Source: Enterococcus haemoperoxidus ATCC BAA-382 (lineage in GTDB: Bacteria > Bacillota > Bacilli > Lactobacillales > Enterococcaceae). From it: a stretch of DNA of 64,000 nt. Under the pieces are notes generated by a model that saw only the letters and a program-made list of their open reading frames with translations, made no database searches and was not told the origin of the DNA. Position 1 is the first letter of the stretch, and every line of letters starts with the position of its first letter. The position numbers were made by a program, and so were the translations under genes. Shown here in pieces: positions 1 to 64,000 of this stretch. The stretch covers positions 2,119,464-2,183,463 of the forward strand of contig NZ_KE136479.1 in the NCBI RefSeq assembly GCF_000407165.1, written 5' to 3'.

Positions 1-1
1 T

Positions 2-421
2 TATTCTCTGCCACTGTACAAGCTTGTTTATAACCGTTCAGTGATTACTTCTCATCAATGGGAATGGGATAGTTATAAAATCAAAGATCAAGTCGGCGAA
101 CGTCGTATGAAAGAGTATTTGTACAATACTCCGCCAATGATGCATATCGATAAAGCAGCTTGGGAGGAGCATAAACAAGATATTTCTGATAATGCTAAAA
201 TTTGGACTCCTTTCCAAAAAGCAGCTTTACAACATGAAATGACTGATTTTAAAGTGTTAACAGATAATCGTTTAGTTCAAAAAACTGAATTTGGTGATTC
301 TTTATCTGTGATTGCAAATTTCTCTGATACTGATTATGAAGCAGATGGTGTTAAAGTTGCCAGTCATACTGCTTTGATCATAAACGATGGGAAAGAAACT
401 GTTGTAAAAACAGAGGATTAA
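2..421 (+). CDS. C-terminal part of a glycoside hydrolase-like protein (cut by window start)
   Basis: The frame is open from base 2 to the stop at 419-421, so this is the last ~140 residues of a gene that starts outside the window. The visible tail begins SLPLYKLVYNRSVITSHQWEW and ends in a beta-rich stretch (KTEFGDSLSVIANFSD) that looks like the C-terminal beta-sandwich seen behind TIM-barrel glycosidases. A phrase like PLYxLVYxxSVxTxHxWEWD recalls large enterococcal glycosidases, but I cannot fix the family (GH101/GH129/DUF5696-like are possibilities). A GTG at 41 is only an internal codon. A bidirectional terminator follows 8 bases after the stop. Confidence 0.5.
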   Translation, partial: YSLPLYKLVYNRSVITSHQWEWDSYKIKDQVGERRMKEYLYNTPPMMHIDKAAWEEHKQDISDNAKIWTPFQKAALQHEMTDFKVLTDNRLVQKTEFGDSLSVIANFSDTDYEADGVKVASHTALIINDGKETVVKTED

Positions 422-428
422 CCATGAA

Positions 429-465
429 AAAGAAACGAAGCCGAAATAAATGGCTTCGTTTCTTT
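429..465. terminator. Bidirectional intrinsic terminator between convergent genes
   Basis: A 14-bp perfect stem (AAAGAAACGAAGCC / GGCTTCGTTTCTTT) with a 9-base loop lies between the stop codons of the convergent flanking genes. T-rich tracts lie on both sides, so it can serve both. Confidence 0.85.
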
Positions 466-466
466 T

Positions 467-1549
467 CTATTTTTTCAACTTAAACATCATCACAACAGGA
501 TTATGATCTGAATTTTTAAACTCAGCATCAATCACTTTTCCACTAACGTTCTCAACATTTTCTGAAATGATAAATCCATCAATCAACGCTACAAACGACT
601 CTCCTTTTTTATAAGGTTTATCCAAATTGCGAACTGATGGCACTGGTATTTTTCTTTCACTTAAAGCCGCAACTTTTAAATTCTCTGGTAATTCTTTTTT
701 AGGAAAAGGCTGCAGCCATGTGTATTCTTCTGTGGTATCATTTTTAAAAGTCTCAGTCGAAGAATCTAGCAGATCATGGTTAAAATCACCACCACAAACA
801 ACATAATTTCCTTTTTTATATTCATTTTCCATATGATCAAATAATTTATGGACTTGTTCTTTTTGGATTTTTTGGTCTTTGATGTAGGCAGATAAATGAA
901 CATTATACAGCATTAGATATTTGCCATTCTCAACAGGGATTTTTGATACAGTAAACGCACGGTCTAAATCAAAAAATTTATTAAAATTCGTTTCGATTGG
1001 TAAGCTATAGCGGGTACTTGCTTCAATGATATTATTGCTTAAGGTTAAAATACCTGATTTTGATTTTCCGATTGGATCTAGAATCGGATACATCAGAAAC
1101 GCTGAATCGTAATTCGATGCGAATACGCTAGAATAGTCCCTGAATTGCTGATTGAGTTGCGCTACTTCATCCACATTACGACTACGGGTCGCTTTTTCAT
1201 CAACCTCTTGAAATAAGGCAAAATCAGGACTGATTTTTTTAGTCGTATCGATCACGCCAGAAATATTTTCGATCACACTGTCTTTACTTACAGCTTTTGA
1301 TTGTTTGCCACCATCCATAAAGAATGTATAATCTGGTGTGTAAGAGCCATAGCCAATATTGAAGGTTGTGATTTTATATTCCTTATCAGTCGATGCTTGT
1401 TTTACTTTAGCTTTTTGATTGATTTCAATAGGCAAGTTGTCCGCGGTTCTAGAGTAACTAAAATAAACGTAGCCAACATAAGCTAGAATGATTGCGATAA
1501 AAATGGCGAGAATGCCTATATAGATCTTGATACTTTTTTTTAAGTTCAT
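467..1549 (-). CDS. Membrane-anchored endonuclease/exonuclease/phosphatase-family protein
   Basis: This 360-residue protein has one N-terminal membrane segment (about residues 8-30: IYIGILAIFIAIILAYVGYV), which places the rest outside the cell. The catalytic domain has the EEP-superfamily order: TFNIGYGSY (Asn), FALFQEVDE (metal-binding Glu), LYNVHLSAY (catalytic His region), VVCGGDFNHD (Asp/Asn) and the terminal SDHNPVVMMF (Asp-His). EEP members cleave phosphodiesters in DNA, phosphoinositides or sphingomyelin; the substrate cannot be told from sequence. It stands alone, convergent with the gene on its left across a shared terminator. The start at 1549 is the ATG immediately before the lysine-rich, hydrophobic N-terminus. 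Confidence 0.8.
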   Translation of the reverse strand: MNLKKSIKIYIGILAIFIAIILAYVGYVYFSYSRTADNLPIEINQKAKVKQASTDKEYKITTFNIGYGSYTPDYTFFMDGGKQSKAVSKDSVIENISGVIDTTKKISPDFALFQEVDEKATRSRNVDEVAQLNQQFRDYSSVFASNYDSAFLMYPILDPIGKSKSGILTLSNNIIEASTRYSLPIETNFNKFFDLDRAFTVSKIPVENGKYLMLYNVHLSAYIKDQKIQKEQVHKLFDHMENEYKKGNYVVCGGDFNHDLLDSSTETFKNDTTEEYTWLQPFPKKELPENLKVAALSERKIPVPSVRNLDKPYKKGESFVALIDGFIISENVENVSGKVIDAEFKNSDHNPVVMMFKLKK

Positions 1550-1564
1550 TATTTTCTCAACTTT

Positions 1565-1723
1565 CTACTGTGTACTTTCCATTCTACAGTAAGAACAAAC
1601 TAATTCATTTGAAGGCATTGGTGCTCCACAAAAATGACAGATTTTATTTCCTACTTTATTCGTTTTCTTTGGTGTTCGAATAACGGCTTCTTTTTCAACA
1701 ACTTTTGTTACTGCAGCAAGGTT
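1565..1723 (-). pseudogene. Remnant of a zinc-ribbon protein (C-terminal fragment, no start)
   Basis: Reading the minus strand from a TGA at 1724-1726, 52 codons stay open to a TAG at 1565-1567. They encode a lysine-rich linker (VEKEAVIRTPKKTNKVGNK) followed by a treble-clef-like ribbon ICHFCGAPMPSNELVCSYCR with two CxxC knuckles. There is no start codon before the ribbon except the internal ATG of PMPSN, and the upstream sequence is AT-rich with stops in all frames. I read it as the surviving 3' end of a small zinc-ribbon gene just upstream of the EEP gene. Confidence 0.6.
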
Positions 1724-1870
1724 TCATATTATACAACAAACCAGCTCTTTTGATCATAAATAGACTATTTTTTATAACTGCCATATTTTTATTTTCCCCC
1801 AACACAATTCCATTTTTTTAACGTAATATCCATTATAAGCATAAAATTGATTAGATTCAATATGGTATAA

Positions 1871-1917
1871 AAATAGCTTGAAAATCATTTTAGCTACATC
1901 TGATTTTCAAACTATTT
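1871..1917 (-). terminator. Intrinsic terminator of the DUF1697 gene
   Basis: The arms AAATAGCTTGAAAATCA and TGATTTTCAAACTATTT pair almost perfectly. On the minus strand the hairpin is followed by a T-rich tract, 55 bases after the DUF1697 stop codon. Confidence 0.75.
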
Positions 1918-1971
1918 GAGGATTTATATTGAACTAAGTTCTTCTCTTTCGGTATCCAGTATCCTTATTTA

Positions 1972-2517
1972 TTAATTTTTTTGTACTAGCTCGGCAAGCT
2001 TATTTACTGTATTCGCATTTCTAATCGTAATTCGACTATACATCTTGGTGCCAACGATTTTTGACCAACGGCTTTTAGAAAATGTTTTTATTGGTGCTGA
2101 CCAGAAAATAACTCGTTCATGATATGCTACTTTTTCATAGCCTGCTTTCGCTTCACCGACAGATGCAATCACTTCTTCTGTTGTCGTTGGCGGAATCACA
2201 AAAATGACATTGTGTTTCGATTTTTTATCCGCATTCCACCATTTTGGTATCTCTTCTAACGCTGTCAGTAAAGCCTTAGCAGAGATGATCGTCACTATGA
2301 TAGTGAGTTTAAACTCTTTTTCAATCAATTTTTCACACTCGTCAGTTAGTTGTAAAATATCTGTTACTTCACTAGAGAAAATAACATTTCCACTATTCAA
2401 ATACGTAACCACATTTTTAAATCCATGTTGCTCAAAGCGCTCTTTCAAAGTTGCCATGACCACTCGATTTTTTCCACCAACATTCACACCACGTAACAAG
2501 GCTATATAGGTTTCCAT
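1972..2517 (-). CDS. DUF1697 family protein
   Basis: The 181-residue product has the DUF1697 opening YIALLRGVNVGGKNRVVMATL, the LNSGNVIFSS segment around residue 43, and the C-terminal KTFSKSRWSKIVGTKMYSRITIRNANT stretch typical of this family. Full length matches the family (about 175-185 residues). The biochemical function is not established. It is a monocistronic gene with its own terminator, divergent from the DUF1801 gene at 2632; the 114-bp gap carries the promoters of both. Confidence 0.85.
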   Translation of the reverse strand: METYIALLRGVNVGGKNRVVMATLKERFEQHGFKNVVTYLNSGNVIFSSEVTDILQLTDECEKLIEKEFKLTIIVTIISAKALLTALEEIPKWWNADKKSKHNVIFVIPPTTTEEVIASVGEAKAGYEKVAYHERVIFWSAPIKTFSKSRWSKIVGTKMYSRITIRNANTVNKLAELVQKN

Positions 2518-2631
2518 TAGTATATCCCTCCTACCTAATAAATCATTCTTGTTAAAGTAAATATTTTCTTCAAGATCACTCTTATATTATAATAAAGAAA
2601 ACAATAACTAGAAAGAAAAGAGGACACAGCG

Positions 2632-3003
2632 ATGAAAGATATCAATGAATTTTTTTCAACTATCAGCGAACCCGAACATCGTAAACGCGCAGAAGAGTTG
2701 TTTGATTGGACGATGAAATCATATCCCCAATTCAACGTTGTCATAAAATGGAACCAACCTATGTTTACTGACCATGGAACATTCATTATTGCATACAGCT
2801 CGTCTAAAAAACATCTTTCAATTGCGCCAGAAACTGTCGCGATTTCAGCATTCAAAGAGGCTATTGAAAAATCTGGTTATCAACATACTGATAATATCAT
2901 TAAAATCACTTGGGATCAGCCGATCGACTTTTCATTATTGAAAAAAATCATTGATTATAACATTCAAGAAAAAATTGATTATACAAAATTTTGGAGAGAA
3001 TAG
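2632..3003 (+). CDS. DUF1801 family protein (YdhG-like)
   Basis: A 123-residue soluble protein of the DUF1801/YdhG fold. The family core is visible as RKRAEELFDWTMKSYPQFNVVIKWNQPMF, then TFIIAYSSSKKHLSIAPE and ITWDQPIDFSLLKKIIDYNIQEK. Some relatives, such as Bacillus Fra/YdhG, are described as frataxin-like iron chaperones; nothing in this sequence proves that role here. The ATG at 2632 follows an AGAGGACACAGCG ribosome binding site. A TATTATAAT-type -10 lies about 30 bases upstream in the divergent intergenic region. Confidence 0.8.
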   Translation: MKDINEFFSTISEPEHRKRAEELFDWTMKSYPQFNVVIKWNQPMFTDHGTFIIAYSSSKKHLSIAPETVAISAFKEAIEKSGYQHTDNIIKITWDQPIDFSLLKKIIDYNIQEKIDYTKFWRE

Positions 3004-3140
3004 ATTATATATTGGACACCTTATTCAAAAAAGTTTCATCGATAAGAAATTATTGAAGTAGTAAAACTGATTTAAATCTATTATTATTTAGACATAGAGA
3101 GTTACTTAATTATCTTCCCCAAAGATAAAATAAGAATCAA

Positions 3141-3261
3141 GAGCGTGGGACAAAACTAAAAAACAGTTTTGTTTCGCGCTCTAAATCCGAATAAACGGCG
3201 AGAAAAAAGCAGATCCTTCGGAAATAAGCTGAACGCTTTTGTCTCGGCCTATTTTTATCGG
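3141..3261. repeat. Composite hairpin element downstream of the DUF1801 gene
   Basis: Two consecutive long hairpins. The first (3141-3181) pairs GAGCGTGGGACAAAACT with AGTTTTGTTTCGCGCTC. The second (3187-3261) pairs CCGAATAAACGGCGAGA with TCTCGGCCTATTTTTATCGG through an imperfect extended stem. The element looks like the dispersed palindromic units common in enterococcal intergenic regions and could also end transcription of the DUF1801 gene. No other copy was found in this window. Confidence 0.55.
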
Positions 3262-3487
3262 TATTTTATTAGACTTCTTAATCTTACAATGATAAATGGA
3301 TTTCAGATTGCGCGTTAGCCTATATTCTTCTTTTTTCCTTACCGAACAAAAGGTTAAGAATTTCTATAGCAAAAAAAGGCTGATACTTATAACACCAGAC
3401 CTACTTTTTACTCATTGCGTTTAAATTTTACTATTTTAAAAAACTTATTGACGAAACTCCTACCTTTAAGTTAAGATAATATTACAA

Positions 3488-3720
3488 AATTAAATAAAAA
3501 AAGGCGCTCTGCAGGAGGACCGCAAATCATCCCGCAGAGCCCTGTATTATCAGCACAAACTAATAATACAAGTTGCCTCCGTCAATAGTTCATTGACTAT
3601 TCTCATTGTACTAAAAGTAAGAAAAGATTGCTAGTCATTTTTACGATTTCAATGAATTAGTTCATGCATATTTAGCGAACGCTTCATGGTATTAGTTGCT
3701 GACTAATATCATTTTTTTTG
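3488..3720. ncRNA. Structured RNA element, tandem copy 1
   Basis: Not protein coding. In order: a minus-strand terminator hairpin (CTCTGCAGGA / TCCCGCAGAG, 3507-3539) followed on the minus strand by seven T; a second stem TGTATTAT / ATAATACA (3543-3570) around a CAGCACAAACTA loop; the motif AAGTTGCC; a third stem GTCAAT / ATTGAC (3581-3597); about 85 AT-rich bases; and a plus-strand terminator GGTATTAGT / ACTAATATC with eight T (3688-3719). Copy 2 lies 265-267 bases downstream with compensatory changes in the stems. A possible plus-strand promoter is TTGACG at 3448 with TAAGAT at 3472. The minus strand has a conserved TACAAT box near 3608. No toxin-like ORF was found. Confidence 0.6.
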
Positions 3721-3754
3721 GTTTTGAATTTATTTTCAGATAATTAGAGCGAAA

Positions 3755-3990
3755 AACAAAATAAACAGGCACTCTGTAAGAAGACCGCAAATCCTCTTAC
3801 AGAGCCCTGTATCGTCAGCACAAACTGACAATACAAGTTGCCCAGGTCAATGCGCATTGACTCATTCATTTTACCTAAAATTTGTAAGAAATACTAGCTT
3901 TTTTTTACAAGTTTTATTATTTGGAGAGTTAATGATGTCTTATTGAGCTTTTGCACGGTATTGGTTGGTGATCAATACCGTATTTTTTTC
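3755..3990. ncRNA. Structured RNA element, tandem copy 2
   Basis: This second copy has the same order of parts as copy 1: stem CTCTGTAAGA / TCTTACAGAG (3772-3804, perfect) enclosing the conserved AGACCGCAAATCC loop, stem TGTATCGTCAG / CTGACAATACA (3808-3835), AAGTTGCCC, and the perfect 16-bp palindrome GTCAATGCGCATTGAC (3846-3861). It ends in a terminator ACGGTATTG / CAATACCGT with seven T (3955-3989). Stem bases differ from copy 1 while pairing is mostly kept, which argues for selection on RNA structure. A mini-frame MMSY (ATG at 3931) follows a GGAGAG but is unlikely to matter. Confidence 0.6.
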
Positions 3991-4006
3991 GCTCTTTTTA
4001 TAAATA

Positions 4007-4066
4007 GTAAACACCAAGTTCTCCTTTTTTCTTAACCCTTTTCTATATTCATCTCTTGGTGTTTAC
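4007..4066. repeat. 12-bp inverted repeat
   Basis: GTAAACACCAAG (4007-4018) and CTTGGTGTTTAC (4055-4066) are perfect inverted copies around a 36-base T-rich spacer, just after structured RNA copy 2. A degenerate piece of the RNA element (AAGTTGCCGAGTCAATGCG, 4119-4138) lies a little further on, suggesting an eroded third copy. Confidence 0.6.
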
Positions 4067-4317
4067 GAGCTGATGTTACTGAAATTATTTGCCACCGTGC
4101 TTTTCTATTTAGTTTAAAAAAGTTGCCGAGTCAATGCGTACAACAACAAATGATAAAAAAATAAACATGCAAACAAATAATTTCCTAGATCTACAAAACT
4201 AAGTAGCTAAAAGTAATAAATAATTCCCAGTGCACCAGTGATAGTTAGATTCTGTCTGGCGGAAGACAGACTCTAGCTTTAAAATAAAAAATAGTGGTTT
4301 TGCAGAGCCAACTATTT

Positions 4318-4402
4318 CAAACAGTTGTTTAACTATGATGCTATTCCTTTTTAGTAAACTACCAACCAACCATTTTACCAATATAGATTAAACAACTGTT
4401 TG
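4318..4402. repeat. 15-bp inverted repeat with flanking T-run
   Basis: CAAACAGTTGTTTAA (4318-4332) and TTAAACAACTGTTTG (4388-4402) are perfect inverted copies 55 bases apart, followed by TTTTTTA. It could be a long-looped terminator or the ends of a tiny mobile relic. The minus-strand frame over it (4199-4381) has no codon-like character and I do not call it a gene. The rest of 4067-4549 shows nothing else recognisable. Confidence 0.5.
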
Positions 4403-4549
4403 TTTTTTATGTGAAGATTTCCAGAAAAGACTATTAAGGAAAAACTTCTATTTATCACTAAGAACACATGCATAAAAAAGTACTTACTCTTTCTTCTATT
4501 CTACAAATTTTGCTTAACGATTTACTTTTTTTCAAAAGAAGTTTTCCCT

Positions 4550-5128
4550 CTATAAATCCTCGATAAAGTGCTCTGGATACTTATCCCAATACTCCATATA
4601 AACTCTGTCTTGATTCTCATCAAAATTTAGTTGATACATTCTAAAGGTCACTTTAATATCTTTAGGTTGCCATTGTTCCTTATACGAATAGTTGTAACTC
4701 ATCCCATTTTTTTGCATGACTTTGCCACTTCCAATATTATCTATATCATGCGTAGCTGTAATAAAAGCCCAGCCTTGTATTTTTAAAAAATCGATAACTG
4801 CCTCACTTGCTTCTGTCACTATACCTTTGCCCCAATGCTCTTTTTGAAGGCCATAGCCGAAATCATGACTCTCACTGCCACTTGCTGCGATATACCCGAT
4901 TAGATGGTTGTTCTCTTTAAGACAGATTACAAAATAATAACCATCATTTTCTTTGTAGTACGGTTTGATATGTTCTTTATAGAATTTTTTTGTATCATTT
5001 ATGTCTTTCATGGGATACCAAGGAAGATATTTATTAACCTCTTTATCAGATAATAGTGTGTTCAACGCATTTAGATCTGTTTCTGTTGATTCGATTTCTC
5101 GAATAATCAATCTTTTCGTTTCTATCAT
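4550..5128 (-). CDS. GNAT-family N-acetyltransferase (RimJ/RimL-like)
   Basis: A 192-residue protein with the RimJ/RimL acetyltransferase layout. It opens with the beta-strand MIETKRLIIREI, carries YYFVICLKENNHLIGYIA around residues 84-100, has the acetyl-CoA pyrophosphate loop in LQKEHWGKGIVTEA (RxxGxG/A type, with Lys replacing the usual Arg) and ends with KVMQKNGMSYNY. The substrate, an N-terminal amine or a small molecule, cannot be inferred. The ATG at 5128 follows AGGAG. The gene is monocistronic with the XRE gene upstream on the same strand, 160 bases away. Confidence 0.85.
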   Translation of the reverse strand: MIETKRLIIREIESTETDLNALNTLLSDKEVNKYLPWYPMKDINDTKKFYKEHIKPYYKENDGYYFVICLKENNHLIGYIAASGSESHDFGYGLQKEHWGKGIVTEASEAVIDFLKIQGWAFITATHDIDNIGSGKVMQKNGMSYNYSYKEQWQPKDIKVTFRMYQLNFDENQDRVYMEYWDKYPEHFIEDL

Positions 5129-5288
5129 TAAGATTCTCCTGAGTCTAAAACTTTTTTGTTCAACTATCTGGAAATAAAAAACAGAGTATCTCGCATAATA
5201 AAAGCTAATGCTTCAATTATGTTATCCTTGATCCGATTCAACTTTATTCTTTTGATACCATTTTACGAGAACACACTATTATAATCAA

Positions 5289-5525
5289 TTATTTTTTATG
5301 GTTATTATCGTCTAGCTTATCAAAAGTAACAAGTTGCTCAATCGTAGTCCCCAGCACTTCTGAAATAGCATACATTAATAACAAAGAAGGATTGTGCTTA
5401 TTTTTTTCTAAATTAATAATCGTCTGTCTTACAACGCCTACTTTATTTGCGAGCTCATCTTGAGACATTTTAAGATCTGTTCGATAAGTGTGTATATGAA
5501 CATCGAGGATTTTACTTCTTACCAT
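5289..5525 (-). CDS. Small XRE-family HTH transcriptional regulator
   Basis: The 78-residue protein is a single Cro/C1-type helix-turn-helix: TDLKMSQDELANKVGVVRQTIINLEKNKHNPSLLLMYAISEVLG (residues ~17-60). The recognition helix lies around VVRQTIINLE. The YazB/YozG-like size, with no effector domain, suggests it only binds DNA. A good AAAGGAG precedes the ATG at 5525. It may control its neighbour GNAT or itself; no operator was identified. Confidence 0.85.
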   Translation of the reverse strand: MVRSKILDVHIHTYRTDLKMSQDELANKVGVVRQTIINLEKNKHNPSLLLMYAISEVLGTTIEQLVTFDKLDDNNHKK

Positions 5526-5747
5526 TCCAAACTCCTTTCTGATTGATTTTGATAATTCTTAAAACAAATTAATTTGTCTTAGAACTATTCTAAAACTTTT
5601 TTATTTAATAAACTCATATTTCCAACCATTAACCAAAAAATACTTAACTTAATGTTACCACATAAGATAAAAGTAGGAAATACTATAGAGGTGCTAAATA
5701 ACCTTTTTCGTTAAAAAAACAAAATTGCAGAACATACCCTATTTCAT

Positions 5748-5778
5748 TTGACCTAGAGTTAACTCTAAGTGTTAAAAT
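5748..5778 (+). promoter_or_regulatory. MerR-type promoter/operator with 19-bp spacer
   Basis: TTGACC (5748-5753) and TAAAAT (5773-5778) are separated by 19 bp, the overlong spacing typical of MerR-controlled promoters. The spacer contains the palindrome AGAGTTAACTCT, the half-sites usual for aldehyde/thiol-responsive MerR proteins (AdhR/NmlR type). It sits 31 bases upstream of the merR-like start, indicating autoregulation. Confidence 0.75.
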
Positions 5779-5809
5779 GAAAAAAGTAATAACACGGGAG
5801 GAAACCAAA

Positions 5810-6172
5810 ATGGGCTACAAAATAAATGAATTCTCAAAAATGACTGGCCTTACGCCATATACTCTACGTTTTTATGAAAAAGAAGGATTGCTTACGGTGA
5901 AAAGAGATCAAAATAATATTCGGATTTATGATGATCGCAATAAAGAGTGGATCGATTTTTTTATGCATTTAAAAAAAACAGGGATGACGATTGACGATTT
6001 AAAACAATATCTTATTTGGTGGTATGAAGGTGATGAAACAAATCAGGATCGATTAGATTTATTGAAAAAGCAAAAAGAGAACGCTCTAAACGAAATGAAA
6101 CAAATTCAAGAGGGAATTGACATGCTTGATTATAAAATCGATGTTTATACAAAAAGAGTTCTAGGAAACTAA
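5810..6172 (+). CDS. MerR-family transcriptional regulator
   Basis: A 120-residue MerR protein. The winged helix is at the N-terminus (YKINEFSKMTGLTPYTLRFYEKEGLL, then IRIYDDRNKEWIDFFMHLKKTGMTI), followed by a dimerisation coiled coil (residues ~75-110). There are no cysteines for metal or thiol sensing, so the inducer is not obvious; similar proteins respond to aldehydes or are simply autoregulated. I choose ATG 5810 over the upstream in-frame ATG at 5777, because 5777 lies inside the -10 box and GGGAGG stands 8 bases before 5810. No target gene is adjacent, so it probably regulates itself and something elsewhere. Confidence 0.85.
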   Translation: MGYKINEFSKMTGLTPYTLRFYEKEGLLTVKRDQNNIRIYDDRNKEWIDFFMHLKKTGMTIDDLKQYLIWWYEGDETNQDRLDLLKKQKENALNEMKQIQEGIDMLDYKIDVYTKRVLGN

Positions 6173-6173
6173 A

Positions 6174-6214
6174 AAAGCAAATCAAAACTAACAGATAGTT
6201 TTGATTTGCTTTTT
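6174..6214 (+). terminator. Intrinsic terminator of the merR-like gene
   Basis: The arms AAAGCAAATCAAAACTA and TAGTTTTGATTTGCTTT form a perfect 17-bp stem ending in T5, directly after the stop codon. Confidence 0.9.
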
Positions 6215-6243
6215 AAATTTGTTTTCAGGCGCTATTCCTCAAA

Positions 6244-6372
6244 CTACTTATTATAAATTTTCGGACCTTTACGCATGTTTCTGCGGTCATTTTTAGGCTT
6301 CTCCATTTTTTCAGATCTGCCTCCACCTTGTTTCTTCTTGATTAACTCTAACATTTTTTTCTTTGTATCCAT
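6244..6372 (-). CDS. Small basic conserved protein (42 residues)
   Basis: This short gene encodes a lysine/arginine-rich peptide starting MDTKKKMLELIKKKQGGG and ending RRNMRKGPKIYNK. I recall similar short proteins ending in NMRKGPKIYNK in other lactic acid bacteria, but no function is known to me. The ATG is 2 bases after the rlmCD stop codon, and its ribosome binding site (AAGGACGGTG) lies inside the last codons of rlmCD. Translation is therefore coupled to the methyltransferase. The charge suggests an RNA or ribosome partner (inference). Confidence 0.7.
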   Translation of the reverse strand: MDTKKKMLELIKKKQGGGRSEKMEKPKNDRRNMRKGPKIYNK

Positions 6373-6374
6373 AT

Positions 6375-7745
6375 TTACACCGTCCTTGTTAGCAAAGTAA
6401 CTGACTCGATATGAGTCGTTTGCGGGAAGTTATCCACCGGCTGTACTTCTTTTACTTCAAAGCCGCCCTCAACGAGTAAGGCAAGGTCTCGTGCCAATGT
6501 TGCTGGATTACAGCTAACATAAACAATACGGTCCGGTTTTGTCTCGATCAACGTTTCCACTAAACTTGCTTCTAAGCCTTTACGTGGTGGATCAACGATC
6601 ACAACATCTGGTTTTATGTCATTTTCGATCATTCTTGGTAATGCTTCTTCAGCTAATCCTGCTGTAAATGTTGCATTCGTGATATCGTTTAATTTTGCAT
6701 TGCTCTCAGCATTTTTCGCTGCTTCTTCGATGACTTCCACACCATAAACGTGTTTTGCATCTTTCGCCAATGTTAAACCAATCGTACCGATTCCACAATA
6801 CGCATCTACAACAATCTCTTTACCAGTCAATGCTGCGTATTCTTTAACTTTATTGTACATCACTTCCGTTTGTTGCGGATTTACTTGGTAGAATGAACGA
6901 GAAGAAATTTCAAATTTCAAATCAAAAATCGTATCGATCATTTTATCTTCACCATGTAATAGAATCGTTTCATCTCCGAAAATCACATTAGTTCTCTTTG
7001 GATTCACATTTTGCACGATGCTAACAACTTCCGGTAAAGCTTCTAAAATATCCGGAATGATTTTACTTGAGGGGAATAGTTTTGGTGTTCTAGTAATTAG
7101 AACAACCATCATTTCACCTGTGTGGTAACCACGACGAACGACAATATGACGTAAGTTACCTGTATTATCTGATTCGTTGTAAGGTTTGATGCTATAACGT
7201 CTCATGATGTCACGGATTTTGATAACTGCATCATCGATTTTAGGATCTTGAATATAGAAATGTTCTAATGGAATTAGGTCATGACTATTTTTTCTAAAGA
7301 AACCCGTTTGTAGTTTGTCTTCAATTTTTCTTACTGGAATTTGAGCTTTATTGCGGTAACCCCAAGGATTGTTCATGCCTATTGCATCCAGCACTGGAAC
7401 ATCTGGTAATTTTGCTACACGCTGCATCACATTTTTCACTTGGTCTGTTTTAAAAGTCAATTGAGCGCCGTATGCTAAATGCTGTAATGGACTGATCCCA
7501 ACTTTAGTAAAGTTAGCGTCTTTAACTGGTACACGGTCTTCGCTTGATTTTAAGATGGTCAAGACTTTTCCATAACCAAAACTTTTGCCGACTTTCAGTA
7601 CTTTGATTTCGATTTTTTCACCAGGTAAGGCATTTTCTATAAAAAGCGGGTAACCATCAACTTTGGCAACACCCATTCCTTCATGTGTCAGATCAATAAT
7701 ATCAACTTCGATTGTTTCATTTTTGTTCACGGGAAAATTATTCAT
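6375..7745 (-). CDS. rlmCD: 23S rRNA (uracil-C5)-methyltransferase, RlmCD/RumA family
   Basis: The 456-residue enzyme transfers methyl from SAM to a uracil C5 in 23S rRNA. Domains: N-terminal TRAM domain (residues ~5-62, EVDIIDLTHEGMGVAKVDGYP), then a class I methyltransferase with AYCGIGTIGLTLA (SAM loop), VVIVDPPRKGLE, the catalytic cysteine motif VSCNPATLARDL, and QTTHIESVTLLTR at the end. The iron-sulphur cysteines of E. coli RumA are absent (SPLQHLAYGAQL has none), as in other Gram-positive members. Firmicutes have two or three paralogues, so the exact target (U747 and/or U1939, or a tRNA site) is uncertain. The downstream 42-residue gene is coupled to it. Confidence 0.85.
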   Translation of the reverse strand: MNNFPVNKNETIEVDIIDLTHEGMGVAKVDGYPLFIENALPGEKIEIKVLKVGKSFGYGKVLTILKSSEDRVPVKDANFTKVGISPLQHLAYGAQLTFKTDQVKNVMQRVAKLPDVPVLDAIGMNNPWGYRNKAQIPVRKIEDKLQTGFFRKNSHDLIPLEHFYIQDPKIDDAVIKIRDIMRRYSIKPYNESDNTGNLRHIVVRRGYHTGEMMVVLITRTPKLFPSSKIIPDILEALPEVVSIVQNVNPKRTNVIFGDETILLHGEDKMIDTIFDLKFEISSRSFYQVNPQQTEVMYNKVKEYAALTGKEIVVDAYCGIGTIGLTLAKDAKHVYGVEVIEEAAKNAESNAKLNDITNATFTAGLAEEALPRMIENDIKPDVVIVDPPRKGLEASLVETLIETKPDRIVYVSCNPATLARDLALLVEGGFEVKEVQPVDNFPQTTHIESVTLLTRTV

Positions 7746-7853
7746 AAGTCGCTCCTTCTTTAATGCGCTTCTCTCATTCTAATGAAAAAATGTTAGAAAA
7801 GCAATAGAGAGTTTGTTTCTACAGCTAAAAGAAGTAAAAATCAATTTTTCTAT

Positions 7854-8495
7854 TTAATTGATTTCAGCTAGTTTATTTTCAATCAGCTGAATCACTTGTT
7901 TTTTTGCTTCTTCACTTTCGATAAAATCATACTTATCTCCATCAATTTGGATTTTAGGGCTCTCATTGTATTCCTCAAACCATTTTTCATAGCGTTTATT
8001 CAATTCTTTATAGTAATCATACAAAGCTGGATCTTGTTCTACTTGCTCATAAGTTCGTCCCCGTCTTTGAATACGTTCCAACATCTTAGGAAATGATATT
8101 TTAATATGCACTAATAAATCTGGGCGCTTTTTATTCGCTGCAAAAGGCAATTCTTGCAGCATATTTTCTAATAAAGAATCATACACTTTTACTTCAGTCT
8201 CATTCGCTCTTCCTAAGTCAGCGTTTAAATGAAATAATAAAGAATCTTCATAGATCGAACGATCCAATACATTGTTTTCATGAGAAAGTGCTTGTTTAAT
8301 ACTATCAAATCGCTTGTTTAAGAAATAAATTTGTAGTAAAAATGCATATTTTTTAGGATCTGCATAAAATAAGGGTAATACTTCATTATCCTCAACTGAT
8401 TCATAAAAAGCTTCTGATTTTAAATGTTCTGAAATAATTTCTGTTAAACTTGATTTCCCTGCACCAATTGTACCTGCTAAAACGATCACTGCCAT
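7854..8495 (-). CDS. Deoxynucleoside kinase (dAK/dGK family)
   Basis: A 213-residue kinase of the deoxynucleoside salvage family that phosphorylates deoxyadenosine, deoxyguanosine or deoxycytidine in the cytoplasm. It shows the P-loop VLAGTIGAGKSSLTE at residues 5-19, the substrate-binding ESVEDNEVLPLFYADP, the DRS motif in NVLDRSIYEDSLLF, and the LID arginines IQRRGRTYEQ. Lactobacilli carry paired dak/dgk genes; only one is present here. It is 15 bases downstream of pnuC on the same strand, so a nucleoside/nicotinamide salvage operon is plausible. ATG 8495 follows a GGTAGGGAGTTCG site. Confidence 0.9.
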   Translation of the reverse strand: MAVIVLAGTIGAGKSSLTEIISEHLKSEAFYESVEDNEVLPLFYADPKKYAFLLQIYFLNKRFDSIKQALSHENNVLDRSIYEDSLLFHLNADLGRANETEVKVYDSLLENMLQELPFAANKKRPDLLVHIKISFPKMLERIQRRGRTYEQVEQDPALYDYYKELNKRYEKWFEEYNESPKIQIDGDKYDFIESEEAKKQVIQLIENKLAEIN

Positions 8496-8510
8496 CGAAC
8501 TCCCTACCTA

Positions 8511-9200
8511 TTAATAATTATTTTTTTTAATTTTTAGCCAATGGATCATGCCATAAATAGAATTGATTGTATACATGCAGTACATGACAAACAATGCATA
8601 GTCTCCCCCAGCATGGATCCCCGCTCTAAACCATAATACTATAGAAAACAAATTACCTAACAACCAAAAAACGAATTGTGACTGATATCTTTTGATCATC
8701 AATAGCATCGCTGTTGCCGACACACTAAATGTGACTGCATCCAGCAATTGCTGTGCATCATTGACGAAACCTAAAATAGAATAAGCAACAATGCCGATTC
8801 CCAGCCAAACGAATCCTGCATAGAGCCATTGAATGCCTTTTAAAGTTTTTACATCTGTCACATTACCTGATCCATCTTCGCTGACTTTTAACCATGTATA
8901 CAAACCTGTAATATCCATTACAATGTAAAAACTTTGAAGTAGAACTTCTGCGTATACTCGAGTTTTAAATCCAAAATAGCCGATGATCAGCGCACTTATA
9001 AAACCAAATATATAATTGCTAGCTTTTCCTTGGGCAATTAAGTTAACACAAATAATCCCGGACAAACCACCCACTAGTGTAATCCAGCTGGATGGATTAA
9101 AAACAAAAGCGATTAATTGTACCAAAATCATTGCAAATAAAAAAAGATAGTTCTTTCTTTTCCATCCTTTAAAGTCATTAATAATAAAATTTGACCTCAT
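8511..9200 (-). CDS. pnuC: Nicotinamide riboside/mononucleotide transporter PnuC
   Basis: This integral membrane protein (229 residues) has seven hydrophobic segments. The family signature is visible at LQSFYIVMDITGLYTWLKV and around QFVFWLLGNLFSIVLWFRAG, where the substrate-contacting Trp/Asn residues of PnuC lie. It brings in nicotinamide riboside for NAD synthesis by facilitated diffusion, usually driven by a cytosolic kinase. I start at ATG 9200 (MRSNFIIND), which has GAGAGGG 9 bases upstream, rather than the GTG at 9218. It is probably co-transcribed with the deoxynucleoside kinase 15 bases downstream. Confidence 0.9.
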   Translation of the reverse strand: MRSNFIINDFKGWKRKNYLFLFAMILVQLIAFVFNPSSWITLVGGLSGIICVNLIAQGKASNYIFGFISALIIGYFGFKTRVYAEVLLQSFYIVMDITGLYTWLKVSEDGSGNVTDVKTLKGIQWLYAGFVWLGIGIVAYSILGFVNDAQQLLDAVTFSVSATAMLLMIKRYQSQFVFWLLGNLFSIVLWFRAGIHAGGDYALFVMYCMYTINSIYGMIHWLKIKKNNY

Positions 9201-9288
9201 ATCAAACAACCCTCTCACTTGCCCTATTTATCATTTTCTGCAAAGATGACGACCTATTAAATTTACCCCTGTTTTCGTCCTAAGTCAA

Positions 9289-9303
9289 TGAGAATCCTTC
9301 TCA
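9289..9303. promoter_or_regulatory. Fur-family-like palindrome upstream of pnuC
   Basis: TGAGAATCCTTCTCA is a 6-3-6 inverted repeat 89 bases upstream of pnuC. It resembles Fur/PerR/Zur boxes in half-site and AT content but is not a full consensus match. The surrounding 9201-9441 gap shows no gene. Confidence 0.3.
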
Positions 9304-9441
9304 ATTATTGATTATGAGATATTTTTTATACAACATATTGTGTTTTTTAATATTATAAATCTATATATAGTATACCTGCTATCTTTAGCTCATTTTTTAT
9401 TTGTTATAAACTTATATATAACTGAAGTGCTTCGACCCGCT

Positions 9442-9489
9442 GCAACAAAAAGTATCCAAGGCAAACTTGCCTTGGATACTTTTTGTTGC
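9442..9489 (-). terminator. Strong intrinsic terminator of the gatCAB-dgkB operon
   Basis: A perfect 23-bp inverted repeat with a 2-base loop; the core is AAGTATCCAAGGCAA / TTGCCTTGGATACTT. It starts 6 bases after the dgkB stop codon and supplies the T-run on the minus strand. Confidence 0.9.
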
Positions 9490-9494
9490 TTAAA

Positions 9495-10562
9495 TTATTT
9501 TTCTTTATCAGCGATTTTTCCATCACCATCAATATCTTCTTCAGTTAGACGTTCAACTTCTTTTACAAACTCTTTACTTGTTTCAAAATACTCGTCTTCC
9601 TCTTCATCATAATCATCTAAAACAGAGCCCATAATCGCATTAGATGGAATTGCATCTGCATTGGCAAACATTTCAATATGCTGATGTAAATTCGTAAATT
9701 CCATTGGTGCATCACCACCATATTCACCATCTAAATTGATCATCATACGACTATTTGGTTCAAGTGTTTCCGCATGCAAATAACTGGTTTTTGTATAGAT
9801 CAAACGATTATCTTCGATATGTTTACCGCCATTTAGCATTAATGCAGCCAAATGTAAAATCTCAAATACATTGGCGGTTTTTACGATGATCAATGAGAAT
9901 TTCCCATCATCGAGTTTTGCATCAGGTGCAATTTTTTCAAAGCCACCAACTGAATTGGTCAAGCCTAAGAAAAACATCGAAGCATTCCCTTCGTAAACAC
10001 CTTCATCATATTCCATCCTCATTTTTACTGGTTTGACCCTTGGCAACATTTCTGCTCCTTTTGCTAAATAAGCTAGGTATCCGAAAATACTTTTAAGCTC
10101 TGAAGGAACTTCATATGTCAATTCAGTTAAATGACCGCCAGCTGCAATATTGATAAAATAGTTATCTTTTGCTTTACCGATGTCCATCTTGACGGTTTGA
10201 TTCTTTTTGATAACTTCTGCTGCTTTCACAATATTGTCTCTAGGAATTTTTAGTGCCCTTGCATAGTCATTAGTTGTTCCAGCTGGAATAATCGCCATAG
10301 ACGGTCGCTTTTCTAACGGAGCAATACCATTTACGACTTCATTGATTGTTCCATCACCACCGGCTGCAACAATTAGATCAAACCCTAATTCAGCAACTCG
10401 GCGTGCTTCGTTCTTAGCGGAATTTTCTTCTGGAGTTGTAGCAAAAGCACTAGTTTCATATCCGCATTCTTCCACTATGGAAAGAATATCAGCTAGATTT
10501 TTTTTGACTAGCTCTTTACCTGAAGTTGGATTATAAATCACTCTTGCTTTTTTCATAATCAT
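9495..10562 (-). CDS. dgkB: Diacylglycerol kinase, soluble type (DgkB)
   Basis: A 355-residue DAGK_cat-family lipid kinase that phosphorylates diacylglycerol left over from lipoteichoic acid synthesis, returning phosphatidic acid to the phospholipid cycle. Motifs: RVIYNPTSGKE at the start, AAGGDGTINEVVNGI (glycine-rich ATP loop, residues ~66-80), IPAGTTNDYARAL, and MINLDGEYGG near the C-terminus. It carries a family-atypical acidic tail (DDYDEEEDEYFET and EEDIDGDGKIADKEK) of roughly 40 residues. It lies 10 bases downstream of gatB in the same operon. The ATG at 10562 could alternatively be the ATG at 10556. Confidence 0.9.
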   Translation of the reverse strand: MIMKKARVIYNPTSGKELVKKNLADILSIVEECGYETSAFATTPEENSAKNEARRVAELGFDLIVAAGGDGTINEVVNGIAPLEKRPSMAIIPAGTTNDYARALKIPRDNIVKAAEVIKKNQTVKMDIGKAKDNYFINIAAGGHLTELTYEVPSELKSIFGYLAYLAKGAEMLPRVKPVKMRMEYDEGVYEGNASMFFLGLTNSVGGFEKIAPDAKLDDGKFSLIIVKTANVFEILHLAALMLNGGKHIEDNRLIYTKTSYLHAETLEPNSRMMINLDGEYGGDAPMEFTNLHQHIEMFANADAIPSNAIMGSVLDDYDEEEDEYFETSKEFVKEVERLTEEDIDGDGKIADKEK

Positions 10563-10572
10563 CTGCTGCTTT

Positions 10573-12003
10573 CTAGCGTTTTGCTAATTCTTCTTGTAGT
10601 AATTTATTTACAACACCTGGGTTAGCTTGCCCTTTCGTTGCTTTCATGATTTGCCCAACCAAAAATCCTACTGCACGATCTTTTCCATTTTTGAAATCAT
10701 CTACAGATTGTTGATTATTGTCTAATACTTCATTGATGATCGGTAATAATTGTGACGGATCTGATAATTGAACTAAGCCTTTTGCTTCGACAACTTCTTT
10801 CGCATCCCCGCCGTTTTCAATCAACTCTTTAAAGACTTTTTTAGCAATTTTAGAGCTGATTGTACCATCTTCAATCAATGTGATCATGCCCGCTAAATTG
10901 GCAGGCGTTAATTTCGTATCTGGTAATTCGATTTTTTCACTATTCAAGTAAGCTGACACTTCACCCATCAACCAGTTAGATACTTGCTTGGCATCTGCAC
11001 CTTCATTTAATGCAGCTTCAAAGAAATCAGACATTTCTTTCGTTAGAGTTAGAACCATTGCATCGTATTCTGGTAAGCCTAGTTCGTTGATGTAACGAGC
11101 ACGACGAGAAGCTGGCATTTCTGGCAAGCTTTGACGAACACGTTCGATCCATTCATCATCGATCGCAAAACGAGGAACATCTGGCTCTGGGAAGTAACGG
11201 TAATCGCTTGAACCTTCTTTAACACGCATCAATAATGTTTTATTGGTTGTTTCATCAAAACGGCGTGTTTCTTGTTGAATTTCGCCACCAGATAATAATA
11301 CTTTTGCTTGACGTTTTTCTTCAAAGGCAAGACCTTTTTTAACAAAACTCATTGAGTTTAGGTTTTTAAGCTCTGCTTTTGTTCCAAATTCTTCTTGACC
11401 ATAAGGACGTAAAGAAATATTGGCATCACAGCGCATTGAGCCTTCTTCCATTTTCACATCTGAAACGCCAGTAAAGAGGATGATTGAACGGATTGCTTCT
11501 AAATAAGCATACGCTTCTTCTGGCGAACGCATATCCGCTTCTGAAACGATCTCGATCAAAGGTGTTCCTTGACGGTTCAAATCGACGTAAGAATAACCAC
11601 CGTCACCGTGAATATTTTTACCAGCATCTTCTTCTAAATGCACACGTTCGATACGAATACGTTTTGTTTTACCTTCCACTTCAATATCAATCCAGCCATC
11701 ATGACCGATTGGTTGATCGAATTGAGAAATTTGGTAAGCTTTGGGATTATCTGGGTAGAAATAGTTTTTACGGTCAAAATGTGTATCTTTAGAGATTTCA
11801 CAATTTAACGCAAGCGCTGCTTTCATCCCAAATTCAAGTGCTTGTTTATTCATTACAGGTAATACGCCTGGATAACCCCAGTCGATCACATTTGTATTGC
11901 TATTTGGTTCTGCCCCAAAGTGAGCGGGTGCAGGTGAAAAAATTTTAGAATTTGTTTTTAATTCTACGTGGACCTCAAGTCCGATGACAGTTTCAAAATT
12001 CAT
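10573..12003 (-). CDS. gatB: Asp-tRNA(Asn)/Glu-tRNA(Gln) amidotransferase subunit B
   Basis: The 476-residue tRNA-binding kinase subunit of GatCAB activates the gamma/beta carboxylate of mischarged Glu-tRNA(Gln) or Asp-tRNA(Asn). It begins [25 protein letters not shown], contains the Zn/ATP-site region [15 protein letters not shown] and [15 protein letters not shown], and ends in a YqeY-like domain (residues ~330-476, [18 protein letters not shown]). Its ATG overlaps the last base of the gatA stop codon, giving tight coupling. Confidence 0.97.
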
Positions 12004-13472
12004 TAGTCATTCCCCCCTAAGATCACAGGTTTTTTCGTATGGAAATCAGTCGCTTGTTCAAACGCATATGCTGCTTTATACATTGTGCTTTCATCGAAAG
12101 CTTTACCAATGATTTGTAGACCAACAGGTAATCCTTCTGAGAATCCTGCTGGAATTGACATACCAGGTAATCCAGCTAAGTTAACTGGAATTGTTAGTAA
12201 ATCATTCATGTACATTGTGATTGGATCATTGATATTTTCACCTAAACCAAAAGCGACAGTCGGTGACGCAGGACCAATGATGATATCGTATTTTTCAAAG
12301 ACATTATTAAAGTCTTGTTTGATCAATGTTCTTACTTGTCCAGCTTTTTTAAAGTGTGCATCATAATGTCCAGCACTTAATGAGAATGTACCAAGCATAA
12401 TACGACGTTTTACTTCTATACCAAACCCTTCAGAACGTGAATTTACATACACATCTTCAAGGTTTTTCACGTTTTCAGAACGGTAGCCATAACGAATACC
12501 ATCAAAACGTTGTAAGTTTGAGCTTGCTTCAGATGAAGCGATGATATAATAAACAGCTACACCATATTTAGAATGAGGTAAGCTAACTTCTTCAACCGTT
12601 GCGCCTAAAGCTTTAAATGTTTCTGCCGCTTTAAGGACAGCTTCACGAACGCCAGCGTCCACACCTTCACCAAGATATTCTTTTGGCAAAGCCACTTTCA
12701 TCCCTTTGATATCTCCTGTTAAACCAGCAGTAAAATCAGGGACTGAAACGCCTGCAGAAGTGCCATCTTTTTCATCGTATCCACTAATTGCATTTAATGC
12801 TAAAGCATTATCTTTAACATTTCTTGTCAATGGACCAATTTGATCCAAACTAGAAGAGAATGCGATCAACCCAAAACGAGACACACGTCCATAAGTTGGT
12901 TTCATCCCAACGATTCCGTTAAATGATGCAGGTTGACGGATACTACCACCTGTATCAGTTCCTAATGAAACTGGGACTTGACCGGCTGCAACCGCCGCAG
13001 CTGAACCACCTGATGAGCCACCAGGAACTTTAGAATGATCCCAAGCATTTTTGGTTTTCTTAAAGTATGATGTTTCGGTACTTCCGCCCATCGCAAATTC
13101 ATCCATGTTCAATTTCCCAACAGGAATCATATCTGCTTGATATACTTTATCCATAGCCGTTGCATCATAAATCGGGTTGAAATTGTGGAGCATTTTTGAT
13201 GCTGCTGTCGTTAAAATATCTTTGGTTACAATGTTATCTTTGATCCCAATTGGAATACCTGCTAAAGGATTTGATTCTGTAATACCTTTAAGATCGATAG
13301 CTTTTGCAAGCTCTAAGGCTTTTTCATCATTAATCGTAATAAATGAATCCACATCTTTTTCGGTCTCATTGATACGGTTCAATGTAGCTCGCGTTAAATC
13401 AGTTGCTGTGATTTCTTTTGACACAAGTAAATCATGCAGTTCTGTTAGTGACTTATCATATAATTTTTCCAT
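12003..13472 (-). CDS. gatA: Asp-tRNA(Asn)/Glu-tRNA(Gln) amidotransferase subunit A
   Basis: The 489-residue glutaminase subunit releases ammonia that is channelled to GatB. It is an amidase-signature protein with the Ser-cisSer-Lys triad: Lys in [10 protein letters not shown] (~residue 78), the cis-Ser and nucleophile Ser in [27 protein letters not shown] (~150-178). Length is normal. It overlaps gatC by one base upstream and gatB by one base downstream, so the three subunits are made from one coupled message. Confidence 0.97.
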
Positions 13473-13777
13473 TATGCACCAGCCTCCCCATTGTCGATAA
13501 TTGCTGGCACTTTGATATAGCCATTTTCTGATTCAGGTACGTTTTTCATTAATTCATTGCGATCCATACCAGGTGTTATTACGTCTTCTCTCATTACATT
13601 GATCGACTGTGCAACATTAGAGGTAAATGGAACGCCCTCTGTATCTACTTCTTCTAATAATTCTACCATGTCGATGATTTTGCCTAATTGATCAGTAAAG
13701 TCTTTTAACTCGTCATTAGAAAAAGACAGTTTAGACAATTTGGCTACATGTTTTGCTTTTTCTTCGCTGATTGCCAT
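13472..13777 (-). CDS. gatC: Asp-tRNA(Asn)/Glu-tRNA(Gln) amidotransferase subunit C
   Basis: A 101-residue stabilising belt subunit wrapped between GatA and GatB. Typical features are [41 protein letters not shown] and the C-terminal [30 protein letters not shown]. It is the first gene of gatCAB-dgkB; the promoter should lie in the 13778-13936 gap. Confidence 0.96.
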
Positions 13778-13936
13778 GGATACCCTTCTTTCCTTTAGAA
13801 AAACTCAATCAAGAGTTCACTAGTTCATTTTTATACTGTTAAACGACATTTCACGTTAAAAAACAGCTTTTTTCTTATTCTATCATAAATTTCTAAGAAT
13901 TTTTGAAAGAGATGGAAGAAAATAGTCTGAAAATGT

Positions 13937-16034
<2,098 letters not shown>

Positions 16035-16059
16035 CTAATATTAAAGTGGAGCAAATCAG

Positions 16060-16140
16060 TTAATCCTCTAGACAATCAGGAACTTAGCAGTGAAACGTTC
16101 TTTGTATCACTGCTAAGTTATTTATTGTCATAAGGATTAA
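16060..16140. repeat. Large nested palindrome between pcrA and ligA
   Basis: An 81-base nested inverted repeat. The outer arms TTAATCCT (16060-16067) / AGGATTAA (16133-16140) enclose CAAT / ATTG and a perfect 13-bp inner stem AACTTAGCAGTGA (16081-16093) / TCACTGCTAAGTT (16107-16119). There is no T-run on either side, so it is not a standard terminator. It would sit in the ligA leader RNA if pcrA and ligA are co-transcribed. Confidence 0.65.
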
Positions 16141-16210
16141 TTTGTGCAGCTAGATAAACTTAAAAGCTGAAAGAGCACATGCAGTCCTGACAGGAAAATA
16201 GAAAAATATG

Positions 16211-16233
16211 AGGGTGGTGCTTTTTACTACCCT
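16211..16233 (-). terminator. Possible weak terminator after pcrA
   Basis: On the minus strand AGGGTAGT pairs with the ACCACCCT arm, starting at the pcrA stop codon and followed by CATATTTTTC. The stem is short and the U-tract interrupted, so partial readthrough into ligA is likely. Confidence 0.45.
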
Positions 16234-18476
16234 TATATTTTTTCAATCGGAGCAAATGCTGCTAATAAACGCTTGATCCCTTTTTCTGGGAACGCAACGT
16301 CTAGTTCTAAGTCTTTAGCAGTACCGCCAACTCGCACAACTGTACCTGTTCCCCACGCTTTATGTCTGACTTTATCTCCTGCCTGCCAAGCCATTGATTC
16401 CCCACCACTAGCAACTTTATCCGTCACTGGCTGTTTGGTTGGCTGCGCATAAGCAGGTTTAAATACTTTTGGTTCAAAGGTTCTGGAAGGTGCTTTTGGT
16501 GCTGCAATCGAACCTTGTAAATCTAATAATTCTTCATCGATTTCATCTAAGAAACGACTTGGACGATTGTATTGCGTTCTTCCGTATAAAGTTCTGGAAA
16601 AAGCATTTGTGATAAATAAAATTTCTTCTGCTCGAGTAATTCCTACATAAGCTAAACGGCGTTCTTCTTCTAATTCACTTTCTTCTAACATCGCACGAGA
16701 TAGTGGGAAGACTCCTTCTTCCATTCCAATCAAAAAGACAACTGGAAATTCAAGTCCTTTAGCCGCATGTAATGTCATTAGTGTCACTTGAGACGTACTT
16801 TCTTCTAAATTATCTAGGTCTGAAACAAGCGCTAGATCATTTAGGAAAACGGCTAATTTTTCATCTGGTGCATCTGCCTCTTCTTCACTTTGACGTTCAT
16901 AACGTTTATCAAATTCTTGTGTAACCGTTAAAAATTCATCCAAGTTTTCTAAGCGCGCTTGAGATTCTAAATTATTTTGTCTGACTAATTCTTCACGGTA
17001 GCCACTGCGATCCAAAACTTCTTTCACCAATTCGGTGATTGTTAAATAAGGAATCATCTGTGTCAAATCTTGAATCATCATCCCAAAGCTACCTAACTCT
17101 TTACCAGCCTTACCTGAAATATTTGCTAGATCCACATTTTGTGATGCTTCGAGTAACGACCAACCGTGCATCTGAGAAAAACTTCTTAATTTCTCAACAG
17201 AGCTTTTACCAATACCTCGTTTTGGTTCATTGACTACTCGTTCGAAACTAAGTGAGTCCATTGGATTAGAAATGATATTCAAATAGCCTAAAATATCTTT
17301 GATTTCTTTACGATCGTAGAATTTATGCCCACCGACCATCGTATAAGGGATATTTGATTTAAGCAGCATTTCCTCCATTACACGAGATTGAGCATTCGTC
17401 CGATATAAAACCGCAAAATCACCATAGATACGATCTTTTTCACGCATTTCTTTTTGGATTTGCCCAACGATAAACTGCGTTTCATCCCGTTCGTTATCGC
17501 CACGGTAATAAACGATTTTTTCTCCGTCAGTATTTTCTGTCCATAATTGTTTGTCTCGACGATTGCTATTGTTTTTGATTACATTATTGGCTGCATCTAG
17601 AATTTTTTTGGTAGAACGATAATTTTGTTCTAACATGATCACAGAGGCATCAGGATAATCTTTTTCAAAATCTAAGATATTCTGCATATCTGCGCCACGC
17701 CAGCCATAAATACTTTGGTCAGCATCACCCACGACACATAAATTTTTGAAGCGTGCTGCTAACATATTAACTAAAGTATACTGAGCATGGTTGGTATCTT
17801 GGTACTCATCTACATGGATATAATGGAATTTATTTTGATAATATGTCAATGAATCAGGATGTTCATTAAATAAACGAATCGTATTCATAATCAAGTCATC
17901 AAAGTCCATACACTGATTGTTTCTCAATTCTTTTTGGTACATCTTATAGCACTTTGCGACAATTTCTTCATAGGGTGTGCCTTGTAATTCCTCAACTTTT
18001 GCTGGCGTCTGCAACTCATTTTTAGCATTACTGATTGTGCCAAGAATCGAGCGAGGATCGTATTTCTTTATATCGACGTTTAATTCATTTAAAATCCGCT
18101 TCATCAACGTTCGCTGTTCAGAAGTATCAATGATCGTAAAATTACGATTGTAGCCGATATGATCGACGTCACGACGTAAAATCCGCACACACATTGAGTG
18201 AAATGTCGAAACCCAAACATCATTTCCACCAACTTCTAATAGTTTCCCAACCCGCTCTCTCATTTCTTTTGCGGCTTTATTGGTAAATGTGATCGCTAGA
18301 ATATTCCATGGGTTAACATCTTTTTCTTCAATTAAATAAGCAATACGGTGCGTTAGAACTCTAGTCTTTCCGCTACCTGCTCCCGCCATAACTAATAAAG
18401 GCCCTTCAGTATGTAGAACGGCTTCTTTTTGTCTCGGATTCATACCTTGGATCAAGGCGTTTTCTTGTGCCATCAT
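16233..18476 (-). CDS. pcrA: ATP-dependent DNA helicase PcrA (UvrD/Rep family)
   Basis: A 3'-5' superfamily 1A helicase needed for repair and rolling-circle replication. Motifs seen: Q motif region [16 protein letters not shown], Walker [25 protein letters not shown] (Walker B), [42 protein letters not shown], and [14 protein letters not shown]. The C-terminal RNA polymerase-binding Tudor-like fold is [15 protein letters not shown]. The usual annotation would extend to GTA-ATG at 18509, but GAGAGGA stands 5 bases before ATG 18476 ([14 protein letters not shown]), giving 747 residues, so I use that start. Confidence 0.96.
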
Positions 18477-18645
18477 CAACGTCCTCTCTCTTTTTTCAAT
18501 CTTATACATTATACCAAATATAGCAGGAAAATTCTTTAATAATGATGGAATTCTTGGAACAATATTTTCTTTTTAAAGGATGATAATTATAGTGACAACT
18601 CAACTTTACTTATTGTTTTTTTGGAATTAAGGGGGAAATAAAAAA

Positions 18646-19885
18646 ACTCACTCAAATAAAAGAGTGAGACCACTAACAAAAACAGGGACACTAACCAGCG
18701 CAGGCATTTCCATCCACTCACTCAATAAAGAGTGAGACCATGTCGAAACTTTGGCAGTTTACTAGATATAAATGATTTCAATCCACTCACTCAATAAAGA
18801 GTGAGACGATTTGGATGCCGACGCAGAGACAGACGACTTGCAAATTTCAATCCACTCACTCAATAAAGAGTGAGACTCTCCATCTCGCAACGCCTGTAAA
18901 GATGGAAGGAAATTTCAATCCACTCACTCAATAAAGAGTGAGACTACGAATACTTATCACAGGTGATTGTAGATAAATATTTCAATCCACTCACTCAATA
19001 AAGAGTGAGACGGAAGAACGTGCTTATATCACGTCCATTTTAAGGGATTTCAATCCACTCACTCAATAAAGAGTGAGACTTGGATGTATATTGCTTTTTT
19101 GAGTATCGGTAGAATTTCAATCCACTCACTCAATAAAGAGTGAGACTATGTGATATCAAAACAAACCATTAACGCAATTATTTCAATCCACTCACTCAAT
19201 AAAGAGTGAGACAAATGGGTCAATCTGTTATCCAAGAGATCAGAGCAATTTCAATCCACTCACTCAATAAAGAGTGAGACATGCAGTCAAGAAAAAGTTT
19301 TGCTGCGTTAGAGTGATTTCAATCCACTCACTCAATAAAGAGTGAGACCCATCTTTGTTCTTAACTCTTCAGCGATAGTAACTATTTCAATCCACTCACT
19401 CAATAAAGAGTGAGACTTTCTGAGTTTGACGGGTTAAAAGACTTTTTTAATTTCAATCCACTCACTCAATAAAGAGTGAGACTCGTAAAGTTCTCTTAGT
19501 TCGTCTGTTTGGATAAATATTTCAATCCACTCACTCAATAAAGAGTGAGACGGAATCAGTGTAGATAAACTGGCTGAAAACTTAGCATTTCAATCCACTC
19601 ACTCAATAAAGAGTGAGACATAAAAAAAGTTGAACAAGCTGTTTAGACCTTGAATTTCAATCCACTCACTCAATAAAGAGTGAGACTTTGTAGCTGATCG
19701 ATACTTTTTTCTTTTTCCTATTTCAATCCACTCACTCAATAAAGAGTGAGACAATGAATCTCTTATAGATTGCATTTCCTTGAGAATTTCAATCCACTCA
19801 CTCAATAAAGAGTGAGACAAAATTTGTATATTACTTAAACGCTGAGGAGGGCATTTCAATCCACTCACTCAATAAAGAGTGAGAC
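18646..19885 (-). CRISPR. Type I-C-like CRISPR array, 18 spacers
   Basis: Eighteen 33-base repeats (start coordinates 18706, 18775, 18844, 18912, 18979, 19047, 19114, 19180, 19248, 19316, 19384, 19450, 19519, 19587, 19654, 19720, 19786, 19853) plus a degenerate end repeat at 18646-18670. Spacers are 33-36 bases and none is duplicated. The repeat holds a 7-bp stem CTCACTC / GAGTGAG around AATAAA and ends, on the minus strand, in GTGGATTGAAAT, the type I-C handle. Transcription is therefore on the minus strand with the leader at the high-coordinate side. The degenerate repeat and the one with a single change (18706) are at the old, leader-distal end, as expected. Confidence 0.97.
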
Positions 19886-20100
19886 TGTGAAAAAGTAACA
19901 AACAACTTACATATTTATTACTTTCTCGCATTGACTTCATCTAAAAATGTGAATACAATGAGAAAAAATCCGATTTAACACCTATTTTCAGTTGAATTCT
20001 GGTGCGGATATCCTAGTAATTTCATGTGCACTTAAGGTTCGCACCAAATTTATACCAATAACTTCCTACACTTAGTATAATTATTCTTTCAATAGAAGTC
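19886..20100 (-). promoter_or_regulatory. CRISPR leader with conserved I-C hairpin
   Basis: AT-rich, non-coding, directly abutting the newest repeat. It contains, read on the minus strand, GGTGCGAACC ... AAGTGCACATGAAATT ... CCGCACC (20001-20045), a hairpin that I remember as lying between cas2 and the array in type I-C loci. In a complete locus cas2 would end just to the right; here the next thing is the amylase stop codon at 20160, with no cas2 remnant visible. Confidence 0.65.
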
Positions 20101-20159
20101 ACGCTCTAATTTACATGTACCTATGTAAAAATAGCAAGTACTTCTCATCACTATTCTCT

Positions 20160-21647
20160 TTACAATGTCAAACCATCAATTCCTTTACTCAATTTTTCTA
20201 CAATTTCTTCATTTACATAAACAGAGATTTCTCCGCCATTAACTGGAAATGTTCCGCCACCTGTTTCATCCAGTATTACTTTCGCATTGTTATTTCCTAA
20301 AATATCAACAAATACTTTTCCTGCATGTATGGCACTGATCGTCATTGTTTTTGCACCTGCTTGAGCATTTGTCATGATAACTGCATATCCTGACTTTTCA
20401 TGATCAAAAGTCCCAGTTCTGATCCAGCCAATCACATTTTGATCGTCAAAATAATCCATTTCACTACCATACGCTAAACGTTCACGAATCTTCAATAATA
20501 ACTCTAGATCCTTTCCAACAGCATCCACACCTTGAGAAGGAATGCCAAATAAATCACCCCAAAAGACAACAGGAGTCCCAGCTTTACGCAATAAAATCAA
20601 AGCATAGGCATGAACTTTAAACCATCCTGCGACCCACGACTCCAAACTTTGTCCTTTTTGAGTATCATGATTATCAACAAACGTTACTGCCCATTCTGAA
20701 CGCTCTTTAGCCAGTGTATCTTCAAAAATATTCCGCATATCATAGCGACCATCCGAGTTTGCAGCCTCATAAAAATGGTAATGTAAAGGAACGTCAAATA
20801 AAGAAATCAGCGTTCCAGAACTATCGATATAATTTGTTAATTTCTTCAGCTCACCATTCCAGTATTCACCAACTACAAATAACTCCTTACCTTTTTCTTT
20901 TCTTCTATTTAATAACCAATCGACAAAATAATTGAACTGAATATGTTTTACTGCATCTAAACGATACCCGTCAACATCCGTAAGTTTTTGATACCAATGA
21001 CCCCACTTATTTAATTGAGCAACGGTTTCTGGATACTCCATATCCAAATTACAGCCCATCAAATAATCGTAATTGCCATTTTCATTATCAACTTCTTCAT
21101 CCCAACCTTTTCCCTCAAAGTTGAAAATCCCATGATCTTGTCTACGGTCGTCAAAATCAACACCAGAAAAATTCTTCCAAGTCCAGATATAGTCATTGTA
21201 TTTCCCATTTCTTCCCGGAAAATTGAACTTCGTCCATGCCGAAATTTCTTCTTCCCCGCTGAGTGCTTCATTCCGATTATCCTGACGATATTTCACAGCT
21301 GAAACCGTCTCTTCCTCATCAGCTCCCATAAAATGATCAAACACAATGTCACCATAAACTTCCATTCCATGTGCTTTCAATGCTTTGATACACTTTAAAT
21401 ACTCTTCTATAGTACCGTACTTAGTTGGGACTGTTCCTTTTTGATCAAACTCACCTAAATCGTATAAATCATAAGGTGCATACCCCACATCATCTAGACC
21501 ATTTGCACCTTTGTATGCAGGGGGAAGCCACACCCCATTGATTCCTTTTTTATGCAATTCTTCTGCTAATTCAGTCAGACGTTGCCAATGCTTGCCGTCA
21601 GCTGGCAAATACCATTCAAATCCTTGCAATATTGTACGATTATGCAT
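20160..21647 (-). CDS. Cytoplasmic alpha-amylase (GH13_5-like)
   Basis: The 495-residue enzyme hydrolyses alpha-1,4 bonds in maltodextrin or glycogen-type glucans. It begins directly with TILQGFEWYLPADGKHW and has no signal peptide, so it acts inside the cell. GH13 signatures: VYGDIVFDHFMGAD (region I), the nucleophile in DGYRLDAVKHI (region II), acid/base Glu in LFVVGEYWNGE (region III) and FVDNHDTQKGQS (region IV), plus a C-terminal beta domain (~400-495). Length is typical of AmyS-type liquefying amylases without secretion signals. It stands alone, divergent from fruR. ATG 21647 follows GGAGGGATACGT. Confidence 0.93.
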   Translation of the reverse strand: MHNRTILQGFEWYLPADGKHWQRLTELAEELHKKGINGVWLPPAYKGANGLDDVGYAPYDLYDLGEFDQKGTVPTKYGTIEEYLKCIKALKAHGMEVYGDIVFDHFMGADEEETVSAVKYRQDNRNEALSGEEEISAWTKFNFPGRNGKYNDYIWTWKNFSGVDFDDRRQDHGIFNFEGKGWDEEVDNENGNYDYLMGCNLDMEYPETVAQLNKWGHWYQKLTDVDGYRLDAVKHIQFNYFVDWLLNRRKEKGKELFVVGEYWNGELKKLTNYIDSSGTLISLFDVPLHYHFYEAANSDGRYDMRNIFEDTLAKERSEWAVTFVDNHDTQKGQSLESWVAGWFKVHAYALILLRKAGTPVVFWGDLFGIPSQGVDAVGKDLELLLKIRERLAYGSEMDYFDDQNVIGWIRTGTFDHEKSGYAVIMTNAQAGAKTMTISAIHAGKVFVDILGNNNAKVILDETGGGTFPVNGGEISVYVNEEIVEKLSKGIDGLTL

Positions 21648-21736
21648 ACGTATCCCTCCGATTTATCCTAACTTCATTAAGCCAAACAACAAACCTCTTT
21701 GTCAAATGATAGAATTTTAAGTTCTCTCTCAACACT

Positions 21737-21812
21737 TTGAACGTTTTAAAACTTTTTTGATCGTTTTTGACCGATATTGATTGCATCGAGAAATTAGATG
21801 TGCTATTATAAT
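21737..21812 (+). promoter_or_regulatory. fruRKA promoter with putative FruR operator repeats
   Basis: Candidate promoter TTGCAT (21781) with TATTAT (21804, 17-bp spacing) or TATAAT (21807). Upstream are two direct repeats exactly 20 bp apart, TTGAACGTTTTAAAA (21737) and TTGATCGTTTTTGAC (21757), two helical turns, as expected for a DeoR-family repressor binding in tandem. Confidence 0.55.
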
Positions 21813-21832
21813 CATTGAAAAGAGGTGTGAAA

Positions 21833-22585
21833 ATGCTTACAGAAGAAAGACATCAAGCAATTTTACGTTTATTAGATCAACAGTCAGTCGTGAAATCACA
21901 AGAATTATCTACTCTTTTAAATGCTTCTGAGTCAACTATACGTAGGGATTTACAAGAACTAGAAGATGCAGAATTATTAGAACGAGTTCATGGCGGTGCA
22001 AAGCGAATTTTAAATTTAGGCTTTGAACAAAATATGACAGAAAAATCAGTCAAAAACACGCAACAAAAGCAATTAATTGCTTCATTAGCTGCTCAATTCG
22101 TTCATGATGGCGATGTTATTTATTTAGATGCAGGCTCAACTACTTTAGAAATGCTACCATTTTTAACAGGAAAAAATATCACAGTTGTGACTAACTCAGT
22201 CCATCACGCAGCTAAACTTGGCGATTTAAATATCAATACCATTATTCTTGGAGGATCATTAAAACTATCCACAAAAGCGATTATTGGTGCAACTGGCATG
22301 GAACAACTTAGTCATTTTCGCTTCAATAAAGTCTTTATGGGGATGAATGGCGCCCATCTTGAGTTTGGTTTAACCACTCCTGATCCTGAGGAAGCAGCTT
22401 TAAAACGTTTAGCTATTGCTCAAACTGATGAAGCATATGTTTTGATCGACCAAACCAAACTTAATAAAGTAACATTCACAAAAGTAACCGAGCTTGATGA
22501 TGTCATTATCCTCACCAATCAATGTTCTCCAGAGTTACTTGAACAATTTCAGAAAAAAACAACGATCAAGGAGGCAATACAATGA
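21833..22585 (+). CDS. fruR: DeoR-family fructose operon repressor FruR
   Basis: A DeoR-type repressor (250 residues) with an N-terminal winged HTH (LTEERHQAILRLLDQQSVVKSQELSTLLNASESTIRRDLQEL, residues 1-45) and a C-terminal sugar-phosphate sensor of the NagB/RpiA-like fold (GDVIYLDAGSTTLEMLPFL, VVTNSVHHA, GATGMEQLSHFRFNKVFMGMNG). It probably releases DNA on binding fructose-1-phosphate. The ATG at 21833, preceded by AGAGGTG, is preferred to the upstream in-frame TTG at 21815. Its stop overlaps the fruK ATG by four bases. Confidence 0.92.
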   Translation: MLTEERHQAILRLLDQQSVVKSQELSTLLNASESTIRRDLQELEDAELLERVHGGAKRILNLGFEQNMTEKSVKNTQQKQLIASLAAQFVHDGDVIYLDAGSTTLEMLPFLTGKNITVVTNSVHHAAKLGDLNINTIILGGSLKLSTKAIIGATGMEQLSHFRFNKVFMGMNGAHLEFGLTTPDPEEAALKRLAIAQTDEAYVLIDQTKLNKVTFTKVTELDDVIILTNQCSPELLEQFQKKTTIKEAIQ

Positions 22586-23496
22586 TCTACACAGTGACAT
22601 TAAATCCTTCAATTGACTATATCGTTCATGTAGAAGGTCTTAAATTAGGCGACTTAAATCGTATGACCAACGACTTTAAGCTACCTGGCGGTAAAGGTAT
22701 CAACGTTTCCAGAATCTTAAAAAGAATCCAAGCTGAATCGACAGCTCTTGGTTTTCTAGGCGGTTTTACTGGGAATTTCATTTCTGACTGGCTGAAAAAA
22801 GAACATATCCAAACGAAATTTACAACAGTTCAAGAAGATACTCGAATCAATATCAAACTAAAATCTGAATCCGAAACTGAAATCAACGGTTTGGGACCTG
22901 CTATCAGCAACGAAGAGATGCAAGACTTGAAACAAGCTTTAAGCATGATTTCAGCTGGTGATATTGTTGTTTTATCAGGAAGTACACCTGCAACACTTCG
23001 TGAAGGTTATTATGAAGAGTTGATTCAAATTATCAAAGATAAAAATGCTGAATTTGTCATTGATACCACAGGTAAAGATTTATTAAATGCTCTACCGCAA
23101 AAGCCTTTACTTATCAAGCCAAACAACCATGAACTGGCTGAATTGTTTCACGTAGAATTTAAAACTATGGAGGATATCTTGCCATTTGGAGAACGTCTGT
23201 TAGAAGATGGTGCACAACATGTCATCATTTCAATGGCGAGCGACGGCGCTTTCTTATTCACCAAAGACGGTATCTATCGATCAAATGTGTTAAAACGACC
23301 GTTGAAAAATTCTGTTGGTGCAGGAGATTCGATGATTGCAGGATTTGTAGGGACTTTTTCTAAAACTAATGATCCTATTGATGCTTTTAAATGGGGCGTT
23401 GCCTGTGGCAGTGCTACAGCTTTTTCAGATGACTTGGCATCTGCTGCATTTATCAATGAATTGATTTCAGAAGTGGAAATCGAAAAAATCAAGTGA
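22582..23496 (+). CDS. fruK: 1-phosphofructokinase FruK
   Basis: This PfkB-family sugar kinase (304 residues) converts fructose-1-phosphate to fructose-1,6-bisphosphate. It shows YTVTLNPSIDYIVHV, LPGGKGINVSRIL (substrate site), IKPNNHELAELF and the catalytic/anion-hole motif VGAGDSMIAGFVG (~residues 244-256) with the base Asp. It is translationally coupled to fruR (ATGA overlap, AAGGAGG upstream) and followed after 133 bp by fruA. Confidence 0.95.
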   Translation: MIYTVTLNPSIDYIVHVEGLKLGDLNRMTNDFKLPGGKGINVSRILKRIQAESTALGFLGGFTGNFISDWLKKEHIQTKFTTVQEDTRINIKLKSESETEINGLGPAISNEEMQDLKQALSMISAGDIVVLSGSTPATLREGYYEELIQIIKDKNAEFVIDTTGKDLLNALPQKPLLIKPNNHELAELFHVEFKTMEDILPFGERLLEDGAQHVIISMASDGAFLFTKDGIYRSNVLKRPLKNSVGAGDSMIAGFVGTFSKTNDPIDAFKWGVACGSATAFSDDLASAAFINELISEVEIEKIK

Positions 23497-23629
23497 CTTT
23501 ACATTATTTAGCTTCACGATCTCATTTTACTTTTGCTTTGAAACACAGTGAATGAAATGAACTGATGTTAAGAAATAAAAGGTGACGTGAAACAGAACGT
23601 TGTTACTTATATACTTAGGAGGAATAAAA

Positions 23630-25552
23630 ATGAACATCAAAGACTTATTAGTCAAAGACGTTATGATCATGGATCTACAAGCGACCGATAAAAAAGGTGC
23701 CATCGATGAAATGGTCAAAAAAATGTACGATGGCGGTAGAATTTCTGATATTGAAACCTATAAAGAAGGAATTTTAGCTCGTGAAGCACAAACATCAACC
23801 GGTCTTGGTGACGGAATTGCGATGCCCCATGCTAAAAATAGTGCCGTTAAAGAAGCCACTGTTCTATTTGCTAAAAGTAACAAGGGAGTTGATTACGAAG
23901 CATTAGATGGACAGCCAACTTATCTATTCTTTATGATTGCAGCTCCAGAAGGCGCCAACGATACTCACTTACAAGCTTTGGCTGCCCTGTCTCGCTTATT
24001 GATCGATCCAGATTTTGTTGCGAAATTAAAAGAAACAAAAACTCCTGAAGCAGTTCAAAATTTATTCCAATCTGCTGAAGAAGCCAAAGAAGAACAAGAG
24101 AAACAAGAACACTTGGAAGAAGCAGCTAAAAACACTCAAGATTCAACTCGTAAATTCGTCGTTGCTGTTACAGCTTGTCCAACAGGAATCGCTCATACCT
24201 ATATGGCAGAGGATGCTTTAAAGAAAAAAGCCAAAGAAATGGGCGTTGACATCAAAGTTGAAACAAATGGTTCTGAAGGAATCAAAAATCGTCTAACCGC
24301 AGAAGATATTGCACGTGCTGATGGTGTAATCGTTGCAGCTGATAAAAAAGTTGAAATGAATCGTTTTGACGGAAAAGAATTAGTTAACCGCCCAGTGAGT
24401 GATGGTATTCGAAAAACTGAAGAATTAATTACTCTAGCAACTAGCGGTACAGCTCCGACCTTCCATAGTTCTGAATCAGATACAAGTGAAGAAGACGGAT
24501 CAGCTGATGGTTCAGTTGGTTCAAGAATCTACAAGGATCTGATGAACGGTGTTTCACATATGCTTCCATTCGTTATCGGTGGCGGGATCGCGATTGCTCT
24601 TTCATTTATGATCGACCAATTTATCGGCGTTCCTCAAGATCAATTAAGTATGCTTGGTAACTACAACGAAGCAGCTTCTTGGTTCAATCAAATTGGTGCT
24701 GCTGCATTTGGCTTTATGTTACCTGTTCTAGCTGGATTTATTGCTTCAAGTATTGCTGATCGACCAGGACTAATCGTAGGTTTTGCTGCGGGTGCATTAG
24801 CGAATACAGGTGGTGCTGGCTTCCTAGGTGCTTTAGTCGGCGGTTTCTTAGCCGGATATGTCATTCTTTTCTTGAAAAAGCTCTTCAAAGGCTTGCCTAA
24901 ATCACTTGATGGTATCAAAACGATTTTATTTTATCCCGTTTTTGGTCTACTGATTACTGGTGGTTTGATGCTTTTAGTCAATGTTCCGATGAAAGTCATC
25001 AATGATGGTTTAAATAATTTCTTATTGAGTTTAGACGGAACAAACGCTGCTCTTTTAGGTGCTTTACTTGGTGGTATGATGGCTATTGATTTAGGTGGTC
25101 CAATCAATAAAGCTGCCTATGTATTCGGAACAGCTTCGATTGCTGCGACAGTTACAGAAGGTGGTAGTATTATCATGGCTTCCGTTATGGCCGGCGGTAT
25201 GGTTCCTCCATTAGCTATTTTTATCGCAACATTGATCTTTAAAAATAAATTTACGAAAGACCAAAAGGATGCTGGTTTGACAAACTTAGTAATGGGCTTA
25301 TCCTTTGTTACTGAAGGCGCGATTCCTTTTGCTGCAGCAGATCCATTACGCGTTATTCCAAGTTTTGTCGTTGGTTCAGCATTAGCTGGCGGTTTAGTTG
25401 GTGGTTTCGGCATTCGTCTATTAGCTCCTCACGGTGGTATCTTCGTAGCTTTATTATTAAGCCATCCAATTTTGTATCTATTATTTATTGCAATTGGTGC
25501 AATTGTTTCTGCCGTGATTTTGGGTATTGTGAAAAAACCGGTTACTCAATAA
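23630..25552 (+). CDS. fruA: PTS fructose transporter subunit EIIABC
   Basis: This 640-residue three-domain permease imports fructose as fructose-1-phosphate. EIIA: residues 1-150 with the phospho-His in GIAMPHAKN (His67). EIIB: ~175-275 with the phospho-Cys in VTACPTGIAHTYMAEDAL. EIIC: ~300-640, many transmembrane helices (MLPFVIGGGIAIALSFMI, AAFGFMLPVLAGFIASSIADRPG, TEGAIPFAAADPLRVIPSFV). I use ATG 23630 with AGGAGGAA upstream, not the ATG at 23600. A long hairpin terminator follows. Confidence 0.95.
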   Translation: MNIKDLLVKDVMIMDLQATDKKGAIDEMVKKMYDGGRISDIETYKEGILAREAQTSTGLGDGIAMPHAKNSAVKEATVLFAKSNKGVDYEALDGQPTYLFFMIAAPEGANDTHLQALAALSRLLIDPDFVAKLKETKTPEAVQNLFQSAEEAKEEQEKQEHLEEAAKNTQDSTRKFVVAVTACPTGIAHTYMAEDALKKKAKEMGVDIKVETNGSEGIKNRLTAEDIARADGVIVAADKKVEMNRFDGKELVNRPVSDGIRKTEELITLATSGTAPTFHSSESDTSEEDGSADGSVGSRIYKDLMNGVSHMLPFVIGGGIAIALSFMIDQFIGVPQDQLSMLGNYNEAASWFNQIGAAAFGFMLPVLAGFIASSIADRPGLIVGFAAGALANTGGAGFLGALVGGFLAGYVILFLKKLFKGLPKSLDGIKTILFYPVFGLLITGGLMLLVNVPMKVINDGLNNFLLSLDGTNAALLGALLGGMMAIDLGGPINKAAYVFGTASIAATVTEGGSIIMASVMAGGMVPPLAIFIATLIFKNKFTKDQKDAGLTNLVMGLSFVTEGAIPFAAADPLRVIPSFVVGSALAGGLVGGFGIRLLAPHGGIFVALLLSHPILYLLFIAIGAIVSAVILGIVKKPVTQ

Positions 25553-25593
25553 TTTTTCATAAAAGAAACATAAAAAAAACTGTACTGTCTCCC

Positions 25594-25649
25594 AAAAAAC
25601 TGCATAAAAAATAGAGTGGATTTTCCACTCTATTTTTATGCAGTTTTTT
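25594..25649 (+). terminator. Intrinsic terminator of fruRKA
   Basis: A 26-bp near-perfect stem (core AACTGCATAAAAA ... ATAGAGTGGA / TCCACTCTAT ... TTTTTATGCAGTT) with a short TTT loop ends in T6, 41 bases after fruA. It is A/T-symmetric, so it may act in both directions. Confidence 0.9.
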
Positions 25650-25798
25650 GATCGAATAAAAGTTTCACATTTTCGGTCTATATCATTAGCTTTAAAAAAT
25701 GTTCTATATTAAACTTATATATAGGTAATACGCATTCTTTACAGGTTAAATTTTTTCAAGGTCACAATCATCTTTTTTAGAATAATCAGAAAGGATAA

Positions 25799-25833
25799 CT
25801 ATAATGATTTTTTCATTATAGCGGTTTTTTTAT
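25799..25833 (+). promoter_or_regulatory. Hairpin plus in-frame mini-ORF in front of the SDR gene
   Basis: CTATAATGA (25799-25807) pairs with TCATTATAG (25813-25821) and is followed by CGG and T7, a terminator-like structure ending 3 bases before the SDR start codon. The only good ribosome binding site (AAAGGA, 25790-25795) precedes an ATG at 25804 that reads MIFSL then TAG, in frame with the SDR ATG at 25834. Confidence 0.5.
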
Positions 25834-26586
25834 ATGAATAGATTATTAGATAAAGTAATGTTGATTACGGAAGCTGATAGCAGCATCGGTACTGTAACTG
25901 CTAAATTAGCTGCCAAAGAAGGGGCAATTATTGTTTGTACAGGTAAACACTTAGATAAACTCACACCTGTTGTCTCAGCTATAAGACAAGTTGGTGGTTT
26001 AGCCTTTGCTCTTCAACACGATATAAGCTCTGTCAGCAGTTGGCAAAAAGTAGTTTTTGATACAATAAATAACTATGGAAAAATTGACGTCTTAGTTAAT
26101 AACGCTGGGATTTCCTCTCCAAAAATGATTTTAGATCTATCGACTGAAGATTGGAAAAAAATTCAAGGAGTCGATGTAAACAGTCTCGTATATAGTCTAA
26201 ACGAAGTGATTCCTTTTATGATAAAAAATGGCGGTGGATCCATCATTAATATTTCATCTATGGAGGGTCTAGTAGGCTTACCAGATAGCAATCCTTATGT
26301 GGCAGCTAAAGATGTTATTCGATCAATTTCACTTGATGCTGCATTTGAATATGCGAAAGACAATATTCGAGTAAATTCAATTTGTCCAGGTATTATTGAA
26401 ACTCCGATGATTGAAACTACTTTTCCAAATACCAGACCTGCTTATAAAAAATCTATCCATTTTCCTTATCTAGGTAAGCCAGAAGATATTGCTAACAGCG
26501 TTATTTATCTAGCTTGTGACGAAGCTAGTTTTGTCACTGGTGCTAAGATGGTTATTAATGGAGACCGAATCGCTAAATTAATATAG
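25834..26586 (+). CDS. SDR-family oxidoreductase with altered nucleotide-binding motif
   Basis: A 250-residue short-chain dehydrogenase/reductase. Family features kept: NNAGIS (~residue 88), Ser of INISSMEGLVG, the YxxxK pair in YVAAKDV, and CPGIIETPM. The N-terminal TGxxxGIG cofactor loop is instead TEADSSIG: the first two glycines are lost. That should weaken NAD(P) binding. ATG 25834 has no ribosome binding site of its own; a hairpin and T-run lie immediately upstream. The gene may be decaying or controlled from the in-frame start at 25804. It sits alone between fruA and a minus-strand hypothetical gene. Confidence 0.75.
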   Translation: MNRLLDKVMLITEADSSIGTVTAKLAAKEGAIIVCTGKHLDKLTPVVSAIRQVGGLAFALQHDISSVSSWQKVVFDTINNYGKIDVLVNNAGISSPKMILDLSTEDWKKIQGVDVNSLVYSLNEVIPFMIKNGGGSIINISSMEGLVGLPDSNPYVAAKDVIRSISLDAAFEYAKDNIRVNSICPGIIETPMIETTFPNTRPAYKKSIHFPYLGKPEDIANSVIYLACDEASFVTGAKMVINGDRIAKLI

Positions 26587-26588
26587 TT

Positions 26589-26620
26589 ATAGGGGCTGGG
26601 ATAAATATCCCAGCCCCTAT
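26589..26620. terminator. Perfect hairpin between convergent genes
   Basis: ATAGGGGCTGGGATA and TATCCCAGCCCCTAT form a 15-bp GC-rich stem with a 2-base loop, 2 bases after the SDR stop and just before the end of the convergent gene. No real T-run follows. Similar GGGGCTGGGA hairpins are common in enterococci and Listeria. Confidence 0.7.
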
Positions 26621-26624
26621 AAAT

Positions 26625-27956
26625 CTACTCACTCACATCGAGCGTTTGATTGATTGTCTCTAAATAACTTGAATCCAAAAATACAACACGTAAATGATTT
26701 TTAGCCTTTTTCAAATCAAAGCGTGTAGACGCTTCTTTTTGCTTTAGATTACTAATATTCACATCAAATAACTTATCCCATAATGCATCTAAAGGAATTT
26801 GCTTAATTGCTTCTTTAGGTAAGTAAAAACGTAACACAGAGACAAATTCATCATATTTTTGATCAAAGACATCAATCTCTAAAAACTGCCGAATATAAAA
26901 TTCATACGCTGAAAGTCCGTCATCTATCGCCATTTTTGGATCTACTACACGATAATTCATCATTTTACGGCTTTTTTCATCGATCCACGGAAAATAAGCT
27001 TGTGCATTCAATATTCCTTTTGTGCGATTTACTACATATTTTTGATGAAGCTTGTCGTAACTTCTTGTGACAAAATACGTGGCATCTTTTTTTTCAACTG
27101 GTTGGTAGTAGCTGTTTTGATATTGAACAGTTTGTGTAACGTCTTCAACAAAAGCGTACTCTATATATGGCGGACGTAAAACCCCCGTGCCATTATTCCA
27201 AGCTAGTTGATCATAGCCCATTTGATCTCGGAACAAACGCTGATATTTTTGATTAATAGGTAAATCCCAATTAAAAGGATTTTGAAATAATGTTACTTTG
27301 ATTACTTGATTATCCATTTCCTCTACAGATTGAACTTGTTGCACTTCTAAAAAAATAGGTTTAGGAATAATTTGACAGTATAAACTTGAATAGTACATTT
27401 TCCAACACGAAGTCAAACACAAACCTTTAAAATAAATGTCATAGCCCGCTAGCTGATTGCAATCAACGATTACAGTTTTTTTATCATTATATCGTTTGGG
27501 AAGCATAGCGATTTCACTATCTGTCTCAAAGGTTCTTTTTTCAATAAGTTCAACATTATTATACAAATATTCATCTAACGGTCTAAGATAGCCATATATG
27601 CCATTTTTAATCATTCGGGTGTCGCAATAGTCTTCGATCATCGTTTGATTGTCTAGAAAAATAGTACCATCTAGAATCGTCCGTTCATGAAGTTTTAACT
27701 TAGAAATATGAAGCTGAAATTCTCCGCCTTGACTGTTCACCTTGATCCATAAATTTTCTTCTTCTGTCAGTTGTTGAATCTGATGAGTAATTGCTTGTAA
27801 ATTAAACGGCTGCGCTTTTTCATCACCAAAACGATAGCTTTCAGGTATGGTCACAATGCGTAAAAAGCTTAACCAATCAAAAACATCCTTTTTTAACTCT
27901 TCTAAAGAAAAGTCAGCCCGAGCGACTACCATATATATTTTCTCAGTTTTTTCCAT
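26625..27956 (-). CDS. Unrecognised 443-residue protein
   Basis: I do not recognise this family. The product is soluble-looking, with no signal peptide or membrane segment, and rich in Tyr, Gln, Asp and Lys. Segments that may help a search: VVARADFSLEELKKDVFDWL at the start, LPKRYNDKKTVIVDCNQL and the cysteine-bearing GLCLTSCWKMYYSSLYCQII in the middle, LRPPYIEYAFVEDV, NAQAYFPWIDEKSRKMMNYRV, and a lysine-rich end. The start at ATG 27956 (MEKTEKIYMVV) has GAGGTG 6 bases upstream; a GTG at 27965 is in frame. It is a single gene between convergent fruRKA/SDR and the ureide locus, with no partner that hints at a role. Confidence 0.75.
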   Translation of the reverse strand: MEKTEKIYMVVARADFSLEELKKDVFDWLSFLRIVTIPESYRFGDEKAQPFNLQAITHQIQQLTEEENLWIKVNSQGGEFQLHISKLKLHERTILDGTIFLDNQTMIEDYCDTRMIKNGIYGYLRPLDEYLYNNVELIEKRTFETDSEIAMLPKRYNDKKTVIVDCNQLAGYDIYFKGLCLTSCWKMYYSSLYCQIIPKPIFLEVQQVQSVEEMDNQVIKVTLFQNPFNWDLPINQKYQRLFRDQMGYDQLAWNNGTGVLRPPYIEYAFVEDVTQTVQYQNSYYQPVEKKDATYFVTRSYDKLHQKYVVNRTKGILNAQAYFPWIDEKSRKMMNYRVVDPKMAIDDGLSAYEFYIRQFLEIDVFDQKYDEFVSVLRFYLPKEAIKQIPLDALWDKLFDVNISNLKQKEASTRFDLKKAKNHLRVVFLDSSYLETINQTLDVSE

Positions 27957-28057
27957 TTGCCCCACCTCGTTCCTTTAGATAAGTATAACGAAAATAAAGA
28001 CAGAGTTCATCTAATATACTTCTAGAATCGTCAAGTTGAGTTTAAACAGCAAAAAAA

Positions 28058-28104
28058 ACACCTTGCTTCTTTCGATTTAGAAAAAACTGAAAGAAGCAAG
28101 GTGT
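28058..28104 (-). terminator. Intrinsic terminator of the first MFS gene
   Basis: ACACCTTGCTTCTTTC and GAAAGAAGCAAGGTGT form a perfect 16-bp stem; on the minus strand it ends in eight T. It lies 17 bases after the MFS stop codon. Confidence 0.92.
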
Positions 28105-28120
28105 CTTTTATTACGCGTTT

Positions 28121-29359
28121 TCAATACGTGTTTTCATTTGTATCCCTAACAAAACGATTAATCAAGTAAAACAAAAAAGTTCCGATTCCTATAATTAGAA
28201 TTGCTAAATAAAATGCATAGAGTTTTGAACCAGTGATATCAGAAATTTTCCCAGTTAATGACGGAACAATGACAGATGCAGACATTCCAAAGAAATTAAA
28301 CACACCATACATTGTTGCAATGCTGCCCCTCGGTGCTGACTCCCCTAACCAAGAAATAATGATTGGCTCAACAGCTAACTTTCCAAAAAAACCATACGCC
28401 ATAATACCGATCACTAAAATTGTTTGACTCGTTGTAGTCACGGTTATAAATAGCACACTGGCGGCTAGTAGTTCAAGTAAGATGATCATTTGAACTTTTT
28501 TCATTGGAATACGATCAGCAATTCGACTAAAAATAAGCGCACCTGGAATTGCTGTGAAAAATACCAAAGAAGAAGCTAAGCCAACTGAAGTTCCAGAAAA
28601 ACCTTTTTCAGTTTCTAAAAAATTAGGCAACCAAGTATCGATTAAGTAATATGTGTACAATGTTGAAAAATATAAAATATACGCAGAAACCATTCGAGGT
28701 TTAAAAAGTGCTCTGATCGACATTGTTTTTTTCTTTTCTGATTTTGTATTAATTGCCTTGTTTGGTTTTTCCAACCGAATAAAATACAAAAACATAGTCA
28801 CAGCTAGTAAAATCAACACGATCGTCGCAAAAATCAAGGCTTGCCAAGGTAATACACCTGTTCCAACTAGATAGCTTGAAGAAATCAAGCCTAAGCCACT
28901 TCCGATTGCTGTGCCGCTATTAACAATAGCTGTCGATAAACTTCTTTTAGAAACCGGTACATATTCAGCGGTCAGCGAGTAAGCCACACCATAATAAGTC
29001 CCACAACCTAGTCCGGCTAAAACACTTCCAACAAAAACAATACCAATATTTTGCGCTAATCCAACAACCAATGCACCCAGACCAAATAATAAAAAGCCCG
29101 GAATCAGAATTTGTTTTTTTCCTAATTTATCCACTAGCACGCCAGAAGGAATTTGCATGCAGACATACCCTAAAAAATAAAAGCTTGAAATATGACCAAG
29201 CTCTGCATCAGTCGCACCGCCAAAATAATCACTAATGATTGGATAAATAGGTGTTAAAATTGTTCGATAGATCCAAATAACGATCCAACCAATCGTTAAT
29301 ATATAAATAATCTGTTTCCAATATGGCATCTGGCCATTCAGTCTTTTTTTTTCATTCAT
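28121..29359 (-). CDS. MFS transporter, ureide-locus paralogue 1
   Basis: A 412-residue major facilitator with 12 predicted membrane segments. The MFS loop 2-3 signature reads GVLVDKLGKKQILIPGF. It opens with WKQIIYILTIGWIVIWIYRTILTPIYPII and resembles anion:cation (ACS/OPA-like) symporters. It is clearly paralogous to the MFS protein at 32531-33814 along its whole length, sharing SAYILYFSTLYTYYxxTWLPNFL-type and LAVEPIIISWLGE segments. It is likely to carry an organic anion of the allantoin pathway such as allantoate, ureidoglycolate or oxamate (inference from context). AAAGGAG precedes ATG 29359. It follows allB on the same strand but across a terminator. Confidence 0.88.
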   Translation of the reverse strand: MNEKKRLNGQMPYWKQIIYILTIGWIVIWIYRTILTPIYPIISDYFGGATDAELGHISSFYFLGYVCMQIPSGVLVDKLGKKQILIPGFLLFGLGALVVGLAQNIGIVFVGSVLAGLGCGTYYGVAYSLTAEYVPVSKRSLSTAIVNSGTAIGSGLGLISSSYLVGTGVLPWQALIFATIVLILLAVTMFLYFIRLEKPNKAINTKSEKKKTMSIRALFKPRMVSAYILYFSTLYTYYLIDTWLPNFLETEKGFSGTSVGLASSLVFFTAIPGALIFSRIADRIPMKKVQMIILLELLAASVLFITVTTTSQTILVIGIMAYGFFGKLAVEPIIISWLGESAPRGSIATMYGVFNFFGMSASVIVPSLTGKISDITGSKLYAFYLAILIIGIGTFLFYLINRFVRDTNENTY

Positions 29360-29430
29360 AATCCACGCTCTCCTTTATCAGGCAAACTCACTTAATAAAT
29401 GGCTTCTCCATTTTTTGCCACTAAAATAAA

Positions 29431-29475
29431 AAGGATCAGACAATAAAAATGAATATTTTCATGTCTGATCTCCTT
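29431..29475 (-). terminator. Intrinsic terminator after allB
   Basis: The arms AAGGATCAGACA and TGTCTGATCTCCTT form a 12-bp stem with one bulge, followed on the minus strand by TTTTTATTTT. Confidence 0.8.
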
Positions 29476-29493
29476 CTTACTCTATTAACTTAG

Positions 29494-30861
29494 TTACTTC
29501 TTGATAAAGGCACCAACAAAGTCAGTTGAAACTCCGTCTTCTTTTGTATAGATAACATGACCTCTTAAAACAGTTTGTACAACCTGAGCACCGATTTCAC
29601 GACCAATATAAGGGCTGATTTTATTACGATATTCTAAATCTTCAGCTTTTAACGTATAGGGTGCATTCGGTTTAATCAAAACAAAGTCAGCATCTTTCCC
29701 AATACTGATTCGCCCTTTTTGATCCAGGTCATAACGATCAGCAGGATTGGCGGCAATAATATCTGCAAATTGTTTCAATGACATCCCTCTTTTTTGAACC
29801 CCTTCGTCAAAAAGAACATCGACATTATTTTGAACCCCAGAGATTCCGCCCCATGCTTCAAATGCATTGTCTTTATCTTTTAAATCAGGTGTACATGGTG
29901 AATGGTCAGATGTTACAAAATCGATTTCTCCTGATAACACTTTTTCCCACATACCATTTTGATTTTCTTTATCACGAATCGGCGGTGAACATTTTACCAC
30001 TGGACCGATTGCGTCTAATTCATCTGTTTCAAAGTAAAGATAATGAGTACAAGTTTCACACGTTACATCAACACCAGACCTTCTTGCCTTTGTTACTTCT
30101 TCTACACCTTCTGGACAGGCAATATGGCAAATATGGATACGACAGCCCGTTTCTTTAGCAAATAAAATCGCTCTGCGAATAGGTTCAACTTCAGTGAAGA
30201 CTGGACGACTGGCAACGTATGCTTTCAACGTTGTTTCTCCATTTTTATAGGCAATCTCGCCCAACTTATCTGTAATCGCAGCATTTTCTGCATGAATTGC
30301 TAGAACCTTCCCAGTTTTAGCAACTTGTTTCATTCCTTCGTAAAGAGAATAATCATCGACATTCATGAAATCCCCATCAATGCTACGATCTCCACAAGTT
30401 GCCATAAAACATTTATACGCTGCAACTCCGCCATCATTTAACTCTTGAATACCACCTGTAAGATTAAACGGCACTAAACCACCAAATGATCCAACATCTG
30501 ATTTCAATTTGCCTTTTCCAGCAGTATATTTTATTTCTAACGATTCACCATCGACCGTTGCCGGCACTTGGTTTAAAGGCATCTCCATAAAGGATGTGAC
30601 ACCACCTTTAGCACAAGAAGCTGTTCCAGTGATATAACCTTCCCATTGATCTCGATAACCGCCTCCTGGATCAGTAATGTGTACATGTGCATCCACCATA
30701 CCAGGGCTAACAATTAAACCTTCTGCATCAATGACTTTATCCGCATCGCCAAGATCATTCCCGATAGCTACGATCAACCCATCTTTTACGGCAACATCCG
30801 TCTTAACTTCTCCCGAATCCAGAATAACTAAACCATTTTTGATTACTAAATCATGTGTCAT
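29494..30861 (-). CDS. allB: Allantoinase AllB
   Basis: A cyclic amidohydrolase (455 residues) that opens allantoin to allantoate, the first step of ureide use. Metal ligands are visible: GMVDAHVHITDPG (HxH), the carbamylated Lys in VAAYKCFMATCG, His in LAIHAEN, His in RIHICHIACPEG, and Asp in DFVTSDHSPCTPD. The start is ATG 30861 (MTHDLVIKNGLV) with AGGAGGAA 7 bases before; the frame extends upstream to 30903 but that is not used. It lies 50 bases downstream of the pucI permease, forming a transport-hydrolysis pair. Confidence 0.95.
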   Translation of the reverse strand: MTHDLVIKNGLVILDSGEVKTDVAVKDGLIVAIGNDLGDADKVIDAEGLIVSPGMVDAHVHITDPGGGYRDQWEGYITGTASCAKGGVTSFMEMPLNQVPATVDGESLEIKYTAGKGKLKSDVGSFGGLVPFNLTGGIQELNDGGVAAYKCFMATCGDRSIDGDFMNVDDYSLYEGMKQVAKTGKVLAIHAENAAITDKLGEIAYKNGETTLKAYVASRPVFTEVEPIRRAILFAKETGCRIHICHIACPEGVEEVTKARRSGVDVTCETCTHYLYFETDELDAIGPVVKCSPPIRDKENQNGMWEKVLSGEIDFVTSDHSPCTPDLKDKDNAFEAWGGISGVQNNVDVLFDEGVQKRGMSLKQFADIIAANPADRYDLDQKGRISIGKDADFVLIKPNAPYTLKAEDLEYRNKISPYIGREIGAQVVQTVLRGHVIYTKEDGVSTDFVGAFIKK

Positions 30862-30911
30862 ATACGTTCCTCCTAAATTTATAAACCGAATGAGATAGCC
30901 CAAAAAGTTTA

Positions 30912-32372
30912 TTAGTTTTTATCAAAAAATTTTCTTAATACTAAATATAAAACAAACGCAGATACAAAACCAGAAATCCAAGAAATATCAGAAATCACTT
31001 TTAAAGCAGGAATAAAATTACCACTTAAACAAATAACTAATGCCACAACAGTAGCAGCATACGCAGGTTTATTCAATCCTTTATAGATATTCTGACTATT
31101 GTCAGCTTTTTGATCCATATACAACTGATTCAAGTCGATCTTTTGTTTCTGTACAAAATAGTAATTAGCAATCATTGTTCCTGCAACAGGTCCCAAGACC
31201 GCACCGATCGTATTCAAGAAAATAAAAATACTATCTGCATTTTCCATTAATTTCCACGGCATAATCAGAAAGCTGATAACACTAGCAAGTAAAACACCTT
31301 TTTTATAATCGATTTTCTTAGGAAATAATGCACACAGCTGATAAGCAGCTGGAATGATATTCCCCGTTGCATTTGTAGAAACTGTTGTTAATAAGAATAC
31401 TAGCATTGCAACAATAATAGCAAATGAATTATCCCAACGATCCACAATGTTTAAAATATTCCATTCTTGGATTCCGTAACGAATAGAACCACCGATTAAA
31501 ATCACTACACTCGAAAAGGCAAATATGCCGTAACCAACTAAAAAGCTAGCTGTTTGACCAATAGTCTGATCTTTCGTTGATTTTGCATTTTGAGTAAAAT
31601 CAGACACACTTGCTCCCGGTGCCGCCCAAACGGCTAAAACTGAATTAATGATCATAAAATAGACAAATACAGGTGAAATATTATGTGCTGCTCCCGCAAC
31701 GTCATATGATAAAATAGGTCCCAAGCCACCTGCTGCTCCAATGGCCCAAATAGCCATACCACCAAACACAATATAAATCAATGGACTTAGAATAGCTGTG
31801 AACTTGTTCAGAATCTTTCCACCGCCGAACCCAATCAACATATTCACCGCCCAGAAAATCGTAAAGGCGATCAATCCTGGAATAGAAATTCCTAAGATCA
31901 TCGTATCTCCGCCAAGAGTTAGAAAACCTGGCCAAATCTTACCAAGTAAAATCAATAATGCCAATGAACCTGTGTAATTCTGCAATCCAAACCAAGCAAT
32001 CGCAGCAACACATCCCCTAAGAAATCCTGGCAATTTTGCACCTATATCGCCATAAGTTGAACGTAAATGAATCGCAAAAGGAATGCCATATTTTGATCCC
32101 GCTCGACCATTAAAGGTCATAAACAAAGCAACTGCCAATGCACTTATCACCAAAGCCAACATAATATTGATTGGTGAAAGTCCTAGAAATAAAAATCCCC
32201 CTACGGCTGTATAATTAGGAATATTATGCACTGAACCCATCCAAAGCGTAAAATAGTTCATTTTTCCCATCATCCTTTTAGACAATGGTTTTGGAAGCAG
32301 ATCTTCATTATAGCCACGCTCTCGATACCTTTGAAGTTCTTCTTCCGTGATTTGGTAATCTTGGTTTTCCAT
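30912..32372 (-). CDS. pucI: NCS1-family allantoin permease
   Basis: A 486-residue nucleobase:cation symporter-1 with 12 hydrophobic segments. The family pattern is clear: LLPKPLSKRMMGKMNYFTLWMGSVHNIPNYT at the N-terminus, then YGIPFAIHLRSTYGDIGAKLPGFLRG and SATGNIIPAAYQ-like residues in the middle. It brings allantoin into the cell for AllB, whose gene follows directly. AAGGAGG precedes ATG 32372, and a cre-like site lies just upstream of that. Confidence 0.92.
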   Translation of the reverse strand: MENQDYQITEEELQRYRERGYNEDLLPKPLSKRMMGKMNYFTLWMGSVHNIPNYTAVGGFLFLGLSPINIMLALVISALAVALFMTFNGRAGSKYGIPFAIHLRSTYGDIGAKLPGFLRGCVAAIAWFGLQNYTGSLALLILLGKIWPGFLTLGGDTMILGISIPGLIAFTIFWAVNMLIGFGGGKILNKFTAILSPLIYIVFGGMAIWAIGAAGGLGPILSYDVAGAAHNISPVFVYFMIINSVLAVWAAPGASVSDFTQNAKSTKDQTIGQTASFLVGYGIFAFSSVVILIGGSIRYGIQEWNILNIVDRWDNSFAIIVAMLVFLLTTVSTNATGNIIPAAYQLCALFPKKIDYKKGVLLASVISFLIMPWKLMENADSIFIFLNTIGAVLGPVAGTMIANYYFVQKQKIDLNQLYMDQKADNSQNIYKGLNKPAYAATVVALVICLSGNFIPALKVISDISWISGFVSAFVLYLVLRKFFDKN

Positions 32373-32386
32373 TATTTCGCCTCCTT

Positions 32387-32400
32387 TTTAAGCGCTTACA
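32387..32400 (-). promoter_or_regulatory. CcpA cre-like site in front of pucI
   Basis: On the minus strand TGTAAGCGCTTAAA, close to the palindromic cre consensus TGNAANCGNWNNCW. It touches the ribosome binding site, so CcpA binding would block transcription into pucI-allB. Confidence 0.6.
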
Positions 32401-32530
32401 CACACTAAGATTCCAAATAATATCTTATTTTTATGTATTCTTTTTGACTAAAAAAATATGATGTGTTTAATTTCTATCAACTATATTTAGTTTCAGAAGC
32501 TAAACACATCACTATTATAATCACATGTAC

Positions 32531-33814
32531 TTATTCAGCACTTGCTTTCTTTTTATTCAAGTTTGCTAATAAGAATAAAGCCGTTCCAACTACTAGTAGA
32601 ATAACTGAAATATAAAAGCCCATTTCTTTTGAACCAGTCGCATCAGAGATTGAACCTGTCAATGTAGGTGCAATAACTGAAGACATCATTCCGAAAAAGT
32701 TAAATACGCCAAGTGTTGTACCAATCCCAACTTTGGGTGCATTTTCTCCAAGCCATGAAATAATGATCGGCTCTACAGCTAGTTTTCCTAGGAAACCATA
32801 TAAAATCAAGCCAATCAATAATAGCGTTGAGTTTGTTGCTTGCACAGTCAATAATAACATTGCTGCTGCTAAAAATTCTAAGATAACAATAAACTGTACT
32901 TTTTTATGCATGAATTTATCAGCTAGACGGCTGAAGAATAACGCACCTGGAATTGAAGCAAACGCTACAAGAGACGCAGAAAATCCGATTGCTGCTCCTT
33001 CAAATCCACGTTCAGTTCCCAAGAAGTTTGGTAACCAAGTAACTGTCATATAATACGCGTAACAAGTAGCAAAATATAAAATATAAGCAAATAGCATTTT
33101 TGGTGAGAATAATTTTTTGATTGAAACATGTTCTTTTTCAGCAACAGGAGCTTCTGGTGCAGCTGCTGCGGCTTCAGCTGCCTCTGCCGCTTCAGATTGT
33201 GCTAAGAATTCAGCATCTTCTTTATTATTACGAATAATTGCAACAAATGCCACTAGCATCACAACAATCAATGCTACAGAAATATACATCATTGTTTGCC
33301 ATGGGAATTTTAATTGAACAACTAAAAAACTAGATAAAATCAAACCTAAACCAGAACCAACAGCTGATCCGCTGTTTACAATTGCAGTAGAGAAACTTCT
33401 TTTTTCACGTGGAATATTTTGAGAAGTTAGTGAATATGCTGATCCGTAGAAAGATCCACAACCTAAACCTGCTAAAACACTACCAACATAAATCATTTGA
33501 ATATTTGTTGCTTGAGAAATTAATAAAGCAGCTACTCCGAAAACGATAAAACCTGGAATCAATACTTTTTTCTTCCCGATTTTATCTACTAAGAAACCTG
33601 CTGGAATCTGCATTGCTACATATCCAAAGAAGTAACAAGTAGAAATAAAGCCTAACGCTGTATCCGTGATATTTCCGCCAAGTGACTCATTGATTTGCGG
33701 ATATGCAGGTGATAAAGCTGAACGATATACCCAGATCGTTACCCAACCTGCACATAACAAAATAACAATTTTTTTCCAATAATCCATTCCTGAATTCTTA
33801 CTTTTTGCATCCAT
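32531..33814 (-). CDS. MFS transporter, ureide-locus paralogue 2
   Basis: A 427-residue major facilitator related throughout to the one at 28121. It has 12 membrane segments; GFLVDKIGKKKVLIPGFIV carries the MFS signature. It differs from its paralogue by an alanine/glutamate-rich insert in the central cytoplasmic loop (LAQSEAAEAAEAAAAAPEAPVAEKEH, ~residues 203-228). Position between pucI and pucG points to transport of a ureide or its end product. GGAGGAAA precedes ATG 33814. Its upstream region carries a perfect cre site and several TTTGTG-type motifs. Confidence 0.88.
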   Translation of the reverse strand: MDAKSKNSGMDYWKKIVILLCAGWVTIWVYRSALSPAYPQINESLGGNITDTALGFISTCYFFGYVAMQIPAGFLVDKIGKKKVLIPGFIVFGVAALLISQATNIQMIYVGSVLAGLGCGSFYGSAYSLTSQNIPREKRSFSTAIVNSGSAVGSGLGLILSSFLVVQLKFPWQTMMYISVALIVVMLVAFVAIIRNNKEDAEFLAQSEAAEAAEAAAAAPEAPVAEKEHVSIKKLFSPKMLFAYILYFATCYAYYMTVTWLPNFLGTERGFEGAAIGFSASLVAFASIPGALFFSRLADKFMHKKVQFIVILEFLAAAMLLLTVQATNSTLLLIGLILYGFLGKLAVEPIIISWLGENAPKVGIGTTLGVFNFFGMMSSVIAPTLTGSISDATGSKEMGFYISVILLVVGTALFLLANLNKKKASAE

Positions 33815-33861
33815 GTCTTTTCCTCCATATGTTATCTTTTAAATGCGCGATACTAAAAATG

Positions 33862-34010
33862 TTTGTGCAATTTTTATTTCGAACATCTAATAAATAACTT
33901 CCTTATTCCTTTTAATTGTAAGCGGTAGCAAACTTTCATGCATCATTATTTTTCACAAACTTGTTAAAAAGTTTGTGCAAAACGAACAATCACTTGCTCT
34001 TTCACACAAA
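33862..34010 (-). promoter_or_regulatory. Promoter region of the second MFS gene: cre site and TTTGTG motifs
   Basis: TTGTAAGCGGTAGCA (33916-33930) fits the cre consensus at every position. Around it are TTTGTGCAATTTTT (33862), the inverted TTTCACAAA (33951), TTTGTGCAAAA (33972) and TTTCACACAAA (34000). The block TTTGTGAAA ... TGAAAGT ... ACCGCTTACAAT on the minus strand recurs upstream of allC. The gap 33815-34020 has no gene. Confidence 0.55.
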
Positions 34011-34020
34011 CTAGTTTAAT

Positions 34021-35229
34021 TTATTTTTTGTAGATTGATAATGCTGCTTTTACCGCTTCGCCTTTATTGATATCTGCCCCGTAATAGTTAAGAGCACCTT
34101 CTAAAGCAGATAATACATGAAGAACATTAGATTTTCTGCTACTATACCCCATATTTCCAATACGCCAAACTTTTCCTTGCAAAGCCCCAAAGGAAGAAGC
34201 AATTTCCACACAAAATTCATCTAGCATAAGCGCACGAACTTTTTCACCATCGATTCCTTCAGGAATCATGATCGGTGTAACTGTTGGCATTTTAGTCGTC
34301 AAATCACCATAAAAACCTAAACCCATCGCTTTTATACCAGCAACAATTGCTTGGTCATTTTGCGCATGGCGCGCGTAGACATTATCCATCCCTTCTTTGA
34401 TCATCATTCTAAGGCCTTCATGCAGTCCGTAGATCATGCTTGTCGCTTCCGTATGATGATTGATTCGCTCTTCGCTCCAATAACGCTGTAACTGGCTTAA
34501 ATCAAGATAATTACTGCTAATATGATTTTCATTGCGAATATCCTTACTTAACCCTAATTCTTTTTGGTAGCGGCTAGTAAGAACCTTTTCTACTCGGTCG
34601 TTATAAGTGATCAACGATAAACCAGAAGGGACGCTCACACATTTTTGTGTTCCCGCAATTGCGATATCGACTCCCCAGGCATCTACTTCAAGGGGCACGC
34701 CACCATATGTTGCAACCATGTCTACAACAAAGAAAATATCATTTTCTTTACAGTGTTGACCAATTTTTTCCATTGACTGCATTTGTCCATTGGCTGTTTC
34801 ACCATGAACCATAGCAACAATTTTCGGTTGAAATTTTTTGATCTCTTCAATTACTGTTTCTTGTTCAAATGGTGAGTCCCATTCTTTTTCAAGATAATGA
34901 ATCTCGGCTTGTGCTCGCTCACAGATTTCTCCTAAAAGATATGCAAAACGGCCATATACCGGAATCAGCACTTTATCTCCTGGTTCGATCAATGCGATTA
35001 AAGCAGCTTCTAAACCAGAACGTGATGTTCCATCAATTGCAAATGCTTGCTCATTTTTTGTGCCGAAAGGAATTTTGATCATTTCCTTCACTTCATCCAT
35101 AATTTGTAAAAAAGCTGGATCAAATTGACCTAAAATAGAAGCTGACATTGCTCTTAATGCGACCGGATGAGCCTCAACTGGCCCTGGTGTCATGATTGTT
35201 CTGCTTGGTACTGATATTTCTGAAAACAT
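34021..35229 (-). CDS. pucG: PLP-dependent aminotransferase, PucG-type (ureidoglycine-glyoxylate)
   Basis: This class V aminotransferase (402 residues) matches alanine/serine-glyoxylate transaminases: TIMTPGPVEAHPVALRAMS at the start, ALIEPGDKVLIPVYGRFA, VDMVATYGGVPLEVDAWGVDIAIAGTQKCVS with the PLP Lys in GTQKC, and SSRKSNVLHVLSALEGAL near the end. In an allantoin locus it is best read as (S)-ureidoglycine-glyoxylate transaminase, making oxalurate and glycine. I use ATG 35229 (MFSEISVPSRT) preceded by AGAGGAA; the frame continues 34 codons upstream without a plausible start. It ends 206 bases before the MFS gene start. Confidence 0.87.
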   Translation of the reverse strand: MFSEISVPSRTIMTPGPVEAHPVALRAMSASILGQFDPAFLQIMDEVKEMIKIPFGTKNEQAFAIDGTSRSGLEAALIALIEPGDKVLIPVYGRFAYLLGEICERAQAEIHYLEKEWDSPFEQETVIEEIKKFQPKIVAMVHGETANGQMQSMEKIGQHCKENDIFFVVDMVATYGGVPLEVDAWGVDIAIAGTQKCVSVPSGLSLITYNDRVEKVLTSRYQKELGLSKDIRNENHISSNYLDLSQLQRYWSEERINHHTEATSMIYGLHEGLRMMIKEGMDNVYARHAQNDQAIVAGIKAMGLGFYGDLTTKMPTVTPIMIPEGIDGEKVRALMLDEFCVEIASSFGALQGKVWRIGNMGYSSRKSNVLHVLSALEGALNYYGADINKGEAVKAALSIYKK

Positions 35230-35675
35230 AACTATTCCTCTTTTCCGTTTTAATTTCATCCTACCTTTATATCCAAAAAAGTCATTGTCACTTTTGAATA
35301 AAAAAAATGAATTTTCGGTTATTATGTACAAACCATTCTTGAATCTGCATGCGCTATCATTTAAAATAGAGATATGCTAGGAAATACAATAATATTATGA
35401 GTTGATACTTCCTCATCAAAAATTTATCACATGTCTGCATTTTTACTATATACTCTATAGCTTATCAGAAAATGAGAAACTATGCTTGTGAAATTTCCTA
35501 TTTTTCTGCCAAAGCTGAACGAACCCGCTTTGCTTTTATTTTTATCTAGCTGTACAAATCAATCCTTATGAAAATGGCTAAATTAGCAGTAAAATAACGT
35601 TCGTATTAATGCTAACTTCCTAATTTCTACAGGTATAACCAATTTGTTCCACATTTAATAATAGGAGGAAATCCA
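35230..35675. other. Divergent control region between pucG and pucR
   Basis: 446 bases, AT-rich, no gene. It must hold the promoters of pucG (minus) and pucR (plus). CTTGTGAAATTT at 35485-35496 matches the TTTGTGAAA motif found upstream of allC and the second MFS gene. No other clear operator was found. Confidence 0.5.
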
Positions 35676-37316
35676 TTGACTACTTTAGAAGATTTATTAA
35701 AAATACCAAGATTTTCCGATCTAAAATTATTAACGCATCCTACAAAAGCCAACACAGTTGTTGAAAGTATTGAAATTTCTGAAACTCCTGATGTGGCAGA
35801 TTTTATTCCAAAAAAGATTTTTCTTTTGACGACTGCCATGGTATACAAAGAGAATCAAAAAGAACTAATTACCTTGATTGATTCTTTAAAGGAACAAGAA
35901 GCTGCTGGAATCGGTATTAAAGTTGGACGTTTTATCGAAGCAATTGATCCTGAAGTAGTGGCTTATGCTAATAAAATTGATTTTCCGGTTATTCAAGTAC
36001 CAAGTACCCAACCTTTAGGTGCTTTGTTGCATCAGCTATTAAATTACTTATGGGATACTAAAACTGAGCAATTAAGCTATGCTCTAGACATTCAAAAACG
36101 TTTTTCAGATTTATTAATTCATGATGTGAGCATTGCACGTTTTACCGCTGATTTTGGTAAAATGATCAATACGCCAGTTATTTTAGTAAGTCCTTATCGT
36201 AAAGTGATTGCGCACTCAAAACATTTTACCCAAACTTCAAAACCAGCAGAGTATTATGTTGAGCAACTCGTCAGTAAATATAAGACTTGGACCGAAGACA
36301 GCCACGCTTCATTTGTGATCAAAGATTTAAATCAAACTCCTTTGCAAATTGCAGGGTTTTCAGTTACAGTAAATAGCTATTTCCCACATTATTTATTGGT
36401 TTTAAATCCTGAACAAGTGCCTTATCCAATGTCTGAATTCGCTGTAGAACAAGCCTGTTTAGTCCTGTCATTCATGTTGTATAAAAATCAAAAGGTTCAA
36501 GAGTCATTAGATTTTCTCAAAAGTGATTTTTTAGCTCAACTAGTTGAATATCAACAAACGCCTCATCAAACTAAACGCGATTGGCTTGATCTAGGAGCAA
36601 ATTATGGCTTAAAGAAAAGTACACAATATCAAGTTGTTTATGCTGTTTGCAGTCAAACAACCACCACTGCAACGAAAATCAAATATCAACAAGAAGAAAG
36701 CGACGTTGCTTTCCAATGGCTACATGAGACTTTGCCACTTCGAATCAAAGATATTAGTATTTTTAAAGTAAAAAATACGGATCACTTAGCCATTTTAATC
36801 CAAAGTAGAGTAAATGATTTAGATAAAATTTTAACTGAATTATCCTTAGAATTATCTAAAAAACTTCCAATTACGTTAACTTTTGCTTTAGGAAATTTAT
36901 ATGAAACTACTGAACAAATTGCTAATTCATTTATCGAAGCCAAAACGGCCTATGAAGAGATGCTCACAATGACAGATAGTCCTTTAATTCATCGATACCA
37001 TCCTAAAGGAATGAAAAGTCTATTTGAAAAGATGAGCCTTGAAGATATTCATTATTTCTGTGAAACAACGTTAAAAGAGCTTGCTTACCCTGTGGAAGAC
37101 TCGTTTATAGAACTTCGTAAAACCTTACAATGTTATTTGAGTTTCCAATGTGAGATTTCAAAAACGGCTAAAGCAATGTACCTACACCGCAATACCATAA
37201 AATACAGAATCGATCATTGTGCCAAATTACTGGGGAAAAATATCCAAGATCCAACAAATAGTTTGAATTTCCGTTTAGCCTTAGAATTATCTGAGCGATC
37301 GAATCAGCATCAATAA
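35676..37316 (+). CDS. pucR: PucR-family transcriptional regulator of purine/ureide catabolism
   Basis: A 546-residue regulator with the three PucR parts: N-terminal PucR domain (residues ~1-125, TTLEDLLKIPRFSDLKLLTHP ... DFPVIQVPSTQPLG), a central GGDEF-like/CdaR region (~310-430), and the C-terminal HTH_30 domain (~475-540, ETLQCYLSFQ-like LRKTLQCYLSFQCEISKTAKAMYLHRNTIKYRID). PucR proteins activate ureide genes on sensing a pathway intermediate such as allantoate. The start is TTG 35676, 7 bases after AGGAGG. It is the only plus-strand gene inside the allantoin locus and converges with allK across a shared terminator. Confidence 0.92.
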   Translation: MTTLEDLLKIPRFSDLKLLTHPTKANTVVESIEISETPDVADFIPKKIFLLTTAMVYKENQKELITLIDSLKEQEAAGIGIKVGRFIEAIDPEVVAYANKIDFPVIQVPSTQPLGALLHQLLNYLWDTKTEQLSYALDIQKRFSDLLIHDVSIARFTADFGKMINTPVILVSPYRKVIAHSKHFTQTSKPAEYYVEQLVSKYKTWTEDSHASFVIKDLNQTPLQIAGFSVTVNSYFPHYLLVLNPEQVPYPMSEFAVEQACLVLSFMLYKNQKVQESLDFLKSDFLAQLVEYQQTPHQTKRDWLDLGANYGLKKSTQYQVVYAVCSQTTTTATKIKYQQEESDVAFQWLHETLPLRIKDISIFKVKNTDHLAILIQSRVNDLDKILTELSLELSKKLPITLTFALGNLYETTEQIANSFIEAKTAYEEMLTMTDSPLIHRYHPKGMKSLFEKMSLEDIHYFCETTLKELAYPVEDSFIELRKTLQCYLSFQCEISKTAKAMYLHRNTIKYRIDHCAKLLGKNIQDPTNSLNFRLALELSERSNQHQ

Positions 37317-37323
37317 GTAAAAG

Positions 37324-37370
37324 AAAAGAAGCTGTGATTTAACCACAAGAGTCAAATCACAGCTTCTTTT
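37324..37370. terminator. Bidirectional terminator between pucR and allK
   Basis: AAAAGAAGCTGTGATTT and AAATCACAGCTTCTTTT make a perfect 17-bp stem with a 13-base loop and T-run on both strands. Confidence 0.92.
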
Positions 37371-37402
37371 TGGAAAAAAGTGCCTTTTCTATTTGTATTC
37401 GT

Positions 37403-38341
37403 TTAGCCTGTAATTCTTGTTCCTGCTCTACCTAATAACGCTTGGTCAGCCTCTTCTAAAGAACAAATAATAGCGGTCTTGCCTTGTGCTGCAAATCCAA
37501 TTGCCGCTTCCATTTTTGGACCCATACTACCGTCAGCAAAATGACCAGCATCCATATATTGTTGTGCTTGTTTTACAGAAATTGTTTCTAGTTTTTCTTG
37601 ATTTTCTTTACCATAATTAATATAAACATTGCTTACATCTGTCAACATCATGAAGACATTTGCATCGATTTGTTCCGCTAGTTTTTTACCTGTGCGGTCT
37701 TTATCAATAACAGCTTCAATTCCTTTTAACAAACCATCTTGGTTGCGAACAACAGGAATTCCTCCGCCACCACCAGCGATAACAATCGTATTTTGATTTA
37801 ATAGCTTAACAATGGCATCTACACCATGAATTGCTTTTGGTTGTGGAGAAGGAACAACACGGCGATATCCGCGACCAGCGTCTTCCATCATCACCCAATT
37901 TTTTTCTTGTTCCATTTGTTTCGCTTCTTCTTCTGAGTAAAAAATTCCGATTGGCTTATTTGGATTATCGAATGCTTCATCATCAGCTGAAACTTCTGTT
38001 TGCGTTAATAATGTAATAACATTACTTGTCAACCCTTTTGTTTCCAATGAGTTTTTCAAACTTTGTTCTAACATATATCCAATAAAACCTTGTGATTCAG
38101 CGTTACAAACATCTAGTGGAAACGGTGGAACTACATCTTTTGCTTCCTCGTTTTGTCTTAAAATATTCCCAACTTGAGGACCATTTCCATGTGTCAAAAC
38201 GATTTCATAGTTTAATTCTTCTACTTTTGCAACAAGCTCTGTACTTGCTTTTACATTCTCTAATTGCACCTCAAGTGTTGCTTCTTGGTTTGGTTTTAAA
38301 ATTGCATTGCCTCCCAATGCGATCACGACACGATTTGCCAT
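37403..38341 (-). CDS. allK: Carbamate kinase of the oxamate pathway
   Basis: A 312-residue amino acid kinase-fold enzyme: RVVIALGGNAIL, VLTHGNGPQVGNIL, VVIAGGGGGIPVV, AVIDKDRTGKKLAEQI and MMLTDVSNVYINYG. It transfers phosphate from carbamoyl phosphate to ADP, giving ATP, CO2 and ammonia. It lies 12 bases after the DUF2877 gene and is the last gene of the all cluster. So its carbamoyl phosphate should come from oxalurate cleavage rather than arginine, the role of E. coli YbcF/AllK. arcC is an alternative name by homology. Confidence 0.92.
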   Translation of the reverse strand: MANRVVIALGGNAILKPNQEATLEVQLENVKASTELVAKVEELNYEIVLTHGNGPQVGNILRQNEEAKDVVPPFPLDVCNAESQGFIGYMLEQSLKNSLETKGLTSNVITLLTQTEVSADDEAFDNPNKPIGIFYSEEEAKQMEQEKNWVMMEDAGRGYRRVVPSPQPKAIHGVDAIVKLLNQNTIVIAGGGGGIPVVRNQDGLLKGIEAVIDKDRTGKKLAEQIDANVFMMLTDVSNVYINYGKENQEKLETISVKQAQQYMDAGHFADGSMGPKMEAAIGFAAQGKTAIICSLEEADQALLGRAGTRITG

Positions 38342-38353
38342 AATTATCCTCCT

Positions 38354-39208
38354 TCATTTAATGCTTATTAATTTAATTGTTGTTAAAAAGCCTGCCAGTA
38401 AATCAACACCTGATGTGTGCCCTACTGAAATAAGTGATTTAACTACTTTTATAATATGTTCTTCACTGCTATTTGTCGTCAATGCTTCCATCAATTTAAG
38501 AACTGGTTCGCTAAAATGTCCTGCTAACGCGCATAACAAATAATGCTTGCTGATATCTGTTGTAACAGAACGTTCTGATAACAGTTCAGTAAGTAATAGG
38601 TTCGTTAATATTGAGCTTTGTTTATCCAGTAGCAGTCTCGCAGCAAGATGTCCAACAATCATGTCATCTCCAGAAGGGGTTAGCCCCATTCCTCGACCTA
38701 AAAGAAAATCAAGACCTGATTTTTGTTGTGACTGATTTTCAGAACAGAGCTGAATAAGCGCATTTTTAAATGAGTGTTTTCCTTCTAAAAACTGAGCTAA
38801 AGACTGTTGATTTCCCGTTACCTTTACTAATGAATTTGAATATGAAAATAGTCTTTCTTGACTTTTTCCCTCTAAGTTTCCGACCACCACAGCTATTGAC
38901 GAATACCGTTTCCCATGTGTCAGTAATAGATGATTTTTTGAAAAATGCAAACATTTTTGCTCCCAAGTAATTTGTTCTCCAATTTCGATTGTTGATAACA
39001 CGTGTGAAAAATCACTAGCTTGTAAGTAAATACCATTCGGCATAAAAGGATAGTTAGTGGTCGTCACGACCACTAACTGTTGTTTCCTCTCATCTTGAAT
39101 ATTGAAGCTATTCTTATATTTACTATGGACCCGCCATTTTAGTTCTTCAAAGTTATCCATTAAAAGAAGTTGATCAATAAAACAAGCATTAACAAACAAT
39201 ATCTTCAC
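38354..39208 (-). CDS. allH: DUF2877 protein, oxamate carbamoyltransferase subunit AllH
   Basis: A 284-residue DUF2877 protein (E. coli YlbF-like). Conserved region: GLDFLLGRGMGLTPSGDDMIVGHLAARLLL (~residues 165-195), with GxGxGLTPSGDD as the family hallmark. In E. coli FdrA, YlbE and YlbF together were shown to make oxamate plus carbamoyl phosphate from oxalurate. The frame starts with GTG 39208, but this GTG is itself part of AAAGGTGA, a good ribosome binding site for the in-frame TTG at 39199, so the real start may be that TTG. It follows the allG stop by only 3 bases. Confidence 0.85.
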   Translation of the reverse strand: MKILFVNACFIDQLLLMDNFEELKWRVHSKYKNSFNIQDERKQQLVVVTTTNYPFMPNGIYLQASDFSHVLSTIEIGEQITWEQKCLHFSKNHLLLTHGKRYSSIAVVVGNLEGKSQERLFSYSNSLVKVTGNQQSLAQFLEGKHSFKNALIQLCSENQSQQKSGLDFLLGRGMGLTPSGDDMIVGHLAARLLLDKQSSILTNLLLTELLSERSVTTDISKHYLLCALAGHFSEPVLKLMEALTTNSSEEHIIKVVKSLISVGHTSGVDLLAGFLTTIKLISIK

Positions 39209-39211
39209 CTT

Positions 39212-40480
39212 TTATTCTGTAAAACCTAATTTTTTTGCATAAGCTAAGACAGCTTTTTCAAAACAGTCGATTGGTGGTGTTACAGTTCCGGCACCAATTT
39301 GACCTAGACCAGCTTTTTTATTTGCGATCCCTGTATTGATTACTGGAAGAATTCCAGTTTCTACAACTTTTCTCGCATCAATTCCGAGACAAATTCCTTT
39401 AAAGTCCCAAGTTGGAACTGGAAAGTTAGGGTTAGTGTCAATACAAATTTCAGTCATTTCATTACTTGTATTCAATGCATCATAGAAACCACCTGAACCA
39501 ACAAAACGAGTAACTGCTGGAGCTGCGATCATGGCCATACCACCGACACCAAATGTTTCAGTGATAGCACTATCTCCCATATCTGGCGCTGCATCTGCTT
39601 CACTAAAGCCAGAGAAATATAACCCTTGCGGTGTGTTAACAGGTCCTGTGAACCATTCGTCACCCATTCCAGCAATACGGATACCAAACTCATATCCATT
39701 TCTACACATTGCAGTTACGATTGTTCCTTCTTGAATTTGTCTTGCCCCATCCATTACAGCTTTCGCAGAAGCCATCATGATATTTAAGAAGAATTGATCT
39801 GTATCCGCTAAGAATTGTACAACTTCTTCACGTTTCGTTTGATCGATTTCAGTCAATCCAACAATGATCGGTGCCATTTCTTTCAAGAAAGCTAATGATG
39901 CTGCAATATTACGTTGGTGGAATTCATCCCCCATAGCAATTGCTTTAGCAACCAACACATTGATGTTTAAGCCGTCTTCTTTTGTTTTTAATGCTGCACT
40001 TAAAACAGGTGCCAATGTGTCTCTCATCCATCTCAAACGAGTGATTACTTCATCAGAATAAGCACCAAAACGTAATACTGCACCAATTCCTTCGTTCATC
40101 GTACAGAAAGCACGATTGCCATCTGTTTTATTTTCAACAACTAAAACAGCCATATTTGCTGATGTGATTCCACCCATTGGTCCTACAGCATTTACATGAT
40201 GACATGGAATCAGTTTTACTTCGCCAGATTCTAGCATTTTTCTTGCTTCTTCTTCAGTTTCACACCATTCTTCAAATAATGCTGCTCCCACACAGGCGCC
40301 TTGAATTGGATCAACCATTTTATCGTAAGTGATTGGAGGTCCTGCATGAAGTAATACTTTTCCTTCATTTAATTCTGGGATTACTGATTTTGCTGGAACT
40401 ACATCTAATAAGAAAGGAGAACCAGCAACGATTTTTGCTGCTACCGCTTGGTTTGCTTCATCGATTGTTTTATATGCCAT
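39212..40480 (-). CDS. allG: DUF1116 protein, oxamate carbamoyltransferase subunit AllG
   Basis: A 422-residue DUF1116 protein, the YlbE relative. Strongly conserved stretches include PFLLDVVPAKSVIPELNEGKVLLHAGPPI, VGAALFEEWCETEEEA, CHHVNAVGPMGGITSANMAVLVVEN and FGIRIAGMGDEWFTGPVN. It is part of the FdrA-YlbE-YlbF complex that phosphorolyses oxalurate. Between fdrA (16 bases upstream) and allH (3 bases downstream), as in other ureide operons. The ATG at 40480 follows AAGGGAGAA. Confidence 0.88.
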   Translation of the reverse strand: MAYKTIDEANQAVAAKIVAGSPFLLDVVPAKSVIPELNEGKVLLHAGPPITYDKMVDPIQGACVGAALFEEWCETEEEARKMLESGEVKLIPCHHVNAVGPMGGITSANMAVLVVENKTDGNRAFCTMNEGIGAVLRFGAYSDEVITRLRWMRDTLAPVLSAALKTKEDGLNINVLVAKAIAMGDEFHQRNIAASLAFLKEMAPIIVGLTEIDQTKREEVVQFLADTDQFFLNIMMASAKAVMDGARQIQEGTIVTAMCRNGYEFGIRIAGMGDEWFTGPVNTPQGLYFSGFSEADAAPDMGDSAITETFGVGGMAMIAAPAVTRFVGSGGFYDALNTSNEMTEICIDTNPNFPVPTWDFKGICLGIDARKVVETGILPVINTGIANKKAGLGQIGAGTVTPPIDCFEKAVLAYAKKLGFTE

Positions 40481-40496
40481 TTGATTTTTTTCTCCC

Positions 40497-42254
40497 TTAT
40501 TTAGCTAATGCTACTTTATTTAAGAACTGTAATGCTTTTTGCAAAGTGATATTTCCGCCTGCAACAGGTTGCCAGTCATATTGAACCACTTTACCACCAT
40601 GATTGATGATTGCTTCAGAGAAACTACGTAAACCAACGTTGATAAAACCTTGATTTGTTAATAATGCTAACATTGCTTCTGTTGGCTCAATTGTAACTGG
40701 ATTCACTGCTGGTGTTGCTTCAATTGCTTTATCTGTTTGTGTCAATGGATGATCTAGGATCGCTAAAGCTAAACGCACTGCTTGTGCGTTACTGTCACAA
40801 AGAATAACGCCAGCCTCTTTCATGATTGTTTCTTGCTCATGAATGTTTTGAGGATCTTCATCCGTTCCCACAATCGTACTGATCACAAATAATTCTCTAC
40901 CTTCAGCTTTTGCATTTGCTTTGATTTCTTTGATAGTTGGTGCTAATTCTTGTGCCATATTTGCATGAGAACCGTAGCCTAATACAACATCTAATAAAAT
41001 GATTGCTGTTTCAGGGTCTTTTCCTGCTTCTTCTAACATTTCTTTACGTTTTGATGGATCGATCATTGGATGAGGTTTACCTTGTGTATAAACATCATCT
41101 CCTAAATCGATGATTTCATGGCCTTGATTTTTTAAGATAAAGCCTTCAGGTGCATGATCGTCACCTGTTAAAGCTAAACCTTCTTTGATCAACATTGCTG
41201 CTTCATAAGCAAGTGTTCCACCAGAGTACAAGCCTTTAACATATTTTTGTTCTGGTTTGAAAGAATGTGCTGGTACAGATAATGTTTCTTTCACCGCTGT
41301 AACAGCTTCTTTATTCAATAATTGAATAGCCGTTTGAGCCGCTTCTTCTAATGTATAGGCACGATAAAGATTTTCTTCATGTGATGTTGGTTTTTCGCCT
41401 AGGAAAATCGTTACAGCAGGTTTTGAGATGCTTCTTAAAAGATTTAGGACTTCATCACGAACTTCTGGTGCAGGTGGTTTAGAGATCACGACAACCACTT
41501 CTGTGTTAGGATCTTTCTCTAATGTCATAATACTGTCTTTTAAAGTGATTCCGCCAATTTCAGCTTTCAAGTCACGTCCACCAGTACCGATTGCATTCGT
41601 CACACCGCCACCTAATTTGTGGATGATCGTTGTTACTTCTTGAATACCTGTTCCAGAAGCACCAACAACGCCGATTTTCCCTTTACGAACAGCATTTGTG
41701 AATGCCACAGGAATACCATTGATAATCCCAGTTCCGCAATCTGGTCCCATTAATAAAAGACCTGCATCATGTGCTTTTTCTTTTAGACGTTTTTCATCTT
41801 CGATTGCGACATTATCACTAAAACAAAAGACATGCTTGCCTTCATCTAATGCTTTTTCAATCTCAAGTGCTGCATGGGTACCAGGTATAGAGAAAACAAC
41901 TACGCCAGCATCTTTGCCAAGCTCAAAGGCTTTATCCCACGTTTTTACGACTTCTTCACCAGTAGTGTCGCCGCCACCTTTTGTTTGTTCTTCTAAAAAT
42001 ACATCGATTTCAGTTAGGACTTGATCGATCAATGAGTCGTCTTCGATGTCTAAAACGATCACCATATCATTAGACGATGCCTTTTCTAATTCATCGGTGT
42101 ATAAGCCACCTGTTTTAAAAATATCTTTATTTGCAGGTGTTCCCATCATAACTGAAACATTATGAACGCCATCGATTGTATTTAATTTGTTGGTTAATAA
42201 CATCAAGACGATTGAATCTTGATAGCTATTTGCTTTAATAATTGTGTGCAGCAT
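40497..42254 (-). CDS. fdrA: FdrA/AllF, acyl-CoA synthetase-like subunit of oxamate carbamoyltransferase
   Basis: This 585-residue FdrA protein is built on the succinyl-CoA synthetase alpha fold. After an N-terminal ACT-like part (~1-95), it shows LLMGPDCGTGIINGIPVAFTN, GKIGVVGASGTGIQEVTTIIHKLGGGVTNAIGTGGRDL (nucleotide-binding loop and phospho-acceptor region), VVVVISKPPAPEV and LDVVLGYGSHANMAQELAPTI. No catalytic His matching SucD is needed in this branch. It works with AllG and AllH on oxalurate. GGAGGAA precedes ATG 42254. It lies 37 bases after allD copy 1. Confidence 0.92.
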   Translation of the reverse strand: MLHTIIKANSYQDSIVLMLLTNKLNTIDGVHNVSVMMGTPANKDIFKTGGLYTDELEKASSNDMVIVLDIEDDSLIDQVLTEIDVFLEEQTKGGGDTTGEEVVKTWDKAFELGKDAGVVVFSIPGTHAALEIEKALDEGKHVFCFSDNVAIEDEKRLKEKAHDAGLLLMGPDCGTGIINGIPVAFTNAVRKGKIGVVGASGTGIQEVTTIIHKLGGGVTNAIGTGGRDLKAEIGGITLKDSIMTLEKDPNTEVVVVISKPPAPEVRDEVLNLLRSISKPAVTIFLGEKPTSHEENLYRAYTLEEAAQTAIQLLNKEAVTAVKETLSVPAHSFKPEQKYVKGLYSGGTLAYEAAMLIKEGLALTGDDHAPEGFILKNQGHEIIDLGDDVYTQGKPHPMIDPSKRKEMLEEAGKDPETAIILLDVVLGYGSHANMAQELAPTIKEIKANAKAEGRELFVISTIVGTDEDPQNIHEQETIMKEAGVILCDSNAQAVRLALAILDHPLTQTDKAIEATPAVNPVTIEPTEAMLALLTNQGFINVGLRSFSEAIINHGGKVVQYDWQPVAGGNITLQKALQFLNKVALAK

Positions 42255-42291
42255 TGAAATTCCTCCATTTATTTATTTTGCTTTGCAAAAT

Positions 42292-43341
42292 TTATTCCGC
42301 AAACTTATTTTTATGATCATAACGATCATAATGAATATCGTCACTGATTAAATATTCGTAAATATCATCCACAATTTCGATTCCATTTTCTTCATAATTT
42401 TTTTCACGTGCACGTCCTCGTTCACCTGGATAGTTTACTTCAGTAAAACCAGGACTTGGGCTGATTTCTTTTAATTCATCCAACATTGTTGAAATATTCT
42501 TTTTAAAGACGTCTAAACCAATGAAGAAATCTGGATTGATCACAATGTGAAGCTGACCTAATTCGCGGCCTTTAGATAAATCATGATACATGGAAGAAAC
42601 GTGTTTGCCAAACGGCACGCCTAGTAAAATCCCCGATAAAATATCTACCATCATCATCAAACCATACCCTTTTGGTCCTGCAATCGGCAATAACGCGTTC
42701 ACTGCTGTAGAATCCGTTGTTGGATTTCCTTTGGCATCGACTGCCCAAGAGTCTGGTATAGCTTCTTTTTTAGATCGAGCATGCAATATTTTCCCCCAAG
42801 CTTGAACGGTTGTTGCCATATCAAATGTAATCACACGATCGTCATTACTAGGGGCAGCAAACGCAATTGGATTTGTACCGAAGTAAGGTTCACTTCCTCC
42901 AAATGGTACAACCATTGGGTCAGATTGGCAAACAGAAAGGGCTACCATATCTTGTTCTGCAGCTCTTTCTACATAATAGGCAAGCGCTCCGCTATGAGAG
43001 ATATTACGAACCCCGACAACAGCAACACCATTTTTCTTTGCCATTTCAATGGCTAGGTCCATTGCTTTTTCTGCAGCAACAAAACCAGAACCATTATCGC
43101 CTTCAAACATACCACAGCTAGGAGCTGTTTGCTCAAAAGAAAACGTAGGATCGTTGGTGATACCGCCTTTCGCAATTCTTTCCGAATAATATTCCACACG
43201 CATCGCACCGTGAGAATGAATTCCTCTTGCATCTGCAAACGTTAAAACATCACTTACGATTCCTGCATGTTCTTCCGATAAACCAGCTTTTTGTATTTTA
43301 TCTTTGATTAGTTGATGTAAATCCGCTTTTTTTACTCTCAT
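42292..43341 (-). CDS. allD: Ureidoglycolate dehydrogenase AllD, copy 1
   Basis: A 349-residue LDH2/malate dehydrogenase-type NAD oxidoreductase that oxidises ureidoglycolate to oxalurate. Signature segments: FADARGIHSHGAMRVEYYSERIAKGGI (substrate-binding Arg, catalytic His), VGVRNISHSGALAYYVERAAEQ, FGTNPIAFAAPS and GPKGYGLMMMVDILSGILLGVPFGKHVSSMYHD. Copy 2 (43558-44625) is similar along the whole length. This copy lies after a terminator-bearing repeat and heads the fdrA-allG-allH-allK group. AAAGGAGG precedes ATG 43341. Confidence 0.92.
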   Translation of the reverse strand: MRVKKADLHQLIKDKIQKAGLSEEHAGIVSDVLTFADARGIHSHGAMRVEYYSERIAKGGITNDPTFSFEQTAPSCGMFEGDNGSGFVAAEKAMDLAIEMAKKNGVAVVGVRNISHSGALAYYVERAAEQDMVALSVCQSDPMVVPFGGSEPYFGTNPIAFAAPSNDDRVITFDMATTVQAWGKILHARSKKEAIPDSWAVDAKGNPTTDSTAVNALLPIAGPKGYGLMMMVDILSGILLGVPFGKHVSSMYHDLSKGRELGQLHIVINPDFFIGLDVFKKNISTMLDELKEISPSPGFTEVNYPGERGRAREKNYEENGIEIVDDIYEYLISDDIHYDRYDHKNKFAE

Positions 43342-43363
43342 TTAAAACGCCTCCTTTTATTAT

Positions 43364-43499
43364 CGGTAACAACGTTCCGCTTCGACAGAAAAATAGGAAA
43401 AATTGACTGAGGTGCTTTTGGCCTCATTCAATTTTTATCTTTTTTCCGAGAAGCAAGCCCGCGTAGCTAGATGCCATACGACAACAATTCTCCGCTTCG
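43364..43499. repeat. Intergenic element with flanking direct repeats and internal terminator
   Basis: An element of ~136 bases between the two allD copies. Its ends are imperfect direct repeats, CGGTAACAACGTTCCGCTTCG (43364-43384) and CGACAACAATTCTCCGCTTCG (43479-43499). Inside is a hairpin AAATTGACTGAGG / CCTCATTCAATTT (~43401-43434) followed on the minus strand by TTTTTCC, able to end transcription from allD copy 2. It resembles dispersed enterococcal intergenic repeats. Confidence 0.65.
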
Positions 43500-43557
43500 C
43501 TAATACTTATACAAACCAACAACATTTTTTATACTATATCTTAATTCCAAAACAATT

Positions 43558-44625
43558 CTATTTTTTTTCACCAAAAGCATTCGTATTTTCATATCGATCA
43601 AAATGAAGTGTGTCACTCTTTAAATAGTCATAGATATCTTTAACGATGTCGATACCATCTTTCATTGATTTTTCATAATTGATTTGATTGATTTCGCCTG
43701 GATAATATACTTGCTCAAACCCATCAGCTGCTGGAATGGCATGTAACTCTTCTACCATACCATCCACTGATTCTTTGAACATATCCAAGTCAGTAAAACG
43801 TTTTGGATCGATCAAAATATACATTTGACCAACATTACGTCCTTTGCTTATATCGTCATACATTGAAGAAACGTGTTTCCCAAATGGTAAGCCTAAAAGC
43901 ATACCTGATAAAATATCTACCATCATCATCAAGCCATAGCCTTTTGGTCCTGCAATCGGTAATAAACCATTGACTTTATGGGGATCCGTTGTTGGTTTTC
44001 CTTCTTTATCAACTGCCCAAGTATCTGGGATATCTTTATTTTTAGAACGAGCATCCAAGACTTTGCCCCACGCTTGAACAGTAGTTGCCATATCAAAAAC
44101 AACAGGTTCATGACCTTTTCTAGGCGCTGCAAAAGCAATCGGATTCGTTCCAAAATAATTTTCTTTTCCTCCAAATGGTACGACCATCGGATCAGATTGA
44201 CACATTGCAATAGCAATCAAATCTTGTTGCGCAGCTTTTTTCACATAATAAGATAACGCTCCGCTGTGACTGATTTTAGAGATTCCCACAGCCGCAACTC
44301 CTGATTTTTTTGCCATATCTATAGCATAACCAAGACCAACATCTGCGACGAATTGTCCAGCGCCATTTTTACCGTGAACGATTCCTGAACTTGGGCCAGT
44401 TTCTTCAAATTCAATTACTGGATCAAGCGTCACACCGCCTTTGTCGATTTGTTCTGCATAATATTCTACCCTAACGGCTCCATGTGAGTGGATACCGCAC
44501 GCATCTGCAAATACCAAATGTGTCGCCACTTCATCTGCATGCTCTGGTTTTAAACCAGCTGTTGTTAATTTTTTTTCGATCAAATCATGCAATTCTTCTG
44601 GTTTCACTACAACAGTTTCATTCAT
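43558..44625 (-). CDS. allD: Ureidoglycolate dehydrogenase AllD, copy 2
   Basis: A 355-residue paralogue of the enzyme at 42292, with the same blocks (FADACGIHSHGAVRVEYYAEQIDKGGV, ISKISHSGALSYYVKKAAQQ, FGTNPIAFAAPRKGHE, GPKGYGLMMMVDILSGMLLGLPFGKHVSSMYDD). All catalytic residues appear intact in both copies. It lies 20 bases after allE and thus belongs to the allC-allE-allD unit. Differences around the C-terminus suggest divergence of substrate range or simple recent duplication. GAGGAAG precedes ATG 44625. Confidence 0.92.
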   Translation of the reverse strand: MNETVVVKPEELHDLIEKKLTTAGLKPEHADEVATHLVFADACGIHSHGAVRVEYYAEQIDKGGVTLDPVIEFEETGPSSGIVHGKNGAGQFVADVGLGYAIDMAKKSGVAAVGISKISHSGALSYYVKKAAQQDLIAIAMCQSDPMVVPFGGKENYFGTNPIAFAAPRKGHEPVVFDMATTVQAWGKVLDARSKNKDIPDTWAVDKEGKPTTDPHKVNGLLPIAGPKGYGLMMMVDILSGMLLGLPFGKHVSSMYDDISKGRNVGQMYILIDPKRFTDLDMFKESVDGMVEELHAIPAADGFEQVYYPGEINQINYEKSMKDGIDIVKDIYDYLKSDTLHFDRYENTNAFGEKK

Positions 44626-44645
44626 TCTTAAACTTCCTCTTCAAA

Positions 44646-45431
44646 TTAAATTTCTGGATCACGGTTGCAATCTTTTGAATAGACATACATCAATGGTTCG
44701 TCACGTCCTACAGCATAGGCTGCTTGTTGTACGTATGAACTCATAAAGATATAATCTCCCTTTTCGACTGGCATCCACTCATTGTCTAAGTTATACATGC
44801 CTTGTCCAGAAAGTAAGTACGCACCGTGTTCTTGATAGTGTGTTTCAATATAACCATGACTTGCTCCTGGTTCAAATGAAAGAATGTGGAAGTTCATATC
44901 AAAGCCTAGATCTTTCGGTAAGAAGTCCCATAAAAGAACGTCTTTCATGCCTTCATATTCGATTGGTTCCATATCATTGACATTACCGACTACTTTATGT
45001 GCTTCATAGCCTTCTAGTGGTTGATAGCGTTTTTTGTATAAGAAAATTTCAGTATCCGCATCTTGTCCATTTTCCAAATACATCAATGTGCTAGCAGGTA
45101 AATAGACATAACCACCTTTTGTTAGTTCATGTGTTTCTGTACCATCATTGACTTTTAGGACACCATCAATCACATAAACAATTGTTTCCACACCGTCTCC
45201 GCCAAAGCCACGTTGGTTTTTACCATCTTTGTGTAGCGTAATAATATAATCGACAAAATTTGCACCTAATTGTTTTGATCCTAAAATTGAACAATCACAG
45301 TTTTCAAAACCTGGAATCACATTATTTACCAATCCATCATGAGGAATCAATGCATAATTATTTTTTTTGATCACAGCTCTAGATGATAATAAACCATCAA
45401 GATAACCTGTTTGATTATTTTTATAACCCAT
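44646..45431 (-). CDS. allE: (S)-ureidoglycine aminohydrolase AllE
   Basis: A 261-residue bicupin (YlbA type) that releases ammonia from ureidoglycine to give ureidoglycolate, using a bound manganese. The two cupin barrels span ~50-135 and ~180-255; the metal-binding second barrel contains [28 protein letters not shown] with the expected His/Glu/His set. The sequence closes with [27 protein letters not shown]. It lies 21 bases after allC and 20 bases before allD copy 2. Confidence 0.94.
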
Positions 45432-45452
45432 TTTTATTTTTCCTACTTTCTT

Positions 45453-46679
45453 TTATTTATATGCTAATTCGTATAAGGCACTTGCAAGTACTTTGACACC
45501 GTTGACCAAGTCATCGATATCTGTTGCTTCTGCTGGGTTATGACTAATACCATTAATACTTGGTACAAAAATCATAGCCGTTGGGAAGTGTGGTGCAATA
45601 ACTTGTGAATCGTGACCTGCTCCACTGTGCATCACTTTATATTTCATGTTTTCAGCAATAGCTGCCGTTTCAATCGCAGTCACAATTTCTTCATTCATCG
45701 GTACTGGCGCTTCATCCATCCATAAATCGATATCGATTTCTAAACCATGTTCGGCAGCAATTTTTCTCATTAATTCTTCAATTTCTTTAGTAAATGCATG
45801 CAATTCTCCACTATCGGTATGACGACAATCCATTGTAAATAGAACTTCACCAGGTACTACGTTTACAGTATTTGGTTTTGGTTCAACTTTACCGAAAGTC
45901 AATACTAATGGATCACCGACTTCTAATGCACGATCGATTGCTTGTGAACAAATCTTAGCAAAAGCATAAACAGCATCTTTACGATAGCCCATTGGCGTTG
46001 TTCCAGCATGATTTGCTTCACCTTTTAGAACGATCGTATAGCGTCTTTGACCTGCAATATTATTCACAACACCTATTTGTAAGTTTTCTTTTTCAAGCAC
46101 AGTTCCTTGCTCGATATGAATTTCTACGAATGCTTTAATATCATCTCTTGCAGCTTTGCTTTCATCTCTAAAGTCAAACCCGTGACGTTGCATTTCTTCA
46201 ACGAATTTCAAACCTTCAAAGTCAGAGATTTCAATAACATCTTCTTTTTTCGCTTCGCCGACGAAGTTTTTACTTCCCCAGAAAACCGTTGGGAAGCGAC
46301 TGCCTTCTTCTTCAGCCATTGAGATAACTTCTAATGAACGTTTTGGTTTACCGTATGTTTCTAATAAATATTGGATGGCAACATATGCTGCGATGACACC
46401 AAATTGGCCATCTAAGTTCCCACCATTGACAACAGTATCAATATGAGAACCTGATAAAATCGTTTCTTCTGGATGTTCTGTTCCTTCTACTCTACCAAAG
46501 AGATTACCGATTTCATCAAATGAAGCTGTCATGCCTATAGCTTCCAAATTTTCTTTCACAGTTTTTTGCGCTTTTAACCAAGAGTCAGAATACAATAAAC
46601 GTGTCATTCCACCTGTTGGATCGTTACCAATATTAGAAATTTGATCGATATTTTCCTGTAAAACTTTTTTTAAATCCAT
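45453..46679 (-). CDS. allC: Allantoate amidohydrolase AllC
   Basis: This M20-family amidohydrolase (408 residues) converts allantoate to ureidoglycine, CO2 and ammonia. Metal ligands: ILSGSHIDTVVNGGNLDGQFG (His, Asp), MAEEEGSRFPT (Glu-Glu), FVEIHIEQGTVLE (His) and the last His in SGAGHDSQVIAP/ISHNPAE. The dimerisation lid sits at ~residues 210-325 (GEANHAGTTPMGYRKDA). ATG 46679 (MDLKKVLQ) is chosen because GAGGGAG lies 9 bases upstream; the frame's first ATG (46688) overlaps that site. It is the promoter-proximal gene of the allC-allE-allD unit. Confidence 0.94.
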   Translation of the reverse strand: MDLKKVLQENIDQISNIGNDPTGGMTRLLYSDSWLKAQKTVKENLEAIGMTASFDEIGNLFGRVEGTEHPEETILSGSHIDTVVNGGNLDGQFGVIAAYVAIQYLLETYGKPKRSLEVISMAEEEGSRFPTVFWGSKNFVGEAKKEDVIEISDFEGLKFVEEMQRHGFDFRDESKAARDDIKAFVEIHIEQGTVLEKENLQIGVVNNIAGQRRYTIVLKGEANHAGTTPMGYRKDAVYAFAKICSQAIDRALEVGDPLVLTFGKVEPKPNTVNVVPGEVLFTMDCRHTDSGELHAFTKEIEELMRKIAAEHGLEIDIDLWMDEAPVPMNEEIVTAIETAAIAENMKYKVMHSGAGHDSQVIAPHFPTAMIFVPSINGISHNPAEATDIDDLVNGVKVLASALYELAYK

Positions 46680-46712
46680 TAGATACATCTCCCTCTTTTA
46701 TTATCATAACCA

Positions 46713-46775
46713 TTGTAAGCGGTTGCCGACTTTCATACACTATCCATATTTCACAAATTAACTACTATCTTTGTG
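46713..46775 (-). promoter_or_regulatory. allC promoter region: cre site and TTTGTG motifs
   Basis: TTGTAAGCGGTTGCC (46713-46727) matches the cre consensus except the last base. TTTCACAAA (46749-46757) and CTTTGTGCGC (46769-46778) lie upstream of it on the minus strand. The order TTTGTGAAA - TGAAAGT - ACCGCTTACAAT, with equal spacing, is shared with the second MFS promoter, where TACAAT could be the -10 box. The rest of 46680-47003 shows only a promoter-like AT-rich stretch for the divergent esterase gene. Confidence 0.55.
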
Positions 46776-47003
46776 CGCATTAAACATAAAGACTGAGGCT
46801 ATTTGGGTTAAAATAGAAATAAGTTAGTGAAATTATCTTTATTCATAGGCTAATCTTTGGAAAAAAGATAAAATAGTAGTATGACATAATAATATAAATT
46901 CACATTTTTCTGTTAAAAGCTGAAAGAAACATTGCTTCCATTGGTTGCTTGATATTGAAATACACTCGGAGCATTGTTTCTTATAATTCAAGGAGGACTT
47001 TTT

Positions 47004-47867
47004 ATGATAAAACAAGAATTCTGTTATAGCCAACTGAATGATTTAGACTTGTCTGTGACCTTTTATTCAAAACAAAATGACTCTTCTGCCAAAGCTACAC
47101 TGATTTATTTGCATGGTGGCGGACTTCTCTACGGTAGTCGGGATGATTTACCAGAAACCTATTGTGAGCTTTTAGTGGAGAAAGGCTATAATTTGCTGAC
47201 CGTTGATTATCCTTTAGCACCTGAAGTCAAACTGCCAACTATTATTAATTGTTTAAGAGAAGCCATTGATTGGTTCTTAAAAAATTACCAATCGATTTTA
47301 GGCTTGGAGCGTTCAGATTATTTCTTGTTTGGTCGTTCAGCTGGCGGGTTTCTTTCCTACCTATTATCTGCTCGTTATGCTTTACCAGAGCAAAAAGGAT
47401 TGATCAGCTTTTATGGTTATTATGATTTGATAAACCCGGCTTTCAGTCAGCCAAGTAGTTACTATAATCAATTTCCTAAAATAGCACCGCTAACTGCTCA
47501 AGCTTTGATTCAGCCTGAACCAATTGCAGGTGTTTCTATCAATGAACGATTTTCACTTTATTTATCTGGTCGACAATTTGGTAACTGGTTGAGTTATCTA
47601 ACTAACTCTCCTAGTGAAAAAGAAACGTTTAGTTTAACTGATACAGAACTTGCCCAACTTCCACCTACATTTTTAGCCCACAGTTCTGCTGATCAAGACG
47701 TTCCTGTTGAAGCATCTCGTATTGCCAGTAATAAAATCTCCAATGTTACTTATGAAGAAGTCGAAAAACTTCCTCATGATTTTGACGGTGATCTTACTAA
47801 AAATGAAGGGCTTAACGTTTACCATGCTTTGATTGAATGGCTTGACAAAGTATTAGCCACAACTTGA
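47004..47867 (+). CDS. Alpha/beta-hydrolase (carbohydrate esterase/lipase-like)
   Basis: A 287-residue cytoplasmic hydrolase of the Abhydrolase_3 type. The oxyanion hole is YLHGGGLLYGS, the nucleophile Ser is in GRSAGGFLSYL (GxSxG), the acid in HSSADQDVPVEAS, and the base His in KLPHDFDGD. Such enzymes deacylate small esters; the substrate is unknown. I use ATG 47004 with AAGGAGG upstream rather than the ATG at 46974. It is divergent from allC, so it may share a control region with the ureide genes, but no functional link is evident. Confidence 0.87.
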   Translation: MIKQEFCYSQLNDLDLSVTFYSKQNDSSAKATLIYLHGGGLLYGSRDDLPETYCELLVEKGYNLLTVDYPLAPEVKLPTIINCLREAIDWFLKNYQSILGLERSDYFLFGRSAGGFLSYLLSARYALPEQKGLISFYGYYDLINPAFSQPSSYYNQFPKIAPLTAQALIQPEPIAGVSINERFSLYLSGRQFGNWLSYLTNSPSEKETFSLTDTELAQLPPTFLAHSSADQDVPVEASRIASNKISNVTYEEVEKLPHDFDGDLTKNEGLNVYHALIEWLDKVLATT

Positions 47868-47900
47868 TTTTAACATAATTGATTGATTCTTTAACTTAAA

Positions 47901-47934
47901 AAAAGACATTCCCGATCACTCAGGAATGTCTTTT
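47901..47934. terminator. Bidirectional terminator between the esterase gene and tig
   Basis: AAAAGACATTCC and GGAATGTCTTTT form a 12-bp stem with a 10-base loop between the convergent stop codons; T-runs stand on both strands. Confidence 0.9.
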
Positions 47935-47943
47935 AAATTTCGT

Positions 47944-49227
47944 TTATTTTTCAGTTGCAGTTTCAGTGATAACTTCTACTGCACGTTTCATGCGGATATC
48001 ATGTTTTAACATGTCTTCTGTTAAGACTTTTTTAACTTGATCGATCGGCATGTTGTATTGTTCTGATAGTTCTTTGATTTCATTATCCATATCTTCTTGA
48101 GATACTTCGATATCTTCTGCTTTAGCGATCGCTTCGATTACAAGGTTTGTTTTCGTACGAACTTCTGCTTCTGCTTCAAATTGTTTGTGCAAGTCAGCTT
48201 CTGTTGTTCCAGTTAATTGATAGTACATATCTGGAGCGATTCCTTGACGTTGCATGTTGTTTAAGAATTCATCCATTGAACGGTGAACTTCATCATGTAC
48301 CATTACGTGTGGTAATTCAACGATTTCAGCATTATCAACAGCTTGACGGATAGCTGCTTCGTCTTTTGCTTCTGTTGCAGCAGCTTCTTTAGATTCTGTT
48401 AATTCGTTACGGTATTTTTCTTTTAATTCGTCTAATGATTCTACTGAATCGTCAACATCTTTCGCAAATTCATCATCTAAAGTTGGTAATTCTTTCGCTT
48501 TCACTTCGTGAACTTTCACTTGGAAAACAGCTTCTTTACCAGCTAAATCTTCTGCTTGGTAATCTTCTGGGAATGTTACTTTTACTTCAACTTCTTCGCC
48601 AGCTTTTTTGCCAACTAATTGTTCTTCAAAGCCTGGGATGAAAGAGTTAGAACCTAATTCAAGAGAATAGTTTTCGCCTTTTCCACCTTCAAAAGCTTCG
48701 CCATCTTTAAATCCTTCAAAATCGATTACGACAGTGTCGCCTTCAACAGCTGCTTCGTCTTCTTTGATTACTAATTCAGCTTGTGCATCTAATTCACGTT
48801 GGATGCGTGCATCTAAGTCTTCGTCTGTTACTTCACGGTCTTGTTTTTCAACTGTTAAGTTTTTGTATTCGCCTAATTTAACTTCAGGTTTTACAGTCAC
48901 TTCAGCAGTTACAACCCAATCTTCCCCTTTATTCATGCTTTCAACATCAATTTTAGGTTGTGATACAGGATCGATTCCAGCTTCTTTCACAGCTGCTTCG
49001 TAAACTTCTGGTAACACTGCGTTCAAAGCATCTTCATATAATGCTTCTTCGCCGTACATACGGTTGAATACTTGACGTGACACTTTCCCTTTACGGAATC
49101 CTGGTACGTTAAGATTTTTTTTAACTTTATCGAATGCTTGTTTCAAGCCTTTTTCAATTAGAGTTTGATCAACTGAAAAAGTTAACACACCATCATTGGT
49201 GCCTTTTTTTTCAAATTTCGCAGACAT
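47944..49227 (-). CDS. tig: Trigger factor
   Basis: The ribosome-bound chaperone and peptidyl-prolyl isomerase (427 residues). The N-terminal ribosome-docking motif is [15 protein letters not shown] (~residues 33-47). The FKBP-type PPIase domain runs ~155-245 ([50 protein letters not shown]) and the helical arms fill the rest. The frame opens at 49260 but ATG 49227 (MSAKFEKKG), with CGGAGGG upstream, is the conventional start. Monocistronic; it belongs to the core chromosome. Confidence 0.96.
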
Positions 49228-49471
49228 TTGTTTCCCTCCGAATAACTTAATTTTATACATGAATTTATGTTATGCATACCTTTAAATAGTACACTATCAC
49301 TGGATAAATGTAAACATTTTAGGTGAGAAGAAGGGAAAATAAACTGATTTTTTGAATTGTAAAATGAATTACTTGATAAACGAACTAGACTAACTTACTT
49401 ATTTCCTAGTATTTTCCAAAAAATTTTAAAGAGGCAATATTACTTATCTGCTATTCAATCAAACTGAAAAC

Positions 49472-49503
49472 GGACTGTAACTTTTTAGTTGCAGGCCTTT
49501 TCT
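49472..49503 (-). terminator. Terminator of the gfr-like operon
   Basis: On the minus strand GGCCTGCAACT pairs with AGTTACAGTCC around AAAA and is followed by GTTTTC; it begins 12 bases after the last SIS gene. The rest of 49228-49509 is AT-rich without a gene and should contain the tig promoter. Confidence 0.65.
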
Positions 49504-49509
49504 TTCATT

Positions 49510-50514
49510 TTAATAATCAAACTGACGATAATAACGTCTAATATCTAACGGATGGCAATTCAACTGTTCAACATGAGCATCAATACGTTGTGTCACACAA
49601 TGCATCAGCAAGAATGACAAAACTCTTCCACGATATTTGTCACTGATTCCTGCGACTGGATAATCCTTTGAATCAATAATCGTATAGTTAGCGCAAATAC
49701 GCGGTAACAAATTCGCTACTCTTTCAGACAATGGACGTTGTTCATCCTCACCAATAAATAAAGTGACTGCCGTTGTTTCCTCCACAATTTCTAACGTTCC
49801 GTGTAAAAACTCAGCAGCATGGATTGATTTTGAACGTAGCCAACTTTGTTCTTCCCAATAGCACATTGCATAAGAATAAACTGCGCCCCATTGATTACCC
49901 GCTCCGATAAAATAATGCATATCATCGTGACGATGGGCTTGGGCAAATTTTAACCCAAAGTCATCCGCTTTTTTCTCAGCTTCAACTAAACCAACAGGAA
50001 GATATTCTTCTAGTTCTTGATAATATTCTTCATAATCATCAAATTCGCTATTATTTTTCATCAATCGATCTGCTATCATAAAGAACTTGATTTGTTCCGT
50101 TCCTGGTGCTGGATACGTCACAACATAATCACATTTTTCTGCTAGAATACTTCCTTTTGCATCAATAAAACCGATCAATGTTGCCCCAACTGTTTTAATT
50201 TCTTCCACCGCTTTGACAACTTCTTGGGTTGTGCCAGTTACTGAAGACAAAATAACGATCGAATCTTTGGTTAAGCGACGATTGCCAGTTGTATAATATT
50301 CAGCGGCATGCTGTACATAAGCAGGTAGATTACTTTTTCCATTAATGTACGTCACTGCTTGCATCGCTGAAGCATAGGTTCCGCCAATACCAAGATAATA
50401 AATAGAGTCAAATCCTTTTCCCCACACTTCATCAACTATTTTTTCGACTTGCGGACGTAGTGCTAACGCTCCTTTGATATCTTCTATTTGCTTTGTTTCG
50501 TTAAATTTTAACAT
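49510..50514 (-). CDS. gfrF: SIS-domain sugar-amine deglycase-like protein (FrlB/GfrF type)
   Basis: A 334-residue protein of two SIS domains: the first has YYLGIGGTYASAMQAVTY and ILSSVTGTTQEVVKAVEE (Ser/Thr-rich phosphosugar loop), the second AEFLHGTLEIVEETTAVTLFIGEDEQRP with the catalytic Glu of FrlB/GlmS-like enzymes. Length and ending (HPLDIRRYYRQFDY) fit fructoselysine-6-phosphate deglycases, which split the phosphorylated Amadori product into glucose-6-phosphate and the amine. It is the last gene of an EIIABCD-SIS-SIS operon. Substrate is inferred from operon architecture only. Confidence 0.75.
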   Translation of the reverse strand: MLKFNETKQIEDIKGALALRPQVEKIVDEVWGKGFDSIYYLGIGGTYASAMQAVTYINGKSNLPAYVQHAAEYYTTGNRRLTKDSIVILSSVTGTTQEVVKAVEEIKTVGATLIGFIDAKGSILAEKCDYVVTYPAPGTEQIKFFMIADRLMKNNSEFDDYEEYYQELEEYLPVGLVEAEKKADDFGLKFAQAHRHDDMHYFIGAGNQWGAVYSYAMCYWEEQSWLRSKSIHAAEFLHGTLEIVEETTAVTLFIGEDEQRPLSERVANLLPRICANYTIIDSKDYPVAGISDKYRGRVLSFLLMHCVTQRIDAHVEQLNCHPLDIRRYYRQFDY

Positions 50515-50526
50515 TGTTTACGCTCC

Positions 50527-51576
50527 TTAAATTTTACTTTTTAATACTTGGTCAAAATCATCAAAAATTCGTTTATTTAAATCAATTCCTTTACCTGTCG
50601 CAATTTGATACGCGAGGTATTGGAAGGGAATCACCAATAAAAGTGGACTGATTTTTTCAGGTGTTTTAATTGATAATCCTACTGTTTTTGAATCAGTTTT
50701 CGCTTCCGTGGTAATCGTGTAGCAATTCCCAACATCGTTTCTTAGATAATTTTTTAACGCTTTGCTTCTATCATTCAGTACATTATCATTTTCTATAAAA
50801 AATAGTGAATGTGTGTTGTTTGCTTCTAAATAAGGTCCGTGCATATAGGCTTCAAGTTCAAATCCTTGTGAGGGTAAACGTACCGTTTCAGTAAATTTTG
50901 TTTCAAATTCTTTAGCTGTTCCAATGTTAGGTCCGTAGCCAATCGTTATAAAACGTACCCCCTTACTTAGATCCGCTTGATTTTCCAACCAAAATTCACT
51001 CGTTTTTTCGATTACCAGATTGATTTGACTGATTGCTTTCTTTAATGCCAACAGTTCATTTTTTACTGTAGATTGATCAATTGACTCGCTTTGATAAGCG
51101 ATACGTAACCCTAATAACATTAAATTCAACACAGTTGCTAAATAGCCTTTTGTAACAAACCCAACCGTCTCGATTCCCATATTTAAATCTAGCACTTCAT
51201 CCACTACTTGACTGATTGGGCTACTTGTATTGCTAGTTAGAGCAATCGTTTTGATTTTTCTAGTTTGTGTTAGCTTTTGTACTGCCTGAATGGTTGATGC
51301 ACTTTTGCCACTTTGTGAAACTGCTATGATCAAGTCAATACTCGGATCGATTTTCCCATAGTGGAGAAAATTAAAGGGTTCTTCTATTTGAACATATACA
51401 GGTGCCGTTTGTTCTATATAATATTTTGCAGATAGACAAGCATTATAAGAAGAACCTGTTGCTAAAATCAAACAGTGTTTAACATTTTTCACCTTGATTT
51501 GTGTGATATCAAATGAATTGATAATCGTTTCTAACGTTTCTTGTTCTTCATTGATATAATCCAACATCGTTTCCAC
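50527..51576 (-). CDS. gfrE: SIS-domain sugar-amine deglycase-like protein (GfrE type)
   Basis: A 349-residue double SIS-domain protein distantly related to its downstream neighbour. It opens MLDYINEEQETLETIINSFD and shows CLILATGSSYNACLSAKYYIEQ, LIIAVSQSGKSASTIQAVQ (phosphosugar loop) and FELEAYMHGPYLEANNTHSLFFI (catalytic Glu region). With the neighbour it gives the operon two deglycase candidates, the arrangement of Salmonella gfrE-gfrF, which handle glucoselysine and fructoselysine phosphates. Start is GTG 51576, behind GTGAGGTGAG; an in-frame ATG is at 51567. Confidence 0.72.
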   Translation of the reverse strand: METMLDYINEEQETLETIINSFDITQIKVKNVKHCLILATGSSYNACLSAKYYIEQTAPVYVQIEEPFNFLHYGKIDPSIDLIIAVSQSGKSASTIQAVQKLTQTRKIKTIALTSNTSSPISQVVDEVLDLNMGIETVGFVTKGYLATVLNLMLLGLRIAYQSESIDQSTVKNELLALKKAISQINLVIEKTSEFWLENQADLSKGVRFITIGYGPNIGTAKEFETKFTETVRLPSQGFELEAYMHGPYLEANNTHSLFFIENDNVLNDRSKALKNYLRNDVGNCYTITTEAKTDSKTVGLSIKTPEKISPLLLVIPFQYLAYQIATGKGIDLNKRIFDDFDQVLKSKI

Positions 51577-51603
51577 TGAATCTCACCTCACTCTACTTTT
51601 CAC

Positions 51604-52437
51604 TTAAAAAATTCCAATCAAGGAACCTAAAATTCCGACGACTGCCATTCCACCAAGAATTGCCAGGGGTTTTACTTCTTTTTTCAAAAGATAGAAAACT
51701 GCTCCAAAAGTTGCTAATGGCAATAGTTTAGGCATGATATCATCAAAAATACTCTGCACTGTTACTGCTGTTTCTCCACTGCCACTGATTGTGACTGGAA
51801 TCGAAATATCGATCATCGAAGCCGTCATTGCGCCAACTACCATCAATCCAATGATTGAAGCGCCTAAAGTCAAGCTTTCCATCATCCCGTTCGCTTGAAT
51901 CTTTTTCAAGAAACCAGTTCCTAATTTATAGCCCCAACCAGTAAATAGGTAGCGCAAAATAATATGTGGTACGTTAAAAATCAGCAAGAATAAAATGGGG
52001 CCTAAAATATTTCCTTGTAGAGCTAGTGACGTTCCAACTCCGGTCGCAATCAAACGTAATGTTCCCCAGAAAAATGAATCTCCTAACCCTGCCAAAGGAC
52101 CCATCAATGAAGTTTTAATACTATCGATCGTACTCACATCAAATTGTTCATCTAGTACATTTTCTTCTTCCATCGCCGTATTGATCCCTAATATCAAGGT
52201 CACAATATGAGGTGTGGTATTGAAAAAGGCTAAATGTCGTTTCAGAGCGTGAGCCATATCAGACTTTTTAGGATACAATTTCTTCAAAATTGGAATCATC
52301 GCAAACACATATGCCATATTCATCTGACGCTCGTAGTTCCAAGAAAATTCCATTTGGAAAGACCGCCAGAAAACACTGTTCAATTCTTTTTTCGTGATTA
52401 ACTTTTCCGTTTGTTCTTTAGAAGTCTTCGTCATCAT
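51604..52437 (-). CDS. gfrD: PTS mannose-family EIID
   Basis: A 277-residue EIID: long cytoplasmic N-terminus with the family pattern NSVFWRSFQMEFSWNYERQMNMAYVFAMIPILKKLYPKKSDMAHALKRHLAFFNTTPHI, then GPLAGLGDSFFWGTLRLIATGVGTSLALQG and C-terminal membrane helices. It forms the transport channel with EIIC. The ATG lies inside the end of the EIIC gene (20-base overlap), so the two membrane subunits are co-translated. Confidence 0.93.
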   Translation of the reverse strand: MMTKTSKEQTEKLITKKELNSVFWRSFQMEFSWNYERQMNMAYVFAMIPILKKLYPKKSDMAHALKRHLAFFNTTPHIVTLILGINTAMEEENVLDEQFDVSTIDSIKTSLMGPLAGLGDSFFWGTLRLIATGVGTSLALQGNILGPILFLLIFNVPHIILRYLFTGWGYKLGTGFLKKIQANGMMESLTLGASIIGLMVVGAMTASMIDISIPVTISGSGETAVTVQSIFDDIMPKLLPLATFGAVFYLLKKEVKPLAILGGMAVVGILGSLIGIF

Positions 52438-53206
52438 CCATAACCTCCCCGTTTGATGTTTGGATCATTTCATTGCCTTTATTGTGGTTCATGATATTGA
52501 CCACGATCACAGCTGTGATCGCCCCTAAAATTGCAATCCCTGTAACTGGTATTTCTAAATAAGCCATCAAAGCAAAACCTAGAAAAAAGTATGGTGCTAC
52601 TTGTTTATTGATCAATAAACGTGCCAACATTGCAAAACCAAGTGCTGGAATAATACCCGTTGCAACGGATAAACCATGTTGAACAAACTCAGGAATCATA
52701 TCTAATAATCCCTTGATTGTGTTACTCCCTACAGCAAATGAAATGGAAACAATGAGTGCTAACATCAGAGACAAACCAAAACCTGCCGCCAAATGCATTC
52801 TTTCTACCCCTTTATAATTCCCATCATCCGCGTAATTATCTGCTTTTTGGCTCATCGTTGGAATCACCAAACCCAGATAGACATTTTTCAAAATCAGCGT
52901 TAATGTTGCGATTGGTAAACCTAAAACCAATGCAGTTTCTGTTCCAGCGCCAGCCGTGATTGCAAATGCTGTTCCTAAAATCCCCCCTGTCACCACATCT
53001 GGGGGAATCGATGCTCCTACAGAAAAAGAACCAATAAATGCTAATTCCAAGGTTGCGCCCATAATAATGCCCGTTTTAATATCCCCTAAAACAATTCCTG
53101 TAAACAATCCCGTCACGATCGGTCGGGACAAAAGCGATGTACCTAAGGCATACTCAGACTGAGCAATAAATGCGATAACTCCTAACAAAATTGCTTGTAC
53201 AATCAT
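52418..53206 (-). CDS. gfrC: PTS mannose-family EIIC (sorbose subfamily)
   Basis: The 262-residue membrane component has around 7-8 hydrophobic segments: VQAILLGVIAFIAQSEYALG, RPIVTGLFTGIVLGDIKTGIIMGATLELAFIGSFSVGASIPPDVVTGGILGTAFAI (the conserved GASIPPD substrate loop) and a C-terminal VTGIAILGAITAVIVVNI. Acidic tail DDDEDF. It follows EIIB by 14 bases and overlaps EIID. Confidence 0.93.
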   Translation of the reverse strand: MIVQAILLGVIAFIAQSEYALGTSLLSRPIVTGLFTGIVLGDIKTGIIMGATLELAFIGSFSVGASIPPDVVTGGILGTAFAITAGAGTETALVLGLPIATLTLILKNVYLGLVIPTMSQKADNYADDGNYKGVERMHLAAGFGLSLMLALIVSISFAVGSNTIKGLLDMIPEFVQHGLSVATGIIPALGFAMLARLLINKQVAPYFFLGFALMAYLEIPVTGIAILGAITAVIVVNIMNHNKGNEMIQTSNGEVMDDDEDF

Positions 53207-53220
53207 TTTAATCTTCCTTT

Positions 53221-53691
53221 CTAAAATGCATCTAAAGCAGCAACTTTTTTATCATTAGGGACTTGTCTAATCTCAATATCAACTCCTTCAGCGATTAATT
53301 CTTTAACCAAACTTTCTTCACCTGGCGTTATATTTACCGCCTTAGAAATGTTTCTAGTTCCTTCTCTGACTTTCATTCCACCAAGATTAATATGCTTGAT
53401 TTCAGGACAAGACTTCGCCAATTTATACGCATCTGCCACACTTTCAACGACGATAAATAACTTATATTTATCTGTCACGCCACTTTGTAAAGCACTGATT
53501 GAATCTTCGATCGTTTTAATCACTAATTTAACGCCTGCAGGCTTGGCTAACTTGATCGTCGTTTTGCGAATATCATTTTGCGGTACATCATCATTGGCAA
53601 TCAAAATACAATCTACCCCTAAACTTTGGGTCCAAGAAAATGCCACTTGTCCATGTAATAAACGGTGGTCTACACGTACTAATTTAATCAT
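53221..53691 (-). CDS. gfrB: PTS mannose-family EIIB
   Basis: The 156-residue cytosolic phosphocarrier. The phosphorylated His is His13 in VDHRLLHGQVAFSW. Other family marks are ADDDVP-like IANDDVPQNDIRKTTIKLAKPAGVKL and HINLGGMKVREGTRNISKAVNI. It passes phosphate from EIIA to the incoming sugar at EIIC-EIID. It lies 19 bases after the EIIA gene. Confidence 0.94.
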   Translation of the reverse strand: MIKLVRVDHRLLHGQVAFSWTQSLGVDCILIANDDVPQNDIRKTTIKLAKPAGVKLVIKTIEDSISALQSGVTDKYKLFIVVESVADAYKLAKSCPEIKHINLGGMKVREGTRNISKAVNITPGEESLVKELIAEGVDIEIRQVPNDKKVAALDAF

Positions 53692-53710
53692 GATTGATTT
53701 CCTTTCTCTT

Positions 53711-54127
53711 TTAGAATTCTTCTTCTTCGTCTTTTGCTTTCAATAAGTTACAATACTTGATCGTTTCTTGAGACGTTTTTATTGCTTGTATAATCAAATT
53801 TTCTAAAGAGTCTGTGATTTCTAATTGAGTATAAAGTTCAATTAACAAAGACAAATTCAATCCAGAAATTAAATACACATTTGGCTCTTCAACATACTTA
53901 AAAAACTCATTGTTTACGCTACCACCAAAAATATCTGTGATTACGACCAATTCATTTTTACGATTTTCAGCTATAATTATTTCTACCGTTTGAGCTAAAT
54001 CAAAGTCTTCTCTCATATAGGCACAAACAACTTCTACATTTGTTGATTTCCCACAAATCAGTTCTAAAGACGTTCTGATACCTTGTGCAAAATTCCCATG
54101 TGTTGCTAAAATAATTTTTCTTGCCAT
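53711..54127 (-). CDS. gfrA: PTS mannose-family EIIA
   Basis: A 138-residue EIIA with phospho-His10 in IILATHGNFAQGI and the dimer-forming VVITDIFGGSVNNEFF. First gene of the EIIABCD-SIS-SIS operon. I use ATG 54127 (MARKIIL) with GAGGTG 6 bases upstream; the frame extends to a GTG at 54136 that lies within that ribosome binding site. The sigma-54 promoter is about 30 bases upstream of the start. Confidence 0.93.
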   Translation of the reverse strand: MARKIILATHGNFAQGIRTSLELICGKSTNVEVVCAYMREDFDLAQTVEIIIAENRKNELVVITDIFGGSVNNEFFKYVEEPNVYLISGLNLSLLIELYTQLEITDSLENLIIQAIKTSQETIKYCNLLKAKDEEEEF

Positions 54128-54156
54128 CCTGCTCACCTCACTTACACTTTATTAAT

Positions 54157-54172
54157 AGCAAAAAGGGTGCCA
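54157..54172 (-). promoter_or_regulatory. Sigma-54 (-24/-12) promoter of the gfr-like operon
   Basis: On the minus strand TGGCACCCTTTTTGCT, a perfect match to TGGCAC-N5-TTGCW. It is 30 bases upstream of the EIIA start and is followed by a short leader. The adjacent gene encodes a sigma-54 activator of the LevR family, so the pair is self-consistent. Confidence 0.92.
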
Positions 54173-54189
54173 ACTTTAGTGGCACCCTT
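54160..54189 (-). terminator. Terminator of the activator gene, overlapping the sigma-54 promoter
   Basis: AAGGGTGCCA / TGGCACCCTT form a 10-bp stem with a 7-base loop; on the minus strand TTTTT follows. The second arm and the T-run are also the -24 element and spacer of the sigma-54 promoter. Confidence 0.88.
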
Positions 54190-54199
54190 CGTTTAACGA

Positions 54200-56971
54200 T
54201 TAAAAATCACTTTCATCGCTGATATATTCAGTGTTTTCAAATAAAACATCATGAACATAAAAAAGTTCTGAATCTGGAATATCGACACTATAGACTTTCT
54301 CTATGACACTAAATGCTTCTTTAATCTCTTGTAACTCTTTTTCATGACACTCCTGCAACATGTCAAAACCACTATATACTTCGATTGGTACATTGCGAAT
54401 TAGGCGTTCGACTAAACAACTTACATGAACATACAAGGCCAATTTCCGATCATTACTAATCCGATGACCCCAACCTTCTTCTAACTGTTTCAAAAATCCC
54501 TCAATTTGTTCGATGATTTTTTCTGTATCCAAAATCGTCACAGATTGAATCACGCGATCCAACGAAAAATTACGAATCAATTGATTGCTAAACTCTTCTT
54601 GAGAATCTAATACTAAATTGTTTTTTAACCAATCCAACAAGCTCTCAATCCCGATACCAGCAATCAAATCCTCTAATGAAATGAACGGTACACCTTCCAC
54701 AGCTGGATTAGCTGTCCCGACGATTCCTAATACATCATACAAGGAAAATGCTTTTTCAAATTCGACTGGATTGCATAGTTGCCTGAATTCACAGGGGATA
54801 AGTTTTACAGAAGTCGTATCTGGCAAACTTTTTTCAAGTAAATTACTAATTTGAACAGCCGTTCCAATGCCCGTGGCACAAGTCGTGAGGATGATTTTTT
54901 CTTTTTTCATTTCTGGCTGAATGATTTCCCATTGATACTGATGACTGCTTATCGCTTTGGCTGGGATTTCACCAAGTTGCTGTTGTCTTTGAATGCCTTC
55001 TCCCACTGCAATCGCTAAACTAGTGGTTACATTGTTCATCAATACGATTGGTGCCGTGGTTTCTTTTGAAAAATAACGATGGATTTCTTTTAGAGAGCCC
55101 ATATCAAATAAAATAATCAACCCGTTTGACGTATCATTTCGCTCAATATATTGCATTAGTTTCTCAGCAATTTTCTTTGGCGTAACATCTAATGGCATAT
55201 CAAAGGATTGAAATAATAGTTCATTTAACATCCGATTCGCTACATTAGCAATACTGCTAGCAGTGGCGTAGCCATGTGCCACAATTACTGCTTTAGGATA
55301 AGAAGTTTCTTTGGTATAGCCTAGATTATCAATGTAAATTGATAAAATAATCCGATCCATACTGGAAACTTCAATATCCAATGACGTCTTGACTAAGTTT
55401 AAAATCTGTTCTGCATATCGATAACTATTTGGTAACTGCGCTTTGATATCCAGTAACAACATCTCGATCAGCTGAACCCTCTCAATTTCTGGTAACCATT
55501 CCACGTATCGTCGTTGAAATAGATAATGACTGATTGCATAAACTAAGCTGCCATTAAAACTAATTTGATAAGCCGATTCAATTTTTTCAAGCATCTGCCG
55601 CATATGCTGTGTAATAAATAGCAACATCTCCTGTTTTTGATCTCTTTTTGTTTCAAATAATAAATAATCAAAAAGATAATCGATTTCTTTTGAGATCAAA
55701 CCAACCGAGGCGTTGATCACTGATTGATTATTAAGATAAGTTAACAAGATTTTTTCGTAACTTTGGATAATTCTCTTTTGTTCTGGTTCACTTTCTTCAA
55801 GTAAATACTCCAAGTTACTTTGACTATCGATTCTCAAAAGCGATTCTGATTCTGAAAAAGTAGTTTCTTGATTTTCTTTTAGTACATAATTAGGCAAAGA
55901 ATGAAGGGTGATTGGAATTTGTACTTTTGCATGATTGACTGTAAAACTTTTAGCTGTTATGATTTTAATCAAATTTTTTAATTCTCCTACGTTGCCTTTG
56001 TATGAACGATTTTCTAACATGCTGATAACCTGTGGTGAGACGATCAATGGTTTTAAAATTGTTTGCTGTTCTTCAAAGAACGACCGAATGATCAATTGTT
56101 TTCGTTCTGATTGAGTTCGTTCATTAAGCGCTGGAATTTTAATTTGTACTGGAATTCGTCTTAAAAAAGTAGTTAAAAAGGTACTGCTCACCTCTTCGGT
56201 CGTTGCAAAAGCTAAGCGACAATTCACTGTGATTGGATGATTACTTTCCCCCATTTTGTAAATAATTCCTTGATCTAAAAAGGTAAATAATTTTTCCTGA
56301 CCTTCCGCACTTAGACGGTGAACTTCATCCAAGAATAAAAAACCATTTGCGGCAGCTTCAAAGGCGCCCATTTTTTCATTATCTGCACCTGTAAATGCTC
56401 CTTTTACATGACCAAATAAATGACTGGTCAATAATTCTGGGTTATCTGCGTACTGAGCGCAATTCACTGTGATAAAAGGGGCATCACTAGTTAATAAATC
56501 GTTGGCTAAACAAAATTGATATAATAATTGAACTAAATAACTTTTACCTGTACCACTTTCTCCAGTTAACAATAGCGGCAACCCACCATTAGGATACAAC
56601 GCCGCCATTTTTAATTGCTCAATGGTTTGTGCTAAACTGCCTCTATTACCAATCACGTTCTGAAAAAAATCTATTTTCTTATCAAAAATTGGTTTTTCCT
56701 TTTCGATCTCTGATAAGTTTTGATAAAACGAATTTATTAATGGATAGTTTTGTAATTCAAATGTTTTTTTATGAAAAAAGTAAACAGGACGTGTATTGAC
56801 TTTGACTAAGATTCCTTCGTCCGCAAGCTGATTCAAATAATGACTCGCTGTATTTCGTTTAATTGAGAATTTTCCAGCAATATCAGATGCCGAAAAAATA
56901 TCGCTTACATTTTCAGGATTGAAAAAAGATGTTTGATTTTTTAGATAGTCTAACAGTTTTTCTTTTAACAT
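54200..56971 (-). CDS. gfrR: LevR/GfrR-type sigma-54-dependent PTS activator
   Basis: A 923-residue regulator. Order: N-terminal winged HTH (residues ~10-65, FSASDIAGKFSIKRNTASHYLNQLADEGILVKVN), AAA+ ATPase (~110-345) with Walker A LTGESGTGKSYL, the sigma-54 contact GHVKGAFTGAD and Walker B FLFLDEVHRL, then PRD1, an EIIA-Man-like domain (VIVAHGYATASS), an EIIB-like segment (LTTCATGIGTAVQ) and PRD2 (YVHVSCLVERLIRN). Phosphorylation of the PRD and EIIA histidines by HPr and by its cognate EIIB should tune it. GfrR is inferred because of the EIIABCD-SIS-SIS operon directly downstream; LevR/ManR are homologues. Confidence 0.9.
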   Translation of the reverse strand: MLKEKLLDYLKNQTSFFNPENVSDIFSASDIAGKFSIKRNTASHYLNQLADEGILVKVNTRPVYFFHKKTFELQNYPLINSFYQNLSEIEKEKPIFDKKIDFFQNVIGNRGSLAQTIEQLKMAALYPNGGLPLLLTGESGTGKSYLVQLLYQFCLANDLLTSDAPFITVNCAQYADNPELLTSHLFGHVKGAFTGADNEKMGAFEAAANGFLFLDEVHRLSAEGQEKLFTFLDQGIIYKMGESNHPITVNCRLAFATTEEVSSTFLTTFLRRIPVQIKIPALNERTQSERKQLIIRSFFEEQQTILKPLIVSPQVISMLENRSYKGNVGELKNLIKIITAKSFTVNHAKVQIPITLHSLPNYVLKENQETTFSESESLLRIDSQSNLEYLLEESEPEQKRIIQSYEKILLTYLNNQSVINASVGLISKEIDYLFDYLLFETKRDQKQEMLLFITQHMRQMLEKIESAYQISFNGSLVYAISHYLFQRRYVEWLPEIERVQLIEMLLLDIKAQLPNSYRYAEQILNLVKTSLDIEVSSMDRIILSIYIDNLGYTKETSYPKAVIVAHGYATASSIANVANRMLNELLFQSFDMPLDVTPKKIAEKLMQYIERNDTSNGLIILFDMGSLKEIHRYFSKETTAPIVLMNNVTTSLAIAVGEGIQRQQQLGEIPAKAISSHQYQWEIIQPEMKKEKIILTTCATGIGTAVQISNLLEKSLPDTTSVKLIPCEFRQLCNPVEFEKAFSLYDVLGIVGTANPAVEGVPFISLEDLIAGIGIESLLDWLKNNLVLDSQEEFSNQLIRNFSLDRVIQSVTILDTEKIIEQIEGFLKQLEEGWGHRISNDRKLALYVHVSCLVERLIRNVPIEVYSGFDMLQECHEKELQEIKEAFSVIEKVYSVDIPDSELFYVHDVLFENTEYISDESDF

Positions 56972-57181
56972 ATGATCCCTCCTACCTTTATCATAGCGAA
57001 AGTTTTTGGAAAAATATATCTCTTTTTTTGCCAGACATAAAAATTATTTTCTTATTCTGACGATACGTTGACTATACGGGCAAAAAGTGAATTATTTGGC
57101 TCTGTCATTGCTCCCTTAAAAATGTACTGAGAATAATCATCTAACTTTATTTCCTCTTATTTTTAACATAGAGAACAAAAA

Positions 57182-57214
57182 ATCCCTGGAAGAGTTAAAG
57201 TCTCTTCTAAGGAT
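57182..57214 (-). terminator. Terminator behind the broken dNTPase gene
   Basis: ATCC...GAAGAG and CTCTTC...GGAT pair around TTAAAGT; on the minus strand TTTTTT follows. The gap 56972-57181 is AT-rich and should contain the activator gene promoter. Confidence 0.7.
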
Positions 57215-57266
57215 CTGATAATCATTTATTTAAGTGTCTTTTTGGCATACTAAAACAACTTATTTA

Positions 57267-57655
57267 CTAATTAAACAATGTATCATGTAACTTTTTTGCA
57301 TAACCATCTGTCATATTACAGATAAAATCAACCGCCATCTTCAAACGATAATAATCTTTTTCAATATCGGAACTAGATTTAGTTTCTCTTTTATACAAAG
57401 CTTCTGCACTTCTCGATAAGTTGTTAAATAAGCGTTCCTCATATTTATTCATTGATTCTTTATCATACTTTAGAACCACTGGAATAAACTCAGACAATAG
57501 TCTATTAATAATATTAAATCCTAATACTTCTTGATCTAGTATTGTTTTTGTATGAAAAACATTTTACTTCATCACACTCTTCATTAATAATCTCACCATA
57601 AAAAGTGCCTGCCATAATCTCTTCATATGACGGAATTACCTGTAATTTATAACTT
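57267..57655 (-). pseudogene. Fragment of a dGTPase-like (HD superfamily dNTPase) gene, frameshifted
   Basis: Two consecutive minus-strand frames join into one protein. From ~57655 it reads SYKLQVIPSYEEIMAGTFYGEIINEE, then a frame change near 57545-57560 leads to ILDQEVLGFNIINRLLSEF and on to DYYRLKMAVDFICNMTDGYAKKLHDTLFN at the stop 57267. The ending is typical of Dgt-family triphosphohydrolases (DxxSGMTDxYAxxLY). About 300 N-terminal residues, including the HD motif, are missing. The ORF from 57497 alone (76 codons) should not be taken as a gene. The gap 57656-57854 shows no further recognisable piece. Confidence 0.6.
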
Positions 57656-57854
57656 TATCTTACCGCACCGCATTAACATTCAGCTTCATTTTCTACCATT
57701 GTTACAAATTTTATGTAGGCACAATCAGTTAAATTACCAAAGGATCTAACTTTTTTTCGGTAACATTAATAAAATTCAACGAATTTTGTATCATCTTCTT
57801 TTTCTAATCTTTTATTTCTTGTTTAATAACTTACCTATTCTTACTTCATAATAG

Positions 57855-58259
57855 TTATTGTTTCAATTCTTTTACCATCACTATTTCATAAGGCTCATTT
57901 GTCGGGAAAAATCCCCCAACTGTTTTAAAACCCAATTTAAGATATAAATGCTGCGAATACTCTTCACTGGAAGTTGACAGCATAAGTTCTTTAAACCCTT
58001 GAACGAACATTTCACGTTCAAAAAAATGCATTACATCTGTCCCATATTGTTTACCTCTAAAAGGTTCCAAGATAAACAACATATCCACAAATGGAATAGA
58101 CTCCCAAAAGAAACTAAATCTAAGCCAACCAATCATTTCGTTTTCTTCAATAATCAGAATTCTATTTTCCTCAATGGCTAATCGAAGTCTTTCCTGAGGT
58201 ATGTGAGTATCATGTATCGCTAATAAATCTAGATCCATTAATGTTGCATTCCGTATCAT
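57855..58259 (-). CDS. GNAT-family N-acetyltransferase
   Basis: A 134-residue single-domain acetyltransferase. It starts MIRNATLMDLDLLAIHDTHIP, contains the strand IEENEMIGWLRFSFFW, the acetyl-CoA loop in FILEPFRGKQYGTDVMHFFE (RGKQYG, residues ~70-75) and ends with LYLKLGFKTVGGF, a normal GNAT C-terminus. The ATG at 58259 follows GAAGG at 9 bases and is preferred to ATG 58304. Substrate unknown; no neighbour explains it. Confidence 0.85.
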   Translation of the reverse strand: MIRNATLMDLDLLAIHDTHIPQERLRLAIEENRILIIEENEMIGWLRFSFFWESIPFVDMLFILEPFRGKQYGTDVMHFFEREMFVQGFKELMLSTSSEEYSQHLYLKLGFKTVGGFFPTNEPYEIVMVKELKQ

Positions 58260-58341
58260 CCTTGATAACCTTCTTTCATACAGCTTTATAGATTGATTAT
58301 ACAATAAAAAGTATGTTTCATTTCTTAATTATTCACCTTAC

Positions 58342-58380
58342 AAAAAAATGAGCCAAAACTATTCAATAGTTTTAACTCAT
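58342..58380 (-). terminator. Intrinsic terminator of the DUF1002 gene
   Basis: ATGAGCCAAAACTATT and AATAGTTTTAACTCAT pair; on the minus strand a T-run of seven follows, 15 bases after the DUF1002 stop codon. Confidence 0.85.
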
Positions 58381-58395
58381 CAATCTTTGCTTATC

Positions 58396-59364
58396 TTATT
58401 TCCCAGTAATTGAATCCCAAAGTCCGCTAAAGAAGCCTTTAATATTCTCCCAAAGTCCTTTAGATTTCTCCTGAATTTGTTCTTTCGTTTTAGACAAATC
58501 TAGTTGATTAACAAAATCTTCAAAAATATTTTTGTCTTTCATATCACTCATCAAAGTCGTTAATTCTTTCACCTGATCTGATGACATTACATCTTTGATT
58601 CCTTGACTTTGCAAGGCATTTTCAACTGTTTTTTGAATATCTGCTTGCGTCAGATTTTTACCATCAGCCGTTTTTGCTGCCAATTCTTTTTTCGCTTGTT
58701 CTTGCGCTGCATTCAAGGCTTCATCGGAATAACCATCTTTGTCTTTATTTTCTTCTGTGATCTTAGATAGTACGTCCATTTCGTCCTGCGCAACACCTAC
58801 GCGGTCTCGATTGATGATTCCACCAGATTCTTCGACGATTTTATAGACACCTGCTAAAGCTCCTGAACCATCAATTGGCACAGCAGATGCAACGGTTAAT
58901 TTGGCATCTGTGATTCCTGCTGTCAACGCCGCATTTTGATACTGGGCTTCTGTGATTTTCGTGATATTTTTAGGTGTGGCGATATCTACAGATATTCCAG
59001 CCCCTTTTTTCTGAGTTTCCATCCGAACAGAACTATACACTGCCCATTCTGGTGTAAAACCACCATCAGGGATAAAACTCATCAAATCCTTGCCATTTGT
59101 TGTATATTGGGGTGTTTCACCTTTAATTCCTAATTCTTTTAACGTAAAGTCCTTTTGCTCTTGTGTTAATGCGTTACCCAATGCAACTGCGTTGATTTGT
59201 AGAGTCTGCTCAGAACTTTGCGTCGTCTCTGTATTACTAGAACTTACTGAAGTACTTTCTGCTGTGCTACCTTGTGTCGCCAATGCTGTTTTACCAGTGT
59301 ATAAACCTGTAGTGATCAAGAGTAGTGCCATCGCTACAGTGAGTTTTTTTTGTTTGTTTTTCAT
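58396..59364 (-). CDS. Secreted DUF1002 protein (YpuA-like)
   Basis: A 322-residue extracytoplasmic protein. It has a signal peptide (KNKQKKLTVAMALLLITTGLYTGKTALA, cleavage about residue 29), a Ser/Thr-rich linker (QGSTAESTSVSSSNTETTQSS), then the DUF1002 domain (~residues 55-290) with LTQEQKDFTLKELGI, YSSVRMETQKKGAGISVDIATPKNITKIT and ALAGVYKIVEESGG. It ends in an amphipathic Trp-containing tail (GLWENIKGFFSGLWDSITGK). The function of DUF1002 is unknown; B. subtilis YpuA is the named homologue. It has no LPXTG or lipobox, so it is probably released or held by the amphipathic tail. Confidence 0.88.
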   Translation of the reverse strand: MKNKQKKLTVAMALLLITTGLYTGKTALATQGSTAESTSVSSSNTETTQSSEQTLQINAVALGNALTQEQKDFTLKELGIKGETPQYTTNGKDLMSFIPDGGFTPEWAVYSSVRMETQKKGAGISVDIATPKNITKITEAQYQNAALTAGITDAKLTVASAVPIDGSGALAGVYKIVEESGGIINRDRVGVAQDEMDVLSKITEENKDKDGYSDEALNAAQEQAKKELAAKTADGKNLTQADIQKTVENALQSQGIKDVMSSDQVKELTTLMSDMKDKNIFEDFVNQLDLSKTKEQIQEKSKGLWENIKGFFSGLWDSITGK

Positions 59365-59834
59365 AGAAGCCTCCTAAAAGATTTACTGGTTCCTTACTAT
59401 ACAACAATAGTTTTAGTTATTTCTTAAGATACATCAGGTTTAAGAAATTTTTATTGATTTTCTTTTAACACTCTCATTCTACCATCTTCTTATGATTTAC
59501 AGCTTATAAAAACATCCTAAATGACAATATCTAATCAATGAATGAAAAATCCGTAAAAAATCTAAAACAAATGCTGAAATAATAAATGGAATTGTCTTGT
59601 AAATTTAACAATCAGAGCTTCCTGATCCACCCCAATGATCGCAATGATTAAAGTTGTTGATTTTATTCCAGCAAGATACGTTGCTGAAATGAACGCAAGC
59701 AATCATTACAATTCTATTTATACAAAAAAGCCACATCCCAAAAATATAAGTTGGCTTTTTTCTGATAAAGTTCTTTTCTATTCTATAAAACTGAAGAAAA
59801 CAAAAATGACTTCATTACTACGCTAATGCTCTTT
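59365..59834. other. Intergenic region with a bidirectional terminator
   Basis: Holds the DUF1002 promoter side and a hairpin AAAAAAGCCA (59724-59733) / TGGCTTTTTT (59752-59761) that can end transcription from the small gene at 59835. A 63-codon plus-strand frame at 59635-59826 runs straight through that terminator and has no ribosome binding site, so I do not call it a gene. Confidence 0.55.
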
Positions 59835-59999
59835 TTATAAAATCCATTTTACTACAATCGATAAAGAATATACTAAAACTAAAACGATGAAAATTATTCT
59901 ATCTTTTACTGTCAACTTCTTCTTGAGATCAAAATAAACAAAAAGAGCTGACACAAAAAGCATAACTATTGAAAATAATGTAGACAATAAATTTAGCAT
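59835..59999 (-). CDS. Small two-helix membrane protein (54 residues)
   Basis: MLNLLSTLFSIVMLFVSALFVYFDLKKKLTVKDRIIFIVLVLVYSLSIVVKWIL in outline: two hydrophobic helices joined by a basic turn (DLKKKLTVKDR). I recognise no family. The ATG at 59999 has TTGGAGA 6 bases before it, and codon use is like the neighbours, so it is likely to be translated. Lies alone between DUF1002 and ptsI. Confidence 0.55.
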   Translation of the reverse strand: MLNLLSTLFSIVMLFVSALFVYFDLKKKLTVKDRIIFIVLVLVYSLSIVVKWIL

Positions 60000-60168
60000 A
60001 ACTATTCTCCAACTTTCTAGCTTTGCCAAGACTTAACCTTATACAGTAACGCCTAAGCCATGTTTAAAATAACTACTTGATCTCTATTTTTATCGCAACT
60101 AAATTAAATTTATTTTACCATTAGAACGAAATACATTCAACATACTTATCTATTATTTCTTTGGACAA

Positions 60169-60214
60169 AAAAGCTTTCGCAATTCAGAATAAATTCTGAA
60201 TTGCAAAAGCTTTT
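60169..60214 (-). terminator. Intrinsic terminator of ptsHI
   Basis: AAAAGCTTTCGCAATTCAG and CTGAATTGCAAAAGCTTTT pair with a single mismatch, 9 bases after the ptsI stop; T-rich on the minus strand. Confidence 0.9.
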
Positions 60215-60223
60215 ATTTACTAT

Positions 60224-61951
60224 TTACTTCGTATACTCTTTAACCAAGTCAATAACTTCTTCCATTGTATCGCAGTCATTCAACGCACGATCCGCAAGTT
60301 CAGCCATTTTCTTAGTGTCTAGACGTTTCATTAAGCTACGAGTTTGAAGAATAGATGTCGCACTCATTGAGAACTCATCTAAGCCCATTCCTACCAATAA
60401 TGGTACAGCCATTTGATCGCCACCCATTTCTCCACACATACCAGTCCATTTACCTTCTGCATGAGATGCATCAATCACGTTTTTAATCAAACGTAGAATT
60501 GATGGGTTATATGGTTGGTAAAGGTAAGAAACGCGTTCGTTCATACGGTCTGCTGCCATTGTGTATTGAATCAAATCATTTGTTCCAATACTGAAGAAAT
60601 CAACTTCTTTGGCGAATTTATCCGCAATTACAGCCGCTGCAGGAATTTCAATCATGATACCAACTTGAATCGTATCAGAAACTTTTGTTCCTTCAGAAAC
60701 TAATTTTGCTTTTTCTTCTTCAAAGATTTTCTTCGCTGCTCTAAATTCTTTTAACGTTGCAACCATCGGGAACATGATACGTAAGTTACCGTGAACAGAA
60801 GCACGTAATAATGCGCGCATTTGTGTACGGAACATCTCGTCGCCACGTTCAGACAAGCTGATACGTAAAGCACGGTAACCTAAGAATGGGTTCATTTCAT
60901 GCGGTAATTGAAGATAAGGTAATTCTTTATCTCCACCGATATCCATTGTACGAACCACGACAGGTTTGCCGTTCATGCCTTCAAGTACTGCAGTATAAGC
61001 TGTATATTGTTCATCTTCTGTTGGGAAATCTGGAGAATCCATGTAAAGGAATTCTGTACGATATAAACCAACAGCTTCCGCACCATTGTTGTGTACGCCA
61101 TCTAAATCTTTAGGAGTACCAATGTTTGCAGCTAACTCGATGTGTTTACCATCAGCAGTTACTGTTTCAGCATTTTTTAGTTTTTCCCATTCAACTTTAA
61201 GATCAGCATACTCTTTGCCTTTTGCTTCAAAGTCAGCTTTTTCAGCATCAGTTGGGTGAACGATAACATCGCCATCGATTCCGTTGACTGCTAAAATATC
61301 GCCTTCTTTGACTTTGGCAGTGATTTCTTTTGTTCCTACGATTGCAGGAATTTCAAGAGAGCGAGCCATAATCGCTGAATGTGATGTGCGTCCGCCAATA
61401 TCCGTTACGAATGCTTTCACATACGTACGATCTAATTGAGCAGTATCACTTGGTGTTAAGTCATGGGCAACCACAACTACCTCTTCGTTGATCATTGAAG
61501 GATTAGGAAGAGTAACACCTAATAAATGAGCTAAAATACGTTTTGCAACGTCACGGATATCTGCTGCACGTTCTTGCATGTAGGCATTATCATCCATCGC
61601 TTCGAACATGCCGATATACATATCTGTTACTTCTTTTAATGCTGATTCAGCATTTACTTTGTTATCTTGAATGTTTTGTTTGATTTGACCGATCATTTCT
61701 GGGTCAGCTAAAACCATTAAATGTGCATCAAATACTTGCGCTTCTTCTTCACCAAGGCTTTGCGCTGCTTTTTCTCTGATTGCTTGCAACTCAGTCGTGG
61801 ATTTTGCTAAAGCATCATCTAAACGACTTTCTTCAGCAGATGTATCATCTACGGATTTTTTGTCGAAAGATAAATCAGGTTGAACTAACAGGTAAGCTTT
61901 AGCAATAGCAACACCATCACTTGCGGCAATTCCCTTTAGCATTTCAGACAT
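60224..61951 (-). CDS. ptsI: PTS enzyme I
   Basis: The 575-residue phosphoenolpyruvate-protein phosphotransferase that starts the PTS phosphate chain. Phospho-His lies in [15 protein letters not shown] (~residue 190), the PEP-binding barrel has [39 protein letters not shown] and the C-terminal [19 protein letters not shown] and GMCGEMGGD (active Cys). Full length. Its ATG overlaps the ptsH stop codon by one base, so HPr and EI are translated together. It supplies both fruA and the gfr-like PTS. Confidence 0.97.
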
Positions 61952-62217
61952 TATTCTGACAATCCTTCTTTTTGCATTGTGTCTACGATTGCTGCTAATG
62001 CATCAGCTTCGTCAACACCGTCAACTGAGATTGTTACGTCTGAACCTTGGCCAACGCCTAAAGACATAACGCCCATGATTGATTTAAGGTTAACAGATTT
62101 ACCTTTGTATTCTAAGTTAATATCTGAGTTAAATTTACTTGCAGTTTGTACTAATAATGTAGCTGGACGAGCGTGAATCCCTGTTTCTGCTACGATGTGA
62201 AATTCTTTCTTTTCCAT
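61951..62217 (-). CDS. ptsH: Phosphocarrier protein HPr
   Basis: The 88-residue HPr carries phosphate on His15 ([14 protein letters not shown]) to sugar EIIs and is phosphorylated by HPr kinase on Ser46 ([12 protein letters not shown]), the form that partners CcpA at cre sites such as those seen near pucI and allC. AAGGAGAC precedes ATG 62217. First gene of the ptsHI operon; its promoter lies in 62218-62390. Confidence 0.98.
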
Positions 62218-62390
62218 ATAAATCGGTCTCCTTCGTAAGTAAAATAATTTTTTATGTTAGGGTTTTCCTTTCTTGATACGTTTCAAATGAAACTAGAATC
62301 TGGATAATACCCTTTCAATTTTTAAGATTACCATTTTTTGTGAGTAGTTACAACACTTTTCACCTATTTTTTATCAAATGAAACGATCAA

Positions 62391-62582
62391 TTATTTTGCT
62401 TCTTTTATATAATGATATATAATTCGTCCATTTAATCCGGCTTCCCCAACAAAAGACATTCTATCGGGCAGATTTTTCCAAACTTCTCTAAAGGTTGTAA
62501 AATCTTTTGGCTCTACAACAAGTTCAGCAATAGTCCCTTCTTTCAAGGCATTTATTTGTTCTTCAAATGGATTTTCATACAT
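62391..62582 (-). CDS. Conserved-looking 63-residue protein of unknown function
   Basis: A short soluble protein: MYENPFEEQINALKEGTIAEL ... EPKDFTTFREVWKNLPDRMSFVGEAGLNGRIIYHYIKE. Its codon use is normal and the composition is globular, so I take it as real although no strong ribosome binding site precedes ATG 62582. I do not recognise the family. It stands between ptsH and clpE, divergent from clpE; the 330-bp gap between them carries the clpE promoter. Confidence 0.65.
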   Translation of the reverse strand: MYENPFEEQINALKEGTIAELVVEPKDFTTFREVWKNLPDRMSFVGEAGLNGRIIYHYIKEAK

Positions 62583-62787
62583 TGATTAATCACAGCTTTC
62601 ACTTTTATTTTTAGACTGAAGATATTGTATGACAAAAATAGATATTTGTCTAAATTATACCTAAAACCTACATAAACAAACCTTAATAATTTCATAAAAA
62701 CATAATAATTTCAATTAAGTGTAAACTATGCAACCTATTAATAGGATTTCCCACTCTATTTATCAGGCTACTTAAAAGTTCAATTGC

Positions 62788-62841
62788 TTGATTCTTGTTA
62801 AAAAGATGCTATAATATTCTCAAAGGTCAAAAATGGTCAGC
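62788..62841 (+). promoter_or_regulatory. clpE promoter with CtsR operator
   Basis: TTGATT (62788) and TATAAT (62810) with 16-bp spacing. Immediately downstream, GGTCAAAAATGGTCAGC (62825-62841) matches the CtsR heptad direct repeat RGTCAAA-N3-RGTCAAA in 12 of 14 fixed positions. CtsR would block the start site until heat or protein stress. Confidence 0.8.
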
Positions 62842-62912
62842 AGACTGTTTGACTTTAGAACAATGACTTTGATACATGATTAGTCTTATTATGAAAGGAC
62901 GTGTTTTATCCT

Positions 62913-64000
62913 ATGATTTGTCAAAATTGTCAACAAAATCCAGCAACGATTCATTTGTACGCAAATGTTAATGGCCAAAGAAAACAATTGGACTATTGCC
63001 AAAGTTGCTATCAAAAATTAAAAGCACAAGCAAATGATAATCAACCAACAATGTCTCAACAAGATCCATTTGGTTTTGGAAGTTTAGATGATTTATACCG
63101 CTCACTGTCTCGTCAAATGCAAGAACAGCAAGGGAATCCTAACGGTCAAATCCCTCCTACTCAATTTGGGGACGGAAATGGCTTTAACGGAGGTCAACCG
63201 CCAAGAGGAGGGGCAGGTCAATCTAACGGGCTATTAGGTGAATATGGCATCAACATTACAGAAGCAGCTAGAAACGGCAACATTGATCCTGTCGTTGGCC
63301 GTGATGAAGAAATCAAACGTGTGATTGAAATCCTAAATCGCCGCACGAAGAATAATCCTGTCTTGATTGGTGAACCTGGTGTCGGTAAAACTGCCGTTGT
63401 TGAAGGTTTAGCACAAAAAATCGTAGATGGCGATGTACCGCAAAAATTATTGGACAAAGAAGTTATTCGTTTAGATGTGGTTTCTTTAGTGCAAGGAACT
63501 GGAATCCGTGGTCAATTTGAAGAACGTATGCAAAAATTGATCGAAGAAATCAAGCAAGCAGAGAATGTCATTTTATTCATCGATGAAGTCCATGAAATCG
63601 TTGGAGCAGGTTCTGCAGGTGATGGTAACATGGATGCAGGGAATATTTTGAAACCTGCACTTGCTCGTGGTGAGTTGCAAATGGTTGGAGCAACAACATT
63701 AAACGAATACCGCATCATCGAAAAAGACGCTGCTTTAGAACGTCGGATGCAACCGGTTCGTGTAGATGAACCGACAGTAGATGAAACAATCGCTATACTT
63801 AAAGGTTTGCAAAAACGCTATGAAGACTATCATCATGTGAAATACACTGATGAAGCGATCAAAGCAGCCGCAATCTTATCGAATCGTTATATCCAAGACC
63901 GCTTCTTGCCTGATAAAGCGATTGATTTGTTAGATGAATCCGGTTCTAAAATGAACTTGACGATCCAAATCGTCGATCCTAAAACAATCGAAAAGAAACT
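62913..64000 (+). CDS. clpE: ATP-dependent protease ATPase ClpE (3' end outside window)
   Basis: An HSP100 unfoldase that feeds the ClpP protease; the gene runs off the window end after ~362 codons of an expected ~740. The N-terminal zinc finger typical of ClpE is present ([10 protein letters not shown] ... YCQSCYQKL, two CxxC), followed by a Gln/Gly-rich linker (~50-105) and the first AAA+ module: [35 protein letters not shown], Walker [17 protein letters not shown], Walker [14 protein letters not shown] and ALERRMQPV. An AAAGGAC lies 13 bases before ATG 62913, farther than usual. Confidence 0.95.

Follow-up and report, generated by a model that had tools for sequence, protein, structure and literature searches.

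A pair of predicted small RNA genes in Enterococcus haemoperoxidus belongs to a multicopy family whose loops differ between loci

Background

The described systems closest to the locus examined here are those in which an antisense RNA governs the attenuation of an opposing transcript, that of pT181 being a similar attenuation system. Two other groups also resemble it in part: the sibling sRNAs LhrC and the csRNAs, which are multicopy, tandem and structured, and the type I antitoxins such as RNA II of par and RatA, which are antisense RNAs overlapping another transcript. For Anti-Q/prgQ of pCF10 and mD of pAD1, PMC7117660 describes a branched antisense RNA with a U-tract; the leader that it faces either terminates or is read through, and in pAD1 there are two termination sites. 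For RNAIII/repR of pIP501, PMC4981023 describes antisense-induced termination in the leader, and the title of a reference cited there states that two loop pairs are required simultaneously.

Here we compare these systems with a repeat in a window of 64,000 nucleotides, the whole stretch of DNA that was analysed, from the genome of Enterococcus haemoperoxidus ATCC BAA-382. We conclude that the repeat is a pair of predicted small RNA genes and that it belongs to an undescribed multicopy family in enterococci and their relatives.

Results

The window contains a direct repeat of two copies, each of 94 nt (3493-3586 and 3758-3851), with 81% identity and a spacing of 265 nt. An earlier note on this DNA had described two tandem copies with an identical order of parts and with opposed terminators, and on re-reading the sequence we found both descriptions to be correct (Table 1). 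Some details needed revision. The T-tailed terminator reported for the minus strand is strong in copy A, which has a U-tract of seven T, and weak in copy B (TGTTTATTTTG). Stem 1, said to stay paired, has in copy A an A.C mismatch on the plus strand, which is a G.U pair on the minus strand, and the palindrome of stem 3, given as a perfect 16 bp, is a 16-nt palindrome of 8 bp. The eroded third piece is present, one base off the position first given for it (4119-4138). As had been noted, a toxin-like ORF is absent: ten ORFs of at least 20 aa overlap 3440-4200, and by eye none is plausible. Around the pair we also observed a perfect 12-bp inverted repeat (GTAAACACCAAG/CTTGGTGTTTAC, 4007-4066) directly after the terminator of unit B, a perfect 13-bp inverted repeat (AACAGTTGTTTAA, 4320-4400) with arms 55 nt apart, and a hairpin-like stretch (GAGCGTGGGACAAAAC...GTTTTGTTTCGCGCTC, 3141-3181) in the interval that separates the RNA pair from the gene at 2632-3003.

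Table 1. Predicted features of the window locus, in window coordinates
Feature	Position	Strand	Basis or remark
Candidate promoter of opposing transcript, TTGACG-18 nt-TAAGAT	3448..3477	+	kept in most aligned orthologues; family-wide promoter past second copy
Unit A small RNA, including -10 box	3493..3611	-	covariance model R1, 106.6 bits; fold -50.8 kcal/mol, z -8.0
Unit A RNA body	about 3598-3493	-	predicted start
Unit A promoter	-10 3605-3610; -35 TAGCAA 3628-3633; spacer 17	-	promoter profile of 195 units
Loop GACCGCAAATC	3518-3528, 3783-3793	plus-strand reading	positions counted by hand
Loop CAGCACAAACT	3551-3561, 3816-3826	plus-strand reading	positions counted by hand
L3 candidate address loop, unit A, in terminator hairpin	3518..3528	-	minus strand GATTTGCGGTC; common to unit B
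L2 candidate address loop, unit A	3551..3561	-	minus strand AGTTTGTGCTG; identical in unit B
Opposing-transcript terminator after unit A	3685..3719	+	family-wide terminator enrichment
Unit B small RNA, including -10 box	3758..3874	-	covariance model R1, 104.0 bits; fold -50.2 kcal/mol, z -7.3
Unit B promoter	-10 TAAAAT 3868-3873; -35 TAGTAT 3891-3896; spacer 17	-	sequence positions
L3 candidate address loop, unit B	3783..3793	-	minus strand GATTTGCGGTC; common to unit A
L2 candidate address loop, unit B	3816..3826	-	minus strand AGTTTGTGCTG; identical in unit A
J segment, unit B, predicted to pair with K in opposing RNA	3842..3855	+	family test; predicted fold of 3740-3990
K segment, immediately 5' of unit B terminator	3940..3958	+	family test; predicted fold; unit A pairing weak
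Opposing-transcript terminator after unit B	3955..3989	+	family-wide terminator enrichment
Third-unit remnant (AAGTTGCCGAGTCAATGCGT)	4120..4139	+	similar pieces elsewhere, e.g. L043 near 350, also C1:769

A covariance-model search, which the earlier note had proposed, found homologues with covariation in enterococci and relatives. The model (R1) was built from 18 minus-strand units, both window units being among them. It gives 18 copies in the E. haemoperoxidus genome, and other genomes of the genus carry up to 33 units each. Of the 105 genomes searched in the family, 61 had matches (10 of 17 genera), as did 68 of 395 in the order (15 of 80 genera), while in a sample of the class three of 398 genomes matched, all of them inside the order. 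Units confirmed by the model occur in E. caccae, E. moraviensis, E. avium, E. casseliflavus, E. lactis, Vagococcus allomyrinae and Isobaculum melis, and one distant group with units is probably Listeria, because a match to the Rfam family rli117 lies about 1.1 kb from the unit in locus L354. Eleven pattern matches outside Lactobacillales had no covariance-model match and were taken as chance. For the loci studied below, 102 (L228-L329) were built from 150 listed of the 189 matches found in seven genomes, a choice that did not deliberately take weaker copies, and loci L330-L347 were added by hand.

Rfam 15 gave no match in the window at gathering score. At the units of 19 related loci it likewise gave none, with only rli117 and TPP matched elsewhere in those loci, and the best enterococcal match below threshold, RefA1, reached 20.4 bits against the 94 needed. 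In literature search listings and in passages of PMC7724050, PMC12870237, PMC5593968, PMC7117660 and PMC4981023, we found no description of the family.

Each unit comprises a promoter and an RNA of about 105 nt that is predicted to form a 5' hairpin, a three-way junction, a second hairpin and a terminator hairpin. The promoters read TAGNAA/T at -35 and TACAAT/TAAAAT at -10, 17 nt apart; in a profile of 195 units, for which only units already having TA at -10 were retained, the hexamer TAGAAA stands at the fixed -35 place in 71 and TACAAT at -10 in 111. The window units fold more strongly on the minus strand (z scores in Table 1) than on the plus strand (z -5.4 and -5.2), none of 200 shuffles being as good in either unit on either strand. 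In a structure-fitted alignment (A2, the best 150 of 190 matches, fitted to the model), the non-Watson-Crick stem cells on the minus strand are G-U in 774 cases and A-C in 71, and in a MAFFT alignment of the 18 units the corresponding counts are 102 and 22. Because the deviations in the stems are mostly G.U when read on the minus strand and A.C when read on the plus strand, we conclude that the predicted structured product is the minus-strand RNA; the plus-strand RNA was rejected as the structured species on this ground and on its weaker fold scores. Across 146 distinct units, 92.3% of cells are paired against 76.0% after shuffling, and double-sided changes occur in 31 of 35 base pairs; none of 500 shuffles reached any of the observed measures. 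Covariation of this strength among the covariance-model matches bears out the reading as a structured RNA family.

The loops had been described as conserved, and in this respect our results differ: many copies are tandem pairs, and two apical loops, L2 and L3, vary between loci and species and agree inside the pair. The E. haemoperoxidus genome has seven tandem pairs, each with a common hairpin-2 loop. We found 100 tandem pairs in all, of which 77 (L228 upward) entered the similarity statistics and 75, from eight genomes, a permutation test. A common L2 string of at least 7 is present in 63 of these 75 pairs; when second copies were permuted within genomes, the mean number of matches was 8.7 and the maximum 21, and none of 10,000 permutations reached the observed value. 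The longest common L2 string is at least 6 in 70 of the 77 pairs against about 10% between loci, the other seven having fewer than six L2 letters in common. Mean similarity is 0.52 between loci and 0.84 within pairs for L2, and 0.59 and 0.85 for L3, whereas for stem S2 the values are 0.63 and 0.70. Since the stems do not follow the agreement of the loops, short gene conversion would be an unlikely source of it.

Within one genome the L2 words are almost all distinct (11 of 11 in G003 and 12 of 12 in G020, counts that include the words of pairs without agreement). At the window locus, compared across 18 same-genus genomes, L2 agrees in all 17 in which both copies were read, and its word takes five forms among those 17, G015, with one copy read, adding a sixth, although orthologous loci are not independent and these counts overstate the number of events. 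L3 mostly changes in both copies together; in G011 the two L3 loops have a one-base difference, and two genomes have one L3 that could not be parsed. If the coupling needs function, loops would be expected to diverge where a unit has degenerated. L234, L250, L277 and L327 are loci of this kind, with a degenerate first unit and loops that do not agree between the units. We looked for complements of L2 and L3 within 2.5 kb in 71 pairs, after dropping L234, L250, L277, L286, L327 and L343, whose units differ, and observed no enrichment besides the antisense strand, on which account a local mRNA target of the loops was rejected. A short site-specific address sequence seems to be written in both RNAs of each pair, probably serving the recognition of one opposing transcript and no other.

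The earlier suggestion of two opposed RNAs per unit agrees with the promoter and terminators predicted on the opposing strand, both scored by hand-made rules. An intrinsic terminator lies on that strand 20-180 nt upstream in 154 of 219 units, compared with 11 of 325 control windows; by the scoring rule used, the other 65 units have none. An opposing promoter with a score of at least 16 was found for 54 of 77 second copies, 2 of 77 first copies and 31 of 392 controls. In the predicted opposing RNA a segment J, adjoining the conserved AAGUUGCC, is complementary to a segment K that directly precedes the terminator, a complementarity retained although sequences differ between the subfamilies. In the 137 of 219 units that have a rule-called terminator and a readable junction, the J:K energy is -6.86, compared with -4.65 for J of dissimilar units and -3.70 for shuffled sequence, and energies of -6 or better are reached by 90 of the 137, compared with 27% and 14%, respectively. 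The pairing is weak for unit A (-2.5 and -3.9 among the values listed; -9.4 to -5.9 when the segment is lengthened), and with the longer segment a test of leader pairing did not set a locus apart from the others (-10.11 vs -10.38). The complement of J is part of the sRNA, which could therefore compete with K.

An ORF of about 95 aa follows on the opposing strand in 50 of the 120 loci examined; its median distance past the sRNA promoter is 172 nt. All 51 such ORFs lie upstream of the RNA pair and antisense (divergent) to it, and they have a clear ribosome site. We name this protein family PYQDI (examples are L230:2795-3067 and L333:5358-5630). A terminator stands between the unit and the ORF in 32 of the 50 loci, in 23 of them within 80 nt of the ATG, and none was found in 18. 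The interval reaches a promoter score of at least 16 in 0 of 50 loci and scores of 15.0 to 15.7 in 10 of 50, a score of 15 being reached by 127 of 392 random 165-nt windows; the ORF could conceivably have a weak promoter of its own. An AlphaFold model of the protein is mostly helical, with moderate confidence (pLDDT 71, pTM 0.47). A protein family search returned weak matches only, the best being DUF6548 at E 0.0064, and PDB sequence matches, at E 0.0047 or worse, were not believed. An opposing gene of any kind lies within 500 nt at 68 of the 120 loci and at 52 there is none. The window locus has no downstream opposing ORF, and the same holds for seven of the eight orthologues checked.

The wider surroundings of the units include cargo of several kinds. 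A cluster of LXG-toxin-like ORFs is near 31 loci, in mixed orientation, and its member in L346 passes the Pfam LXG cut-off. A small-ORF cluster near 16 loci resembles LXG partners; similar ORFs in L130 and L144 match TIGR04197, and the one cluster member examined, in L325, had no Pfam match. Cas3 follows at six loci: at L333, where Pfam confirms it, the gene (L333:1491-3926, minus strand) is found downstream of the G000 C2:176 pair, and five more loci are similar. In a polymorphic toxin array (L342:2939-6002), single RNA units with differing L2 words alternate with cassette genes, with an EndoU toxin-like ORF beside them. Pairing is thus not a universal trait, since most copies within toxin arrays stand alone. 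At some single-unit loci, chosen by eye, the opposing strand has a gene for sugar uptake in the leader position (solute-binding proteins in L102 and L127, PTS EIIC in L138 and L352, KdgT in L350). A second repeat, TTAAATAACACC...CTTATATATAAGGAAAAATAACAAAA, was observed at three pairs (L054, L065, L063); it lies downstream of their second unit by several hundred bases and is possibly a common promoter or operator.

Discussion

From these observations, we hypothesize that the window pair consists of sibling antisense RNA genes that control attenuation of an opposing transcript, a proposal that in our judgement stands evenly between right and wrong. What we read from the sequence in its support is the RNA family, its strand, the loop coupling, the opposing promoter and terminators, the J:K complementarity and the position of the ORF; transcription, loop kissing and the direction of the effect we infer. 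The two minus-strand genes make up one locus of the multicopy family. Opposing transcription, on the plus strand, would begin just after 3448-3477, and the RNA would pass through the antisense of the two units, with an intrinsic terminator following each. The minus-strand RNAs would probably recognise this RNA by loop-loop contact through L2 and L3, and then pair with J; because J would otherwise be paired with K directly before the terminator, binding of the sRNA would shift the nascent RNA toward termination. Either sRNA would have to recognise both leader units, which would explain why the loops are kept the same within a pair while the stems drift, and the loop differences between loci would keep the loci insulated from one another. 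Where it is present, the ORF of about 95 aa on the opposing strand is the likely regulated gene. At the window locus, where no ORF follows, the output would be the opposing RNA itself, or would have been lost.

A different explanation is that the units are trans-acting sibling sRNAs, similar to LhrC, with loops in common because they share a distant mRNA target, the opposing RNA being a sponge. The 52 loci without a nearby opposing gene, among them orthologues of the window locus, would suit such RNAs, as would the lack of enrichment of local loop complements beyond the antisense strand. However, L2 differs among almost all pairs of a genome and changes between genomes of the same genus, so that many distant targets would have to change along with the loops; the enrichment of opposing promoters, terminators and J:K pairing also argues against this explanation, which we consider unlikely. 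We regard as more doubtful still the proposal that a protein, perhaps the neighbour of about 95 aa, recognises the loops with locus-specific specificity: the gene is present at 50 of 120 loci, always in the same upstream and antisense position, but loop-coupled loci without it exist, the window included, and the confidence of the protein model is only moderate.

The earlier note had also compared the units with type I toxin-antitoxin loci, and two opposed RNAs per unit could be taken for the remnant of such a locus or for a solitary antitoxin. Against this, we saw by eye no short hydrophobic toxin ORF in window positions 3440-4200, the recurrent opposing ORFs encode proteins of about 95 aa with a clear ribosome site and a mostly helical model, and the opposing transcript would span the unit and end at its own terminator; we give such a kinship very little credence. 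That the family is a mobile or BOX-like repeat, structured as DNA only, is scarcely believable despite its many copies and the inverted repeat (I3) flanking unit B, as the G-U bias is strand-specific in both the fitted and the unfitted alignment, which speaks against a MITE-like repeat too, the promoters are conserved, the flanking genes are the same in several same-genus orthologues, and blastn gave no match of the window unit to plasmids or of the L065 unit to plasmids and phages, so that a plasmid or phage element was rejected.

Extending the antisense attenuation proposal to the whole family, we suggest tentatively that the chromosomes of enterococci and their relatives may contain a library of RNA switches insulated from one another. 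Each switch would have a locus-specific loop word, written twice in a tandem antisense pair and changing between related species, which would allow dozens of near-identical attenuators to share one cell without cross-talk, many of them at a dedicated small-protein gene and some beside competition or defence cargo (LXG, other polymorphic toxins, Cas3). The RNA family is unnamed and has up to 33 copies in one genome. If the loops are addresses, its antisense pairs would be a naturally occurring orthogonal set, from which one could learn how insulation between RNA regulators is maintained in a single cell and how a loop changes along with its partner. The family would also give a context for a recurrent uncharacterised protein family and for the non-coding parts of toxin arrays.

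Among the known systems, the type I antitoxins RNA II of par and RatA differ from the present family in that here no toxin-like ORF was seen and the terminator layout is another one. Unlike LhrC and the csRNAs, the present RNAs have loops particular to each locus, and their units are predicted to be overlapped by an organised transcript from the other strand. RNAIII of pIP501 governs plasmid replication from a single copy, unlike this multicopy family, and to our knowledge a tandem pair with common loops is not known for it; the likeness is that, going by the cited title, two loop pairs are required simultaneously there, as L2 and L3 would be here. Anti-Q/prgQ and mD of pAD1 resemble the present locus, as it is predicted, in having a branched antisense RNA that lies opposite a leader with terminators. 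By the model, Anti-Q is not a homologue, the best score of R1 over 1,501 bases of pCF10 (7800-9300) being 11.3 bits (E 0.058), and these are plasmid-borne single loci, whereas the present family is chromosomal and multicopy. Antisense attenuation itself is already known, and what would be new is the chromosomal, multicopy, paired and, as proposed, loop-addressed organisation.
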